DNA from: an uncultured Anaerolineae bacterium
Lineage (GTDB): Bacteria > Chloroflexota > Anaerolineae > Anaerolineales > Villigracilaceae
Length of the DNA: 51,897 nt
Reading direction: 5' to 3'
Assembly (NCBI GenBank): GCA_903822545.1
Contig: CAIJPN010000051.1
Span: forward strand, 1 to 51,897
This document shows, piece by piece, positions 1-51,897 of the stretch. Position 1 is the stretch's first letter. Each line of letters begins with the position of its first letter. The notes beneath the pieces are model-generated. The model was not told where the DNA came from, did no database searches, and saw nothing but the letters and a program-made list of their open reading frames with translations. A program made the position numbers and the translations under genes.

Positions 1-1640
1 GTAGCGCACCTGGCCCGAGATGCTGCCCAGGTCGGTATCAAGGAAGTCGTTGCCAGTGTTGGACTGACTGGCTGTCAGGCTCACCGGTATTGAGTCGAGG
101 TCGCTGCCGCCATTCTTGTCGTTGGTGCTGGTCGGGTAGGTAGTGCCGTTGGTTTCCTCAACTGTGTAGCTGCCGGGTGTTAAACCAGTGAACAGGTAGT
201 CGCCCGAGCCATCCGTCTGGGTGGTGGCGACTGTAGCACCGCCGCTGTCTTTCAGGGTGATGAGAATCCCGCTGATGCCGGTTTCAGCATCGCCGAGCAC
301 ACCATCCCCATCGGCATCGTAGCGCACCTGGCCAGAGATGCTGCCCAGGTTGGTATCGAGGAAGTCGTTGCCAGTGCTGGACTGACCTGCGAACAACGAC
401 GCAAAAATGGTGTCGATGTCGTTGTCGAGGTTGCCATCAGAATCGTTGGTACTGGTTGGGTAATCGGAGCTATTGCTCGCAACAACTTTATAATTATCCG
501 GCAATAAGTTGGAGAAGCTATAGTTGCCGGAACCATCCGTTTGGGTGGTGGCAACTATGCCCAGGTTGCTATCATAGAGGGTGATGATCACACCGCTAAT
601 GCCGGTTTCAGAATCAAGCAGATCACCATCAGCATCGGCATCGTAACGCACCTGGCCAGAGATGGAGCCGTTAGTTGCATCGAGGAAATCGTTGTCCAGG
701 CTGGTTTCACTCGGCCCGAGAGCCACTGCGATGGTATCCAGGTTATTAGAGACATTACCATCCGCATCGTTGGTGCTGAGCGGGTAGGTGGTACCGTTGG
801 TTTCCTCAACTGTGTAGCTGCCGGGTGTTAAACCAGTGAACAGGTAGTCGCCCGAGCCATCCGTCTGGGTGGTGGCGACCGTAGCACCGCCGCTGTCTTT
901 CAGGGTAATCAGAATCCCGCTGATGCCGGAATCTGGATCCAAAAGGTAGCCATCCCCGTTTGTATCATAGCGTACCTGGCCTGAGATGCTGCCCAGGTCG
1001 GTATCAAGGAAGTCGTTGCCAGAGTTAGCCTGACTGGCTAAAAGGGTCACCGATATCGAGTCGATGTTACTGCCCCCATCTTTGTCGTTGGTGCTGGTCG
1101 GGTAGGTGGTGCCGTTAGTTTCCACGACTGTGTAGCTGCCGGGAGTCAGGTTGGCAAACTGGTAATAGCCACCACTGTCAGTCTGGGTGGTGGCGACTGT
1201 AGCACCGCCGCTGTCTTTCAGGGTGATGAGAATCCCGCTGATGCCGGTTTCGACATCGCCGAGCACACCATCCCCATCAGCATCGTAGCGCACCTGGCCC
1301 GAGATGGATGCTTTATCCGTATCGAGGAAATTGTTCCCGGTATTGTTTTGGCCCGGGGTAAGCGTTACAGCAATCTTGTCGAGCGTGTTACCACTACCAT
1401 CTTTATCGTAAGTGCTGGTCGGGTAGGATGAATCATTGCTCTCTTCCACCGTGTAGGCACCTGGAGGCAGGTTGATAAAGGAGTAATTGCCAGAACCATC
1501 CGTCTGGGTGGTAGCAATCACTACGCCGCTGTTGTCTTTCAGCGTTATGGTAACACCAGGTATGCCAGAATCACCATCAGCCGGGTCGCCATTGCTGTCC
1601 GAGTCATAGCGCACCTGGCCCGAAATGTTGCCAGGCTGGT
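1..1640 (-). repeat. Tandem SISGQVRYD module array inside the giant protein
   Basis: The conserved block encoding GQVRYD recurs on the complementary strand at about 1, 319, 643, 967, 1285 and 1606, a period of 318-324 bp (106-108 codons). Each copy carries one SdrD_B-like module. Long stretches between copies (for example around 130-300, 790-960 and 1080-1260) are nearly identical at DNA level, so the array is recent or homogenised. It continues past the left window edge. Confidence 0.9.
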
Positions 1641-4600
1641 ACAGGCCCGCGTCAATGCTGTTATCGGTGTCGCCCGCTACAAATGTGTATGTGGCGGTCT
1701 TGCCGGTCGCAACGATGGCATCGCTGTCTACGGCATCGTTGCCGCCCACATTCACCGGGCTGAAAACATACCCCGAAGGTGCTGTGAACCCAACCACGTA
1801 CGTCCCAGCCGCTACCGTGAACTGGTACAGGCCGGAAGAATTCGTAGCAGTTGTAGCCACCTCCGTTGAGCCATCAGATGCGTACAACGTCACCAGAACA
1901 TTTTGAATGCCCAATTCGCCAGCATCCTGGATACCGTCCGCATTCGCATCGTTCCAGACAAAATTACCCAGGATAACTGGTTTCCAGTCATAGAAGTTAT
2001 TGCCGGTATTGTTCACCCCAGCCACTACTGTGACGGCAATGGTATTGTCCGTGCCACCATCTTTATCTCCCGTAGAAGTATACCCGGTGGGATCGGTCTC
2101 ATCCACTCTATACGTTCCTGCCGGAACATTACTGAAAGTGTAGTTCCCGCTCGAATTCGTTTCAGTTGTGGCAATCAACGTTGTTCCCTGATACAGGGAT
2201 ACCACCACTGTCGGGATGCCCGTATCTCCTGGCGTGTTGCCGCCACTGCCATCCTTATCGTCATACACCGTACCGCTGACGTTCGACACCTGGTACAGGC
2301 CCGCATCGACGGTAGTAGTTGCGGATGTTACGGTCAGCGCAGCCGTCAGGCCAGTGGTGATATCTGCATCACTGTCTACTGCATCATCACTGCCAACGTT
2401 CGCAGTGCTGAAGGCATAACCAGTGGGCAGGCTAAACCCAACAGTGTAAGTTGCCGGGGTTACGGTAAAGGCGTAAAGGCCGCTGGAATTGGTCGCAGTT
2501 GTTGCGACAGCAGTGTTGCTATTGTCGTACAACGTCACCAGCACATTTTGAATGCCTGACTCGCCAGCATCCTGGATACCATCTGCGTCCGCATCGTTCC
2601 ACACAAAATCGCCGACGATCACAGGCTGGTACATGCCGGCATCAATACTGCTGTTCGTTTCTCCCGAAGCCAACGTGTACGAACCAGTCTTGCCGGTTGC
2701 AACGATGGTATCGCTGTCTGCTGCATCGTTGCCGCCCACATTCGCCGGGCTGAAGGCGTAGCCGGTGGGCAAGTCAAACCCAACCGTGTACGTTGCCGGG
2801 GTTACGGTAAAGGCATACAGGCCGCTGGAATTGGTCGCAGTTGTTGCGATAGCATTGTTGCTATTGTCGTACAACGTCACCAGCACATTTTGAATGCCTG
2901 ACTCGCCAGCATCCTGGATGCCATCAACATTCACATCGTTCCAGACAAAATCGCTAATGGTGGCAAAACGGTACATGCCCGCATCGATGGTAGTGGTTGC
3001 GGTTGTGATGGTGAGCGCAGCCGTCAGGCCAGTGGTGATGTTTGCATCACTATCTACAGTATCATCACTGCCCACATTCGCCGGGCTGAAGGCGTAGCCG
3101 GTGGGCAAGCCAAACCCAACCGTGTACGTTGCCGGGGTTACGGTAAAGGCATACAGGCCGCTGGAATTGGTCGCAGTTGTTGCGACAGCATTGTTGCTAT
3201 TGTCGTACAACGTCACCAAAACATTCTGAATGCCCAACTCGCCAGCATCCTGGATACCATTCAAATCTACATCTTCCCATACGAAATCGCCTATAGAGGT
3301 GGACTCGGAAACAAGTACATCTTCATCCTCTTCAGGGTCGAGGCCTATCGGGGTGTTAGAATCCTGACCATCGGTGCCAATATCGTCGATGGTACCGGTC
3401 TCTGTGCTGTAGGCTGAGACAGTATTGTCATACGTATTCGCTATAGCGTTATTCAGGATCAGGGTGATGGTGATCTGCTTGGTTGCGCCTGAAACGAGGC
3501 TGTCTGAGCCGCTGAGCAGGTTTTGAACGGTGGCGCCATTGAAAGTGCCATTTGCCGTCAGGCCGGAATCTACGCTGACGCTTTCAACGGTATATTTCCC
3601 TTCGCCAAAAACCGAATCCAAATCTTCTACTGCCTGGATGTTGGTCAATGTTTCAGTGCCGGTATTGCGCAAGGTAACGATATAGATAACCGTCCCGGTG
3701 GGAGAAACTGCCGGGGTGGAGGTATCCTTATCAACAGTCATCGCCCAGGAATTTTCGTAATCTTCCACTTCGCCGCCGCTGAAAAGGCCGCTATAAGCAA
3801 CGCTCGGGATAAGCGGGGCACTGGTAAAGAGCCGGAAGCGGCTGTAGAGGTTGGTATCGCCGTTGTTGCCAAAGGTGGCGCCTGGAATGGTTATATTGAA
3901 GTTGTAAGCGCCGCTAGATGCAATGGCAGTGCTGGCAACAAATTCATTTTGGTTATCAAAAACGCCATTCTGGTTGAAATCGATCCAGCCAGCCAGCCAG
4001 CCTGAGCCAGTTACGTTTACGGTGATGGCATTGTTGATGGTAGTGTTGTTGGCCCAGGTGTTGGTGTTGTTAAAAGTTACGCCATCATCACCGGTATCGT
4101 TGATAGCATACAAGCCGCGTGCATCCGTTTCTGTGGTGATGGTGCTTCCCAGATAAAGGGATGCAGAATAAGTATGGCGCGCACCGTCAGATACCAGGGA
4201 TGTTTTGTAGCTGTTGGGCAGATCACCAAAGTCAGGAATCTGGGTCGACTTGAAGGCGAAGTCACGGTTCACAGCATCGCCACTCATGGTAATAACCTGG
4301 TTGGCGGCAGAGACTGCTGAACCAACCGTGGTTGTATTGACAGCCAGGGTTTGGTACCCGGCTGCGGAGGGCAACAATGCCGCAGTGGTGGTCAGGCCCA
4401 GGTACGATTGCGGGGCGTTGAGGCCAACCAGGTAGCGCTGACTACCAACGGTGGCGATTAAATTCGTGAAGCTGTAATCGCCAAACGAGTAGGTGGCGGT
4501 GCTTGCCATGTATGTGGCCGGTTCACCGGCATCATATTTGTTGTTGGCGGTGGTATCGGTGTAGATGTACAGGCTGACGCCGACACCGTTATAGGCAAAT

Positions 4601-7600
4601 TCGCCGGTGCCCACGCCGGTGGTACCGCTGCCGCAGACCCCATCCACGTTGGAGGGGCTATCAAAGCAGACGGTACCGTTCAGGCTCAAGAGGCCAGCGT
4701 TGTATTTGTAGCCGAAGTCCACATTCAGGTTGCAGTTTGCGCAAGCACCCGCGCCGATGTCAGTAACTACGCCGGAGCCGTTGATCGTCACCAGAGTGGT
4801 GCCATTGGGGGTTCCAGTATCGGGATCATACGAACTGGCAAATCCGGCGGGGTCGGAAACTTTCACCGTCCAGGTGCTGTTGACGGGCAGCCCCTGGAAA
4901 AAGTACATACCCTCGCTGTTGGTTTTCACAGTGAAGCTGTATGCGCCGCTGGTAATGGTGACTGTTACTCCCGGAAGGCCGATCTCACCTGGTTCCTGGA
5001 TGCCATTAACGTTTTGGTCAAACCAGACCCGGTCGCCGAAAGCGGTGGTCGGTTTGTAACCAAAATCTGCGCCCATGTAGGATGAGCCAGGGTATAGGTA
5101 CATCCCTGCGCTGTTATCGCAAACAGCCAGGGATATTGTGCAGACTGCGCCATCCGCGTTCGGGTCGGTTGTCAGATCGGAAGTAGCGATCGGGGCGGAG
5201 GTTTTATCCACAACCACCATGTAGGGCATACCGTTTTTGTCGGTATCCAACCCAAAGAAGGCGTAATTGCCAGTGGAGTTGGTGACGGTGGTATTTAGCA
5301 AGCTGCCCAGGGTGTCGCCGGGGTCGTAGCGTTCGTCATTGTTATTGTCGATGAACGTGTATAGGTTGACGGTAACGCCTGGGATTCCTGGCTCGCCAAT
5401 ATCAATGGTGCCATTGACGTTTACATCCCAGAAGATGGTGTCGCCGATGGCGGCCAGGGGCGCGAAGCCAAAGTCGGCATCCATCCGGATAACGTCATTT
5501 TCCACCGTATCACCAAAGCAGAGGCCAGTGGCCGTATCGGTGCAGGTGACGCCAGACTGCATGTTCTTGATCGAGGTGACCGCATTGCCAGAAATCACCA
5601 CTTCATACTGGTATGCGCCAGTTGGAACCGATACGATGCCAAAAGCGTCGGTAGGCAGGTCAGGGTCGGCAATGTTTGCGGTAACGCGATACTTGCCGTT
5701 GGGCAAGTTGGAGAAGTAATACTTGCCACTAGCGTTTGTGACTGTGCTCAGGGCGTTCACCCAAGTTTCGTTGTTATCGAAATCGGTATAGAGCCAGACG
5801 GTAATGTTGGGGATGGCGGTTTCCGCGGTGCCATCCTGAACGCTGCTTCCGTTTTTGTCATAGTAGACGGTGTCGCCGATGGTAACGATACCGGAAGGCT
5901 GGTAACCAAAGTCAAATTGATAATATCCGGCGCTGTTGATTGTGGTTGTTCCTAATCCATCACAGGAAGTACAGGTAGTTCCATATTGTTCAGGATCGCC
6001 AGTTTGGTTCAAGGAAATACTTGGAAGGCTGGAATCAACCACCTGGACGGTATAAATCCCATTACGTAAAGATGAGAAGGTGTATAAAGCGCCGCTAGTT
6101 GTGGATGTGGTGGACAGCAAGTTGTTCCCGGCATCATACAAGCGCAACACTACATTCGGGATAATCTCATCACCGGCGTCCCGAACTCCATCACCATTCC
6201 AGTCAAAATATACTTCGTTGCCTAAAGAATAGGTGGTGGGAGGCACGTTATAGCCAAAATTGATATTGGTGCGGTTTTCATTCGCCGCCGCGCTGATAAT
6301 ACCCATCGCCGTAACTGATGCTGAATTAAGCGGGTCTGCATCTGCAAAAGCTTGGTTGTCGCAGGTTGTGCCGCCACATATACCCGTAGTCGTCACGCTT
6401 GGGTCTGCATACAGGCCAAGCCCTGGCAGTGTGGTAGTGTTGTTTACCCTTACCTGGTAAGCACCCTGTCTCAGGAACGGGAATTCATAATAACCACTGC
6501 TATTGGTGTAGGTGGTGCGGAAAGGCGCCCAATAGTTGCCATTGGTTGCGTTGGCACACGATTTGTTCGGGGTAGTGGTTTCAAAAGTGACACCATCCGA
6601 TTTAACACAGGCATACAGGGTGATACCCACGCCTTGCAAAGGAACGTCGCCTGCTTCAAGCGCACAAGTACCGCCAGAACCGGGGGTACAGGTTGCTCCA
6701 CCCAAGTAGTACCAACCTGATGTGCCGTTGTCATCAAAAATTTCGCCAGAAATTTTTCCATTCGCTGTAGCGGTTGTGATAGTCACTTGCGAAGTGGATG
6801 TTCCATTATTAGATGTCAAACCATTATCGAACTTCGCCCCTCCCAAAACATTCGTCAGGGCTGTATTAACCGCATTTGTGACCGCTGAAGTCGCGCGGAA
6901 GGTTACGACAATGTCTTTATAAGAGCCGGGGGCAACCGGCCCCACATCGGCCCATTGGATGATCCCACCAGCCTCATCTATGGTAGTGGCTGGGGGTACC
7001 GAAGACATAAAATCCAGGTTGGCAGTGGGGAATTGATCTTCGAGCGGAACCGGGCTGAGGGTGGTGCCTGTTGGGTTGGGGCAAGGCTGGTTTGTGGTAA
7101 CCAGGAAAGCGGCTGCATCCACATTTAAGTTGCCCGAATAGCTGCCTGTGCCTTTGCCAGCCTTGATTTGCAAACCGGAAGAATTGCTGGCAAAATCGCT
7201 GGCTGTCCACGCTTTTAGTGCTGTAACGTCAGCAGTAATTTCATATTTGGATCCCGTCGGCCCTGTAAAGAAGCTGGTATCGGTTAACGTGGCAGACGGT
7301 GAGGAAGATCCCAGGGTATTGTAGTAAGTCGAAATAACCACGTTGGCACCAGCTGTCAAGTTCGCACGTTCAGAAGCCAGAACTTTGTATTTGACGTTGG
7401 TAATGCTGCCCGGCAGTGCGGCCGGGTCAATGTTAAAACCATACAAACCGATAATGTTGTCGTTAGCCGAAAGGTCTGTGTAGGCATAAATCGCATCCGG
7501 ATTACCGACCGCCGATGCTGGCAATATATATTGCTGGTTCGTCGCCCCGCCAAAAGTACCTGCACCGGTTGCGCCAGATGCCAGGGAACTCCAAAGAGTA

Positions 7601-10035
7601 TAGGTGCAGGAAGTAGGCGTGCTAATTCCGCCTGGGAGGTTATTAAAAACCCGAATCGTGTAAGTGACCGTATCGCCAACGTAAATCGTCCCAAAGGTAT
7701 CGATACCTTTGTAGAGAGACAGGGCAGGCGCAAAACCAAAATCCAGTGAAGTGGCACAGTTTGACCCCGAAATGGAACAGCTACGGTTATCTGGTGTGGT
7801 AATACCAAATCCAGATGGGATGTCACCCGGCGTAGTTGGGTTGGTTTCGCTATCAGTTATATCTGCAACAGTCCTATAAGTACCGTTGGGGAGTCTATCA
7901 AAGAAGTAATAACCGCTCGAATTCGTAGCTGTGGTAGCTACCAGGGTTGAACCATAGTAAAGAGATACTGTTACACCTGTTGTATCGCTATCAACAACAG
8001 AATCGCCGATCCCGACCTCGCCAGTATCCTTGAAACCATTAGCGAAGTAACTACCCGTACCATTATCCTGGTACACATAACCAAAAAGGCTGTACGGCCC
8101 GGTAATCAGCGTCGTCACATCATCGCAGACAAAACCGACGCCGTTGCCCAGTTTAAGACAGCTATAGTTTGTCACCAAAGGCGGCGGGTTAGAAGCTGCC
8201 GATGGGGCCGTCGCCTGGAAAGTAACCGTGCCCGTCACATCTCCGCCACCGCTGGCCTTTTGTTGGATCGGTTCTGGCAACCACCACTGGAGCTTGAGCT
8301 GCTGGCTGGCGAGCGGACCGCTCACAGCACCAACGGTCGGGGTGCCAGTATTCCACGTCACACCATTATCCGATGAATACAGCAGGGTAGCCGTCAGCGA
8401 AGATACCGAATAATTCCCCATCGCAATGGTCGTGCTGGCAGAAACAAACGCCATCCCAATCGGGATGGTATCTTCTGCCACCAGCGCCATGCCCAAACTT
8501 GGCGTGCCGACTGAAATAGTCATAGCGGATGGCTTGGCTTCGGGCAGGGTAAAGGTCATGCTGTACTTCACCGTCCCACCCGGCGCAACCGATGTGATCT
8601 CATTGTTATTAACATCTAGCGCCTGCTTAACATAACCCATCCCCGATTCCTGGCCTTGCAGCGGCGGGGCGCCAGCGCCGAAGTCACCATTAAACTTTTC
8701 GTTATCAAAACCGGAGGCTACTTCCTGGTACGGGGTTAACCCGGCGGTACAGGCACCATCCAACGAGGCGTATTCATAGTACACCAGGCCTACCGCCCCA
8801 TTGTTATTATCAGGGATATTCTCAAAATACATCTGGTCAACAAACGGAATCAACAAATTGCTGCCGTCCGTCAATTTGACCACCACGATACCGTAAGTTT
8901 TCACCAGCCGGAAACAGCCCGGGTCATACGTCCCGGCATCTCCAACCGGCTGCACCCAGGCATTACGGTCTGGAACAAGGTCATAGTTGTTGTCGAACCC
9001 GGCCCCCACATTACCGAAATCGTACCAGATGCCCTGGCTGATGGCGGTCTGCCCAGGGTACACCGTGCCCGTGCCGCCGGGCGTCCAGGTGCTCCAGCCG
9101 GTTACAAGCTGGATGGCTTTCACATACTCATCCGGCACCTTATTATCGCCATTCGGCCAGATTTTGTTTGCCATTGCAGAGATTTCATTGCGCATGGTGG
9201 CATAGCGGGTATAGAAAGATGAGTTGGCGCCAGTATTTGAACCATAATTGCCCCAAAAATCATACTGAAGCCAGAGATCATCGTCCGGCTTTACATCACC
9301 AGCCACCGAAACCCATTTGCCGCCCACCAGGGCTTTGCGCGGGTAAGATACCAGCCAATACTCCGTGCGACACTCCCCAGGTGCCAGGGTGCCGATATAA
9401 CGGGCAGCATCTATCGCCCCAAGTGAACCACCCTCATGTTGGAGCGCGTAAATGCGCGTTTTGTCGCCATAATCTGTCCGGGTGGCTCCATTCAAACCCG
9501 GATTTTCATCAATGGTTGTGCGTTGGGGGTACACCCCCGGCTGGCTGCTTACCCCGCCGTTATAGCTACCGATGTAAGCCCAGACATTGCTGATGGAACT
9601 GGAAGTGCTTGTATTGCAATACTTGGCGCCTACAGTAGCCGCACTTGGGCCATAGGACGATGGCGAAAGCACGTTTGAATCAACGATAAAGTTATACGCA
9701 GTGATCGGCTCAATCGAGAGCGTTCCGTAATTGGAAGGCGGCGTAACCGGGGCCGAATAGGCCGGGGCAGCACTGCCCGTGCGAGGTTGAACCGTATCAG
9801 TTTTCAGGGAATTGGGCGGGGCAAGAGTATAGTCCAACCCATTCAATTCCTGCACCCAATCCGGAACATCGGCTGACACAGATGTCGCTGAAGTTGGAGC
9901 AGGTGCCGCCGGAGCTGCCAAAACGCTCCCTGCAGGCGCAAACAAGCCAACCACATATACAAAAACGACCGTTAAATTAACGATCGTTCGCAAAATGGTT
10001 ACATTCTTCTCTGAAAAAACAAAGAAACGGTTCAT
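1..10035 (-). CDS. Giant secreted SdrD/CnaB-repeat surface protein, C-terminus outside window
   Basis: An uninterrupted minus-strand frame opens with ATG at 10035, behind a purine-rich AAGGA, and runs to base 1 without a stop: at least 3,345 residues, partial. Residues about 12-40 form a hydrophobic segment ending in SVLA-APA, read as a signal peptide or anchor. A unique region of about 640 residues follows, then at least 17 SdrD_B/CnaB-type modules, seen as G(D/N)xVxxDxNxDGxxDxGExGIxxVxVxLYD followed by TxxxGxYxFxxLxxGxYxV. A GEVEDY(E) motif lies near residue 2085 (about 3780), followed by a DUF11-like stretch. The last 1.6 kb is a tandem array of modules starting SISGQVRYDADGDG. Such Ca-binding-style Ig modules form stalks of adhesins or cell-envelope proteins. 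Attachment mode and ligand are unknown because the C-terminus is missing. Confidence 0.93.
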   Translation of the reverse strand, partial: MNRFFVFSEKNVTILRTIVNLTVVFVYVVGLFAPAGSVLAAPAAPAPTSATSVSADVPDWVQELNGLDYTLAPPNSLKTDTVQPRTGSAAPAYSAPVTPPSNYGTLSIEPITAYNFIVDSNVLSPSSYGPSAATVGAKYCNTSTSSSISNVWAYIGSYNGGVSSQPGVYPQRTTIDENPGLNGATRTDYGDKTRIYALQHEGGSLGAIDAARYIGTLAPGECRTEYWLVSYPRKALVGGKWVSVAGDVKPDDDLWLQYDFWGNYGSNTGANSSFYTRYATMRNEISAMANKIWPNGDNKVPDEYVKAIQLVTGWSTWTPGGTGTVYPGQTAISQGIWYDFGNVGAGFDNNYDLVPDRNAWVQPVGDAGTYDPGCFRLVKTYGIVVVKLTDGSNLLIPFVDQMYFENIPDNNNGAVGLVYYEYASLDGACTAGLTPYQEVASGFDNEKFNGDFGAGAPPLQGQESGMGYVKQALDVNNNEITSVAPGGTVKYSMTFTLPEAKPSAMTISVGTPSLGMALVAEDTIPIGMAFVSASTTIAMGNYSVSSLTATLLYSSDNGVTWNTGTPTVGAVSGPLASQQLKLQWWLPEPIQQKASGGGDVTGTVTFQATAPSAASNPPPLVTNYSCLKLGNGVGFVCDDVTTLITGPYSLFGYVYQDNGTGSYFANGFKDTGEVGIGDSVVDSDTTGVTVSLYYGSTLVATTATNSSGYYFFDRLPNGTYRTVADITDSETNPTTPGDIPSGFGITTPDNRSCSISGSNCATSLDFGFAPALSLYKGIDTFGTIYVGDTVTYTIRVFNNLPGGISTPTSCTYTLWSSLASGATGAGTFGGATNQQYILPASAVGNPDAIYAYTDLSANDNIIGLYGFNIDPAALPGSITNVKYKVLASERANLTAGANVVISTYYNTLGSSSPSATLTDTSFFTGPTGSKYEITADVTALKAWTASDFASNSSGLQIKAGKGTGSYSGNLNVDAAAFLVTTNQPCPNPTGTTLSPVPLEDQFPTANLDFMSSVPPATTIDEAGGIIQWADVGPVAPGSYKDIVVTFRATSAVTNAVNTALTNVLGGAKFDNGLTSNNGTSTSQVTITTATANGKISGEIFDDNGTSGWYYLGGATCTPGSGGTCALEAGDVPLQGVGITLYACVKSDGVTFETTTPNKSCANATNGNYWAPFRTTYTNSSGYYEFPFLRQGAYQVRVNNTTTLPGLGLYADPSVTTTGICGGTTCDNQAFADADPLNSASVTAMGIISAAANENRTNINFGYNVPPTTYSLGNEVYFDWNGDGVRDAGDEIIPNVVLRLYDAGNNLLSTTSTTSGALYTFSSLRNGIYTVQVVDSSLPSISLNQTGDPEQYGTTCTSCDGLGTTTINSAGYYQFDFGYQPSGIVTIGDTVYYDKNGSSVQDGTAETAIPNITVWLYTDFDNNETWVNALSTVTNASGKYYFSNLPNGKYRVTANIADPDLPTDAFGIVSVPTGAYQYEVVISGNAVTSIKNMQSGVTCTDTATGLCFGDTVENDVIRMDADFGFAPLAAIGDTIFWDVNVNGTIDIGEPGIPGVTVNLYTFIDNNNDERYDPGDTLGSLLNTTVTNSTGNYAFFGLDTDKNGMPYMVVVDKTSAPIATSDLTTDPNADGAVCTISLAVCDNSAGMYLYPGSSYMGADFGYKPTTAFGDRVWFDQNVNGIQEPGEIGLPGVTVTITSGAYSFTVKTNSEGMYFFQGLPVNSTWTVKVSDPAGFASSYDPDTGTPNGTTLVTINGSGVVTDIGAGACANCNLNVDFGYKYNAGLLSLNGTVCFDSPSNVDGVCGSGTTGVGTGEFAYNGVGVSLYIYTDTTANNKYDAGEPATYMASTATYSFGDYSFTNLIATVGSQRYLVGLNAPQSYLGLTTTAALLPSAAGYQTLAVNTTTVGSAVSAANQVITMSGDAVNRDFAFKSTQIPDFGDLPNSYKTSLVSDGARHTYSASLYLGSTITTETDARGLYAINDTGDDGVTFNNTNTWANNTTINNAITVNVTGSGWLAGWIDFNQNGVFDNQNEFVASTAIASSGAYNFNITIPGATFGNNGDTNLYSRFRLFTSAPLIPSVAYSGLFSGGEVEDYENSWAMTVDKDTSTPAVSPTGTVIYIVTLRNTGTETLTNIQAVEDLDSVFGEGKYTVESVSVDSGLTANGTFNGATVQNLLSGSDSLVSGATKQITITLILNNAIANTYDNTVSAYSTETGTIDDIGTDGQDSNTPIGLDPEEDEDVLVSESTSIGDFVWEDVDLNGIQDAGELGIQNVLVTLYDNSNNAVATTATNSSGLYAFTVTPATYTVGFGLPTGYAFSPANVGSDDTVDSDANITTGLTAALTITTATTTIDAGMYRFATISDFVWNDVNVDGIQDAGESGIQNVLVTLYDNSNNAIATTATNSSGLYAFTVTPATYTVGFDLPTGYAFSPANVGGNDAADSDTIVATGKTGSYTLASGETNSSIDAGMYQPVIVGDFVWNDADADGIQDAGESGIQNVLVTLYDNSNTAVATTATNSSGLYAFTVTPATYTVGFSLPTGYAFSTANVGSDDAVDSDADITTGLTAALTVTSATTTVDAGLYQVSNVSGTVYDDKDGSGGNTPGDTGIPTVVVSLYQGTTLIATTETNSSGNYTFSNVPAGTYRVDETDPTGYTSTGDKDGGTDNTIAVTVVAGVNNTGNNFYDWKPVILGNFVWNDANADGIQDAGELGIQNVLVTLYASDGSTEVATTATNSSGLYQFTVAAGTYVVGFTAPSGYVFSPVNVGGNDAVDSDAIVATGKTATYTFVAGDTDNSIDAGLYQPGNISGQVRYDSDSNGDPADGDSGIPGVTITLKDNSGVVIATTQTDGSGNYSFINLPPGAYTVEESNDSSYPTSTYDKDGSGNTLDKIAVTLTPGQNNTGNNFLDTDKASISGQVRYDADGDGVLGDVETGISGILITLKDSGGATVATTQTDSGGYYQFANLTPGSYTVVETNGTTYPTSTNDKDGGSNIDSISVTLLASQANSGNDFLDTDLGSISGQVRYDTNGDGYLLDPDSGISGILITLKDSGGATVATTQTDGSGDYLFTGLTPGSYTVEETNGTTYPLSTNDADGNVSNNLDTIAVALGPSETSLDNDFLDATNGSISGQVRYDADADGDLLDSETGISGVIITLYDSNLGIVATTQTDGSGNYSFSNLLPDNYKVVASNSSDYPTSTNDSDGNLDNDIDTIFASLFAGQSSTGNDFLDTNLGSISGQVRYDADGDGVLGDAETGISGILITLKDSGGATVATTQTDGSGDYLFTGLTPGSYTVEETNGTTYPTSTNDKNGGSDLDSIPVSLTASQSNTGNDFLDTDLGSISGQVRY
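1900..3300 (-). repeat. Second module array (GIQDAGESGIQNVLVTLYD type)
   Basis: The DNA block coding for DGIQDAGE(S/L)GIQNVLVTLY occurs near 1912, 2560, 2905 and 3239 (+ coordinates), giving modules of about 115 codons, with one divergent SGTVYDDKDGSG module interposed near 2290. The stretches encoding TNSSGLYAFTVTPATYTVGF are nearly identical between copies. This is a separate repeat subfamily from the 1-1640 array, within the same reading frame. Confidence 0.85.
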
Positions 10036-10387
10036 GGGTTTTCTATCCTTCCACAATTAATGGAATTTCTTTACACAACAACGGCCAGAAAATAATTACA
10101 AAAACCAAATACCGGGCCTTATCCTATGGATAACAAGCCCGCCAGAGACAAAAACCACACCATAACTATAAAATATTTTGCGCAAATTGTCACTATACTA
10201 AAAGATACTTATTACAAACCCAGCGTAAGACTTAAGTCTAGCCAGGCAATTCTCCAGCAAAAAACAACGCTCTCAACAACAGGCAATGTCCAGAGCATTG
10301 AGGCAACCCCATATCCATATTCTCGCTTCAATCGCAAACAATATGGATTTCACAATACAGGCGTTTCAGGAAGATAAAACCATCAGC

Positions 10388-10540
10388 GCGATGATGAGAA
10401 TCGCCAAAATAAAACGAAACCTACCTAAAACGGCCGGTTTCGCTACTGGCTCCCTTTGACCTTATCCCCTTTCGGGAAAAGCGACCAACTTACAGTCAAA
10501 GATCGGCACCTCCGCATTAGCAATTTTGGATGATCACCGC
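10388..10540 (-). ncRNA. Candidate structured leader RNA of the giant surface protein (class not recognised)
   Basis: On the minus strand several helices nest: an outer stem GCGGTGAT (10540-10533) with ATCATCGC (10395-10388, one G-U pair); CTTTGAC (10501-10495) with GTCAAAG (10460-10454), enclosing a TCCC-GAAA-GGGA tetraloop hairpin near 10465-10477; and CGAAACC with GGTTTCG (10442-10436 and 10421-10415). It starts about 15 nt after the predicted transcription start and lies about 350 nt ahead of the ATG, a geometry typical of riboswitches or other cis-regulatory RNAs. I compared it mentally with c-di-GMP-I/II, c-di-AMP, cobalamin, fluoride and M-box consensus motifs and found no convincing match. 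Function is inferred from pairing and position only. Confidence 0.5.
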
Positions 10541-10560
10541 CCTGTAACAAATTTAATATA

Positions 10561-10588
10561 ATTCTATCACCCACAAATATACTGTCAA
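10561..10588 (-). promoter_or_regulatory. Sigma70-type promoter for the giant surface protein
   Basis: Minus strand TTGACA (10588-10583), 16-bp spacer, TAGAAT (10566-10561). The predicted start is near 10554, so the 5' leader before the ATG at 10035 would be about 520 nt. Confidence 0.65.
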
Positions 10589-10654
10589 TGATTTGTTACA
10601 CGATTAGCTTATCAAAATTCGCCCGCACACCTTTCAAAAGCGCAAAGTCCATAT

Positions 10655-10712
10655 GCCATCTCCACCTAAAAAGGCTCATCTTTTAAGATGAGCCTTTTTA
10701 GGTGGAGATGGC
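10655..10712. terminator. Perfect 28-bp inverted repeat containing the tmRNA terminator
   Basis: Arms 10655-10682 and 10685-10712 are exact complements around a 2-base centre. On the minus strand the inner part (AAAAAGGCTCATCTT, AA, AAGATGAGCCTTTTT) is a strong intrinsic terminator for the tmRNA. The outer 12 bases of the right arm are the tmRNA acceptor end itself, so the arm past the terminator duplicates the tmRNA 3' end in inverted orientation. Confidence 0.85.
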
Positions 10713-11098
10713 GGGAATCGAACCCGCGTCCGAAAGATTCGACCACGGAAATCTACGAGCGTAGCCGGTTGAAGTGTGTCGCCGGGGGTCTCTCAACCAG
10801 CAAAAATCACCCCGGCCAGTCATTCAGGCCCGAAAGCCCTCTTTTGCGCCGTTAATGACGTGGCGGCGCAGCATTACCACCTTTGTTACGCCCACTCTCC
10901 CACCGGGTGGAAGACGGGGGAGGCAGACGCCGTCCCTCATGGGACGGGCCGGTCAACTCTCTACTGCTTACGCAGCGAGGGGCATAGCGGCATAGGAAGT
11001 GCTGTTGGCACTTGATTGTTTGCGCTGATTTAACGAGTTCGGCACACTCTCGGCTCGCATTCCGGAGCCAGCCTCCCCCGTCGAAGCCTGTCATCCCC
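10701..11098 (-). ncRNA. ssrA: tmRNA (transfer-messenger RNA)
   Basis: The 5' end GGGGATG (11098-11092) pairs with CATCTCC near 10704-10710 as an acceptor stem, as in other tmRNAs. The 3' part carries a T-arm (GCGGGTTCGATTCCCGC) and ends in A-CC, so the last A of CCA must be added after transcription. The 5' region has the tmRNA signature GACAGGCTTCGACGGGGGAG. The best tag frame is 11009-10968, encoding ANSTSYAAMPLAA then TAA; it begins AN and ends LAA like known degradation tags. The RNA rescues stalled ribosomes together with SmpB, which is not in this window. Length is about 398 nt, normal for the one-piece form. Confidence 0.95.
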
Positions 11099-11136
11099 GG
11101 GCTGGGGAAGGGGGAACTTTCCCAGAAGGTTTTAAG

Positions 11137-11142
11137 ATTATA
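11137..11142 (-). promoter_or_regulatory. -10 box of the tmRNA promoter
   Basis: A consensus TATAAT on the minus strand about 40 bp upstream of the mature tmRNA 5' end. No good -35 hexamer is visible at normal spacing. Confidence 0.5.
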
Positions 11143-11191
11143 TCACTTTTCCACCAGCCCATTTTTTCGCCATAATCCTCCCAATGTCGGC

Positions 11192-11220
11192 TTGAAGGAA
11201 AGTGGGCTTCATGCTAAACT
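11192..11220 (+). promoter_or_regulatory. Promoter for the response regulator-sirtuin-kinase genes
   Basis: TTGAAG (11192-11197), 17-bp spacer, TAAACT (11215-11220), ending 30 bp before the start codon at 11251. It diverges from the tmRNA promoter. Confidence 0.5.
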
Positions 11221-11250
11221 GAAAAAGAATCTAACCATGGAAACCCTCTT

Positions 11251-12429
11251 ATGCCCGAAAAAATCCTGATTGTCGATGATGATGTAGATACACTGCGACT
11301 GGTAGGCTTGATGCTCCAAAAACAAGGCTACCAGATACTGGCAGCCTCCAATGGTTCGCAAGGATTGGAACTGGCTTTTGCCGAACACCCCAACCTCATC
11401 TTATTAGATGTCATGATGCCGGGCATGGATGGCTATGAAGTTGCCCGGCGGTTGCGCGCAGATGACAGCACCGCCAGCACCCCCATCCTTATGTTCACCG
11501 CCAAAAGCCAGCTTGAAGACAAAGTGACCGGTTTCGAGGCCGGGGTAGATGATTACCTCACCAAACCCACCCATCCCAGCGAACTGCATGCCCATGTCAA
11601 AGCCCTGCTGGCACGTTCCAGCGCCACCCGCGCAAAAACACAGTCATCCACCATTCCTGTAGATGATCCCGGCTACACCATCGGCATTATAGCAGCGCGC
11701 GGAGGATTGGGAGTCAGCACCGTAGCCTTCAATCTTGCCAGCGCCCTCGAAAAGAAAACCAAATCTGGGGTTGTACTGGCCGAGTTCCGCCCCGGGCACG
11801 GACTCCTGGTCACCGACCTGAACCTGCCTGATGCAACCGGCCTGACCACACTGCTAGGAACCTCGCCTTCAGAGATCACCCGCCAAAAAGTTCGTGATTC
11901 TCTCATCAAACACAGCACCGGGCTGCAAATCCTGCCTGCCTCCCCACGTCCAAAAGATTGCCCCCTGGCGACCCACACATCCCAGTTTGAAGCCATTCTC
12001 AGCCGGCTGGCCTTCCTGGGCAAATTCGCCGTTATAGATATGGGCAACGGCTTGCCCGAATATGCCCAAAAGCTGGCCCCACTTTTCAGTGAAATAATAA
12101 TTGTGGTAGAACCTTTTGAAACATCCCTGTCCCAGTCACAGGCTCTCATCGAAGATATCATCAGCCTGGGTGCAGAGAAAAGCCGCATCAATGTTGTCGC
12201 AAATTATCGCATCCGTTCAGATGCGCAGCTTTCCGTACAACAAATCCAGGATCGGCTCAAATACCAGATAACCAACACCTTCACCCCAGCCCCAGAACTT
12301 TTGATGCAGGCTTACCGCAAACAAACCAGCGCGGTCTTCTTCCAGGCCGAAAGCCTCACCACCCAACAATACACCGGCCTGGCAGCCAAAATCGAAGGCC
12401 GGGCAACCAAACCCAAGCCACAGAATTAA
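11251..12429 (+). CDS. Response regulator receiver domain fused to a CpaE/MinD-like ATPase
   Basis: 392 residues. Residues 1-120 are a CheY-like receiver with the acidic pair D9/D10, phospho-acceptor D53 (LLDVMMPG), T83 and K105 (TKP). After a short linker comes a P-loop of the ParA/MinD type at 148-160, ARGGLGVSTVAFNLA. The canonical KGGVGKT lysines are replaced (R150 and V155), as in CpaE-like pseudo-ATPases that act in pilus or secretion localisation. A DMGNG segment follows in the deviant Walker-B region. The gene is followed 12 bp later by the sirtuin and then a histidine kinase, so it may be that kinase's partner. No DNA-binding domain is seen. Whether it binds or hydrolyses ATP cannot be told from sequence. 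Confidence 0.88.
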   Translation: MPEKILIVDDDVDTLRLVGLMLQKQGYQILAASNGSQGLELAFAEHPNLILLDVMMPGMDGYEVARRLRADDSTASTPILMFTAKSQLEDKVTGFEAGVDDYLTKPTHPSELHAHVKALLARSSATRAKTQSSTIPVDDPGYTIGIIAARGGLGVSTVAFNLASALEKKTKSGVVLAEFRPGHGLLVTDLNLPDATGLTTLLGTSPSEITRQKVRDSLIKHSTGLQILPASPRPKDCPLATHTSQFEAILSRLAFLGKFAVIDMGNGLPEYAQKLAPLFSEIIIVVEPFETSLSQSQALIEDIISLGAEKSRINVVANYRIRSDAQLSVQQIQDRLKYQITNTFTPAPELLMQAYRKQTSAVFFQAESLTTQQYTGLAAKIEGRATKPKPQN

Positions 12430-12441
12430 GCCACAATCCGC

Positions 12442-13209
12442 ATGGTATTAACCGGCCAGACACTGGAAAATGTTGAATTTGCTGCCTCCCTTTTCAGGCA
12501 GGCAAAAAAAGCCATTATCCTGACCGGGGCTGGAATTTCCACCCCTTCTGGTATTCCCGATTTTCGTTCTGAGGGCACCGGCCTGTGGTCACAGGAAGAA
12601 CCACTTGAAAGCGCCTCGCTGAACTCCTTTCGCACCCACCCCGAACGTTTTTTTAAATGGTTGAGGCCCCTCGCCAGTCAGATCTTCAATGCGCAGCCAA
12701 ACCCTGCCCATCTTGCCCTGGCGCAAATGGAATCCAGGGGGCGTGTGGTTGCAATCATCACCCAAAATATTGACATGCTCCATCAAAAAGCAGGCTCGCA
12801 GCAAGTTATAGAGATGCACGGCAGCATGGCAACCCTCTCCTGTACCGGATGTTTCCAAAAATACGATTACAAAGATTACCTGCCAGCTTTTCTTCAAACT
12901 GGCGCGCTACCTTACTGCAACGGCTGCCATAGCCTGCTCAAGCCAGATGTGATTCTGTTTGGCGAACAGTTACCACAAAAAGCCTGGTACCAGGCTCAAG
13001 CCCAGGCCCGTAGTTGTGATTTAATGATGGTGGTGGGCTCATCACTGGAAGTGTTACCCGTAGCCGGCTTGCCGATGCAAGCCATCGACAATGGCGCTCA
13101 TCTCATCATCATCAACAACACCCCTACCTACCTGAACGTACGCGCCGATATCAACATCCTGCAAGACGCAGCACAAATCATACCGGCAATTGCTGAAAGA
13201 GTGGTTTAA
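12442..13209 (+). CDS. Sir2-family NAD-dependent protein deacylase (sirtuin)
   Basis: 255 residues, a full-length bacterial sirtuin. The NAD-binding signature GAGISTPSGIPDFRS is at 29-43, TQNID at 107-111 and the catalytic His126 in MHGS. The zinc quartet is Cys134, Cys137, Cys159 and Cys162, with VVGSSLEVLPVAG and INN closing the Rossmann fold. The enzyme removes acyl groups from lysines using NAD+, releasing nicotinamide and O-acyl-ADP-ribose. Chemistry is predicted with confidence, substrates are unknown. It sits between a receiver-ATPase and a histidine kinase with almost no spacing, so the three genes are probably co-transcribed. Confidence 0.95.
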   Translation: MVLTGQTLENVEFAASLFRQAKKAIILTGAGISTPSGIPDFRSEGTGLWSQEEPLESASLNSFRTHPERFFKWLRPLASQIFNAQPNPAHLALAQMESRGRVVAIITQNIDMLHQKAGSQQVIEMHGSMATLSCTGCFQKYDYKDYLPAFLQTGALPYCNGCHSLLKPDVILFGEQLPQKAWYQAQAQARSCDLMMVVGSSLEVLPVAGLPMQAIDNGAHLIIINNTPTYLNVRADINILQDAAQIIPAIAERVV

Positions 13210-13210
13210 C

Positions 13211-14389
13211 ATGATAGAACACGACACCAAAATGGATCGCTACCGGCGGCTGATGGACATCTCACGCGACCTGGCTTCGACCCTGGATTTGGATCGATTG
13301 CTTCTGCGTATCATCCAGGCAGCCAAAGTCATCACCCACGCTGAAGAAACTTCGATTTTGCTCTATGACGATGCTGCCAAACAACTCTATTTCCAGGTAG
13401 CCACCAATCAGCGAACGCAAATGCGCGGGATTGTTATTCCCCTTGAAGGCAGCATCGCGGGCTGGACAGTTACCAACCGCCAGGCTGTACGCATCACCGA
13501 TGTGACCAAGGATGAGCGTTTTTTCAAGAACGTTGCCCAATCCATCGGCATGGAAACCCATACCCTGATGGCAGTTCCGCTGATTACAAAAGATAAAGTT
13601 GTGGGCGTACTCGAAGCCATCAACAAAGCCAATGGCAGCTTCACCCAGGACGATGAGGACTTGCTCAGTGTGCTGGGCGCACAGGCGGCTGTCGCCATCG
13701 AAAACACTCGCCTGTTCCAGCAATCAGACCTGATCGCTGAGTTCGTTCACGAACTGCGCACGCCACTGGCTTCGCTCAGCACGGCCACCTTCCTGTTGCT
13801 GCGACCCGAGATTTCTGCCGAACAATCCCAGCAAATCATCAAAAACATCAACAGCGAAACCCAGCGACTAAACACCCTGGCCACCACATTTCTCGACCTG
13901 GCCAGGCTGGAATCTGGCCGGGTGCAATTCACCAAAACAAGTTTCCCGCTGCGCCCGGTCTTTGACGAGTGTAAAGGGGTGATGCAAAGCAAAGCCGATG
14001 ACAACCTGGTGGAGATTGCCATCGACATTCCCAACGACCTGCCAAATATCGATGCTGACCGTGACAAAATTAAACAGGTGGTGCTGAATTTCCTGAGCAA
14101 TGCTGTCAAATACAACCGCCCGCATGGAACCGTAACCTTAATTGCCCGCCTGACCAGTGCCAACTGGGAAATCGCCATCGCCGATACCGGCATCGGCATC
14201 CCAGAAGATGCGCTGCCGCACCTGTTCGAGAAATTTTTCCGCGTCAAAGGCTCGGAGCACAAAGCCGGCGGCACCGGGTTGGGACTTTCCATCTGCAAGG
14301 GGATTGTCCAGGGGCATGGCGGGCGCATCGAAGTTAAAAGCAAAGCTGGCGAGGGCACCACATTCACCGTCTTTTTACCCCGCAAATAA
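13211..14389 (+). CDS. GAF-domain sensor histidine kinase
   Basis: 392 residues from the ATG one base after the sirtuin stop; an in-frame upstream ATG at 13190 would overlap the sirtuin and is less likely. Residues 10-170 form a GAF domain (LDRLLLRII, then AVPL and VVGVLEAIN). Then come the HisKA phospho-acceptor His180 (FVHELRTPL) and a HATPase_c domain with NFLSNAVKYN, DTGIGIP and GTGLGLS boxes. No membrane segment is present, so it is a soluble kinase sensing an intracellular signal. The receiver-ATPase two genes upstream is a candidate partner. Confidence 0.93.
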   Translation: MIEHDTKMDRYRRLMDISRDLASTLDLDRLLLRIIQAAKVITHAEETSILLYDDAAKQLYFQVATNQRTQMRGIVIPLEGSIAGWTVTNRQAVRITDVTKDERFFKNVAQSIGMETHTLMAVPLITKDKVVGVLEAINKANGSFTQDDEDLLSVLGAQAAVAIENTRLFQQSDLIAEFVHELRTPLASLSTATFLLLRPEISAEQSQQIIKNINSETQRLNTLATTFLDLARLESGRVQFTKTSFPLRPVFDECKGVMQSKADDNLVEIAIDIPNDLPNIDADRDKIKQVVLNFLSNAVKYNRPHGTVTLIARLTSANWEIAIADTGIGIPEDALPHLFEKFFRVKGSEHKAGGTGLGLSICKGIVQGHGGRIEVKSKAGEGTTFTVFLPRK

Positions 14390-14425
14390 CCTTCTCGAAG
14401 ACTTCAACTCACCAGAAAACCACTC

Positions 14426-15850
14426 TCACACCCCGGCCACTTTTCGACCGGGGATTTCTTTTTTCTCAATGTGGAAGGCGGCCTGGAGCGCCTCGTACAC
14501 CGAACGGGCCTCGATAATCTCGATGTTGGTAGGCCAGGGTTCGGCTTTTCGCAGGCGTTTGGGCACGATGGCGACCTTGAATCCCAGCTTTTGGGCTTCG
14601 CGCAGGCGCACAGGCATCTGCCCCGGCAGACGCAACTCGCCAGCCAGGCCGATTTCGCCGATCAGCGCAGCATCGGCGCGGATGGAGATGTCTTTCATTG
14701 ATGAAGCGATCGCGGCGGCAATTGCCAGGTCGGCAGCAGGCTCGTCGATTTTGACACCGCCCACCACGTTGACGAAAATATCCTGCTCAGACAGTTTCAG
14801 GCCCACGCGACGCATCAGCACGGCAGCGATCATCAGCAGGCGGTTGTAATCCACGCCGTTGGGAGTGCGGCGGGCATTGCCGAACTGCGTAGGCGAGGTC
14901 AAGCCCTGCATTTCCACCAGCAACGGGCGTGTGCCTTCCATCGTCACGGCAATGGCCGAGCCGGGGGCGTTGATCATACGCTCAGCCAGGAAAGCCTCCG
15001 ACGGGTTGGGGACTTCCACCAGCCCGCGCTCGCGCATCTCAAAAACGCCCACTTCGGCGGTTGCACCGAAACGGTTTTTGACCGAACGCAGCAACCGATA
15101 GGCCTGGAAGCGGTCGCCTTCCAGGTAAAGCACTGTATCGACAATATGTTCGAGCACGCGCGGGCCGGCGATCACGCCTTCTTTGGTAACGTGACCGATG
15201 ACGAACACGCTCACCCCAGATGATTTTGCCAGCTCCCGCAGCTGCGACGAACACTCGCGCACCTGCGAAACCGACCCGGCGCTGGAATCCAGCTCCGGCA
15301 GGTACACTGTCTGGATGGAATCCACCACCAGCAGCGTGGGTTTAATCTCGCGGACATGATCCAGGATGGCGGAAAGATTGGTCTCAGTCACCAGGAAAAG
15401 GTCGGGGGAGAACTTCTCATCCTTTTCCATCAGCCGGTCTGCCCGCATTTTGATCTGCCGCTCCGATTCTTCTCCCGAAACATATAGCACACGCTGACTT
15501 TTTGCCATATCCAGCGCCATCTGGAGCATGAGCGTGGATTTGCCAATGCCGGGGTCGCCACCCACCAGCACGATCGAGCCAGGAACGATACCGCCACCCA
15601 GTACACGCGCGAATTCGCTCATGGGAACGTGCAGCCGATCTTCATCACTGCCGCCAAACTCGCCGATGGGACGCGGGGAGGTCCGCCCGGTCAGGCCGCG
15701 TGCGGCGTTGGGGCTTTTGACCGGGGATTCCTCCCGTACGACTTCTTCGACCATGCTGTTAAAGGAGCCGCACTGTGGGCATTTGCCCATTGGGGCGGCT
15801 GCCACACGTCCGCACTGCTGGCAGACATAGCGCGAATAAGTTTTGGGCAT
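14426..15850 (-). CDS. radA: DNA repair protein RadA (branch-migration ATPase)
   Basis: 474 residues. The start at 15850 is chosen because AAAGGAG lies just upstream and the protein then begins MPKTYSRYVCQQCG as in the family; the longer upstream frame is not needed. An N-terminal zinc finger has C10, C13, C24 and C27. Walker A GDPGIGKST is at 98-106, the RadA-specific KNRFG motif follows, and a Lon-protease-like C-terminal domain carries DLAIAAAIASS. The protein promotes branch migration in RecA-dependent recombination. All key motifs are intact and length is normal. Confidence 0.97.
   Translation of the reverse strand: MPKTYSRYVCQQCGRVAAAPMGKCPQCGSFNSMVEEVVREESPVKSPNAARGLTGRTSPRPIGEFGGSDEDRLHVPMSEFARVLGGGIVPGSIVLVGGDPGIGKSTLMLQMALDMAKSQRVLYVSGEESERQIKMRADRLMEKDEKFSPDLFLVTETNLSAILDHVREIKPTLLVVDSIQTVYLPELDSSAGSVSQVRECSSQLRELAKSSGVSVFVIGHVTKEGVIAGPRVLEHIVDTVLYLEGDRFQAYRLLRSVKNRFGATAEVGVFEMRERGLVEVPNPSEAFLAERMINAPGSAIAVTMEGTRPLLVEMQGLTSPTQFGNARRTPNGVDYNRLLMIAAVLMRRVGLKLSEQDIFVNVVGGVKIDEPAADLAIAAAIASSMKDISIRADAALIGEIGLAGELRLPGQMPVRLREAQKLGFKVAIVPKRLRKAEPWPTNIEIIEARSVYEALQAAFHIEKKEIPGRKVAGV
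14440..14472 (+). terminator. Intrinsic terminator of the kinase operon
   Basis: CCCCGG/CCGGGG hairpin followed by ATTTCTTTTTT on the plus strand. It overlaps the 3' end of the convergent radA. Confidence 0.7.
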
Positions 15851-16025
15851 AGGATTCTCCTTTGGTGTGCGGCAATAGCCTTCCAGGCGATTTCGATTAC
15901 AGTATAGCAGAATTTTTGTTCTGAGAAAGAAGCATTGCAGGTTGATAACAGCTTTTTGCGGCAAAAGACAGGTGCGGTAATATGGTTTTTATCTAATCCG
16001 TTTTTTGAAAAGAAAAAGGTAAACC

Positions 16026-16436
16026 ATGTTAACAATGATCATCGCGACTGTGGTGATAATTTGCCTGGGTAGTCTGGCGGTGGCCTGGTTACAAATTCAA
16101 CAAACAGAGGCAGATGCCAGCAACCGGCTGTGCAATGCGCGCCCGGCCCAGGCCAAAATCATCGAGATTGGCACAACAAATTTCTCACAAAATGGGGACC
16201 GGATTTCGACAGCCTTGCGGTTCGAGGTTCTGCCTCCTTATGGACTGCCGTATAAAGCCCGCTCTTCGTGGCTGATCGAACCGGCACATATCCCGGATGT
16301 GCGCGTGGGCAAGCTGCTGCCAGTGAAAATTGATTCTCACAAAGAGAAGGTGATTTTCCCGGATGTAGCCTGGGCCGAGTTTGATTGGCGGCGCGAGAAT
16401 GAGCTCGAACTGGTCTATGAAGAGCTTCCAGCCTAA
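16026..16436 (+). CDS. Small membrane-anchored protein of unknown function
   Basis: 136 residues. Residues 3-22 are a hydrophobic helix (MIIATVVIICLGSLAVAWL), followed by a soluble, probably beta-rich domain without a motif I recognise. An AAAAAGG purine run precedes the ATG, and a second in-frame ATG nine bases downstream could also serve. The gene stands alone between radA (divergent) and dus (convergent), with its own strong terminator. Confidence 0.75.
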   Translation: MLTMIIATVVIICLGSLAVAWLQIQQTEADASNRLCNARPAQAKIIEIGTTNFSQNGDRISTALRFEVLPPYGLPYKARSSWLIEPAHIPDVRVGKLLPVKIDSHKEKVIFPDVAWAEFDWRRENELELVYEELPA

Positions 16437-16452
16437 GAATTGTTCATCGAGT

Positions 16453-16502
16453 GTGAATAAAAACAGCAGGGCGAAAAATTTCGCCCTGCTGTTTTTATTC
16501 AC
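16453..16502. terminator. Bidirectional terminator
   Basis: A 24-bp perfect inverted repeat (arms 16453-16476 and 16479-16502) with GC core CAGCAGGGCGAAA and T-runs on both outer sides. It serves the plus-strand gene at 16026 and the minus-strand dus operon. Confidence 0.9.
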
Positions 16503-16514
16503 AAAGCGTAAAGC

Positions 16515-17501
16515 TCACCCGCGAGGGGTCTGCTCACCTTCAAAGCCCAGGCTGGCGTACAACTCATCCAGCACAGACATGAACTCACTGGTAGGGCGTT
16601 TGCGCAGGATATCTTTGCGCATCTCGCGGTCAAGATTTTTCAGCAAAAGGTACGAGATGGCATATTTGCGAAACAGCCGCTGGCCATCTTCCGCGCCGTA
16701 GAACTGGATGTTTTTCTCCAGGTGCAGGTGCATGGTTTCGCGTTGTTGTTCGGGTGGAACCTGCTCGCGGTTGAGCCGCGCAAAAATCCACGGATTGGTA
16801 ACGGCAGCGCGGCCAATCATCACGGCATCGCAGCCAGTGTGGGCTTTTATGCGCTGGATGTCCTCCACCCGTTTCACATCCCCATTACCAATGACCGGGA
16901 TTTTGAGCAGCGATTTGACCTCGGCAATGGCATCCCAATCGGCGCTGCCACCATAACCCTGCTGTTTTGTCCGCCCGTGGATGGCGACCAGCTTGCCGCC
17001 GTTTTCTTCCACGATGCGGGCGATCAGCTTATAGCTGCGGCAGTCATCCCAGCCCAGGCGCATTTTCCCGGTCAACGGCACAGACAAGCGCCCCGAGAGT
17101 TTGCGAAAAATCCGCGCCACCACCAGCGGCGCCCGCATCAGCCCCACCCCAGAACCTTTGGTGGCAATGTTCTTGGCCGGGCAGCCCATGTTAATGTCGA
17201 TAATATCCGGCCCGAGGTCTTGGGCCACCAGCGCAGCTTCCAGCATTTCATCGGGATCATCGCCGTAAAGCTGGAAGACCACCGGACGTTCGGCCTCGGT
17301 ATACGTCAACTTGGTCTTAACGTGCCTGAATTTGCGCAAAACGAATTCCGCTTTGACAAATTCAGTGTAGCTCATGGCTGAGCCAAGCGAGCGGCACAAC
17401 GAGCGGAAAGGCCAATCCGAATAGCCATCCATCGGGGCCAGGATGACATCCCCGTAGACCGGCAGATTGCCCACGAAAAAAGTTGGCGCAGGATCTGTCA
17501 T
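16515..17501 (-). CDS. dus: tRNA-dihydrouridine synthase (DusB type)
   Basis: 328 residues with the flavin-binding LAPMDGYSD start of the TIM barrel. The catalytic cysteine lies in NMGCPAKN. KMRLGW, HGRT, IGNGDV and MIGRAAVTNPWIF bind FMN and phosphate. The enzyme reduces uridines in the tRNA D-loop using FMN and NADPH. Its ATG overlaps the stop of yjjX (ATGA), so translation is coupled within a three-gene minus-strand operon behind the MFS transporter. Confidence 0.95.
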   Translation of the reverse strand: MTDPAPTFFVGNLPVYGDVILAPMDGYSDWPFRSLCRSLGSAMSYTEFVKAEFVLRKFRHVKTKLTYTEAERPVVFQLYGDDPDEMLEAALVAQDLGPDIIDINMGCPAKNIATKGSGVGLMRAPLVVARIFRKLSGRLSVPLTGKMRLGWDDCRSYKLIARIVEENGGKLVAIHGRTKQQGYGGSADWDAIAEVKSLLKIPVIGNGDVKRVEDIQRIKAHTGCDAVMIGRAAVTNPWIFARLNREQVPPEQQRETMHLHLEKNIQFYGAEDGQRLFRKYAISYLLLKNLDREMRKDILRKRPTSEFMSVLDELYASLGFEGEQTPRG

Positions 17502-18031
17502 AAAAACAGATCCTGGTTGCAGAACGGGATCAGCGCCAGTTCCACCGGCATCACATATAGCCCCAGGCGGTCAACCACATCCCCGGTCAGCAGCCCGACA
17601 GCGCCATTCTCTTGTTTTGAATTTTGGCGGCCAAACACACGGTCATCGGCCTCGCCCAGTTCCACACCCTGCTGGATGAGTTCCACCAGCACCCTGGGCA
17701 GCAGGAAAGAAGCCGAACGCGCCTCCCCGTAGCCTTTTTCACCGCGCAGGATGACGACCCACGCGAAAGCGTGCATCTCCCCGCCGATTTCATCCACGCC
17801 GCCCTCGATGCCCACCCAAAAATCGGCGTCTGGGTGTTTTTCCCGGGCATTCCTGGCGCGGTTGCGCGCCCCGGCCAGGGTTTCGGCATCCGTCATCGGC
17901 TGGAGGCTGACCCCGGATGGCACCGAAACACTCTCCGCGCTGAAGCTTTCAGCGGGGAACATACGCTCGAATCCCAACAGCGCCGCCCGGATTTTGACCG
18001 GGTTTTTGGATGCCACCATAACAGTTTTCAT
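17498..18031 (-). CDS. Inosine/xanthosine triphosphatase, YjjX family
   Basis: 177 residues from the ATG at 18031, which overlaps the MFS stop as ATGA; the longer frame to 18112 would sit inside the transporter gene. It opens MKTVMVASKNPVKIRA, then PQPMT-like SLQPMTDAETLAGARNRA, FWVGIEGGVDE and GEADDRVFG, all typical of the family that hydrolyses non-canonical ITP and XTP to keep them out of nucleic acids. Length matches the family. The neighbouring tRNA modification gene gives no clear functional link. Confidence 0.9.
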   Translation of the reverse strand: MKTVMVASKNPVKIRAALLGFERMFPAESFSAESVSVPSGVSLQPMTDAETLAGARNRARNAREKHPDADFWVGIEGGVDEIGGEMHAFAWVVILRGEKGYGEARSASFLLPRVLVELIQQGVELGEADDRVFGRQNSKQENGAVGLLTGDVVDRLGLYVMPVELALIPFCNQDLFL

Positions 18032-19335
18032 TTCACCGTCCGCACAGCGATGAAATACAACACAGCCAGCAGCGCGCCACCCGCCAGGAACGGCACAGGC
18101 GCGCCGAACCACTGGAACAGCGCTCCAAAAAACAAGGGTGTAATGGCGTTGGCCGCGCTGTAAAAGCCGGCCGAGACACCCAAAATCCCGCCGACTTCGT
18201 CCTTGCTGACCGATTTGGTGATCAGGCTGTTGATGGCCGGGTGCAGTACCGCGCCGCCCAATGCCGCCGGGAAGCTGGCCACCAAAATCCAGATGATGCC
18301 CAGCCAGCCATTGTGTTCCTGGGATGGCAGCTCAACATTGATGGTCTGCGTGGAGGCTTTACCCTGCATTTCGGCTTCGATCTTGGCCCGGTCATACCAC
18401 GGCACCGGGATCTGGGGCGTGGTGGCCGTTAAAAGTAGCCCAACTGCCAGCGTGGAAAGCCCCAGCATGACCAGCCAGCGATCGCTATATTTTTTACTCA
18501 ACCTGCCAATGAATCCGCCCTGGACGATGACAATGAACAATCCGGCCAGCACAAACAACCCGGAAGTATCCAGCGCGCCCATCCCCAGGCGGTTGAGCGC
18601 GAAGAGTGAGAACATCTGCTCGTAACCGCCAAAAGCCAGTTGCTGGGCAAACATCAAGATAAGCAAAATGCCGATGGACGGATGTCCGAGTGCGCGTTTC
18701 ATGGCTTCAAAGGTGAAAGGCCCCCTGGTGCGGATGGTGCCTACTTCGGGGTTGTAGGTTTCTGGCAGCCAGAAGAAAGTCAGGGTAACGGAAGCCAGCG
18801 AAAAGGCGGCGGCGGTAAAAGCCACAGCCTGGTAACTTTCTCCCGTGGCCAGCAGCACCGCAAAGGCGATGATCGGCCCGAGGATGAATCCCATCCCAAA
18901 TGCCGCGCCGATCAACCCCAGGCCCTGGGTGCGGGTCTTTTCGCTGGTCACATCGGTGATGACGGCCTGGGCGGTGGACAGGTTTGCGCCAGAAAGCCCG
19001 TCGATGATGCGCGAGAGAAACAGCAGCGGCAGCATGTTGGCAAAGCCGAGCAGGATGAAGCCTGAAAACGTCCCAAGCTGGCTGACCAGCAGCACTGGCC
19101 GACGGCCAAAACGATCGGAGAGCCGCCCCAGGATGGGCGCGCCGATGAATTGCATAAATGGGTAGGTGGCGCCAAGCAGGCCGATGGTGAAGGCGTTCGC
19201 GCCAAAGCGGGCGGCGTACAGTGGCATGAGCGGCACGATGATGGACAACCCGATCAGGTCAACCAGGATGATGACCAGCACGGGCAGGATTTTCTTGAAA
19301 TCAAGTTTTTCGGTGTCGGAGACAGTTTGGGTCAT
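18028..19335 (-). CDS. MFS transporter, drug-efflux (DHA1/TetA-like) type
   Basis: 435 residues with about 12 hydrophobic helices. MFS motif A is present as GRLSDRFGRRPVLL after helix 2. GFILGPIIA in helix 5 resembles the antiporter motif C. A hydrophilic loop of about 40 residues (near 325-365, around PVPWYDRAKIEAEMQGK) interrupts the second half, longer than usual. It is first in the operon with yjjX and dus. Substrate is unknown; the motifs point to proton-driven efflux from the cytoplasm. Confidence 0.9.
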   Translation of the reverse strand: MTQTVSDTEKLDFKKILPVLVIILVDLIGLSIIVPLMPLYAARFGANAFTIGLLGATYPFMQFIGAPILGRLSDRFGRRPVLLVSQLGTFSGFILLGFANMLPLLFLSRIIDGLSGANLSTAQAVITDVTSEKTRTQGLGLIGAAFGMGFILGPIIAFAVLLATGESYQAVAFTAAAFSLASVTLTFFWLPETYNPEVGTIRTRGPFTFEAMKRALGHPSIGILLILMFAQQLAFGGYEQMFSLFALNRLGMGALDTSGLFVLAGLFIVIVQGGFIGRLSKKYSDRWLVMLGLSTLAVGLLLTATTPQIPVPWYDRAKIEAEMQGKASTQTINVELPSQEHNGWLGIIWILVASFPAALGGAVLHPAINSLITKSVSKDEVGGILGVSAGFYSAANAITPLFFGALFQWFGAPVPFLAGGALLAVLYFIAVRTVK

Positions 19336-19363
19336 ACCGCATTCCTTGTGCTCATAAAATCAT

Positions 19364-19395
19364 AGAGTCACGGAGCGATGGCGCTCCGTGACTCT
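19364..19395. terminator. Perfect inverted repeat between the dehydrogenase and the MFS gene
   Basis: Arms AGAGTCACGGAGCG and CGCTCCGTGACTCT around a 4-base loop. The minus-strand tail ATGATTTT is only weakly U-rich, so termination strength is uncertain. Confidence 0.6.
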
Positions 19396-19413
19396 GCGTT
19401 GGGGAGGCAAAAT

Positions 19414-20391
19414 CTACTTTGCGTAAACTTCGGGGTTGACGCAGTTGGGCAGGTATTCGCCTTTCAGGCCAGAGATCAGGTTTTTGGCGGCCATTAGCGC
19501 CATCTTCTCGCGTGTGCTCTTGCTGGCGCTGGCAATGTGCGGGCAAATAACGATGTTTTCCAGCGTCAACAGCGGACTATCCAGCGGAAGCGGCTCTGGG
19601 TCGGTCACATCCAGCCCGGCGGCAAAAATCTGATGGTTTTTCAAGGCCTGGTAGAGCGCATCCAGGTCGATGACCGGCCCGCGCGAAGTGTTGACCAACA
19701 CACAGTTCGGTTTCATTTCGGCAAAAGCCTCGGCATTGATCAAGTGGCGTGTTTCGGCCGTCAGTGGCGTGTGCAGTGAAATAAAATCCGATTCGCGCAG
19801 CAGTGTCTCAAAATCCACCGACGAAGCCTTAATATCGCGGTCTGGCCTGGCCATCGGGTCATAGTAGATGACCTTCATATCGAAACCAGCCGCGCGGCGC
19901 GCCAGCGCCTTGCCCACACGCCCAAAACCCACAATCCCCAGCGTCGAACGCGCGAAATCCACGCCCAGCAGCAGCATCGGGTCCCAAGTCTGCCACTTGC
20001 CAGCGCGGACATACTGCTCACCTTCCTGCATCCGCCGCCCGGCAGTCAGCATCAGCCCAAAGGCAAAATCGGCTGTTGCTTCGGTCAACACATCTGGCGT
20101 ATTTCCCACCGGGATCTTTCGCGCCGTCGCGGCAGGCACATCAATATTATCGAAACCAACCGCCATATTGCTGACCACTTTCAACTGCGGCCCGGCGGCA
20201 TCCAGCACCTCGCCATCGATACGGTCGGTCAACAGGCAGTAAATCCCATCCACCCCACGCACATGCGCAAGGATCACCTCGCGGCTGGGCGGCGTCGATT
20301 CCGGCCAGATGTCTGCATCACAAAACTGCTTCACCAGGTCAAGCCCCTTATCGGGCACAGCCCGGGTCACAAACACTTTCGGTTTTGCCAT
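19414..20391 (-). CDS. D-isomer-specific 2-hydroxyacid dehydrogenase (glyoxylate reductase-like)
   Basis: 325 residues. The start at 20391 is supported by GGAGG five bases upstream. The Rossmann domain has GIVGFGRVGKALARRA with an aspartate (YYD) at the end of beta-2. Catalytic elements are Arg in NTSRGPVID, Glu in DVTDPEPLP and His in CPHIASAS. The family reduces 2-oxoacids such as glyoxylate or hydroxypyruvate with NAD(P)H. The DPEPLP-PLL variant resembles GyaR-type glyoxylate reductases, but the substrate is not fixed by sequence. It is divergently arranged with the oxidoreductase at 20475. Confidence 0.92.
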   Translation of the reverse strand: MAKPKVFVTRAVPDKGLDLVKQFCDADIWPESTPPSREVILAHVRGVDGIYCLLTDRIDGEVLDAAGPQLKVVSNMAVGFDNIDVPAATARKIPVGNTPDVLTEATADFAFGLMLTAGRRMQEGEQYVRAGKWQTWDPMLLLGVDFARSTLGIVGFGRVGKALARRAAGFDMKVIYYDPMARPDRDIKASSVDFETLLRESDFISLHTPLTAETRHLINAEAFAEMKPNCVLVNTSRGPVIDLDALYQALKNHQIFAAGLDVTDPEPLPLDSPLLTLENIVICPHIASASKSTREKMALMAAKNLISGLKGEYLPNCVNPEVYAK

Positions 20392-20474
20392 ACGAGCCTC
20401 CAATCGGACTGATTTTACCCGAATGTGTTAAACTTTCAGGGAAAAAATGAAAATTGTTCACCCTGGAGGCTGAT

Positions 20475-21458
20475 ATGACCACCCGAACATTAAACTGGGG
20501 ATTACTTTCCACCGCCCGAATCAATCGCGCCCTGATCACGCCACTCCGCGCATCAGAGCGGAATCGCCTTTTGGCAGTTGCCAGCCGCACAAAACCCGCC
20601 GCCGAAGAATATGCCCGCCAATGGGAAATTCCTCGCGCCCATGAGTCTTACGAGGCGCTTTTGGCAGACCCCGATATCGATGTCATTTACAACTCCCTGC
20701 CCAATCACCTGCACGCTGAGTGGAGCATCAAAGCCATGCAGGCGGGCAAACATGTCCTGTGCGAAAAACCAATTGCGCTGACCCTACCCGAAATCGACGA
20801 GATGAACAGCGTCTCGCGCGAAACCGGCATGGTGCTGGCAGAAGCCTTCATGTACCGTCACCACCCGCAGACTCTCAAGGTGCTAGAGATGGTCGCCAGC
20901 GGAGTGCTGGGGCAGATTAAAATCTTGCGCGGGGCCTTTTCATTCACCTTCAACCGCGAGGACAACTATCGCAACGATGCCAGCCGGGGCGGCGGCAGCC
21001 TGTGGGATGTGGGCTGTTACCCCGTCAGCTTTGCCCGGACGATTGCCGGGGCGGCCCCGGTTGAAGTTTTTGGTCAACAAACTACAGGGCGGAAAAACAT
21101 CGATGAGACTTTTGTCGGGCAGATCAAATTCCAAAACGGGGTCTACGCCCATTTCGACAGCAGTTTCACCATTCCCTTCCAATATTTTATGGAAATTGCC
21201 GGCACAGAAGGCATTTTGTTCATCCCCGAGGCTTTCAAGCCAGGCCTGAACACCCAGATCAGCCTGACGCGCGAGGGCAAGACCGAAATCATCGATGTGG
21301 CCGGGCGCGAACTGTACATTGGCGAAGTGGAAGACATGGCTGATGCTGTGCTGGAAGGAAAACCCACGCGCATCAGTCTGGAAGACAGCCGCGCCAATAC
21401 GGCCACGCTGCTGGGGTTGTACAAATCGGCGCGCACAGGCCGGCCGGTGATCTTATGA
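20475..21458 (+). CDS. Gfo/Idh/MocA-family oxidoreductase
   Basis: 327 residues from an ATG preceded by TGGAGG at ideal spacing; the in-frame ATG at 20454 lacks such a site. The N-terminal Rossmann fold starts LNWGLLSTARINRALI, followed by IDVIYNSLPNHLHAEW and the EKP motif (HVLCEKPIAL), then AEAFMYRHHPQ in the C-terminal domain. Enzymes of this family oxidise or reduce sugars and related compounds with NAD(P). The exact substrate is unknown. Its stop overlaps the next start (ATGA). Confidence 0.93.
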   Translation: MTTRTLNWGLLSTARINRALITPLRASERNRLLAVASRTKPAAEEYARQWEIPRAHESYEALLADPDIDVIYNSLPNHLHAEWSIKAMQAGKHVLCEKPIALTLPEIDEMNSVSRETGMVLAEAFMYRHHPQTLKVLEMVASGVLGQIKILRGAFSFTFNREDNYRNDASRGGGSLWDVGCYPVSFARTIAGAAPVEVFGQQTTGRKNIDETFVGQIKFQNGVYAHFDSSFTIPFQYFMEIAGTEGILFIPEAFKPGLNTQISLTREGKTEIIDVAGRELYIGEVEDMADAVLEGKPTRISLEDSRANTATLLGLYKSARTGRPVIL

Positions 21459-21841
21459 ACCTGACCGGGCTGGCAGCGGCGCTGGCAACTTTTTTGGGCG
21501 TGTGGCTGGGGCATGTGATGGTGCGCAAGTTGGAAGCGCGCGTTGCAGATGTCCGTTGGCCGATGGCGGTTTGCATTTTGCTCGGCCTGGGACTGGAAGC
21601 GGGGGCGCTCGCCGCTGACTCTGCGCCCATTTCGGCGGCGCTCGGCATCCTGGGCGTCACCCTGCTGTGGGATGCACTGGAATTCGTCCGCCAGGAAAAA
21701 CGCATCAAGATCGGTCGCGCCCCGGCCAACCCTCACAACCCGCGCCACGCCCGCATCCTGGCGGAGCATCCAGCCGCCACTACGATGAATTGGTTAAACC
21801 GTGAGCCAACCGGGAAGCAGGCGGGAGAAGATAGAAGGTAG
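21455..21841 (+). CDS. Small membrane protein, DUF4491-like
   Basis: 128 residues with three hydrophobic segments (about 5-20, 38-52 and 60-75). The order NLTGLAAALATFLGVWLGH ... LGILGVTLLWDALEF ... RIKIGRAPANP parallels DUF4491 proteins. It is coupled to the oxidoreductase by ATGA overlap. A DUF4491 protein follows about 80 bp later, suggesting a tandem duplication that has diverged. Function is unknown. Confidence 0.7.
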   Translation: MNLTGLAAALATFLGVWLGHVMVRKLEARVADVRWPMAVCILLGLGLEAGALAADSAPISAALGILGVTLLWDALEFVRQEKRIKIGRAPANPHNPRHARILAEHPAATTMNWLNREPTGKQAGEDRR

Positions 21842-21920
21842 ACAATATATAATGCCCACCGCGATGGATCTAAAAACACGGGTACCGCTTTATTATCCAC
21901 GCTCTTTTCAAAAGGAAAAC

Positions 21921-22253
21921 ATGAACTTTTTTGGCATTAGTATCGGCATTGCCACCCTCTTTATCATTGGCCTGGGATTTGTGTGGGTCATCCGCGGCGA
22001 ACGCTACTTCGGCTACCTGTGGTGGCCCTATGTGATGGGATTGGGCCTCGCCCTGGCAGTTGCTTCCGTTTTCGTGGCATCTGACTGGGCTTCAGCGCTG
22101 CTCGGTGCTATGGGTGCATCCGTCACCTGGGGCTCGACCGAACTCAAAGAACAGGCTGTGCGCGGAGAGTTGGGCTGGTACCCTTTCCGCGAGAAGAAAA
22201 TCCTGCCACCGGGGGCAGATACCATCAAGAAATGGCCTGCGCCGCATTTATAG
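21921..22253 (+). CDS. DUF4491 family membrane protein
   Basis: 110 residues from an ATG after AAAAGGAAAAC; the longer frame starting at 21801 has no good ribosome site. NFFGISIGIATLFIIGLGFVWVIRGERYFGYLWWP, two further hydrophobic stretches, and the tail ELKEQAVRGELGWYPF follow the DUF4491 plan (small three-helix protein). The biochemical role of the family is not known. Confidence 0.85.
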   Translation: MNFFGISIGIATLFIIGLGFVWVIRGERYFGYLWWPYVMGLGLALAVASVFVASDWASALLGAMGASVTWGSTELKEQAVRGELGWYPFREKKILPPGADTIKKWPAPHL

Positions 22254-22270
22254 GGTGTGGAAAAGGTGCG

Positions 22271-22312
22271 AAAAGTAGAAAGTGGGCTGGTAGCAGCCCA
22301 CTTTCTACTTTT
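22271..22312. terminator. Bidirectional terminator
   Basis: 18-bp arms (AAAAGTAGAAAGTGGGCT and its complement) around a 6-base loop, with A- and T-rich ends in both directions. It lies between the convergent DUF4491 gene and the UroD-like gene, whose stop codon it abuts. Confidence 0.85.
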
Positions 22313-23317
22313 CTATTCCATGAAAACCTTCAAATTTTCCACCGAAACCTGCGGCCACAGATCACAACCCGGCCAGATGGCATCTGCGCCAGATGCGACG
22401 GCGTTGAAAATGGCGTTTTGGATGTCTGCCACGCTGCCATGCGCGAGCGTCCCCACCGGGTCGATGTTGCCAAACAGCAGCGCACCCGGCAGGGCGGCGC
22501 GTGAGGCGGCCAGGTCGTTGGTCTGATCCACTGAAAGGGCGGTCGCGCCGGTTTCAGCCAGCAGCGGCATAGAGCCGTTGGTGCGCCCGCAGCACGAGAG
22601 TACGTGCGGCCCCGGCAGTTCGGCAAAGAAGCGCCGCAAATGCGGCAGCACCAGTTCGCGGAACCGCGCCGGGCCGATGACGCCCGGCGAGCCGCCCATT
22701 TCATGGACGGTGACAAAATCGGCGCCTGCTTCTTTGTAAGCAGTGGCTGTTTGCAGCAGGAAACCGGTCAAGGCTTCCAGGGCGGCGTGCATTTCGGCAG
22801 GCGGTTTGCGCAGGTTGCCGTAGACCAGCGCAACCTCCAGCACCAGCGTCAGCAGGGTGAACGGCCCCGGCACCATCGCGCCGATGACAATTTCCACGCC
22901 GAAATCGCGCTTTAGCTGGCGGAGGGCATCGCAAACCACCGGAATGCGTCCCATTGTAGGGGCGAGCCGATGGCTCGCCCCTACTGCCACATCATTGAAT
23001 GACTCAAACGCCGGTTTCATCGTGCGCGGGAATTCCGCCCTGGGTTCGTTTTCGCGGAAATTGACTGGCGCGCCGAGCGCCTCAGCCTCCACACAAATAT
23101 CCAGCGGCACGACAGCTGCGCCAAAGCCGCAGAGACGGTGTGTGCTGATGGCGGCGGCGGCCATTTTGGCCGAATCTGTGTGCGTTTCGTGGAATTGCAG
23201 CCCGGCCAGTTCCAGCCCCTGCGCGGTGACGTTAATCAGCCCGGAAAAACGCGGGGGCGTCTCGGGGCGCTGGCCGTTGAAGAGTTGCAGGATGGTTTCG
23301 CGGGGAGTGGGCATCAT
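22313..23317 (-). CDS. Uroporphyrinogen decarboxylase-family protein (MtaA/CmuA-like methyltransferase)
   Basis: 334 residues with the UroD TIM-barrel pattern (RPPETPPRFSG-like start, GPFTLLT, HEMGGSPGVIGP, GNIDPVGTL). Together with the neighbouring corrinoid activator this points to a methylcobamide methyltransferase, not haem synthesis. The zinc site usually written HxCG reads LSCCG here (Cys242/243, Ser241), with a further Cys near 317 (WPGCD), so one ligand may be changed. Residues 112-121 (VGASHRLAPT) are encoded by a 29-bp palindrome. The start lies only 5 bp from a repeat element and has no visible Shine-Dalgarno. Confidence 0.85.
   Translation of the reverse strand: MMPTPRETILQLFNGQRPETPPRFSGLINVTAQGLELAGLQFHETHTDSAKMAAAAISTHRLCGFGAAVVPLDICVEAEALGAPVNFRENEPRAEFPRTMKPAFESFNDVAVGASHRLAPTMGRIPVVCDALRQLKRDFGVEIVIGAMVPGPFTLLTLVLEVALVYGNLRKPPAEMHAALEALTGFLLQTATAYKEAGADFVTVHEMGGSPGVIGPARFRELVLPHLRRFFAELPGPHVLSCCGRTNGSMPLLAETGATALSVDQTNDLAASRAALPGALLFGNIDPVGTLAHGSVADIQNAIFNAVASGADAIWPGCDLWPQVSVENLKVFME
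22956..22984. repeat. Palindromic repeat inside the UroD-like gene
   Basis: GTAGGGGCGAGCC, GAT, GGCTCGCCCCTAC: a perfect 13-bp inverted repeat within the reading frame. Its ends match the TGTAGGGGCG ends of the 123-bp element at 23323-23445, so it is likely a member of the same dispersed repeat family. Confidence 0.8.
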
Positions 23318-23322
23318 TTATC

Positions 23323-23445
23323 TGTAGGGGCGGGGAAACTCCGCCCCGATAACCTATAATTCAGGGTGGGATGACCCGGCCTTGATGAACCGGAGCAGGA
23401 TAACCCCACGCCAAGGAGCCGGGGCGGGATGACCCCGCCCCTACA
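23323..23445. repeat. 123-bp repeat element with terminal inverted repeats
   Basis: Terminal arms TGTAGGGGCGGGG (23323-23335) and CCCCGCCCCTACA (23433-23445) are exact complements. The interior holds further GGGGCGGGATGACCCCG-type palindromes. It fills almost the whole gap between the methyltransferase stop (23449) and the UroD-like start (23317). No coding capacity is seen. Confidence 0.8.
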
Positions 23446-23448
23446 AAA

Positions 23449-24333
23449 TCATTTTTTGACCGCCTGCGCAATCCCGCCGACATGCGCCGGGGACGAGCCG
23501 CAGCAGCCGCCAACGATGCGCGCACCGTTAGCGATGTTGCCCAGCGCGGCCACACCCATCTCTTCGGGGGTAACATCGTAGATGGCGTGGGTCATGGCCG
23601 GGTCCATGCGCGGCAGCCCGGCGTTGGGTTTGGCCCACAGCGGGAATCCCGGCTCGGTGGCAGCATACTCCGCGATGATTTTTCCCATATTCTCCAGCGT
23701 GGTGCCGCAGTTGGCGCCGACCGCCGCTGCGCCTTTTTCCTTGTAGCGTTTGACCACATCTTTGGGCTTGACGCCCATCATGGTGCGCACGCCGCGATCA
23801 TAGCTGAAGCTGACCACAATCGGCAGGCTGGTGGCGGAGCGTGCGCCCTCGAAGGCCGCATCGGCTTCGTCGAAGGCGAACATGGTTTCAATCAGCAGCA
23901 GGTCAACCCCGGCTTCGGCCAGGGCTTTGGCCTGTTCAGCGTAGGTTTCGATGGCCTGGGCAGGTTCCATCGGGCCGTAGGGCTTCATCAGCAGCCCGGT
24001 GGGGCCCATCGAACCGGCGACCAAAACATCAGGGCGGGCGGAGGCAGCCTTGCGGGCCAGATCCACCGCTCGCTTGTTGACTTCCGGGGCGCGGTCCACA
24101 TATTTCGAGTCCTTCATCCGCAGGCGTGTGCCGCCAAATGTGCAGGTCAGGATGATGTCTGACCCGGCTTCCACGAACATCCCGGCCAGCTTTTGCAGCA
24201 GTTCGGGCTGATCCATCACCAGGTCTTCGGGCGGGATGCCGCCTTTCAGGCCCATCGCGTGCAGGTTGGTGCCGGTTGCGCCATCGGCTACCAGCACTTC
24301 GCCAGCGTTCAAGCGTTCTAGAAATGTTTTCAT
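23449..24333 (-). CDS. Homocysteine S-methyltransferase-domain protein (corrinoid-linked methyltransferase)
   Basis: 294 residues, a single Pfam S-methyl_trans-type barrel: DGATGTNLHAMGL at the start, DIILTCTFGGT, then the zinc ligands Cys209 (GANCG) and Cys277/278 (GGCCGSSP). Such domains transfer a methyl group to a thiol, usually homocysteine, from a methylated amine or a methyl-corrinoid. Its place between a RACo-like corrinoid activator and a UroD/MtaA-like protein suggests corrinoid-dependent chemistry. It lacks the B12-binding and folate domains of full MetH. The true methyl donor is not determined. Confidence 0.9.
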   Translation of the reverse strand: MKTFLERLNAGEVLVADGATGTNLHAMGLKGGIPPEDLVMDQPELLQKLAGMFVEAGSDIILTCTFGGTRLRMKDSKYVDRAPEVNKRAVDLARKAASARPDVLVAGSMGPTGLLMKPYGPMEPAQAIETYAEQAKALAEAGVDLLLIETMFAFDEADAAFEGARSATSLPIVVSFSYDRGVRTMMGVKPKDVVKRYKEKGAAAVGANCGTTLENMGKIIAEYAATEPGFPLWAKPNAGLPRMDPAMTHAIYDVTPEEMGVAALGNIANGARIVGGCCGSSPAHVGGIAQAVKK

Positions 24334-24352
24334 GTCTCTCCTTTGTCTGGGC

Positions 24353-24441
24353 GCGCCCTCACCCCAGCCCCTCTCCCGGTGGGAGAGGGGCGCTTTTCTC
24401 CCCTTCCCACCTCGGGGGAAGGGGCCGGGGGATGAGGGCGC
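24353..24441. repeat. MITE-like composite palindromic repeat
   Basis: Outer arms GCGCCCTCA (from 24353) and TGAGGGCGC (ending 24441) extend as an imperfect inverted repeat of about 20 bp. Inside are two hairpins, GCCCCTCTCCC/GGGAGAGGGGC (24367-24391) and CCCCTTCCC/GGGGAAGGGG (about 24400-24424). It fills the gap between the activator and the methyltransferase gene. No open frame. Similar CTCTCCC-rich palindromes occur widely in bacterial genomes. Confidence 0.75.
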
Positions 24442-24446
24442 ATCCG

Positions 24447-26654
24447 TTATTTCGTCAATTTCGCCGCCATCGGGTCGATTTTGCGATGCGGGATCAGGTG
24501 CGCGATGTGCGCAAATGGCTCGGTCATGTGTGGGAAGTTCAGCGCCAGCATGAACTGGTTCTGGAAAGCCGGATCGGTGGGCAGCTCGTAGCGGCGCACC
24601 TGGCGGGCCACCTCGGCGGCCTCGCGGCGCTTTTCCAGGTTCAGCAGCGCAATCCGCGCGCCGTCGCCCGCCGCGTTGCCCACCGCATAGACATTTTCCA
24701 GCGGCGCATCGGGGATCAGGCCAATCAACATGGCGTTCGTCCGGTCGATATAGCTGCCAAAACCGCCCGCCAGGATAATTTTATCGGGCTGCCCCAACCC
24801 GCTCTCGCGGATCAGCGTGGCGGCGGCCACATACAGCGCACCTTTGGCAAGCTGGATCTGCCGGATGTCTTTCAGTGAGATGGAAATGTCGCGGCCTACG
24901 GATGTTTCTTGCGCCCGGGCAATCACATACTCCGGGCCATTTTCCCCATCCCGAACCCGACTTGGGGCCGCCCCGGGGCTGAACTTGCCGCGCCCGGTCA
25001 GGATGCCCACCCGGAACAGTTCGGCCACCACGTCGATGATGGCGCTGCCGCAGATGCCCTTCACCCCGCCCAGATTCCAGCCCTCCGCGCCGATGACTTT
25101 ATAGCGCGGCTCGAAAGTATTCTCATCAATCTCGATCTTTTCGATGGCCCCCGGCGCGGCGCGCATCCCAAACTCGATGTGTGCGCCCTCCAGCGCCGGG
25201 CCGGTGGGCGTGGAGGTACAGACCAGCCCGTTTTTGTTGCCCAGCACCAGCTCGGCGTTCGTGCCGATATCGATGATCAGCCAGTTTTCATCCTGTTTGT
25301 GCGGCTCCTCGGCAACCAGCACACCGCTGGTATCCGCGCCGATGAAGCTGGCAATCGTCGGCAGCACGTGGATGTTGCCCGCCGGGTTCATCGCCAGCCC
25401 CAACTCGCGGGCTTTTATATCCACTGCCTGGTGGATGGATGGCACATACGGCGCGCGCCCCAGGTGGGTGGGCGGCAGGTTCAGGAACAGGTGATGCATG
25501 GTGGTGTTGCCCACCATGACGAATTCGAGAATATCATCTGCTGTGATGGCCTGCCCAGACCCCCTCCCGGCCTCCCCCAAATTCCCAAAACCGGGGAATT
25601 TGGGGGAGAGGGAACCCGCTTCTTCGGCGGGCTGTAGCCCCTTCCCCCATTTTTGCTCTTGAAAATGGGGGAAGGCGGGGGAAGGGGGTTTTGCGCCATC
25701 TTTGGATGGTTCATCTGGCTTCCCGGCCAAACTTGCATTCGCTGATTTCACCGCCTGCCGCAGCAGTTGGTTGAGCGTGTCGATGATTTTCTTGTGTAAA
25801 ACCGCCAATCCGTCCGCTTCGGAGATGGTGTATTGGATGCGCGACATGACATCTTCGCCGTAGACGATTTGCGGGTTCATCTCTGATTCAGCGGCGACGA
25901 TTTCGCCGGTTTCCAGGTTGCACAGGTACAGCGCCACAGTGGTCGAACCGATGTCTACCGCTGCGCCGTATAAGCCCTCGGCGTAGCCCGGCTCCACACG
26001 CACAACTTCCTTGTCTTGCCAGATCGAGACAGTCACTTTGAACTGCCCGTCGCGCAGGGTTTGCGAGAGTGTCCGCAGGCAGGTGTAGTCGATGGTCAGC
26101 GACCCGGCGGAGGGGAGGCCGCTCTCTCCGCGCCGCACCAGGCTCATAGCTTTTGCAATGCCAGCTGAAAGGCGTTCCCAATCGGCGCGGGGATTTGCCA
26201 GGGTGGGCGGTTCCAACTCCACAAAGTATTTGCGCAGCGATGGTTTGATCTCAATCGGGCGCTGGCTGGCGCTTTTGCGGACGATTTGTTTGTTGCCCCG
26301 GCTCTCTTCTGGCACGCTGATCAGCAAGTCGCCGTGAACAAGCGCCTGGCACGAGAGCCGCACCTGGCCAACTTCCCAGCCCCGGCTGGCCAGCAGGTTG
26401 GGGCGGCGGCGGAAATAGTCAGCTTCGACCGATGTCACGGGGGAGAGATGCGCGCGGCTGCTGGTGATGCCGTAGCGTTCGGAGCGGCCTTCTTCCACCA
26501 GCACTTTGCACTTGCCGCAGGTGGCATTTTCGGCGCAAATGGATTCTATTTCCACGCCCAGTTCGCGCGCAGCGGCGCGCAGGCTGATTCCGTCAGCCAC
26601 ATGGCCGCGCCGCCCAGAAGGTTGCAGGATGATGAGATGTTTATGATCTGTCAT
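24447..26654 (-). CDS. RACo/RamA-like corrinoid-protein reductive activator
   Basis: 735 residues. The N-terminus is a plant-type [2Fe-2S] ferredoxin with Cys40, Cys46, Cys49 and Cys102. After a linker comes an ASKHA-type ATPase domain: AVDIGSTTVALYLCNL, MVGNTTMHHLFL, LIIDIGTNAELVLG, CGSAIIDVVAEL and ILAGGFGSYID. Family members use ATP to drive reduction of inactive Co(II) corrinoid to Co(I). Residues about 311-368 (KPDEPSK to GRGSG) are a proline- and glycine-rich insertion encoded by palindromic repeat DNA, which makes the protein longer than the 600-650 residues usual for the family. It is the first gene of the methyl-transfer cluster. Confidence 0.92.
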   Translation of the reverse strand: MTDHKHLIILQPSGRRGHVADGISLRAAARELGVEIESICAENATCGKCKVLVEEGRSERYGITSSRAHLSPVTSVEADYFRRRPNLLASRGWEVGQVRLSCQALVHGDLLISVPEESRGNKQIVRKSASQRPIEIKPSLRKYFVELEPPTLANPRADWERLSAGIAKAMSLVRRGESGLPSAGSLTIDYTCLRTLSQTLRDGQFKVTVSIWQDKEVVRVEPGYAEGLYGAAVDIGSTTVALYLCNLETGEIVAAESEMNPQIVYGEDVMSRIQYTISEADGLAVLHKKIIDTLNQLLRQAVKSANASLAGKPDEPSKDGAKPPSPAFPHFQEQKWGKGLQPAEEAGSLSPKFPGFGNLGEAGRGSGQAITADDILEFVMVGNTTMHHLFLNLPPTHLGRAPYVPSIHQAVDIKARELGLAMNPAGNIHVLPTIASFIGADTSGVLVAEEPHKQDENWLIIDIGTNAELVLGNKNGLVCTSTPTGPALEGAHIEFGMRAAPGAIEKIEIDENTFEPRYKVIGAEGWNLGGVKGICGSAIIDVVAELFRVGILTGRGKFSPGAAPSRVRDGENGPEYVIARAQETSVGRDISISLKDIRQIQLAKGALYVAAATLIRESGLGQPDKIILAGGFGSYIDRTNAMLIGLIPDAPLENVYAVGNAAGDGARIALLNLEKRREAAEVARQVRRYELPTDPAFQNQFMLALNFPHMTEPFAHIAHLIPHRKIDPMAAKLTK
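25553..25725. repeat. In-frame palindromic repeat insertion in the activator gene
   Basis: Two strong inverted repeats are packed together: CCCCCAAATTCCC/GGGAATTTGGGGG (25574-25586 and 25594-25606) and CTTCCCCCATTTT/AAAATGGGGGAAG (25641-25653 and 25662-25674), flanked by CCTCCC/GGGGG-rich DNA. The reading frame stays open and translates to low-complexity Pro/Gly-rich sequence between two conserved parts of the ATPase domain. Confidence 0.8.
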
Positions 26655-26706
26655 GGCGGGTTGATTCTACTCGAAAGTGTAGAAAAACCGGGCCGGCTCC
26701 CCCAAC

Positions 26707-26739
26707 AAAAAAGCTGCACCGGGCAAACCCGATGCAGCT
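26707..26739 (-). terminator. Intrinsic terminator of the acetyltransferase gene
   Basis: Minus strand AGCTGCATCGGG, loop, CCCGGTGCAGCT (one mismatch-like step), followed by six T residues. It lies between the acetyltransferase stop and the activator start, so the activator needs its own promoter or readthrough. Confidence 0.85.
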
Positions 26740-26749
26740 CAGTGAAAAA

Positions 26750-27406
26750 CTAATCCCCGGTTGGCGAAAGTACGCGATTGCCCAGGCCACTACTCCAGCG
26801 CTGCTGCACCGCCCTAAACTGGCGACGCGGCATAAAAAGGGAAACCAGCGGCGTAGTATCATCAGGCACCAACCTGTACTGCTCACCACACTTTACACAC
26901 AGGTACGCCCCGGACTTGGCCTCGCGCAACTCTGCCCCACAGCGGCAGACATAACCGGTCACGTGCGCCGGGCTGCCCATCACCAGGGCATGATCTGGCA
27001 CATTTTGAGTCACAACCGCGCCAGGTTCTACCACCGAAAAGCGCCCAACGACAACATTCGGCAAAATCACAGCCCCGGCCCCAATCGACGCGCCGTAACA
27101 AACCCGGATCTTGCCCCAGTCACCTTCTGGCAGCCCCTGCTCACTGGCAAAGATAACGCCCGGGCCAATCGTCACACCAGCATCGATCTTCGTTCCACGA
27201 TACAAGTGCGCGCCAGTCTGGATCTTCACCCGGTCATCAATCACCACATCCGAATCGACAAAAACATCATTCCCCAACAGGCAATCCCGGCCCACCCGCG
27301 CATTCCCGCGGATATAAGAATAGTTCCAGATATGCGTTCCAGCGCCAACCATCGCCAGGTCTGAAACCACAGCCGAGGGATGAATTAAAACAGAGTCACG
27401 ATTCAT
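26750..27406 (-). CDS. Left-handed beta-helix acetyltransferase with zinc-ribbon-like tail (paralog 1)
   Basis: 218 residues from an ATG with GGAGG five bases upstream. Residues 1-150 are hexapeptide repeats (VHPSAVVSDLAMVG, IDDRVKIQTGAHLY, IGAGAVILPNVVVG and so on), as in WlbB-type sugar N-acetyltransferases, with VPDHALVMGSPAHVTG closing the fold. The tail has two paired cysteine motifs, CRCG and CVKCG, suggesting a small zinc ribbon absent from classical family members. A second gene of the same design lies 386 bp upstream. A role in nucleotide-sugar or cell-surface glycan modification is inferred. Confidence 0.87.
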   Translation of the reverse strand: MNRDSVLIHPSAVVSDLAMVGAGTHIWNYSYIRGNARVGRDCLLGNDVFVDSDVVIDDRVKIQTGAHLYRGTKIDAGVTIGPGVIFASEQGLPEGDWGKIRVCYGASIGAGAVILPNVVVGRFSVVEPGAVVTQNVPDHALVMGSPAHVTGYVCRCGAELREAKSGAYLCVKCGEQYRLVPDDTTPLVSLFMPRRQFRAVQQRWSSGLGNRVLSPTGD

Positions 27407-27420
27407 AGCAACCTCCATAA

Positions 27421-27791
27421 CGATAAAAATAAATCAGTTGCGTAATCGTTTCAACAATGTTCTGCGCGCTGCAACCTGCAACCAGTTAAGCCAAACGCCA
27501 AGTATAAATTCGCAACATACAATGCAATCATAGGATACAACCAGTAAGACTTCAATAGGAAATTGGATGGATTAAGTCTTATTTCTATAGACATGACGTA
27601 CTCACACGAAAAAAGTTACAGCCAATAAGGATGAATTTCCCTACATCTTTTCCCCGTCAAACCGCCTGGTGGCCCGCCTGCGCCTGGTGCCGTACCTGGC
27701 CGGATTTTCCCCCGCCCTGCCACAGCCTGCCGTTAAACCAGCTCGCCCTCGCTGATAAAGCGAGGGCGAGTTTAAGCCATAGCGCAAATCA
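27421..27791. other. Intergenic region between the two acetyltransferase genes
   Basis: About 370 bp without a credible gene. It holds the shared upstream box (27586-27623), an AT-rich stretch towards the downstream gene, and a perfect 12-bp inverted repeat CTCGCCCTCGCT/AGCGAGGGCGAG around 27747-27775 that may end transcription of the upstream paralog, although the U-tract is weak. Confidence 0.6.
27586..27623 (-). promoter_or_regulatory. Shared upstream box, copy 1
   Basis: Minus strand TGTAAC then TTTT, C and GAGTACGTCATGT. The same arrangement (TGTAAC, TTTT, C, GAGTGCGTCATGT) lies before the paralogous gene at 28476-28505. Copy 1 is about 185 bp before its start codon. Confidence 0.5.
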
Positions 27792-28409
27792 CTATCGCTG
27801 CGCGTTAAAACTGGCACGCGGTGAAAACAACTCTGCGTACCGTCCCGAATCCGCACTAATCACACGCTGATAGTGCTCCCCACACTTCGGGCATTTAAAC
27901 GAACCCTCTGCATCTTCAACCAACCGGGTATAACACGAGCAGACATACCCCACCTGGCGGGCCGGGGTGCCCAACATCAGCGCATGATCCGGAACATCAT
28001 ACGCCACAGTTGAGCCCGGCTCAACCACCGCAAATCTACCAACCGTAACACCCGCAGAAACAACAGAGTCAGCCCCTACATAAGCGCCATGGCAAATCCT
28101 GATAGTTCGATTACCTTTCAACTCGCCGCTGGTCTTCTTCGCGCGGCTTGACAGGAACACCCTTGAACCAATCACAACGTCCGACTCGATGATTGCGCCA
28201 GTATTCAAGTGCGCGCCATCCTCAACCTGAACATTATCATCAATGCGAACATTACCATCCACCAAAACTTCCTTACCCAGGCGGCAATTCTCACCAATCT
28301 GGGCATTTTCGCGCACCACAGAATACACACCCACCACAGAATGTGGGCCCACATACGCACTGGGCGCAACATTCGCCGAAGGATGAACATAAGAAAGGTT
28401 GTGTTTCAT
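27792..28409 (-). CDS. Left-handed beta-helix acetyltransferase with zinc-ribbon-like tail (paralog 2)
   Basis: 205 residues; start at 28409 chosen for GGGAG nine bases upstream. Hexapeptide repeats run from VHPSANVAPSAYVG through VGRFAVVEPGSTV, with VPDHALMLGTPARQVG matching paralog 1. The tail again carries paired cysteines, CSC and CPKCG. The two proteins align along their whole length, so they are products of duplication. An RAKKTSGELKGNR loop differs from the FASEQGLPEGDWG loop of paralog 1, at a position where such enzymes bind substrate, suggesting different acceptors. Confidence 0.87.
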   Translation of the reverse strand: MKHNLSYVHPSANVAPSAYVGPHSVVGVYSVVRENAQIGENCRLGKEVLVDGNVRIDDNVQVEDGAHLNTGAIIESDVVIGSRVFLSSRAKKTSGELKGNRTIRICHGAYVGADSVVSAGVTVGRFAVVEPGSTVAYDVPDHALMLGTPARQVGYVCSCYTRLVEDAEGSFKCPKCGEHYQRVISADSGRYAELFSPRASFNAQR

Positions 28410-28475
28410 AAACAAATACTCCCAAAAACATCGGTATGACAATATCTGCAAACAATAAACATCATAATATTAACA

Positions 28476-28505
28476 ACATGACGCACTCAAGAGCAAAAGG
28501 TTACA
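28476..28505 (-). promoter_or_regulatory. Shared upstream box, copy 2
   Basis: Minus strand TGTAAC, CTTTTGCTCTT, GAGTGCGTCATGT, followed by TTAATATTAT which could be a -10 region. It matches copy 1 before the paralog and lies about 70 bp before its start codon. Confidence 0.5.
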
Positions 28506-28737
28506 TTTTTGTCAAAATTACTCTTTTGCAAATCGACCTCCGCCAGGCCGCATCCCGGCCCCCAATGCGTGTCTTCCCATAAGCAAGAAATCCCAATTTT
28601 AAGCGTGGGCAACAGAGTAATGATTTTTGTAAGCCATGAATGTGACTCATTTCACTTCCATCCTTGCCCCAAAAGGTACATAATAAAGATGCAGAGAATA
28701 TCTGCCAAATTTATCTGACTTTCATAAAGGAGCACGA

Positions 28738-28977
28738 ATGCCCGCAAAAGGCTGGATTGATGTTTCAGACCAATATTGCAAGGGATGCGAGTTATGTATC
28801 AGCGCCTGCCCACAGGAGGTGATAGCTCTAGACATGAGCAGGCTAACTCCAAAGGGATACCATCCCGCCCATCTACACAAAGATGGCTGCACCGGATGCG
28901 CAATTTGCGCACTCGTTTGTCCGGATGCAGCCATTACTGTTTATAGGGAAGTAACAAGAGCCTCGGTACCCGCATAA
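28738..28977 (+). CDS. korD: 4Fe-4S dicluster ferredoxin, delta subunit of 2-oxoacid oxidoreductase
   Basis: 79 residues. Two CxxCxxCxxxCP motifs, CKGCELCISACPQ and CTGCAICALVCPD, bind two [4Fe-4S] clusters. An AAAGGAG lies nine bases before the ATG. It is directly upstream of the alpha, beta and gamma genes and would carry electrons from the thiamine enzyme to ferredoxin. The symbol is by analogy with kor/vor operons; the substrate is uncertain. Confidence 0.92.
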   Translation: MPAKGWIDVSDQYCKGCELCISACPQEVIALDMSRLTPKGYHPAHLHKDGCTGCAICALVCPDAAITVYREVTRASVPA

Positions 28978-28999
28978 TCACCATCGGAGATAAAAAAAC

Positions 29000-30109
29000 A
29001 TGCCCAGGGAATTACTCAAAGGCAATGAAGCCATAGCCGAAGCCGCCATTCGCGTTGGGCTGGAAGCCTACTTCGGCTACCCGATCACCCCACAGACTGA
29101 AATCCTCGAACACCTTTCGCGCCGCCTGCCCGAACTGGGACGTGCCTTTGTTCAAGCTGAGAGCGAAGTAGCCGCCATCAACATGGTATACGGCGCTGCC
29201 TGCACAGGTGCGCGCGTCATGTCATCATCATCCAGCCCCGGCGTATCGTTGATGATGGAAGGCATCTCCTACATCGCCGGGACCGAAATTCCGGTAGTGC
29301 TTGTCAACATCATGCGTGGCGGCCCTGGCCTGGGCAACATCGCCCCAGCCCAGGGAGATTACTTCCAGGCCGTTTACGGCGGCGGGCACGGCGATTACAA
29401 ACCCATCGTCCTGGCTCCCTCCACCGTCCAGGAAGCCATCGACATGACCGTCATGTCCTTCGATCTGGCCGAAAAATACCGCACCATCTGCATGATCATC
29501 GCCGATGGCTCGATTGGACAATTGATGGAACCCGCCGAACTGCCCGAAATGCGTCCCATCCAGCGCCAAAATTGGGATTGGGCCGTTAATGGCACAGGCG
29601 GGCGCCAGCGCCGCATCCTTTCGTCAATTTACATTGAGCCAAAAGACGAAGAAATCGCCAACCTGCGCATGCTCAAACGCTGGCAGGAAATCCAAAAGAA
29701 CGAAATCCGCTTCAAAGAATACTACACTGACAATGCCGATTTTGTGGTGGTCGGTTTCGGCTCCGCCGGGCGTATCGCCCTCAGCGCGGTGCGCGCCGCC
29801 CGTCACCAGGGCATCAAAGTGGGGTTATTCCGCCCCATAACGGTCAGCCCGTTCCCCTTCGCGCAGTTGGAAGAACTCTCAAAACGTGTACAGGGCCTTT
29901 TAGTGGTTGAAATGAACATGGGCCAAATGCTCCAGGATGTACAACTGGCCGTCAAAGGCAACACCCCGGTTGAGTTCTACGGGCGTCCCGGCGGCGTAGT
30001 TCCCTTCCCCGATGAAATCCTGCACGAAATCCAGCGGGTGGCTACCTCCAAACTCAGCCTGGATGCCGACCCGCGCATGTCCTGGCTGGACCGCGCCACC
30101 GCCAAATAG
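29000..30109 (+). CDS. 2-oxoacid:ferredoxin oxidoreductase, alpha subunit (KorA/VorB-like)
   Basis: 369 residues with the pyruvate:ferredoxin oxidoreductase domain I start [28 protein letters not shown], then [34 protein letters not shown] and [12 protein letters not shown]. Domain II begins near residue 245 ([19 protein letters not shown]). The enzyme oxidatively decarboxylates a 2-oxoacid to acyl-CoA with reduction of ferredoxin, or the reverse. Wording of the motifs is closer to branched-chain 2-oxoacid (VorB) or 2-oxoglutarate types than to pyruvate enzymes, but sequence alone does not decide. Confidence 0.92.
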
Positions 30110-30122
30110 GACAGGAGAAAAA

Positions 30123-30908
30123 ATGGTTACATCCGATATCGCTCGACCCGAAAATCAAGTTTACTGCCGCCCGCGCTCCTTCACTGATGTGTCCACGCAT
30201 TATTGCCCCGGTTGCACACATGGCATAGCCCATCGCCTAGTAGCTGAAGTGCTGGATGAAATGGGCGTGGCCGAAAAAACCATCGGCGTAGCCCCGGTTG
30301 GCTGCTCAGTCTTCGCTTACAACTACTTCAACACCGATTTTGTGGAAGCTGCCCACGGACGCGCCCCGGCCATGGCTACCGGCATCAAACGTGTTCTCCC
30401 CGATAAAGTTGTCTTCACCTACCAGGGCGATGGTGACCTGGCATCCATTGGCATGGCCGAAATCATGCACGTTGCGGCGCGCGGCGAGAACATCACCGTC
30501 ATCTTCATCAACAACGCCATCTACGGCATGACCGGCGGGCAGATGGCACCCACTACCCTGCCCGGCATGAAGACCACATCCAGCCCAATGGGCCGCGATG
30601 TGGAAATGCAAGGTTACCCCATCCGCATGTCTGAGATTCTCGCAACAATGGACGGCGTAGGCTACGCCGTCCGGCGCAGCCTGCACGACCCGGCCAACAT
30701 CCGCAAAGCAAAAAAAGCCATTCGCACCGCCTTCGAAGCCCAGCGCCGTGGATTAGGCTTCAGTATGGTCGAACTGCTTTCAACCTGCCCGACAAACTGG
30801 GGCATTAACCCGGTCAACTCGCTGCAATGGGTGGCCGACCACATGGTGCCAGTCTTCCCGCTCGGCGATTTCAAAGTCTCAGCCGCAGTTGGCGACATTC
30901 GCATCTAG
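30123..30908 (+). CDS. korB: 2-oxoacid:ferredoxin oxidoreductase, beta (thiamine diphosphate) subunit
   Basis: 261 residues from an ATG behind GGAGA; the longer frame starting at 30012 would overlap the alpha gene. [15 protein letters not shown] begins the fold. The ThDP/Mg site is [12 protein letters not shown] ending in [22 protein letters not shown] and [10 protein letters not shown] are family features. This subunit holds the catalytic cofactor. Spacing of 13 bp to the alpha gene and 10 bp to gamma indicates one operon. Confidence 0.93.
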
Positions 30909-30918
30909 GAGACCAACT

Positions 30919-31479
30919 ATGCAAAAAGAAATCATCATCGCTGGTTTTGGTGGCCAGGGCGTGCTGTTTGCAGGCCAGGTACTGGCCTACGCCGCCCTCG
31001 ACAACGGCAAGGAAGTCACCTGGATACCATCCTATGGCCCTGAAATGCGCGGCGGAACGGCCAACTGTACCGTTGTCATCGCCGACGAGGAAATTGGCTC
31101 ACCGCTGGTGCAGAATCCGCCACTGGCGATAGCACTCAACCTGCCATCGTATGACAAATACGAGCCACTGATGCGCCCCGGCGGCGTGCTGATTGTCAAC
31201 TCATCGATGATCGACCGCACCCCCAAACGTGGCGACATCACCGAAATTCTCATCCCTGCCAACGAAATCGCCGAAGAAATTGGCGACAAAAAGCTGACCA
31301 ACATGGTCGTTGTCGGCGCCCTGATCGCTTCGCTGCCCGAACTGACCATCGCAGACATGGAACAGGCCCTCAAAAACCACCTGCCCGTCCGCCACCATCA
31401 CCTGCTGCCCAAAAACTACCAGGCCCTGCAACGCGGATACGATCTCGCCCGCGAACAACTGGCCGTTCCCCAACAATAA
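30919..31479 (+). CDS. korC: 2-oxoacid:ferredoxin oxidoreductase, gamma subunit
   Basis: 186 residues, starting at the ATG after TAGGAG. It begins with the family signature EIIIAGFGGQGVLFAGQVLA, then SYGPEMRGGTANCTVVIAD. Typical length for the gamma domain. It completes the D-A-B-C operon, which ends in a strong terminator 20 bp later. Confidence 0.94.
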   Translation: MQKEIIIAGFGGQGVLFAGQVLAYAALDNGKEVTWIPSYGPEMRGGTANCTVVIADEEIGSPLVQNPPLAIALNLPSYDKYEPLMRPGGVLIVNSSMIDRTPKRGDITEILIPANEIAEEIGDKKLTNMVVVGALIASLPELTIADMEQALKNHLPVRHHHLLPKNYQALQRGYDLAREQLAVPQQ

Positions 31480-31496
31480 TCAAATCAACCGCACAC

Positions 31497-31535
31497 AAAA
31501 GGCGATGACCATCAAACAGTCATCGCCTTTTTGAT
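31497..31535 (+). terminator. Terminator of the 2-oxoacid oxidoreductase operon
   Basis: AAAAGGCGATGAC, 8-base loop, GTCATCGCCTTTTT. Confidence 0.9.
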
Positions 31536-31678
31536 ATACGAGTTTACTGCAAAAGACATTTGCACCGCAGGGCGCGCAGCGAACACCGGGATTTTAGCGT
31601 TTCCAACAAAGCAAACCCTTTTGAGTAGCGAAACCTCGCCAACATATCCAACACCGGTTTAAAGCTATAATTCCAGAC

Positions 31679-32122
31679 ATGCAATCTAAAACCACGCACA
31701 AACTGCCAATCCACAAAATCGCCGGGCCAATTATCTTCCTCGCGCTCTGGCTGTTTGCTTTTTCCACCGGCTGGCTGGGCGTGGATTTTGGCACCCACTG
31801 GGATGAGCGCAAACTGATGAAATCGGTTCGCGATACCATGCAAACCGGCATCATCCTGCCAGGGTGGTACAACTACCCATCCATGATCTACGACCTGGCA
31901 ATCTTGACCCGACAAGGATTTCTCGCAGCGCAAGACAATTCCACTTTCCTGCTTTCTGCCAGGGCGCAAGAACTCCTGCCTGAATCATCCAAAAGATTGT
32001 CAAACCTGGTGAAAAATCCCCAAAATGCTGATTATTACCCATCCTGGGCAGGCGACAACCGCGTGATTGTGATGCCGATGCAGGCTGCTCTGGCCCAACC
32101 TAAATTCAACCTTAAGAAATAA
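31679..32122 (+). pseudogene. Probable truncated GT39-like membrane protein
   Basis: 147 residues. Residues 15-35 form one hydrophobic helix, followed by FGTHWDERKLMKSVRDTMQTGIILPGWYNYPSM. This resembles the first external loop of dolichyl-phosphate-mannose mannosyltransferase-type (GT39/PMT) proteins, which carry an acidic residue just after helix 1. Those proteins have ten or more helices, while here the remaining part is short and hydrophilic, so it looks like a remnant cut off after the first loop. It ends 2 bp before clpS. No convincing Shine-Dalgarno is seen. It could instead be an unrecognised small membrane protein. Confidence 0.5.
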
Positions 32123-32124
32123 CC

Positions 32125-32427
32125 ATGACCGCTACACGCACCACCCCACGCATTTTTACGCTCGCTGAAACCGAGTTGGAGCCGCTCTATCGCATCATCA
32201 TTCACAACGATGATGTCACGCCGATGGATTTTGTGGTGAATGTGCTGGAGCGGATTTTCTTCATCAGTGCACCAGATGCAGTGAAGATTATGTATACAGC
32301 GCATTATCGAGGTACAGCCTATGTGCAAACGCTACCAAAGGCAGAAGCCCAGGCGCGCATTGGCAAGGCGCACTTCGCCGCCGGGCTGGAGGGGTTTCCT
32401 CTGCATTTTTCGATGGAACCAGAGTAA
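32125..32427 (+). CDS. clpS: ClpS adaptor (N-end rule) for ClpAP/ClpCP
   Basis: 100 residues. The core LYRIIIHNDDVTPMDFVVNVLERIF, then the helix MYTAHYRGTAYVQTLPKAEAQARI and GFPLHFSMEPE, matches ClpS. The HNDD residues bind destabilising N-terminal amino acids, and the disordered N-terminal tail enters the Clp ATPase. No clp ATPase gene is in the window. It is placed 79 bp before cbiM, with no evident functional link. Confidence 0.94.
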   Translation: MTATRTTPRIFTLAETELEPLYRIIIHNDDVTPMDFVVNVLERIFFISAPDAVKIMYTAHYRGTAYVQTLPKAEAQARIGKAHFAAGLEGFPLHFSMEPE

Positions 32428-32506
32428 ATGGCCGACTCTCAAATCCTTGCGAGTTGGCGAATAATGGGTGGAAAATGGATTATGATGCACTTATGAGGAA
32501 ACTATT

Positions 32507-33442
32507 ATGCACTATTCACCTACCGCACTTCATATTCCAGATGGATTTCTGAACATTGTGATTGCGCTCATCTTTTGGGCGCTGACGGCTGTTTTCGTAG
32601 CCATCGCCATTTCTAAAACGAATAAAAGCCTGGGCGAAAAACAAGTTCCACTGATGGGCGTGATGGCTGCCTTTGTTTTTGCGGCGCAAATGCTCAATTT
32701 CCCAGTACCGGGCGGAACATCGGGGCACTTCCTGGGAGGCGCGCTGGCGGCGATTGTGCTCGGCCCCTGGGAAAGCATCCTGGTAATGACAGCGGTCATT
32801 GCTGTGCAGGGGCTGCTCTTCCAGGATGGCGGGCTGCTAGCCATGGGCGCAAACATCTTCAATATGGGCATCCTGACAGCGCTGATTGGCTTTGGGCTGT
32901 ACCGCGCAGTTTCGACATCCCGGAAATCATTTCGGATGGCGGTGGCAGGTGTGGCAGCCTGGCTTTCGACCATTGCTTCAGCGCTGTTCGCAGGGCTGCA
33001 ATTGTGGTTGAGCGGCACATCGCGGCTGGAGATTGTTCTCCCAGCCATGCTGGGGATGCACGTTTTGATCGGGCTGGGCGAAGCCATCATCACAGTAGCA
33101 GCGCTGGCTTTCATCGAGCGCACCCGCCCAGACCTGTTGAATGCAGACAAATCTGCCGGGCAGGGCGGCTATGGCTGGGTGATTGCCGGTTTATTATTTG
33201 CCATCCTGGCGGCCATCCTATCCCCAGTCGCATCCACCAACCCCGATGGGCTGGAGCGCGTGGCACTCGACCTGGGTTTCTTTGAAAACAGCCAAAGCGC
33301 GCCTTACCAAATCCTGCCAGATTACAGCCTGCCCTTTTTAGGGCAGACGGCTCTTTCCACCATCCTGGCCGGGATAATCGGCCTGGTGATTGTGGCCGGC
33401 CTGGTTATCCTGCTGGCGCGCAGCCTGAGAAAAAAGCCATGA
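32507..33442 (+). CDS. cbiM: CbiM-type cobalt/nickel transport protein with C-terminal PDGLE (CbiN-like) domain
   Basis: 311 residues, about seven to nine membrane helices. The CbiM signature HIPDGFL is at 9-15, with NFPVPGGTSGHFLGG and GANIFNMGI following. The C-terminal third has SPVASTNPDGLE and a final helix, the CbiN-like part fused on. In CbiM the second residue His coordinates the metal; here M1-H2 is kept, but eight more residues precede the usual start and a second His9 follows. It is the substrate-binding (S) component of an ECF transporter with the next two genes. Confidence 0.93.
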   Translation: MHYSPTALHIPDGFLNIVIALIFWALTAVFVAIAISKTNKSLGEKQVPLMGVMAAFVFAAQMLNFPVPGGTSGHFLGGALAAIVLGPWESILVMTAVIAVQGLLFQDGGLLAMGANIFNMGILTALIGFGLYRAVSTSRKSFRMAVAGVAAWLSTIASALFAGLQLWLSGTSRLEIVLPAMLGMHVLIGLGEAIITVAALAFIERTRPDLLNADKSAGQGGYGWVIAGLLFAILAAILSPVASTNPDGLERVALDLGFFENSQSAPYQILPDYSLPFLGQTALSTILAGIIGLVIVAGLVILLARSLRKKP

Positions 33443-34236
33443 TCCATTTCGATGTTTTTGATCGCTACCACAACCAGGACAGCTCAATTCATCGTCTCGA
33501 CCCACGCGTTAAAGTGGTTGTGACGATGCTTTTCATCCTGTCGAACGCCCTGCTGCCCGATGGCGCCTGGCTGGCCTTTGGTGTGGCCTGGCTGGGGCTG
33601 CTGGTGGCCAACGATCAATCGAACCTGGGGCTGGGATACACCTTTCGGCGCTCATTCCTGGCCCTGCCTTTTGCGCTGGCAGCAGTCAGCGCCATCTTTT
33701 CCCCGCTGGGGCAGCCACTCGCCAGCTGGGATCTCGGTTTCGTTACCCTGGTTCCCACCGATATCGGTTTGATCCGCTTCATCAGCATCCTGGCGCGCTC
33801 CTGGCTCTCGGTGCAGATGGGCATCCTGCTGGTCGCCACCACACAATTTCCCGACATCATCCACGCCTTTGAGCATCTCCACACGCCCAAGGCACTAACC
33901 ACCATCATCGCATTCCTTTACCGCTACCTTTTCGTACTGGCCGATGAAGTATTCCGGCTTTTGCGCGCTCGCGAAGCCCGCAGCGCCGGGGTTCCGGGCA
34001 AAAAAAGCGGTGGCACACTCCCATGGCGCGCCCGGGTGGCCGGGAATATGGCCGGGCAGCTCTTCATCCGCAGTTATGACCGCTCTGACCGCATCCACAA
34101 CGCCATGCTGGCGCGCGGCTACAGCGGACAAATGCGCACACTCAACCCCCACAGCATGCGCCGCCACGACTGGATCGTGTTTGCGGCAGCCTGCGCCGCG
34201 CTCATCATCATTCAATTGATCGGCTGGATTCGCTGA
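33439..34236 (+). CDS. cbiQ: ECF transporter transmembrane (T) component CbiQ
   Basis: 265 residues with about five helices. It starts HRLDPRVKVVVTMLFILSNALL. The coupling segment RLLRAREARSAG and the helix with RSYDRSDRIHNAMLARGYSG, which contact the ATPase, are present. The start overlaps the cbiM stop (ATGA), so translation is coupled. It links the metal-binding CbiM to the ATPase CbiO. Confidence 0.94.
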   Translation: MIHFDVFDRYHNQDSSIHRLDPRVKVVVTMLFILSNALLPDGAWLAFGVAWLGLLVANDQSNLGLGYTFRRSFLALPFALAAVSAIFSPLGQPLASWDLGFVTLVPTDIGLIRFISILARSWLSVQMGILLVATTQFPDIIHAFEHLHTPKALTTIIAFLYRYLFVLADEVFRLLRAREARSAGVPGKKSGGTLPWRARVAGNMAGQLFIRSYDRSDRIHNAMLARGYSGQMRTLNPHSMRRHDWIVFAAACAALIIIQLIGWIR

Positions 34237-34237
34237 A

Positions 34238-34996
34238 ATGCCTGTTAAACACCAACCTAATCACGATTATTCCCTGCCGCCACACGCTGGCAGCGTGATG
34301 CAAGTCTCTGACCTGCACTTTTCTTATCCCGATGGGCACATTGCCTTGCGCGGGATTTCCTTCAGCCTCGAAGATGGGGATAAAGTAGCGCTGGTTGGCC
34401 CCAACGGAGCTGGAAAAAGCACCTTGATGCTGCACCTGAACGGAATCCTGACCGGCAAAGGCGGACTCACCGTTGCCGGGCTGCCGCTAAACGAGCAAAA
34501 TCTACCCCGCATCCGGGCTGCCGTTGGGCTGGTCTTCCAAAATCCCGATGACCAGCTCTTCTCCCCCACCGTATTTGAAGACGTGGCCTTTGGCCCACTG
34601 CACATGGGCCTGCCCGAAACTGAAGTGCGTCAACGCGTGGAAGAAGCCCTGGCAGCCGTCAACATGAGCGAATACCGCGACCGGCTTTCGCACCACCTGA
34701 GCGTGGGCGAGAAAAAGCGCATCGCCATCGCCACCGTGCTTTCCATGAGCCCACAGCTGCTCGTGCTCGACGAACCCAGCGCCGGGCTTGACCCGCGCGC
34801 CCGCCGCAAACTCATCCGCCTGCTGCATGACCTGCCAATGACCATGCTCGTTTCCACCCACGACCTGGCCATGGTTAAAGAACTTTTCCCGCGCACCATC
34901 ATCATGGATCACGGTGAAATCGTGGCCGACGGCCATACCCACGACATTTTGGAAGATGAACTCTTGCTGGAAGCGCACGGGCTGGAGAAGCCCTAA
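34238..34996 (+). CDS. cbiO: ECF transporter ATPase CbiO
   Basis: 252 residues. Walker A is GPNGAGKST, the Q-loop lies in VFQNPDDQLF, the signature is LSVGEKKR (variant of LSGGQ), Walker B is LLVLDEPSAGLDP and the H-loop is STHDLAM. An alternative start at 34298 (MQVSDLHFSYPDG) would match the usual family start better. It powers Co2+ or Ni2+ uptake with CbiM and CbiQ. No cobalamin riboswitch is visible upstream of the operon. Confidence 0.95.
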   Translation: MPVKHQPNHDYSLPPHAGSVMQVSDLHFSYPDGHIALRGISFSLEDGDKVALVGPNGAGKSTLMLHLNGILTGKGGLTVAGLPLNEQNLPRIRAAVGLVFQNPDDQLFSPTVFEDVAFGPLHMGLPETEVRQRVEEALAAVNMSEYRDRLSHHLSVGEKKRIAIATVLSMSPQLLVLDEPSAGLDPRARRKLIRLLHDLPMTMLVSTHDLAMVKELFPRTIIMDHGEIVADGHTHDILEDELLLEAHGLEKP

Positions 34997-35022
34997 AACG
35001 GGGAAGAGTAAACTGGCGGTCT

Positions 35023-36027
35023 CTAATAGGCAAACACCACCTGGATGGCCGTTTCTGCGGACTGGTCGAGCAACTGGTAGGCTTCTGCGCCGCGTTCGAG
35101 CGGGAAGCGCTGCGAAATCCACTTTTCTGGCCTGGTGCGTGACAGCGCTGCCCAGGCCGCTTCGTAGCGCCGGGCTTTGTCCCAGCGCCCAGAGAGTTCT
35201 GGCGCGATGCTGCTAACCTGTGATGAGATTAATTTGATGCGCGAACGATGAAATACCCCGCCCAGGTCAATCGGCGCGCGCTTTTCGCCGTACCACGAGC
35301 CGATGATGATCCTGCCGCTAAAGCGAGTGAGCGCGATCGCGGCGTTCAAGGCCAGGGGCGAACCCGAAAGTTCCAGCGCCAGGTCTGCGCCGGGGGTCAG
35401 GATAGCCCTGGCAGCTTCGGCAAAACCAGCGGAAGCAGGATCCAGGGCCGAATCAACCCCCGCGGCCAGTGAAGCCTGGCGGCGCAGGAAGAATTTATCG
35501 ACACTGACCAGTTTTTCGAGCGGGAATTCTGCCAGCAGGGCGCTCGTCAGCAGCCCGACAATGCCCTGGCCCAATACCAGCACCTTTTCTCCTAAAATTG
35601 GCGCGGCATCTTGAACCAGGTTGACAGCGGTCTCCATGTTGGCAAAGAAACAGGCTCTTTCGGGAGAACAGCTCTCTGGAACCGGTATCAAAGCCTCAGG
35701 GCGGGAAAGGAAATATGAGGCGTGTGGCTGGAATGAGAAAACCGTCTGCCCCAGCCAGTGTGGAGCCACTTCCTTTCCAATTTCCACCACAGTACCCACA
35801 CAGGCGTAACCATAGGCCAATGGATACTGGATGTTGCTGCTGAGGCTGTCATTTTCGTCAACGACCCCGGTCTGGCACTGACCGCGATAAACCAGCATTT
35901 CGGTACCGGGGCTGATGGCCGAAAACGCCGTTTTGACCAGCACCTGGCCTGGAGCCAGTGCGGGCAGTTCGCTTTCGCAGGTTTCGACCCGGTAAGGGGC
36001 CTGGAAATAAAGGGTTTGGATTTTCAT
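35023..36027 (-). CDS. Medium-chain dehydrogenase/reductase (BchC-like alcohol dehydrogenase family)
   Basis: 334 residues; the ATG at 36027 gives the normal start MKIQTLYFQAPYRVE. AISPGTEMLVYRGQ replaces the usual catalytic-zinc cysteine region, as in BchC-like members. The cofactor loop is VLVLGQGIVGLLTSALL followed by SVDKF, and YGYACVGTVVEIG and FSFQPHASYF are typical. It probably oxidises an alcohol with NAD(P), substrate unknown. No other bacteriochlorophyll genes are nearby, so no link to photosynthesis is claimed. Confidence 0.85.
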   Translation of the reverse strand: MKIQTLYFQAPYRVETCESELPALAPGQVLVKTAFSAISPGTEMLVYRGQCQTGVVDENDSLSSNIQYPLAYGYACVGTVVEIGKEVAPHWLGQTVFSFQPHASYFLSRPEALIPVPESCSPERACFFANMETAVNLVQDAAPILGEKVLVLGQGIVGLLTSALLAEFPLEKLVSVDKFFLRRQASLAAGVDSALDPASAGFAEAARAILTPGADLALELSGSPLALNAAIALTRFSGRIIIGSWYGEKRAPIDLGGVFHRSRIKLISSQVSSIAPELSGRWDKARRYEAAWAALSRTRPEKWISQRFPLERGAEAYQLLDQSAETAIQVVFAY

Positions 36028-36073
36028 GAGTGATGAGAGACCCAACCCTGCCGGTGTTGGGCAGTTCCCAAAA

Positions 36074-36937
36074 TCAGCAGATATTGGCATCCAGCAAGCC
36101 GCGCATCCGTTCCAGCAGGGCAGCGTGGAGCGCGGCAGTATCGGTGCTGCCAAGTTCGGCGGCGGTAATTGGGCGGCCAAATTGCACGCTGATGTTGAGC
36201 GGCCTGGCATTAAAAACAATGTGCGCAAGCAGTTGCAAGGCCGCGCCGAGCTTTTCGCGCTCGAACCGGGTGCGTTTCAGGCGCGTCAGCGGGTGCCGGA
36301 CGGCTTTTTCCCACAAAACACCGCGCACCAGCACCGGAACAACCTGTGTGGCGGGCGCAAACCGCAGGAAAACCCCGGCAGAATCAGTCCAATCCAACAG
36401 CGACTCGCGCGCGCCAGGATAAACGTTCGCATCTGGCTCAATCTTGCCCGCCGGGAAAGTCAGCGCAGCGCCGCCGAGTTTCAGGTGGGTGGCAGCCTGT
36501 TTAACGGCACGCATACGCCCGGCCGGTGATTCGCTAATGAAAAACAGGCGGCCGGCCGTGTTGGGCAGGGCTTGCAAAAAAGGCCGGTCAAGCGCAATGA
36601 TACGCAGGTCATCCCGCCCAATGGCGGCGAACAGCCCCAGGGTGTCCACCATGCCAGGGTGGTTAGAAAGGAACAAGGCCGGGCCGCTGGCGGGTAAATT
36701 TTCCAGCCCAAAAACGCGCATTTGGCGGGTATACAGATCCAGGGCAGAACGTCCTGCCGTGGGGAGGCCGCGCTCACCCACCGCCCGGTCAAAATCCAGC
36801 ATCTGGCGGGCAAATTTCTCTGCCGGAGCGCGAAAAACCCAGCGCAGCAGCCCGGCCAGGCGCGGCGAACTTCCCCAGCCAAAAGACGAGACCAGGTCAT
36901 CAAGATTGATAGATGTCAAGAGCTTAAAGGTATCCAT
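36074..36937 (-). CDS. 1-acyl-glycerol-3-phosphate acyltransferase-like protein (PlsC family)
   Basis: 287 residues. The catalytic HX4D motif is His93-Asp98 (SNHPGMVD). The glycerol-phosphate motif FPEG appears as FPAG, preceded by GGAAL. VVPVLVRG is motif IV. Members esterify lysophosphatidate or related acceptors in the membrane. The E-to-A change in FPEG is unusual and may alter the acceptor. It stands alone, 46 bp upstream of the dehydrogenase on the same strand. Confidence 0.85.
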   Translation of the reverse strand: MDTFKLLTSINLDDLVSSFGWGSSPRLAGLLRWVFRAPAEKFARQMLDFDRAVGERGLPTAGRSALDLYTRQMRVFGLENLPASGPALFLSNHPGMVDTLGLFAAIGRDDLRIIALDRPFLQALPNTAGRLFFISESPAGRMRAVKQAATHLKLGGAALTFPAGKIEPDANVYPGARESLLDWTDSAGVFLRFAPATQVVPVLVRGVLWEKAVRHPLTRLKRTRFEREKLGAALQLLAHIVFNARPLNISVQFGRPITAAELGSTDTAALHAALLERMRGLLDANIC

Positions 36938-36987
36938 TTTCAGTTTGGATTATATTTGAAAGCATTCAATAATGCGAATAGGGTAAA

Positions 36988-37710
36988 ATGAAGATGTTCC
37001 AGCGCACGATCATTTCCCCTAACCCTGCACAATTCCCCGGCCCCAACCTGATCCAAATGGACTTAACCGCCCTGAATCAACCTCCCGTACCATCCAGTGA
37101 TCTGCCCCGTAGCATCCGCTACCTGGCACTGGGTGATTCCTACACCATCGGCGAGGCGGTGCCCGAAGAAGAACGCTGGCCCAACCAGCTTGCCAGGCTG
37201 CTGCGCTCCTATCACCTGAAAACTGAAGTCACCATCATCGCCCGCACCGGCTGGACAACCGATGAACTGTGGGCTGGCATCCGCGACCGGCAGATCCAAC
37301 CACCCTACGACCTGGTCAGCCTGCTAATCGGCGTCAACAACCAGTATCGCGGCTGGGGCATCGATGTCTATGAGGGCGAATTCCGCTTCCTGGTAGAAAA
37401 ATCCATCGAATATGCGGGTGGCAACCCCCGCAAAGTCATCGTACTGTCCATCCCTGATTGGGGCGTGACGCCCTTTGCTTCCGACCGCAACCAGCCCAAA
37501 ATCGCCAGCGAGGTGGATGCGTTCAACGCCGTCAACCGCGAGGAAACCGAAAGAGCCGGGGCCAGTTACGTAGATATCACTCCCTACTCACGCTTTGCCG
37601 CCGTTTCCCCCTCCCTGGTGGCAGAGGACGGGCTGCACCCCTCCGGGAAAATGTACGCGGGCTGGGCCGAAATGGCCCTGGGCGCTGCCCGCAAGGCGCT
37701 GGGAAAATAG
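36988..37710 (+). CDS. SGNH/GDSL-family hydrolase (intracellular)
   Basis: 240 residues. Block I ALGDSYTIGEA carries the nucleophile Ser51. The oxyanion residue lies in LLIGVNNQYRG, and the Asp/His pair in EDGLHPSGKM near 217-221. No signal peptide is evident, and the first about 35 residues precede the fold, so an in-frame later ATG is possible. Predicted esterase or lipase-like activity, substrate unknown. It differs clearly from the secreted SGNH protein at 50724. Confidence 0.88.
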   Translation: MKMFQRTIISPNPAQFPGPNLIQMDLTALNQPPVPSSDLPRSIRYLALGDSYTIGEAVPEEERWPNQLARLLRSYHLKTEVTIIARTGWTTDELWAGIRDRQIQPPYDLVSLLIGVNNQYRGWGIDVYEGEFRFLVEKSIEYAGGNPRKVIVLSIPDWGVTPFASDRNQPKIASEVDAFNAVNREETERAGASYVDITPYSRFAAVSPSLVAEDGLHPSGKMYAGWAEMALGAARKALGK

Positions 37711-37725
37711 TCCAATGCCCCCACC

Positions 37726-37756
37726 AACAGCCGGGATTTCCCGGCTGTTTTTGTTT
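37726..37756 (+). terminator. Intrinsic terminator
   Basis: AACAGCCGGG, ATTT, CCCGGCTGTT followed by TTTGTTT. Confidence 0.85.
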
Positions 37757-37803
37757 AACCGCCAAATGATATACTCATGCCATCCCACACCTGGAGAAAT
37801 GTT

Positions 37804-38979
37804 ATGAGCTTTCAGTTCGATCAAATCATCGACCGCCGCCAGAGCAACTCAATCAAATGGAAACGCTACCAGCCGGATGTGCTGCCCATGTGGGTGGCCG
37901 ATATGGATTTTCACTCACCAGAACCTATCCGCGCCGCGTTGATGCGCGCCGTGGAGCACGGCATCTTTGGCTACGAAGCCCCCAGTAAAGCCCTGGAAGA
38001 AACCGTGGTCAACCGCATGAAACAGCTCTACGGCTGGGAGATCAGCGTAGAGAGCATTGTCACCATCACTGGCCTGGTGAGCGGATTTTTCGCCGCCGCA
38101 AACACCCTGTGCCAGCCTGGAGAGGGTTACCTCATCCAACCACCAGTCTATATGCCGTTTAATGAGATGCAACGTCACCTGGGCAGTATCCGCCAGGAAG
38201 CGAAACTTGCGCAGACAACACAAAATGGCATTGTGCGCTACGAAATTGACTGGGACGCCTTCGAATCAGCCTTCGAGCAGGATGGCAGCACCACACGCAT
38301 GTTCCTACTATGCAACCCACACAACCCCACCGGGGCCGTCTACACCCCTGCTGAACTGACACGCATGGCCGAAACCTGCGCCAGACACAACGCCATCATC
38401 GTTTCAGATGAAATTCACAGCGAATTGCTGCTAGGCAACAGCAAACACACGACCCTTGCAACCCTCGACCCCGAAATTGCCCGCCACACCATCACACTAA
38501 TCTCGCCATCCAAAACCTTCAACATCGCCGGGTTGTTTTGCGGCTTTGCCATCATCCCCAACCCCGAGCTGCGCAAACGCTACAAACGCGCCATCGAACG
38601 CATGACACTGCACGTCTCCAGCCTTTCATTGGTAGCGGCTGAAGCAGCCTTCTCGGGCGCTTGCGATGAGTGGCTGACCGATCTGCGCAGTTACCTCACC
38701 GGCAACCGCGACTTCCTGGTGAATTATGTTCAAAAGAATCTACCCGGCATCAACATCAGCATACCCGATGCCACCTACCTGGCCTGGCTGGACTGTAACG
38801 CACTAAACCTGCCCGGCGGCCCACAGAAATTCTTCCTCGAACAGGCAAAAGTCGCCTTCAACGAAGGCGAAGCCTTCGGCCCTGGCGGCGAAGGCTTTGT
38901 GCGGCTGAACTTTGGCACACCACAAGCCACCCTGCTCGAAGGGTTGGATCGCATGAAAAAAGCGCTGGAAACGCGCTAG
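37804..38979 (+). CDS. MalY/PatB-type pyridoxal-phosphate C-S lyase / aminotransferase
   Basis: 391 residues from the ATG behind GGAGA; the upstream in-frame ATG at 37777 adds nine non-conserved residues. RRQSNSIKWKRY and LPMWVADMDF open the protein as in PatB. NPHNPTG, Asp202 (VSDEIHSELL) and the PLP lysine Lys237 (SPSKTFNIAG) are present. The family includes cystathionine beta-lyases, which cleave cystathionine to homocysteine, pyruvate and ammonia. True transaminase activity is also possible. Confidence 0.92.
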   Translation: MSFQFDQIIDRRQSNSIKWKRYQPDVLPMWVADMDFHSPEPIRAALMRAVEHGIFGYEAPSKALEETVVNRMKQLYGWEISVESIVTITGLVSGFFAAANTLCQPGEGYLIQPPVYMPFNEMQRHLGSIRQEAKLAQTTQNGIVRYEIDWDAFESAFEQDGSTTRMFLLCNPHNPTGAVYTPAELTRMAETCARHNAIIVSDEIHSELLLGNSKHTTLATLDPEIARHTITLISPSKTFNIAGLFCGFAIIPNPELRKRYKRAIERMTLHVSSLSLVAAEAAFSGACDEWLTDLRSYLTGNRDFLVNYVQKNLPGINISIPDATYLAWLDCNALNLPGGPQKFFLEQAKVAFNEGEAFGPGGEGFVRLNFGTPQATLLEGLDRMKKALETR

Positions 38980-39023
38980 CAAAACACACCGCTCTTCCTT
39001 CATCCTTCATAGAAAGGACTCGT

Positions 39024-40034
39024 ATGAATATTCTCTTCATCGGCGGCACCGGTATCATCAGCTCGGCCTGTGCCGAGCTGACCCTGGCGCGCGGGCATAC
39101 ACTGACTTTGCTCAACCGCGCCCAATCGCAGAAATTATTCCCACCCCCCGGCGCAAACATACTCACTGCCGATGTTCACGGTGATGAATCCGCACTGCAA
39201 AAATTACTCATAAACCATCGCTTCGATGTGGTCGTAGATTGGATCGCCTACACCCCGGCCGACATCGAACGTGACATCCGGCTGTTTGGCGGACAAACTG
39301 GGCAGTTTATCTTCATCAGTTCTGCCAGCGCCTACCAAAAACCGCCCACACACTACCTTATCACCGAGCAAACGCCGCTCGAAAACCCCTTCTGGCAGTA
39401 TTCACGCGATAAAATCGCCTGTGAACAGCGCCTGATGGCTGAATTCCAGCATTCCGGCTTCCCGATAACCATCATCCGGCCCTCGCTGACGTATGGGCTA
39501 TCCCAAATCCCGCTGTGTATGGGAAGCTGGCAATACCCATACACACTTATCGAGCGGATGAAGCGTGGGGGAAAAGTCATCGTACCGGGGGATGGCACCT
39601 CGCTGTGGGTGCTGACCTGGAACGAGGATTTTGCCCGGGGGCTGGTCGGCCTTTTCGGGCAGGAAAAAGCCCTCGGCGAAGCCTTCCACATCACATCTGA
39701 TGAAGTACTGACCTGGAACCAGATCTACACCGAAACTTTTCGCGCGCTTGGGCTATCCCCCAACATCATCCACATCCCATCAGACCTGATCGCAGACTAT
39801 GACGAACATGCCATCGGCAGCCTGATTGGGGACAAGGCCAACAGCGCAGTATTCGACAACAGCAAGATCAGGCGTTTTGTGCCAGATTTTCACTGTGAAG
39901 TATCCTGGGCCGAGGGCGTGCGCCGCGCCATCGCCTGGCACGAAGCTGACCCATCGCGACAGGCGATTGACCATGCCGCCAACCAGCGCTGGGATACCAT
40001 CATCGGCGCCTACGAGCGGGCTTTCCAAAGATAA
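39024..40034 (+). CDS. NAD-dependent epimerase/dehydratase (SDR, CSP41-like)
   Basis: 336 residues. The Rossmann start is MNILFIGGTGIISSACAE. FDVVVDWIAYTPADIERD and IFISSASAYQKP hold the catalytic Ser/Tyr region, though the usual YxxxK is not clearly in place (YSRDKIACE later is the best candidate). EAFHITSDEVLTWNQIY is typical of the extended/atypical SDRs related to chloroplast CSP41. Substrate unknown. Confidence 0.87.
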   Translation: MNILFIGGTGIISSACAELTLARGHTLTLLNRAQSQKLFPPPGANILTADVHGDESALQKLLINHRFDVVVDWIAYTPADIERDIRLFGGQTGQFIFISSASAYQKPPTHYLITEQTPLENPFWQYSRDKIACEQRLMAEFQHSGFPITIIRPSLTYGLSQIPLCMGSWQYPYTLIERMKRGGKVIVPGDGTSLWVLTWNEDFARGLVGLFGQEKALGEAFHITSDEVLTWNQIYTETFRALGLSPNIIHIPSDLIADYDEHAIGSLIGDKANSAVFDNSKIRRFVPDFHCEVSWAEGVRRAIAWHEADPSRQAIDHAANQRWDTIIGAYERAFQR

Positions 40035-40039
40035 AGAGA

Positions 40040-40067
40040 GACCGGGGATTGACCCCGGTCTTTTTTC
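40040..40067 (+). terminator. Intrinsic terminator
   Basis: GACCGGGG, ATTGA, CCCCGGTC followed by six T residues; it lies between the convergent SDR gene and the ABC transporter operon. Confidence 0.9.
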
Positions 40068-40823
40068 TCATTTATGCAAAATCTGCGATAGGAATAACTT
40101 TGTCCTATCACTTTGTGGGTTGTTAAAAATCTGGTCGGGTGGGCCTTGCTCCACAATTTCGCCCTTGTCGAAGAACACCATACGATCGGCCACGGCGCGT
40201 GCGAAACCCATCTCATGTGTCACTGCCACAATAGTCATGCCCGATTTTGCCAGCTCCACCATTACATCCAGCACTTCTTTGATCATTTCCGGGTCAAGCG
40301 CAGAGGTAGGCTCGTCGAAAAGCATGATCTTGGGTTGCATTGCCAGGGCGCGGGCAATTGCAACACGCTGCTGCTGCCCGCCAGAGAGCTGGGATGGGAA
40401 TTTATCGGCCTGTTCCGGGATGCCGACGCGCGTCAACAATTGTATGGCAGTTTCATGAGCCTGCTGCTTTGAAACGCGTCGCACCCAGCTTGGGGCCAGG
40501 GTGATGTTCTGGAGCACTGTCTGGTGCGGGAACAGGTTGAATTGCTGGAAGACCATGCCCACTTCCTGCCGGACTATTTCAATGTTGCGAATATCGTTGG
40601 AAAGTTCCACGCCATCAACAATGATCTGGCCTTTCTGGTGCTCTTCCAGCCGGTTGATGCAGCGGATCAGGGTCGATTTGCCAGAACCAGACGGTCCAAA
40701 GATGACCACCACCTCGCCTTTGCGAACGGTCAGGTTGACGCCTTTGAGAACCTGGAAATTCCCGAACCATTTTTCCACGTCCCGGCAAATGATCATCTCT
40801 TGGGCTGATTCGTTTTCGGCCAT
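40068..40823 (-). CDS. aapP: Polar amino-acid ABC transporter ATP-binding protein
   Basis: 251 residues. Walker A is GPSGSGKST, the Q-loop [12 protein letters not shown], the signature LSGGQQQR, Walker [14 protein letters not shown] and the H-loop VTHEMGFAR, all characteristic of GlnQ/AapP-type ATPases. Last gene of a four-gene operon with two permeases and a binding protein. It drives uptake of amino acids, exact range unknown. The gene symbol follows the operon type. Confidence 0.93.
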
Positions 40824-40901
40824 GCAGGGTTACTCCCAAATAGGCAAATTTTATTTGCTCACTTGCGGAAACAGAGATTCCGCACTTCAAGTTTCAAGAA
40901 T

Positions 40902-42089
40902 TTAGCGTTTACCAACGCCCAGGGCTTCTTCCACCCGGCGACTGCCGTAGGTAAAGGCCAGGTTAAAGCCCCAGTACAGGAAAAAAGCGAACAGGAAAAC
41001 TTCACGGTGTGTACCCAACCCCTCGGGCTGGGCCAGGATGGTGCGTCCAATCTTCAAGATATCGAACAGGCCGATAATGGCGACCAGGCTGGTATCTTTG
41101 AACAGGCTGATGAAGGAATTAAACAATGCCGGAACCACTGCGCGCAAGGCCTGCGGTAGGATGACAAGGATAGTGGATAGCGTCGCGTTCAGGCCAAGGG
41201 CCTGGGCGGCCTCGTACTGCCCGCGATTGATGGATTGCAGACCGCCGCGCACATTTTCGGCCTGGTAGGCGGCTTCGAAGAGCACAAAGCCAACCATGGC
41301 GCGCAATACCCGGTCTGGACGTACGTCAACAGGCAGGAAGAGCGGCAGAAGGATGTCGGCCATGTAGAGCACGGTGACAAGCGGTACGCCACGGATCAGT
41401 TCAATGTAGCCAACACAGAAGGTGCGCACAATGGGCAGCTTGCTGCGGCGCCCGAGCGCAAGCAGGATTCCGAGCGGAAGCGCACCAATGTTGCCAACCA
41501 CCGTTAGCAGGAGAGTTAAGAGCAGGCCGCCCCACAGGCCCATCTCAACGGGAGGCAGGGCCGGGATGGAAGCGGAGCCACCTACCAACAGGAAAACCAG
41601 CGGGAAGTAAATCAGCCAACCTGCCCCGGCAATTGCGCCTGCAAAGGGGATTAACCCGCCAATCAAGAAGAAAGCCAAGAGAACGGTATCCGCTATCAGC
41701 CAGTTCATCCAGGTATTCCAACCGACGAGGATACAGAAAAGCGCAAACGCGGCCCCAGCCCCCAGCGCAATGAAAGCAAATCCACGCGCGGCAGCTTTCC
41801 AGACACCCCATGAGATGCCAATGAGCCCGGCCAGCATGTAGATGATGATCCACATGCGCCAAATCTGGTCTCGCGGATACAGGCCAACCATAAAAAGGGT
41901 CAGGTTGTTTTGGATGACGATCCAGCGCGCTTCGGTGGATGACCATAGCCAGATGGGCTGTAGCAAGCTGTAGAGCATCCAGATTGCCAGGATGGTTAGC
42001 AGACTGTTGTACCAGTTGTTAAACAGGTTCTGGCGCAGCCAGCCAATTGGGCCGGTATTTAAGCGGGGAGGTGCTTCGACGGCTGCCAT
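40902..42089 (-). CDS. aapM: Amino-acid ABC transporter permease, AapM-like
   Basis: 395 residues, longer than GlnP-type permeases because of an N-terminal extension with several extra helices (residues 1-170), as in AapM/BztC. The permease core (from LLTLLLTVVGNIGALPLGILLALGR) contains the EAA-like loop with AAQALGLNATLSTILVILPQALR and FKDTSLVAIIG. The downstream gene aapP follows after 78 bp, the upstream aapQ stop is 1 bp away. Confidence 0.92.
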   Translation of the reverse strand: MAAVEAPPRLNTGPIGWLRQNLFNNWYNSLLTILAIWMLYSLLQPIWLWSSTEARWIVIQNNLTLFMVGLYPRDQIWRMWIIIYMLAGLIGISWGVWKAAARGFAFIALGAGAAFALFCILVGWNTWMNWLIADTVLLAFFLIGGLIPFAGAIAGAGWLIYFPLVFLLVGGSASIPALPPVEMGLWGGLLLTLLLTVVGNIGALPLGILLALGRRSKLPIVRTFCVGYIELIRGVPLVTVLYMADILLPLFLPVDVRPDRVLRAMVGFVLFEAAYQAENVRGGLQSINRGQYEAAQALGLNATLSTILVILPQALRAVVPALFNSFISLFKDTSLVAIIGLFDILKIGRTILAQPEGLGTHREVFLFAFFLYWGFNLAFTYGSRRVEEALGVGKR

Positions 42090-42090
42090 G

Positions 42091-43257
42091 CTAGCGCTCC
42101 ACCAACCGCATCCGGTTGTTGTAGATGTTCATCAGGAATGATGTGAACAGGCTCATACACAGGTAGCTGATCATCATGATCATGACAATTTCAATGGCCG
42201 CACCGGTCTGGTTGAAGACTGTCCCGGCAATGCTGAACAGGTCGGGGTAGCCGATGGCGATTGCCAGGGAGGAGTTTTTGGCAAGGTTGAGATATTGGCT
42301 GGTGAGCGGCGGGATGATAACGCGCAGGGCTTGTGGGAAGACGATCAGCCGTGTCGTTTGCCCGGTGGTTAAGCCAAGCGAGCGGGCGGCTTCCACCTGG
42401 CCTTTTGAAACAGACTGGATGCCGGCGCGGACGATTTCAGCAATAAAAGCCCCGGTGTAGATGACCAGCCCAAAAACCAGCGCAACAAATTCGGGAGTAA
42501 GCCGCACCCCGCCTTTAAAGTTTAGCCCGTTCAAGGCAGGAACCGTTAGCTCAAGCGGCGGGACTGGCTGGAGGCTGGCGCCAATCCACAAAATCAGGGC
42601 GGGAACCAGGATGTAGGCCAGTTTGTTCCACCACGGCAAGGGCATTCCCCTGGACTGCTGCACATTCTGAAAAGCGAACCAGATAACAAGAATGGAGATG
42701 ATTGCGACAACCAAAGAAGGCCACCAGCCAGAAAAAGTTTCTGTGGGAACCAGCATGGTCAGGAAAAGCCCGCGCTGGGTCAGGAAGGTGGGGCCGGGCA
42801 GTTGGATGGCCTGCTTGACCGGTGGAAGTTGCAGGATAACTGCAAAATACCAGAACATCAACTGGATGATAAGCGGGGTATTACGGATGAGTCCGACATA
42901 GGCGCCCGCAAACTGACGAATGAGCCAGTTGGATGAAAGCCGTGCCACCCCAGCCAGGATACCCACAATAGTGGTCAACAAAATACCAAGCACGGTCACA
43001 AACAGAGTGTTGACCAGCCCAACCAGCAAAGCTTGTGCATACGTATCCGAGGCGTTATACGGGATGAAACTCTCACCGATATCAAAGCTAGCCGGGTTTT
43101 TCATAAACCCATAACCCACTGTCAGACCGCGTGCAGCAAGGTTGGCCGAAACATTGGCATACAGAAAACCAGCAACAAGCGCCAGCAGCAGGATAAAAAC
43201 CACCTGAGCCAGCACTTGTAAAAAACGAATGTCGCGCCAAAATGCTTTGATGTTCAT
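42091..43257 (-). CDS. aapQ: Amino-acid ABC transporter permease, AapQ-like
   Basis: 388 residues from the ATG at 43257, where MNIKAFWRDIRFLQVLAQ matches the usual start of AapQ/BztB; the longer frame overlaps the binding-protein gene and a hairpin. The permease loop reads AARSLGLTTGQTTRLIVFPQALRVIIPPLTSQYLNLAKNSSLAIAIGY. Pairs with aapM in the membrane. Confidence 0.92.
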   Translation of the reverse strand: MNIKAFWRDIRFLQVLAQVVFILLLALVAGFLYANVSANLAARGLTVGYGFMKNPASFDIGESFIPYNASDTYAQALLVGLVNTLFVTVLGILLTTIVGILAGVARLSSNWLIRQFAGAYVGLIRNTPLIIQLMFWYFAVILQLPPVKQAIQLPGPTFLTQRGLFLTMLVPTETFSGWWPSLVVAIISILVIWFAFQNVQQSRGMPLPWWNKLAYILVPALILWIGASLQPVPPLELTVPALNGLNFKGGVRLTPEFVALVFGLVIYTGAFIAEIVRAGIQSVSKGQVEAARSLGLTTGQTTRLIVFPQALRVIIPPLTSQYLNLAKNSSLAIAIGYPDLFSIAGTVFNQTGAAIEIVMIMMISYLCMSLFTSFLMNIYNNRMRLVER

Positions 43258-43273
43258 GCGATGAAATTGGAAC

Positions 43274-43302
43274 GGGCAGCCCGGCCTGTAACCGGGCTGC
43301 CC
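43274..43302 (-). terminator. Intra-operon hairpin between the binding protein and permease genes
   Basis: GGGCAGCCCGG, 7-base loop, CCGGGCTGCCC with no U-tract. Such hairpins after binding-protein genes often protect the upstream message and raise its level over the permeases; that role is inferred. Confidence 0.6.
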
Positions 43303-43319
43303 AAAGAAAACAGGGATAG

Positions 43320-44447
43320 TTAGCGCATCGGCGGGGCGTAGAGCAGGCCGCCCTTTGTCCACAGATCGTTTTGGCCGCGGGCAATGTTAAAAACGCCCAG
43401 GTTGCGGTCATATACTTCACCGTAGTTACCCACCAGCTTGATAACACGATAGACGAAGTCGTTGCTCAGGCCAAGTTTTGCGCCCAGCGCGCTGTCATCG
43501 GTACCCAGCAAGCGTTTCACCACCGGGTCGTCGCTCTTCAGGAAATCATCCACATTTTTGGATGTGATCCCAAGCTCTTCGGCCTGGATCATGCCATAAA
43601 CAACCCAGTGAACCACATCGGCCCACTTATCATCGCCCTGGGCAACCGCAGGAGCCAGCGGTTCTTTAGACATGACCACGTTCAAGATGACATGATCGGC
43701 ATAATTCTTGAGCACAGCCTGGCCCTGGGTGGCAAGCTGTGAGCGGTCAGACGTGATAGCATCGCAGCGACCCTCTTCATACGCCTGGAAAGCCGCATTC
43801 TGATCTTCGAACACTACCGGGGTGTAAGTCACACCAGCAGCGCGGAAGGCATCCGCCAGGTTCAATTCGGTGGTAGTACCACTCTGGACACAGACAGATC
43901 CGCCTTCAAGCGCCTTAAGCCCCGCAGCCGGGTCGGCGGTGACAGAAGTCTTGGTCATAATCGCCTGGCCGTCATAGAACGTGACCGGGCCAAAAGTCAG
44001 GCCAAGTTCAGCGTCACGGGTAACCGTCCAGGTACTGTTGCGCGAAAGCACATCCACTTCACCAGATTGCAAGGCGGTGAAGCGGGCCTGCGCACTCAAA
44101 CCACGGAACTCAACCGCATTGGCATCATTGAAGAGCGCAGCAGCCCAGGCCCGGCAGAAATCCACATCGAAGCCCGACCAAACGCCAGCGCTATCCACAA
44201 AGCCAAAGCCCTGGAAAGAACCATGCACACCGCAGATCAGCTTGCCGCGATCCAAAATCGCCTTAAGACGATCACCACCAGCCACTGGGGCGGGGGCCGG
44301 TGTACTGGCAGCAGCCGGGACTTCAACAGTCACAACCACCGTCTCCTTCACCACCTGCGGAGATTGCGCGGCACCGCCACCACAGGCCGAAAGCACCAGG
44401 GCCATCACAGCCACCAGCGCAAAAACAGAGAACAACTTACGGGACAT
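43320..44447 (-). CDS. aapJ: Amino-acid ABC transporter substrate-binding lipoprotein
   Basis: 375 residues from an ATG after GGAGGAG. The signal sequence MSRKLFSVFALVAVMALVLS ends in lipobox LSAC with Cys22, so it is a lipoprotein. A low-complexity linker rich in Val, Ala and Pro (30-57) precedes the type-2 periplasmic-binding fold: LICGVHGSFQGFGFVDSAGVWSGFDVDFCRAWAAALF. Length and motifs fit AapJ/BztA. A strong promoter lies upstream. Confidence 0.92.
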   Translation of the reverse strand: MSRKLFSVFALVAVMALVLSACGGGAAQSPQVVKETVVVTVEVPAAASTPAPAPVAGGDRLKAILDRGKLICGVHGSFQGFGFVDSAGVWSGFDVDFCRAWAAALFNDANAVEFRGLSAQARFTALQSGEVDVLSRNSTWTVTRDAELGLTFGPVTFYDGQAIMTKTSVTADPAAGLKALEGGSVCVQSGTTTELNLADAFRAAGVTYTPVVFEDQNAAFQAYEEGRCDAITSDRSQLATQGQAVLKNYADHVILNVVMSKEPLAPAVAQGDDKWADVVHWVVYGMIQAEELGITSKNVDDFLKSDDPVVKRLLGTDDSALGAKLGLSNDFVYRVIKLVGNYGEVYDRNLGVFNIARGQNDLWTKGGLLYAPPMR

Positions 44448-44525
44448 ATCTCCTCCTTCGGAACAAAAAAAATTGGCGAAAACCCTGCGCGCAAATCCTC
44501 CAAATAACGCGCAAGCGATATGACA

Positions 44526-44553
44526 ATTATAGTGGTGCAAAAATGAAAGTCAA
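44526..44553 (-). promoter_or_regulatory. Promoter of the amino-acid ABC transporter operon
   Basis: Minus strand TTGACT (44553-44548), 16-bp spacer, consensus TATAAT (44531-44526), about 80 bp before the aapJ start. Confidence 0.75.
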
Positions 44554-44591
44554 GTAAAATTTGTGCAATTATTTTTACACAGGACACCACA

Positions 44592-45425
44592 ATGAATCTG
44601 TCAGACATCCTCCAACGCCAGCCCGTTCCCACACCCTGGGCCGAAGGCGAAAAAATCCCCTGGAATGATCCCGATTTCAGCCGCCGCATGCTCAAAGAAC
44701 ATCTCAGCCAAAAACATGATGCCGCCAGCCGCCGCACCCCAAAAATCAAAAAACATGTGGAATGGATCCACAACTTCATCCTGGCTGGTAAAACATCCAC
44801 CATCCTTGACCTGGGATGCGGCCCCGGCCTATACAGCGCGAAACTGGCCGCCCTGGGGCATACCTGCCACGGTATCGACTTTTCACCAGCATCCATAGAA
44901 TACGCCGTTAAAAACTCACCCGTCAATTGCACCTACACCCTCGGCGATGTTCGCACCGAAACCTACCCCCCCGGCTGCGACCTGGCTATGTTCATTTTTG
45001 GCGAATTCAACGTCTTCAAGCCTACCCACGCCCAGGCAATCTTGCAAAAAGCCCACGCCGCCCTGACCCCTGGCGGCAAAATCCTGCTCGAAATCTCCAC
45101 CTTTGATGCCGTTGAACAACTTGGCAGCCAGCCATCCACATGGTACAGTGACCCATCCGGCCTGTTCAGCGACAAACCCCACCTGGCCCTGATGGAATCC
45201 TTCTGGGATGAATCCCAAACCGTCGCCAGCGAACGCTACATCATCATCGACGCCGCCACAGCCAGCGTCACCCGCTACACATCCAGCACCCAGGCCTATA
45301 CCGAAGAACAAATCAGCCAGAAGCTTTCCGCAGCCGGTTTCAACAACATTCAATTCTATCCATCGCTTACCGGCAAACCATCTCCCGATGTGGACGAATT
45401 CATCGCCGTTGTCGCCCAAAAATAA
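44592..45425 (+). CDS. Class I SAM-dependent methyltransferase
   Basis: 277 residues. The SAM-binding motif I is ILDLGCGPGLYSAKLAALG, followed by the acidic HGIDFSPASIEYA and the CTYTLGDVRTETYP segment. GGKILLEISTFD is post-motif III. The C-terminal half is a mixed alpha/beta lid without a specific signature. Acceptor unknown. An AGGA precedes the ATG by nine bases. Confidence 0.88.
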   Translation: MNLSDILQRQPVPTPWAEGEKIPWNDPDFSRRMLKEHLSQKHDAASRRTPKIKKHVEWIHNFILAGKTSTILDLGCGPGLYSAKLAALGHTCHGIDFSPASIEYAVKNSPVNCTYTLGDVRTETYPPGCDLAMFIFGEFNVFKPTHAQAILQKAHAALTPGGKILLEISTFDAVEQLGSQPSTWYSDPSGLFSDKPHLALMESFWDESQTVASERYIIIDAATASVTRYTSSTQAYTEEQISQKLSAAGFNNIQFYPSLTGKPSPDVDEFIAVVAQK

Positions 45426-45427
45426 AA

Positions 45428-45456
45428 CGTAGCGTGGGATACGATCCCGCGCTACG
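45428..45456. terminator. Hairpin between convergent methyltransferase and degV
   Basis: CGTAGCGTGGGAT, ACG, ATCCCGCGCTACG (one T-G step). The flanking U-tract is weak, so it is only a probable terminator. Confidence 0.55.
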
Positions 45457-45503
45457 CCAATCAACAATCCGGTAGCCCTGCCGCCAGGGCACCCCCAAAC
45501 AAT

Positions 45504-46373
45504 TTACGGCAACCCCTCAAACACCGACTGCGCCGCAAAAGCCACGCCTACCATCGTAGGCCCGGTGTGCGCTGCCAGCACCGGCGACATATAATGCGTG
45601 GGCATCCACTGACAATCAAACACCGGGGCAATCAACTCCTTGAGCTTCGCTGCCGCCACCGGATGATACGAATGCAGCACCTGCACACGCAACTTGGTAC
45701 CCGGTACATGGAACTTCTTCATATTATCCACCAGGCCTTTCATTGCCTGCTCAAACGTGCGCGCCATACCGATCTGCGCATACGTGCCACCCACTTTTTC
45801 CACACTAATCAGGGGGCGGATTTTGAGCATCGAAGCGATCAAGCCTTTCATATGGCTGATACGCCCGCCATGGATAAGATACTTCAAATCATCAATCGTA
45901 TACATGCTCTCGCTGGCATCACCAATACGCTTCACCAAACTGATGATTTCTTCCTTGCTCCAACCAGCCTTCAACGCGCGGGCAGCGGCAGCCACCTGCC
46001 AGCCCATCGCCGCGCACAACGTTTTTGTATCCACCACAGTGATATTCGCATCCGGCACCATCTTGGCCCCGGCATTTGCCGCATTATACGTGCCGCTCAA
46101 CCCTGAAGACATATTTATAGAAAGAATATCCGGGTCTTTTACCGCCAACTGGCGATAAATCTCCGCAAACTCCCCCGCCGAAGGCTGTGATGTGATCGGG
46201 AGGCTGGAAGTTGCCATCAGCTTCTTTTGCAGCTCATCTGCCTGAATATCCTTGCCGCTGGCATAACTTACATTGTCCAGCGTAATCATATGACGCACAA
46301 CGTGAATATCGATTTCGGGCAACAACTCGGGTGGCAGGTACATGTCCATACCAGTGTCAGTAACGATCTGCAT
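45504..46373 (-). CDS. DegV family (fatty-acid-binding) protein
   Basis: 289 residues from an ATG with GGAGGAG upstream; the frame extends to 46478 but that part covers the leader. It begins MQIVTDTGMDM, then ITSQPSAGEF, INMSSGLSGTYNAA, VVDTKTLCAAMG and YLIHGGRISHMKG, standard DegV motifs around the bound fatty acid. Members act as FakB subunits presenting fatty acids to the kinase FakA. No fakA gene is nearby. RNA element 1 and its terminator lie immediately upstream on the same strand. Confidence 0.92.
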   Translation of the reverse strand: MQIVTDTGMDMYLPPELLPEIDIHVVRHMITLDNVSYASGKDIQADELQKKLMATSSLPITSQPSAGEFAEIYRQLAVKDPDILSINMSSGLSGTYNAANAGAKMVPDANITVVDTKTLCAAMGWQVAAAARALKAGWSKEEIISLVKRIGDASESMYTIDDLKYLIHGGRISHMKGLIASMLKIRPLISVEKVGGTYAQIGMARTFEQAMKGLVDNMKKFHVPGTKLRVQVLHSYHPVAAAKLKELIAPVFDCQWMPTHYMSPVLAAHTGPTMVGVAFAAQSVFEGLP

Positions 46374-46456
46374 CGGGTCTCCTCCTGGGGCGAATAACTC
46401 GAATATTGGTTTATATTGCCATTTTAACTTGAAATGAAGATAAAAGCCACTTAATA

Positions 46457-46645
46457 AGCAAAGACGGATGGGGATCACCCATCCGTCAGGTTGCTCTATA
46501 TAGCGGAGGCGAGCCAGGCACCCATTATCTCGTCATGGGAAACGTCTGGCGGGGCCAAGGGCCGGGAGGCCAGTTTCTTACACCTGTGTCTCACCTCGTT
46601 TGTAGCCATCTGGTAAGTTTTCGATAGGAACCTCCTTTCTCTAAC
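46457..46645 (-). ncRNA. Structured RNA element 1 of a three-copy family
   Basis: Reading the minus strand: an AAAGGAGGT (46638-46630) near the 5' end; an outer stem GAGGTGAG/CTCGCCTC (46597-46590 with 46513-46506); CTGGC/GCCAG (46573-46569 with 46550-46546) followed at once by ACGT; a hairpin CCCAT, loop GACGAGATA, ATGGG (46539-46521); then a terminator GACGGATGGG/CCCATCCGTC (46487-46463) with TTTG. The same order occurs in elements 2 and 3 with different stem sequences. It ends about 85 bp before degV, so it could be a free small RNA or a degV attenuator. Family not recognised. Confidence 0.6.
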
Positions 46646-46767
46646 TTGTAAATAGCATACAACAAAACTAACCCTCATACATTAAAAACAAATGATTACA
46701 TTGTAAGGGGTTGTCTGGACACAATATTGGCCTGGGTGGGTATACAATAAATATTAGTGTGTATCAA

Positions 46768-46806
46768 AAGAGCCTTGCGAAGCAAAACCTTCGCAAGGCT
46801 CTTTTG
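46768..46806. terminator. Strong bidirectional hairpin between RNA elements 1 and 2
   Basis: AAAAGAGCCTTGCGAAG, 5-base loop, CTTCGCAAGGCTCTTTT: a 17-bp near-perfect inverted repeat with A/T-rich ends. It would stop any readthrough past element 2, keeping the two RNA units apart. Confidence 0.85.
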
Positions 46807-46810
46807 ACAT

Positions 46811-47005
46811 AAAAAAAACGGATGGGGGGTAACCCATCCGCAGGTACTATATTTTAGGGAGAGAACTCGAGGCGGGCCATATATCGTTTGGGGAACGTCT
46901 GGAGCTTATGTGGGCGAACCACCGCCAGTTTAGCTTGTCTCGGTTCTTCCTGAATGGCTTGCGAGTGATTGTTCGATACGCTACCTCCTTTCGGATTGGG
47001 AACGA
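46811..47005 (-). ncRNA. Structured RNA element 2 of a three-copy family
   Basis: Minus strand: AAAGGAGGT (46991-46983) near the 5' end; outer stem GGAAGAACCGAG with CTCGAGTTCTCTCC (46950-46939 and 46871-46858, two bulges); CTGG/CCAG (46928-46925 with 46902-46899) followed by ACGT; a short hairpin CCA, loop AACGATATA, TGG (46891-46877); then terminator CGGATGGG/CCCATCCG (46840-46819) with eight T residues. The promoter-to-terminator unit is about 195 nt, typical of an independent small RNA. No conserved open reading frame is shared with the other copies. Confidence 0.65.
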
Positions 47006-47012
47006 CCATCTG

Positions 47013-47040
47013 AATATAGAATACAACAATTCCGTATCAA
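47013..47040 (-). promoter_or_regulatory. Promoter of RNA element 2
   Basis: Minus strand TTGATA (47040-47035), 16-bp spacer, TATATT (47018-47013). The overlapping TTGTTGTAT-CTAT string also occurs before element 1 (near 46650-46663), suggesting common promoter ancestry. Confidence 0.6.
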
Positions 47041-47158
47041 ATACATTAAAAAAGCCAAGCAAAAGTGCAAGGTTTTTGGCACAAGAAACAGAGCTGTTGC
47101 TGGCATGGGCAGGTTGGTAAAACCCTGGCGAATATCCAAGCGCCCGGTGGATTCACGC

Positions 47159-47164
47159 TATAAT
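47159..47164 (+). promoter_or_regulatory. -10 box for the SH3b lipoprotein gene
   Basis: Consensus TATAAT 50 bp before the ATG at 47215; the -35 region at normal spacing is poor. Confidence 0.4.
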
Positions 47165-47214
47165 CTTCATACAAGCGGTTTTAAATTAGCCCGAAATCGC
47201 CATCGAGGTGCTAC

Positions 47215-47964
47215 ATGAACAATAAATGGATTTTTCCCATGCTGATTGTTGCGCTGGCTTGCGCCGGATGCACCAAAACGGCCACTGGCCCACTCCCCAC
47301 CCTAACCATTCCCGCCCCGGAGCTGGGTACACCCACGATGATAACAGCCACCCCGCAACCAACCGCCCCACTCCAACCACCCACCCTGGCAGTGGCCAGC
47401 CCAACCGCCGGGCCATTCAGCCCCTTCCAGGCTGAGTCGATGGTGGATTTGCTCAAATTGCGTGTGGGCCCGGGCTTCCTGTTCGATGCGCTAATGCTGC
47501 TCAACCTGGGAGACCAGCTTACAGTGCAGGGAAAAGCCCCCGGGGCTGAGTGGCTCAAAGTCGAGGCGGCAGATGGCAGCCAGGGCTGGGTTTTTGCCCA
47601 ATTGCTGAAAATCGACCGGGACTTGCGCAATGTTCCCATCATCCAACCGCAGGATGTGGGTGTGCTTAATGGCAAGATCACTGATATGACCGGGCTGCCC
47701 ATCAGCGGTATCCAATTTGCCATTACGCAGGGCGAGGCGCGCAACGCGGCTGTGACCGATGAAAACGGCGAATTTTTTGCTTTTTTCCCTATAGATGTGG
47801 ATGAGGCCTGGCTGGTTTCGTTCGATGGCGTGGTTTGTACCAGCAATACCTGGGTGGATACATCTTGTACCAGCTACAAGAATGGGTACACCGGCGCAGT
47901 TGATCCGGCCAGTCTATCGGTTACGCTGCCCAGCGAAGAACAGCTGACGTTTATGTGGAGATAG
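47215..47964 (+). CDS. Lipoprotein with bacterial SH3 domain and a carboxypeptidase-regulatory-like domain
   Basis: 249 residues. A signal sequence ends in a lipobox-like ALACAGC (Cys16 or Cys19). A Pro/Thr-rich linker spans 20-70. Residues about 75-138 form an SH3b domain (LLKLRVGPGFLFDALMLLNLGDQLTVQGKAPGAEWLKVEAADGSQGWVFAQLL). The C-terminal part, VLNGKITDMTGLPISGIQFAI followed by TDENGEFFAFFP, is a CnaB/carboxypeptidase-regulatory-like beta sandwich. SH3b domains often bind cell-wall peptides, so an envelope role is likely but not shown. Confidence 0.85.
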   Translation: MNNKWIFPMLIVALACAGCTKTATGPLPTLTIPAPELGTPTMITATPQPTAPLQPPTLAVASPTAGPFSPFQAESMVDLLKLRVGPGFLFDALMLLNLGDQLTVQGKAPGAEWLKVEAADGSQGWVFAQLLKIDRDLRNVPIIQPQDVGVLNGKITDMTGLPISGIQFAITQGEARNAAVTDENGEFFAFFPIDVDEAWLVSFDGVVCTSNTWVDTSCTSYKNGYTGAVDPASLSVTLPSEEQLTFMWR

Positions 47965-48027
47965 TAAACAGGTGATAGGGTTGTTTTGATGTAAAATTGA
48001 TTACAGACTTTTGACGGGAGGCCGTTC

Positions 48028-48324
48028 ATGGCAAATAAAAAATTCGATGGTTTGGTGGAATCCGTGCGTTATGCAGCAGATGGCAAGATTGAGTTTGTGA
48101 GGGTTTTTGAGCGCAGGGGGGCAACATTTTCTGACCAGGTTTTGCTTGATCGCGCTGAGCTGGCAGCACGTTTGAAGAAAGGCCAAAAATTTGTAATTGG
48201 TGCTCGCAAGGAGCTGCTTGCCAGCACTTTTGAACCCGGTGTGGAGATTCTCTTAACTGGGGATGTGATCTCGACCCAGGCTTCGGCGAGCCGCGATCAC
48301 CTGGCAGGCGTCCCACTGTTGTAG
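48028..48324 (+). CDS. Conserved-looking small protein of unknown function
   Basis: 98 residues, soluble, charged, probably mostly beta (KIEFVRVFERRGATFSDQVLLDRAELAARLKKGQKFVIG). No known motif recognised. GGGAGG precedes the ATG at good spacing, which supports translation. It is 30 bp upstream of the NERD-like gene and likely co-transcribed with it. Confidence 0.75.
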   Translation: MANKKFDGLVESVRYAADGKIEFVRVFERRGATFSDQVLLDRAELAARLKKGQKFVIGARKELLASTFEPGVEILLTGDVISTQASASRDHLAGVPLL

Positions 48325-48354
48325 GTCGCCCACCAACCGGCGGAGGAAAATAGC

Positions 48355-49314
48355 ATGAAAATTACCGACCAGACTCCTTTTCGCGCAGCAAACGGCGAGA
48401 TTAGTATCGTCAACCGTATCCAGGCGACGTTAAAATTTGGTTTTGCCTGGCATGGACGGGTGCTGGCACAGGATAAGGTGATCCCGATCTTGGAGAAAAG
48501 CCTGGAGCGTGGCTTTACGATGCTGCGCAATGTGAAGTTGCATGGCACTGATATTATTTTGCCGATGGTGCTGCTTGGGCCTCCAGGGATTTTTGTTCTG
48601 GTTGTTTTGCCTGAAAAAGGCGTGTTCCGCGCCAAAGGTGAAGAGTGGGGTACGCTCGATAACGAGCAGTTCAATCCATCTAGCAAAAACCCGATGCGTG
48701 AAGTTGCCCAGATTGCGCGGGTTTTGCAGGTGTATCTGGATCGTTCTGGGTTTAAGGGCATGGTGACCGTGGATCCGCTGTTGATAGCGGCTGATCCCGG
48801 GGCACATGTGGAAACGGTGAGACCAGCGGTGCGTGTGGTGATGATCGATGCGCTGGAACGATTTGCCGTTTCAATGACACAGGCCAGGGCAGTGTTAAGC
48901 CCTGAAGCGGCAGCAAAAATCGGTGACATAATCATTAACGGCAGCGGGATGAGTGCCAAAGATGCCGAACCTGCGCCAGCACCGATCCCAGAAGAACCGC
49001 CCATCCCAGTATATAACCCATATGGGGATGGTTCTTTCAAACAGCAAGAGAGCGGCGGCAGCAGCGGAAACCTGACCGATGAGCTGACATTCGCTTTTGA
49101 TGATCCAGAACAGGCCCCGGCGGAATCGCAACCCAAGCAGGCCACAACCAGCCCTCAGCCCACGAAAAAACCGGTTAAACGTGCGCCAGCGAAGGGTAAG
49201 AAAGCCAAGGGTGGTGGTTTGACCAAACCCCAGATTATGCTATTGGGCGGGGCAGTGGCAGCCGAGATCGTCATTCTGGCTATTTTTGCATGGTTGTTGT
49301 TGTCAGGCCAATAG
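48355..49314 (+). CDS. Membrane-anchored protein with NERD-like N-terminal domain
   Basis: 319 residues. The first about 175 residues have the layout of nuclease-related domains (GFTMLRNVKLHGTDIILPMVLLGPPGIFVLVVLPEKGVFRAKGEEW), with the D-I-D/E-x-K-like core only partly visible (GTDIILP ... FVLVVLPEKG), so catalytic competence is doubtful. A Pro/Glu/Lys-rich linker follows (205-285). A C-terminal helix (about 295-316) would anchor it in the membrane with the domain in the cytoplasm. GCGGAGGA precedes the start. Confidence 0.75.
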   Translation: MKITDQTPFRAANGEISIVNRIQATLKFGFAWHGRVLAQDKVIPILEKSLERGFTMLRNVKLHGTDIILPMVLLGPPGIFVLVVLPEKGVFRAKGEEWGTLDNEQFNPSSKNPMREVAQIARVLQVYLDRSGFKGMVTVDPLLIAADPGAHVETVRPAVRVVMIDALERFAVSMTQARAVLSPEAAAKIGDIIINGSGMSAKDAEPAPAPIPEEPPIPVYNPYGDGSFKQQESGGSSGNLTDELTFAFDDPEQAPAESQPKQATTSPQPTKKPVKRAPAKGKKAKGGGLTKPQIMLLGGAVAAEIVILAIFAWLLLSGQ

Positions 49315-49315
49315 T

Positions 49316-50026
49316 ATGTTCTTGAGTATTATCTTGCCCGCTCACAATGAAGAAAACCGCCTGCCCCAAACGTTGGAACAGGTGGTTGATTTTGTTAAAA
49401 CCAGTAAGCTGGACGCCGAGATTTTGGTGGTAGAAAACGGCAGCCACGACAAGACGCTGGCAATTGCGCAAGCCTTTGCAGAGAAAAACCCGCAGGTGCG
49501 CGTCATCCATGAAACTCTGCCAGGCAAGGGGCGGGCTGTGCTGCGCGGAATGCGCGAGGCGGAGGGGAAATATCGCTTGTTCGCGGATGTGGATTTTTCG
49601 ATGCCGGTAAAGGAAATCATGCGCTTTATCCCGCCAATGGTGGATGTGCCGGTGGCAATCGCTTCACGCGAAGCACCAGGGGCTGTGCGCTACAATGAGC
49701 CTTTCACGCGCCACCTGACCGGGCGAGTGTTCAATTTGCTCATTCGCTGGTTGGTGCTGCCAGGGCTGCACGATACGCAGTGCGGTTTTAAGATGTTCCG
49801 TGCCGATGTGGTAAATACGGTTTTTGAGCGACAGACCCTGTTGGGCTGGTCTTTTGATGTGGAACTGCTGTACATCGCCAGCCGGAGGGCATATCCCATC
49901 CTGGAAGTGCCAATTCCCTGGTATTTCAACCCGGAATCGAAAGTAAGCGTGCTGCGCGATTCGTGGCGAATGTTCAAGGATTTACTGGCGATCCGCCAGA
50001 ATGCGGCACGCGGATTATATGACTGA
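49316..50026 (+). CDS. Family 2 glycosyltransferase (dolichyl-phosphate sugar synthase-like)
   Basis: 236 residues from the ATG one base after the previous stop. The GT2 start is LSIILPAHNEENRLPQTL, with LVVENGSHDKT, PGKGRAVLRGM and the DXD motif FADVDFSMP. HDTQCGFKMFRADVV and WSFDVELLYIA are typical of DPM1-like and ALG5-like enzymes that load a sugar onto a polyprenyl phosphate. There is no C-terminal membrane part. Its stop overlaps the rnhB start (TGATG). Confidence 0.9.
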   Translation: MFLSIILPAHNEENRLPQTLEQVVDFVKTSKLDAEILVVENGSHDKTLAIAQAFAEKNPQVRVIHETLPGKGRAVLRGMREAEGKYRLFADVDFSMPVKEIMRFIPPMVDVPVAIASREAPGAVRYNEPFTRHLTGRVFNLLIRWLVLPGLHDTQCGFKMFRADVVNTVFERQTLLGWSFDVELLYIASRRAYPILEVPIPWYFNPESKVSVLRDSWRMFKDLLAIRQNAARGLYD

Positions 50027-50679
50027 TGAAAGCACCTGCGCCGGGGATCCAACTGGAAGTTGAGTTGTGGCAGCGCGGGCTGAAACTGGTAGCAGGGGTA
50101 GACGAAGCCGGGCGCGGAGCGCTGGCCGGGCCGGTGTATGCGGCGGCGGTGGTTTTGCCAGACGACCCCAAGGTGGAGTCGTTGCTGTTGGGTGTGCGCG
50201 ACTCAAAGCTGATGACAGCCAACCAGCGTGAGAAAATGGCCGGGGAAATCAAGAATCACGCATCGGGATGGGGAGTGGGCTTTTCCAGCACAAAAGAGAT
50301 CAACGAAATGGGCATTTTGCCAGCAACGAGACAGGCCATGTGGCGAGCCATCCAAAATTTGCCCCAGATGCCTGATTTCTTGCTAATGGATTTTATCCAT
50401 TGGCCGGGGCTGAAACATCCACATAAGAGTATGCCCAAAGGCGAAAGTTTGTCCCTGAGTATTGCGGCGGCTTCGGTGCTGGCAAAGACTGCCCGTGATG
50501 CGCGGATGCGGGAAATGGATGGGGAGTTTCCGGGTTACGAACTGGCACAGCACAAAGGCTATGGCACAACGGCGCACTGCGCTGCCATTGCGCGGCTGGG
50601 GCCGATGGCGGAGCACCGCACTTTGTTTGTTCGCAATGTATTGGCGGCGATAAAAACTATCCAAATTACATTATTGTAA
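50026..50679 (+). CDS. rnhB: Ribonuclease HII
   Basis: 217 residues. The active-site motif is GVDEAGRGALAGPV with Asp26 and Glu27. RDSKLMTANQREKMAGEI, LLMDFIHWPG and AASVLAKTARDARM (acidic third and fourth ligands) follow. GYGTTAHCAAIARLGPMAEHR is the conserved C-terminal region. It removes ribonucleotides and RNA primers from DNA. Start overlaps the previous stop, indicating coupling with the glycosyltransferase. Confidence 0.96.
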   Translation: MKAPAPGIQLEVELWQRGLKLVAGVDEAGRGALAGPVYAAAVVLPDDPKVESLLLGVRDSKLMTANQREKMAGEIKNHASGWGVGFSSTKEINEMGILPATRQAMWRAIQNLPQMPDFLLMDFIHWPGLKHPHKSMPKGESLSLSIAAASVLAKTARDARMREMDGEFPGYELAQHKGYGTTAHCAAIARLGPMAEHRTLFVRNVLAAIKTIQITLL

Positions 50680-50702
50680 TTTTTATACGTTTATGCTACT
50701 CT
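50674..50702 (+). promoter_or_regulatory. Promoter for the secreted SGNH hydrolase
   Basis: TTGTAA (50674-50679), 17-bp spacer, TACTCT (50697-50702), about 20 bp before the start codon. Confidence 0.45.
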
Positions 50703-50723
50703 TTAGGGGCCAAAGGAGAGCAT

Positions 50724-51563
50724 ATGTTTGCAAAATTGTTAAATCTCAAGCAATCTATTTTTGTTGTGTCGTTGGTTGTGATGCTGGTTCTTGCCAATGT
50801 CCAGCCCGCGCTTGCAGCCTGGTACCCAAATAATATTACAGCCCTGGGAGATTCCATCACCCGCGCCTATAACACCGGTTCTACGGGTTTTAGTGATGCC
50901 CCGGCAAATTCGTGGACCACTGGGACAAATACCAGCGTAAACAGCCTGTATTCGCGCATCCTGGCAGTCAACCCGCTGATCAGCGCCAAGAATACGAACC
51001 TGGCTGTTTCTGGCGCAAAGATGGTTGACCTGAATGGACAGGCTGCCAAAATTGCAACCACAACAGAATATGTCACCATCCTGATGGGAGCAAACGATGT
51101 CTGCACCAGCAGCGTGACCAATATGACTGCGGTCGCCACCTTCCAGGCGCAGTTTGAAGCTGCCATGGCAACGATTACCAGCCGCGCGCCGAATGCCAAG
51201 GTGTACGTGGTCAGCATCCCGAATGTGTACAACCTGTGGACGGTTTTTAAGAACAACTCAACAGCGCGCGCCACCTGGTCGTTGTTCAAGATTTGCCAAT
51301 CGCTGCTGGCAAACCCCACATCCACCAAGCAGGCAGATGTGAACCGGCGCGCGGCAGTGCAGCAGCGCAATCGGGAGTTTAACACTGTGCTGGCAACGGT
51401 GTGCGCACGCTATACCCAGTGTCATTTTGATAATAACGCTGTTTTCAATACGGTTTTCACCACGGCAGATGTCTCAACGCGCGATTATTTCCACCCCTCG
51501 CTAAGCGGACAGACCAAACTGGCGGGCGCGGCCTGGGCTGCAGGAGGGCTTCCGTACCCGTAG
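50724..51563 (+). CDS. Secreted SGNH/GDSL hydrolase
   Basis: 279 residues from an ATG behind AAAGGAG. Residues 10-33 are a signal peptide ending QPALA-AWYP. Block I ALGDSITRAYN has the nucleophile Ser, LAVSGAKM the Gly, LMGANDVC the Asn oxyanion residue and DYFHPSLSGQ the Asp/His pair. It is an extracellular esterase- or lipase-like enzyme of unknown substrate. Followed at 51608 by a terminator hairpin shared with RNA element 3 on the opposite strand. Confidence 0.92.
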   Translation: MFAKLLNLKQSIFVVSLVVMLVLANVQPALAAWYPNNITALGDSITRAYNTGSTGFSDAPANSWTTGTNTSVNSLYSRILAVNPLISAKNTNLAVSGAKMVDLNGQAAKIATTTEYVTILMGANDVCTSSVTNMTAVATFQAQFEAAMATITSRAPNAKVYVVSIPNVYNLWTVFKNNSTARATWSLFKICQSLLANPTSTKQADVNRRAAVQQRNREFNTVLATVCARYTQCHFDNNAVFNTVFTTADVSTRDYFHPSLSGQTKLAGAAWAAGGLPYP

Positions 51564-51600
51564 TCGCACCCGGAGAGATTAAACTCCAAGTGAATAGAAC

Positions 51601-51775
51601 ACAACAAAGGCGGATGGGTGTTTCCCATCCGCCTGATTTTTAGTGCTGAACTGAACTGGAAAAAGAGCGCGCTGAATCACTTTATCGTCGTGATGGACGT
51701 CTGGCGCCCAAGTGTATACTGGCCAGCGGTTAAGTCACACGCTCTTTTCCCCTGAGCGCACGGTTCGGTTATTTA
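51601..51775 (-). ncRNA. Structured RNA element 3 of a three-copy family
   Basis: Minus strand: outer stem AAAAGAGCG with CGCTCTTTT (51748-51740 with 51669-51661, perfect); CTGGC/GCCAG-like CTGG (51726-51722) with CCAG (51704-51701) followed by ACGT; hairpin ATCAC, loop GACGATAAA, GTGAT (51694-51676); then terminator AGGCGGATGGG/CCCATCCGCCT (51634-51608) with TTTG. It lies tail-to-tail with the SGNH gene and is not followed by a minus-strand gene for at least 5 kb, which favours an independent small RNA. It lacks the AAAGGAGGT of elements 1 and 2. Confidence 0.6.
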
Positions 51776-51897
51776 ATTTAGGTATGAAACATTGTTTTTG
51801 CCATTTTGTTGCGTATTCGGCAAAAAACGCCGCTGTTCTTTAACGATTTTGACGTTGTTTTTAAGGCATTTTTGTCTGCATGAAAATTTTGGCACAA

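Follow-up and report, generated by a model that had tools for sequence, protein, structure and literature searches.

According to one report (PMC5472188), experimental characterisation exists for very few non-canonical start codons; the same report describes repression by initiation factor IF3 of its own gene, infC (start codon AUU; AUC in Streptomyces), and of sigR (GUC). According to excerpts of a second report (PMC13009471), AUA and AUU starts occur in S. aureus together with an extended Shine-Dalgarno sequence, the AUA of infC among them. The locus described here appears to combine a start of this type with a small structured RNA, whose fold a translating ribosome would have to break. It lies in a stretch of 51,897 nucleotides (the window) that makes up contig C51 of a 5.5 Mb genome.

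Distribution and fold of the RNA family

The window carries three copies of one RNA family on its minus strand, E1 and E2 (46457-47050) and E3 (51609-51752). All three are found where a preceding sequence-only reading had placed them, on the strand that it gave, and inspection of the sequence showed that the stems, the ACGT, the nine-base loops and the terminators it described are real. That reading passed over a pseudoknot and the upstream portion of E1 and E2 (a promoter-like block, a Shine-Dalgarno sequence and a small frame), which E3 lacks. The pattern CCAGACGT-N4..14-ACGANANA has exactly three matches in the window, none being expected from 100 shuffles, and within the window the CGGATGGG..CCCATCCG hairpin has E1, E2 and E3 as its sole sites. 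A pattern search of 61 genomes yielded a single true relative beyond the window, locus L008 of genome G011; among seven places matching the first pattern beyond the window copies, L004-L007, L009 and L010 lacked stems, Shine-Dalgarno sequence and terminator when judged by eye.

A first covariance model, built on four sequences, matched 69 of 150 genomes of the window's bacterial family at E <= 1; one match, L047, was discarded because by eye it is embedded in unrelated surroundings. The second model was built on 35 aligned first-model matches. At E <= 0.01 it detected the RNA in 97 of 152 genomes of the family (about two thirds), in 60 of the 88 of good quality, and in 19 of 26 genera. A covariance-model search of relatives had been named beforehand as a test of the sequence-only reading; covarying homologues are present, and its proposal of a conserved structured RNA family with its own terminator is borne out. 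No match at E <= 0.01 was obtained in 55 of the 152 genomes, one of which, G101, yet carries a copy below the cut-off (L107). More than one copy was found in seven of the 97 matched genomes: three in G000, and two each in G164 and in five genomes of genus g12.

A search of 301 genomes of the order at E <= 0.1 matched 48, 45 of them in the window's family. Of the three outside it, only L058 (G334) is convincing; L104 (G312) and L108 (G310) are false matches with neither Shine-Dalgarno sequence nor terminator. Across the phylum, 19 of 301 genomes matched, 12 of these again in the window's family; three of the seven outside matches were read (L065, L068 and L069) and are false, and the remaining four (E 0.04-0.1) were left unread. 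The range established is therefore the window's bacterial family together with a single genome from a second family of its order. A pattern scan of named genomes gave 59 stretches. The 37 that score with the model all come from genomes with Chloroflexota-type names; the model gives no score to the other 22 (from Haloferax, Novosphingobium and others), which represent chance.

Searched against the 4227 families of Rfam 15 at gathering scores, neither the window elements nor ten relative loci gave a match, and Rfam scans in E-value mode returned weak matches only, covering hairpins such as the terminator. At these scores the family has no counterpart in Rfam and appears to be a new structured RNA family, as the sequence-only reading had supposed. 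A literature search, chiefly of openly accessible journals, found neither a description of the family nor any small RNA whose non-AUG start is conserved. The only Rfam finds in the window, a tmRNA and an adjoining c-di-GMP-II-GAG riboswitch (10423-11098, minus strand), lie far from the elements.

Folding z-scores were -5.1 for E1 and -4.1 for E3. E2 is unconvincing by itself because its z-score is only -1.25 (24 of 200 shuffles folded at least as well); conviction is supplied by the relatives. Changes on both sides affect 19 of 21 pairs among the 35 first-model matches and 24 of 25 pairs among 92 distinct aligned rows, with 0 of 500 shuffles doing so in either case, although both alignments lean towards the structure because they were fitted to it. 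The covariation claimed earlier for the stems is thus present in the larger set. In the 92 rows, 85.4% of cells are paired, compared with 73.7% after shuffling and 36-54% in slid controls; pair counts for stems and pseudoknot still include L104, L108 and L109. The outer stem is the clearest helix (92.6% paired, with two-sided changes in all seven pairs of its outer part) and hairpin B the loosest (65.9%).

Reading of the alignment columns revealed an H-type pseudoknot, absent from the model used to align, in which CGU(U/C) 3' of hairpin A pairs with (A/G)ACG in the loop of hairpin B (CGUU/GACG in E1, CGUU/AACG in E2, CGUC/GACG in E3). Its four pairs are 96.2% paired versus 19-58% in slid controls, and three of the four show two-sided change. 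The fourth pair is UA in 53 rows, CG in 18 and UG in 11; the others show single C-G to U-A and U-A to C-G exchanges. Conservation of the ACGT and of the loop bases had been taken as the sign of a ligand, protein or antisense contact. This interpretation is replaced, because the two elements pair with each other; a contact additional to this pairing may exist. At the level of comparative sequence the fold and the pseudoknot are established, and on the same grounds we consider it practically certain that the copies belong to one structured RNA family with a shared fold.

Features of the three window copies (positions in the window)
Element	Feature	Positions	Strand	Remark
E1	Promoter-like block TTTAATGTA..N..TTGTATGCTAT	46652..46686	-	TTTAATGY conserved upstream of relatives
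E1	Shine-Dalgarno GAAAGGAGGT	46630..46639	-	GGAGG in 88/92 matches
E1	Putative micro-ORF, AUC start to TAA	46578..46625	-	Literal reading IENLPDGYKRGETQV
E1	Outer stem 5' strand	46583..46597	-	Within micro-ORF
E1	Hairpin A	46546..46573	-	CTGGC..GCCAG
E1	Pseudoknot strand 1	46541..46544	-	CGTT
E1	Pseudoknot strand 2	46531..46534	-	GACG, in hairpin B loop
E1	Hairpin B	46521..46539	-	CCCAT..ATGGG
E1	Outer stem 3' strand	46506..46518	-	
E1	Intrinsic terminator hairpin	46463..46487	-	Hairpin + T run
E2	Promoter-like block	47016..47050	-	
E2	Shine-Dalgarno GAAAGGAGGT	46983..46992	-	
E2	Putative micro-ORF, AUC start to TAA	46930..46977	-	IEQSLASHSGRTETS
E2	Outer stem 5' strand	46939..46950	-	Within micro-ORF
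E2	Hairpin A	46899..46928	-	
E2	Pseudoknot strand 1	46894..46897	-	CGTT
E2	Pseudoknot strand 2	46885..46888	-	AACG
E2	Hairpin B	46877..46893	-	
E2	Outer stem 3' strand	46858..46871	-	
E2	Intrinsic terminator	46818..46841	-	
E3	Outer stem 5' strand	51738..51752	-	
E3	Hairpin A	51701..51726	-	
E3	Pseudoknot strand 1	51696..51699	-	CGTC
E3	Pseudoknot strand 2	51686..51689	-	GACG
E3	Hairpin B	51676..51694	-	
E3	Outer stem 3' strand	51658..51671	-	
E3	Terminator	51609..51633	-	

In E3 (51601-51775) core and terminator are intact and the contig end lies 120 nt upstream; Shine-Dalgarno sequence, micro-ORF of the E1/E2 type and promoter-like block are all absent. E3 may have lost its 5' part or may rely on a different one. 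Between the E2 terminator and the E1 promoter lies a perfect 19-bp inverted repeat with a 6-nt loop (46764-46807); palindromes resembling it occur on contigs C182 and C103 of G000.

Shine-Dalgarno sequence, probable start codon and putative micro-ORF

A strong Shine-Dalgarno sequence precedes 88 of the 89 accepted copies, the exception being E3; the four matches of the 92 that lack GGAGG upstream are E3 and three weak ones judged false. A short frame is usual 3' of this sequence, ending just before hairpin A and overlapping the outer stem. Start codons were counted after omission of L104, L108 and L109 (false) and of L102, which duplicates L066; E3 and L058 offered no start that could be counted. 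At the start position, 4-7 nt behind GGAGG, the 87 remaining copies have AUA (57), AUC (20), ACC (4), AUU (3) or GUC (3), so that AUA, AUC and AUU (AUH) account for 80 and ACC and GUC for 7. AUG, GUG and UUG were found at this position in 0 of 87 copies, though the script permitted them. A codon other than these three thus stands at normal spacing behind a strong Shine-Dalgarno sequence in 87 of the 88 GGAGG copies; the 88th, L058 from outside the family, has CAG at the start position, no AUH, and an AUG 13 nt behind GGAGG. The start codon has undergone 13 changes on the tree of cores (Fitch count). Six further copies from named genomes have AUA (3), AUC (2) and GUA (1). At L154 the start-position codon is GTA, followed by GAA AAG CCC CCG, a further non-standard start. 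L032 has a GUG 2 nt behind GGAGG that shares the frame of its AUA. In some copies, of the IENM and VETM types, codon 4 or 5 (14-15 nt behind GGAGG) is an AUG, which could be the start there.

Within the last 14 nt before hairpin A, 73 stop triplets are in the frame of the start codon, versus 13 and 5 in the other two (435 triplets each). The first stop before hairpin A is in frame in 65 of 87 copies, in another frame in 13 and missing in 9; frame lengths of 36, 39, 42, 45, 48 and 51 nt are all represented, together making up 65 of the 78 first stops. The stop, TAA (38), TGA (36) or TAG (3), is close to hairpin A in 77 of the 87 copies and not near it in 10. Among these 10 are L026, one base out of frame relative to its congener L028, and L023, with a stop after 5 codons. 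A comparison of first stops between frames (77 versus 7 and 11 of 87) was set aside in favour of the 14-nt count, since AUAG and CCTGA bias it by introducing early stops into the other frames. The start-codon pattern and the in-frame stops therefore suggest the AUH codon as the place where ribosomes start; on these comparisons, non-AUG translation is strongly indicated. The label "small RNA" given by the sequence-only reading is probably wrong if taken in a purely non-coding sense, because a short frame opened by a non-AUG codon is present in most copies.

The same type of start is found in the gene for IF3. IF3 genes were present in 46 of 46 relatives. Of 31 infC loci read, seven were unreadable by script and L115 was unclear; the N-terminal motif was seen in 24, and in 23 of these the start position is occupied by ATA, ATC or ATT. 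In L111, L123, L126 and L131 an in-frame stop lies a few codons upstream with no standard start between (by eye). The infC gene of the window's genome, on contig C157, reads AAGGAG ATCGCT ATA GCT GAG CAG GAA TTT CGA GTA AAT GAG, where the assignment of AUA as start rests on spacing and on the relatives because the frame is open for 44 codons upstream. As a side observation, infC in Anaerolineales (L110, L111-L140) starts with ATA, ATC or ATT, and standard gene callers probably misplace its start in this order. Because the same codons stand behind a Shine-Dalgarno sequence in both, infC and the small RNA are both marked by a start type that IF3 rejects. Codon type, infC of the same genomes and precedent together incline us, by a modest degree, to the view that IF3 controls the frame of the small RNA.

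If the frame is translated, its peptide could be the product, the RNA then being a micro-ORF messenger whose fold and terminator form a protective 3' part and whose odd start limits the dose. The frame is indeed retained at many lengths, and peptides in three genera share IETPPExxxxGKxETP. However, the peptides are quite different between groups, and their conserved residues fall in codons that pair with the Shine-Dalgarno sequence or form the outer stem. A synonymous excess in codons 2-9 (0.41 versus 0.21) comes mostly from two proline codons, whose retention may reflect pairing with the Shine-Dalgarno sequence; without them it falls to 0.22 versus 0.18, and codons 6-9 show none (0.13 versus 0.17); the excess is confined to codons with such RNA-level roles (Shine-Dalgarno pairing, outer stem). 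Moreover, the shape of the core is conserved far beyond the needs of a passive tail, and E3 retains the core without the frame. We consider a messenger of this kind unlikely.

Less likely still is a non-coding RNA that binds 30S subunits, with Shine-Dalgarno sequence and near-start codon acting as a ribosome trap or landing site and no productive translation. GAAAGGAGGT, which we take to be a long complement of the 16S 3' end, would suit a trap by its extended match to the 16S tail, as would the strict absence of AUG from the start position and the weakness of selection on the peptide; a trap would have no need, however, of stops kept in frame with AUH. The Shine-Dalgarno sequence itself is predicted to be mostly paired (mean unpaired 0.21), which counts against the translated reading. 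When the segment from the 5' end to hairpin A was folded, GGAGG had a mean unpaired value of 0.33 versus 0.48 with shuffled flanks, being lower in 69 of 87 copies, which points to a degree of sequestration, with pairing partners that vary from copy to copy.

Promoter-like block, terminator and neighbouring genes

TTTAATGY lies upstream of 72 of 89 copies, and in 63 of these a GTAT-like box follows 17-18 nt on. The resulting promoter-like block, with the consensus TTTTAATGTA-N-TTGTATGAT, is absent from E3 and from a subgroup in genus g9. A stricter form of the pattern finds E1 and E2 only in the whole 5.5 Mb genome, and nothing in the reversed control. The block is not listed by a generic sigma-70 scan and is not a textbook sigma-70 site. 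Eight loci without TTTAATGY (L044, L056, L057, L061, L076, L083, L086 and L090) have mostly IDTPPE-type frames and come mostly from genus g9; perhaps this subgroup is a second paralogue under another promoter. At the other end, a terminator hairpin with T run is present in 86 of the 88 copies with enough downstream sequence.

Just behind the terminator lies a convergent aminotransferase gene at 21 of 47 loci; the one product tested matched Pfam Aminotran_1_2. Divergent upstream genes at the 47 loci include PLP-enzyme-like (11) and thiolase-like (15) ones, as labelled by eye. The gene behind E1 in the window is degV (45504-46372), on the strand of the RNA, and a gene for an SH3-domain lipoprotein (47215-47964) is divergent from E2. 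At L022 and L030 two RNA copies flank an SH3-lipoprotein gene that by eye resembles the one in the window, suggesting an old tandem locus of which E1/E2 remains, E3 perhaps being a far copy.

The position of degV might point to a cis-acting leader, an attenuator or riboswitch for the next gene, and the layout of frame, alternative stem and terminator is leader-like. Against this, the next gene varies among genomes and is often the convergent aminotransferase; in the window, E3 has a convergent gene behind it and E2 has E1; and among the 14 gene clusters listed none is a conserved same-strand downstream gene shared by the loci. A leader function is accordingly very improbable. A type I toxin-antitoxin system or another known RNA class is hardly credible: a small frame in a structured RNA and tandem copies in some genomes would fit the former, but the peptides are short, polar and, by eye, not hydrophobic, and Rfam offers no match for the latter.

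Proposed mechanism and comparison with known systems

The reading that we prefer, and hold with moderate confidence, is that the family is a stand-alone small RNA that is translated, with IF3 restraining initiation and the translating ribosome opening the outer stem. The RNA would be some 190-200 nt long, with its own promoter and its own terminator. A ribosome would bind the strong Shine-Dalgarno sequence, start inefficiently at AUA, AUC or AUU (at ACC or GUC in a few copies), read some 12-17 codons and stop just before hairpin A. The frame and the outer stem overlap: in E1 and E2 the frame contains the 5' strand of the stem, so that a ribosome reading to the stop must open the stem. In the untranslated state the RNA would be fully folded, with its outer stem and hairpin A formed and the H-type pseudoknot locking hairpin B; in the translated state the outer stem would be pulled open by the ribosome. 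The effector would be either the folded core or its opened 3' half, and the peptide itself is probably of little importance. This full two-state switch is put forward tentatively.

IF3, which rejects start codons of this kind, would keep translation of the micro-ORF low; translation would rise with any shortage of IF3 relative to free 30S subunits. With an IF3-rejected start, translation, and hence the fold, should therefore depend on the fidelity of initiation. It seems conceivable, if somewhat speculative, that the RNA is a sensor of initiation fidelity, in which an IF3-gated non-AUG micro-ORF toggles a pseudoknotted three-way-junction RNA, and a shortage of IF3 relative to 30S would be signalled to RNA targets or to the ribosome. 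If this is true, IF3 acts beyond its own gene by way of a small RNA, and what is read out is initiation as such and not a protein product. In a family of about 90 copies, the start codon shifts repeatedly, never to AUG, GUG or UUG, and is coupled to a fold that translation must break. Small frames starting with AUA, AUC or AUU, which the usual gene callers omit, can be found by way of structured RNAs.

Chloroflexi-1 RNA (RF01698) is likewise presented as a structured RNA of Chloroflexota in the relevant passages of PMC2864571; neither it nor other Rfam families match the present elements at gathering score. Leader-peptide attenuators resemble the small RNA in having a short frame whose translation competes with a stem, but here most loci have no regulated downstream gene, and the terminator is the end of the RNA. 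The dual-function small RNAs SgrS and VcdRP also unite a frame and a structured part in one small transcript; they encode small proteins of normal length, whereas the RNA described here has a micro-ORF with a conserved non-AUG start and a frame that overlaps the main stem. A further parallel is with the autocontrol of infC by AUU-type starts and with the GUC start of Streptomyces sigR (PMC5472188 for the GUC precedent), where, as in the small RNA, a strong Shine-Dalgarno sequence lies at normal spacing from a codon that IF3 rejects. The infC genes of the very genomes that carry the family have the same start layout as the small RNA. Yet infC and sigR are ordinary long genes, and here the start belongs to a frame of 12-17 codons within a stand-alone structured RNA.
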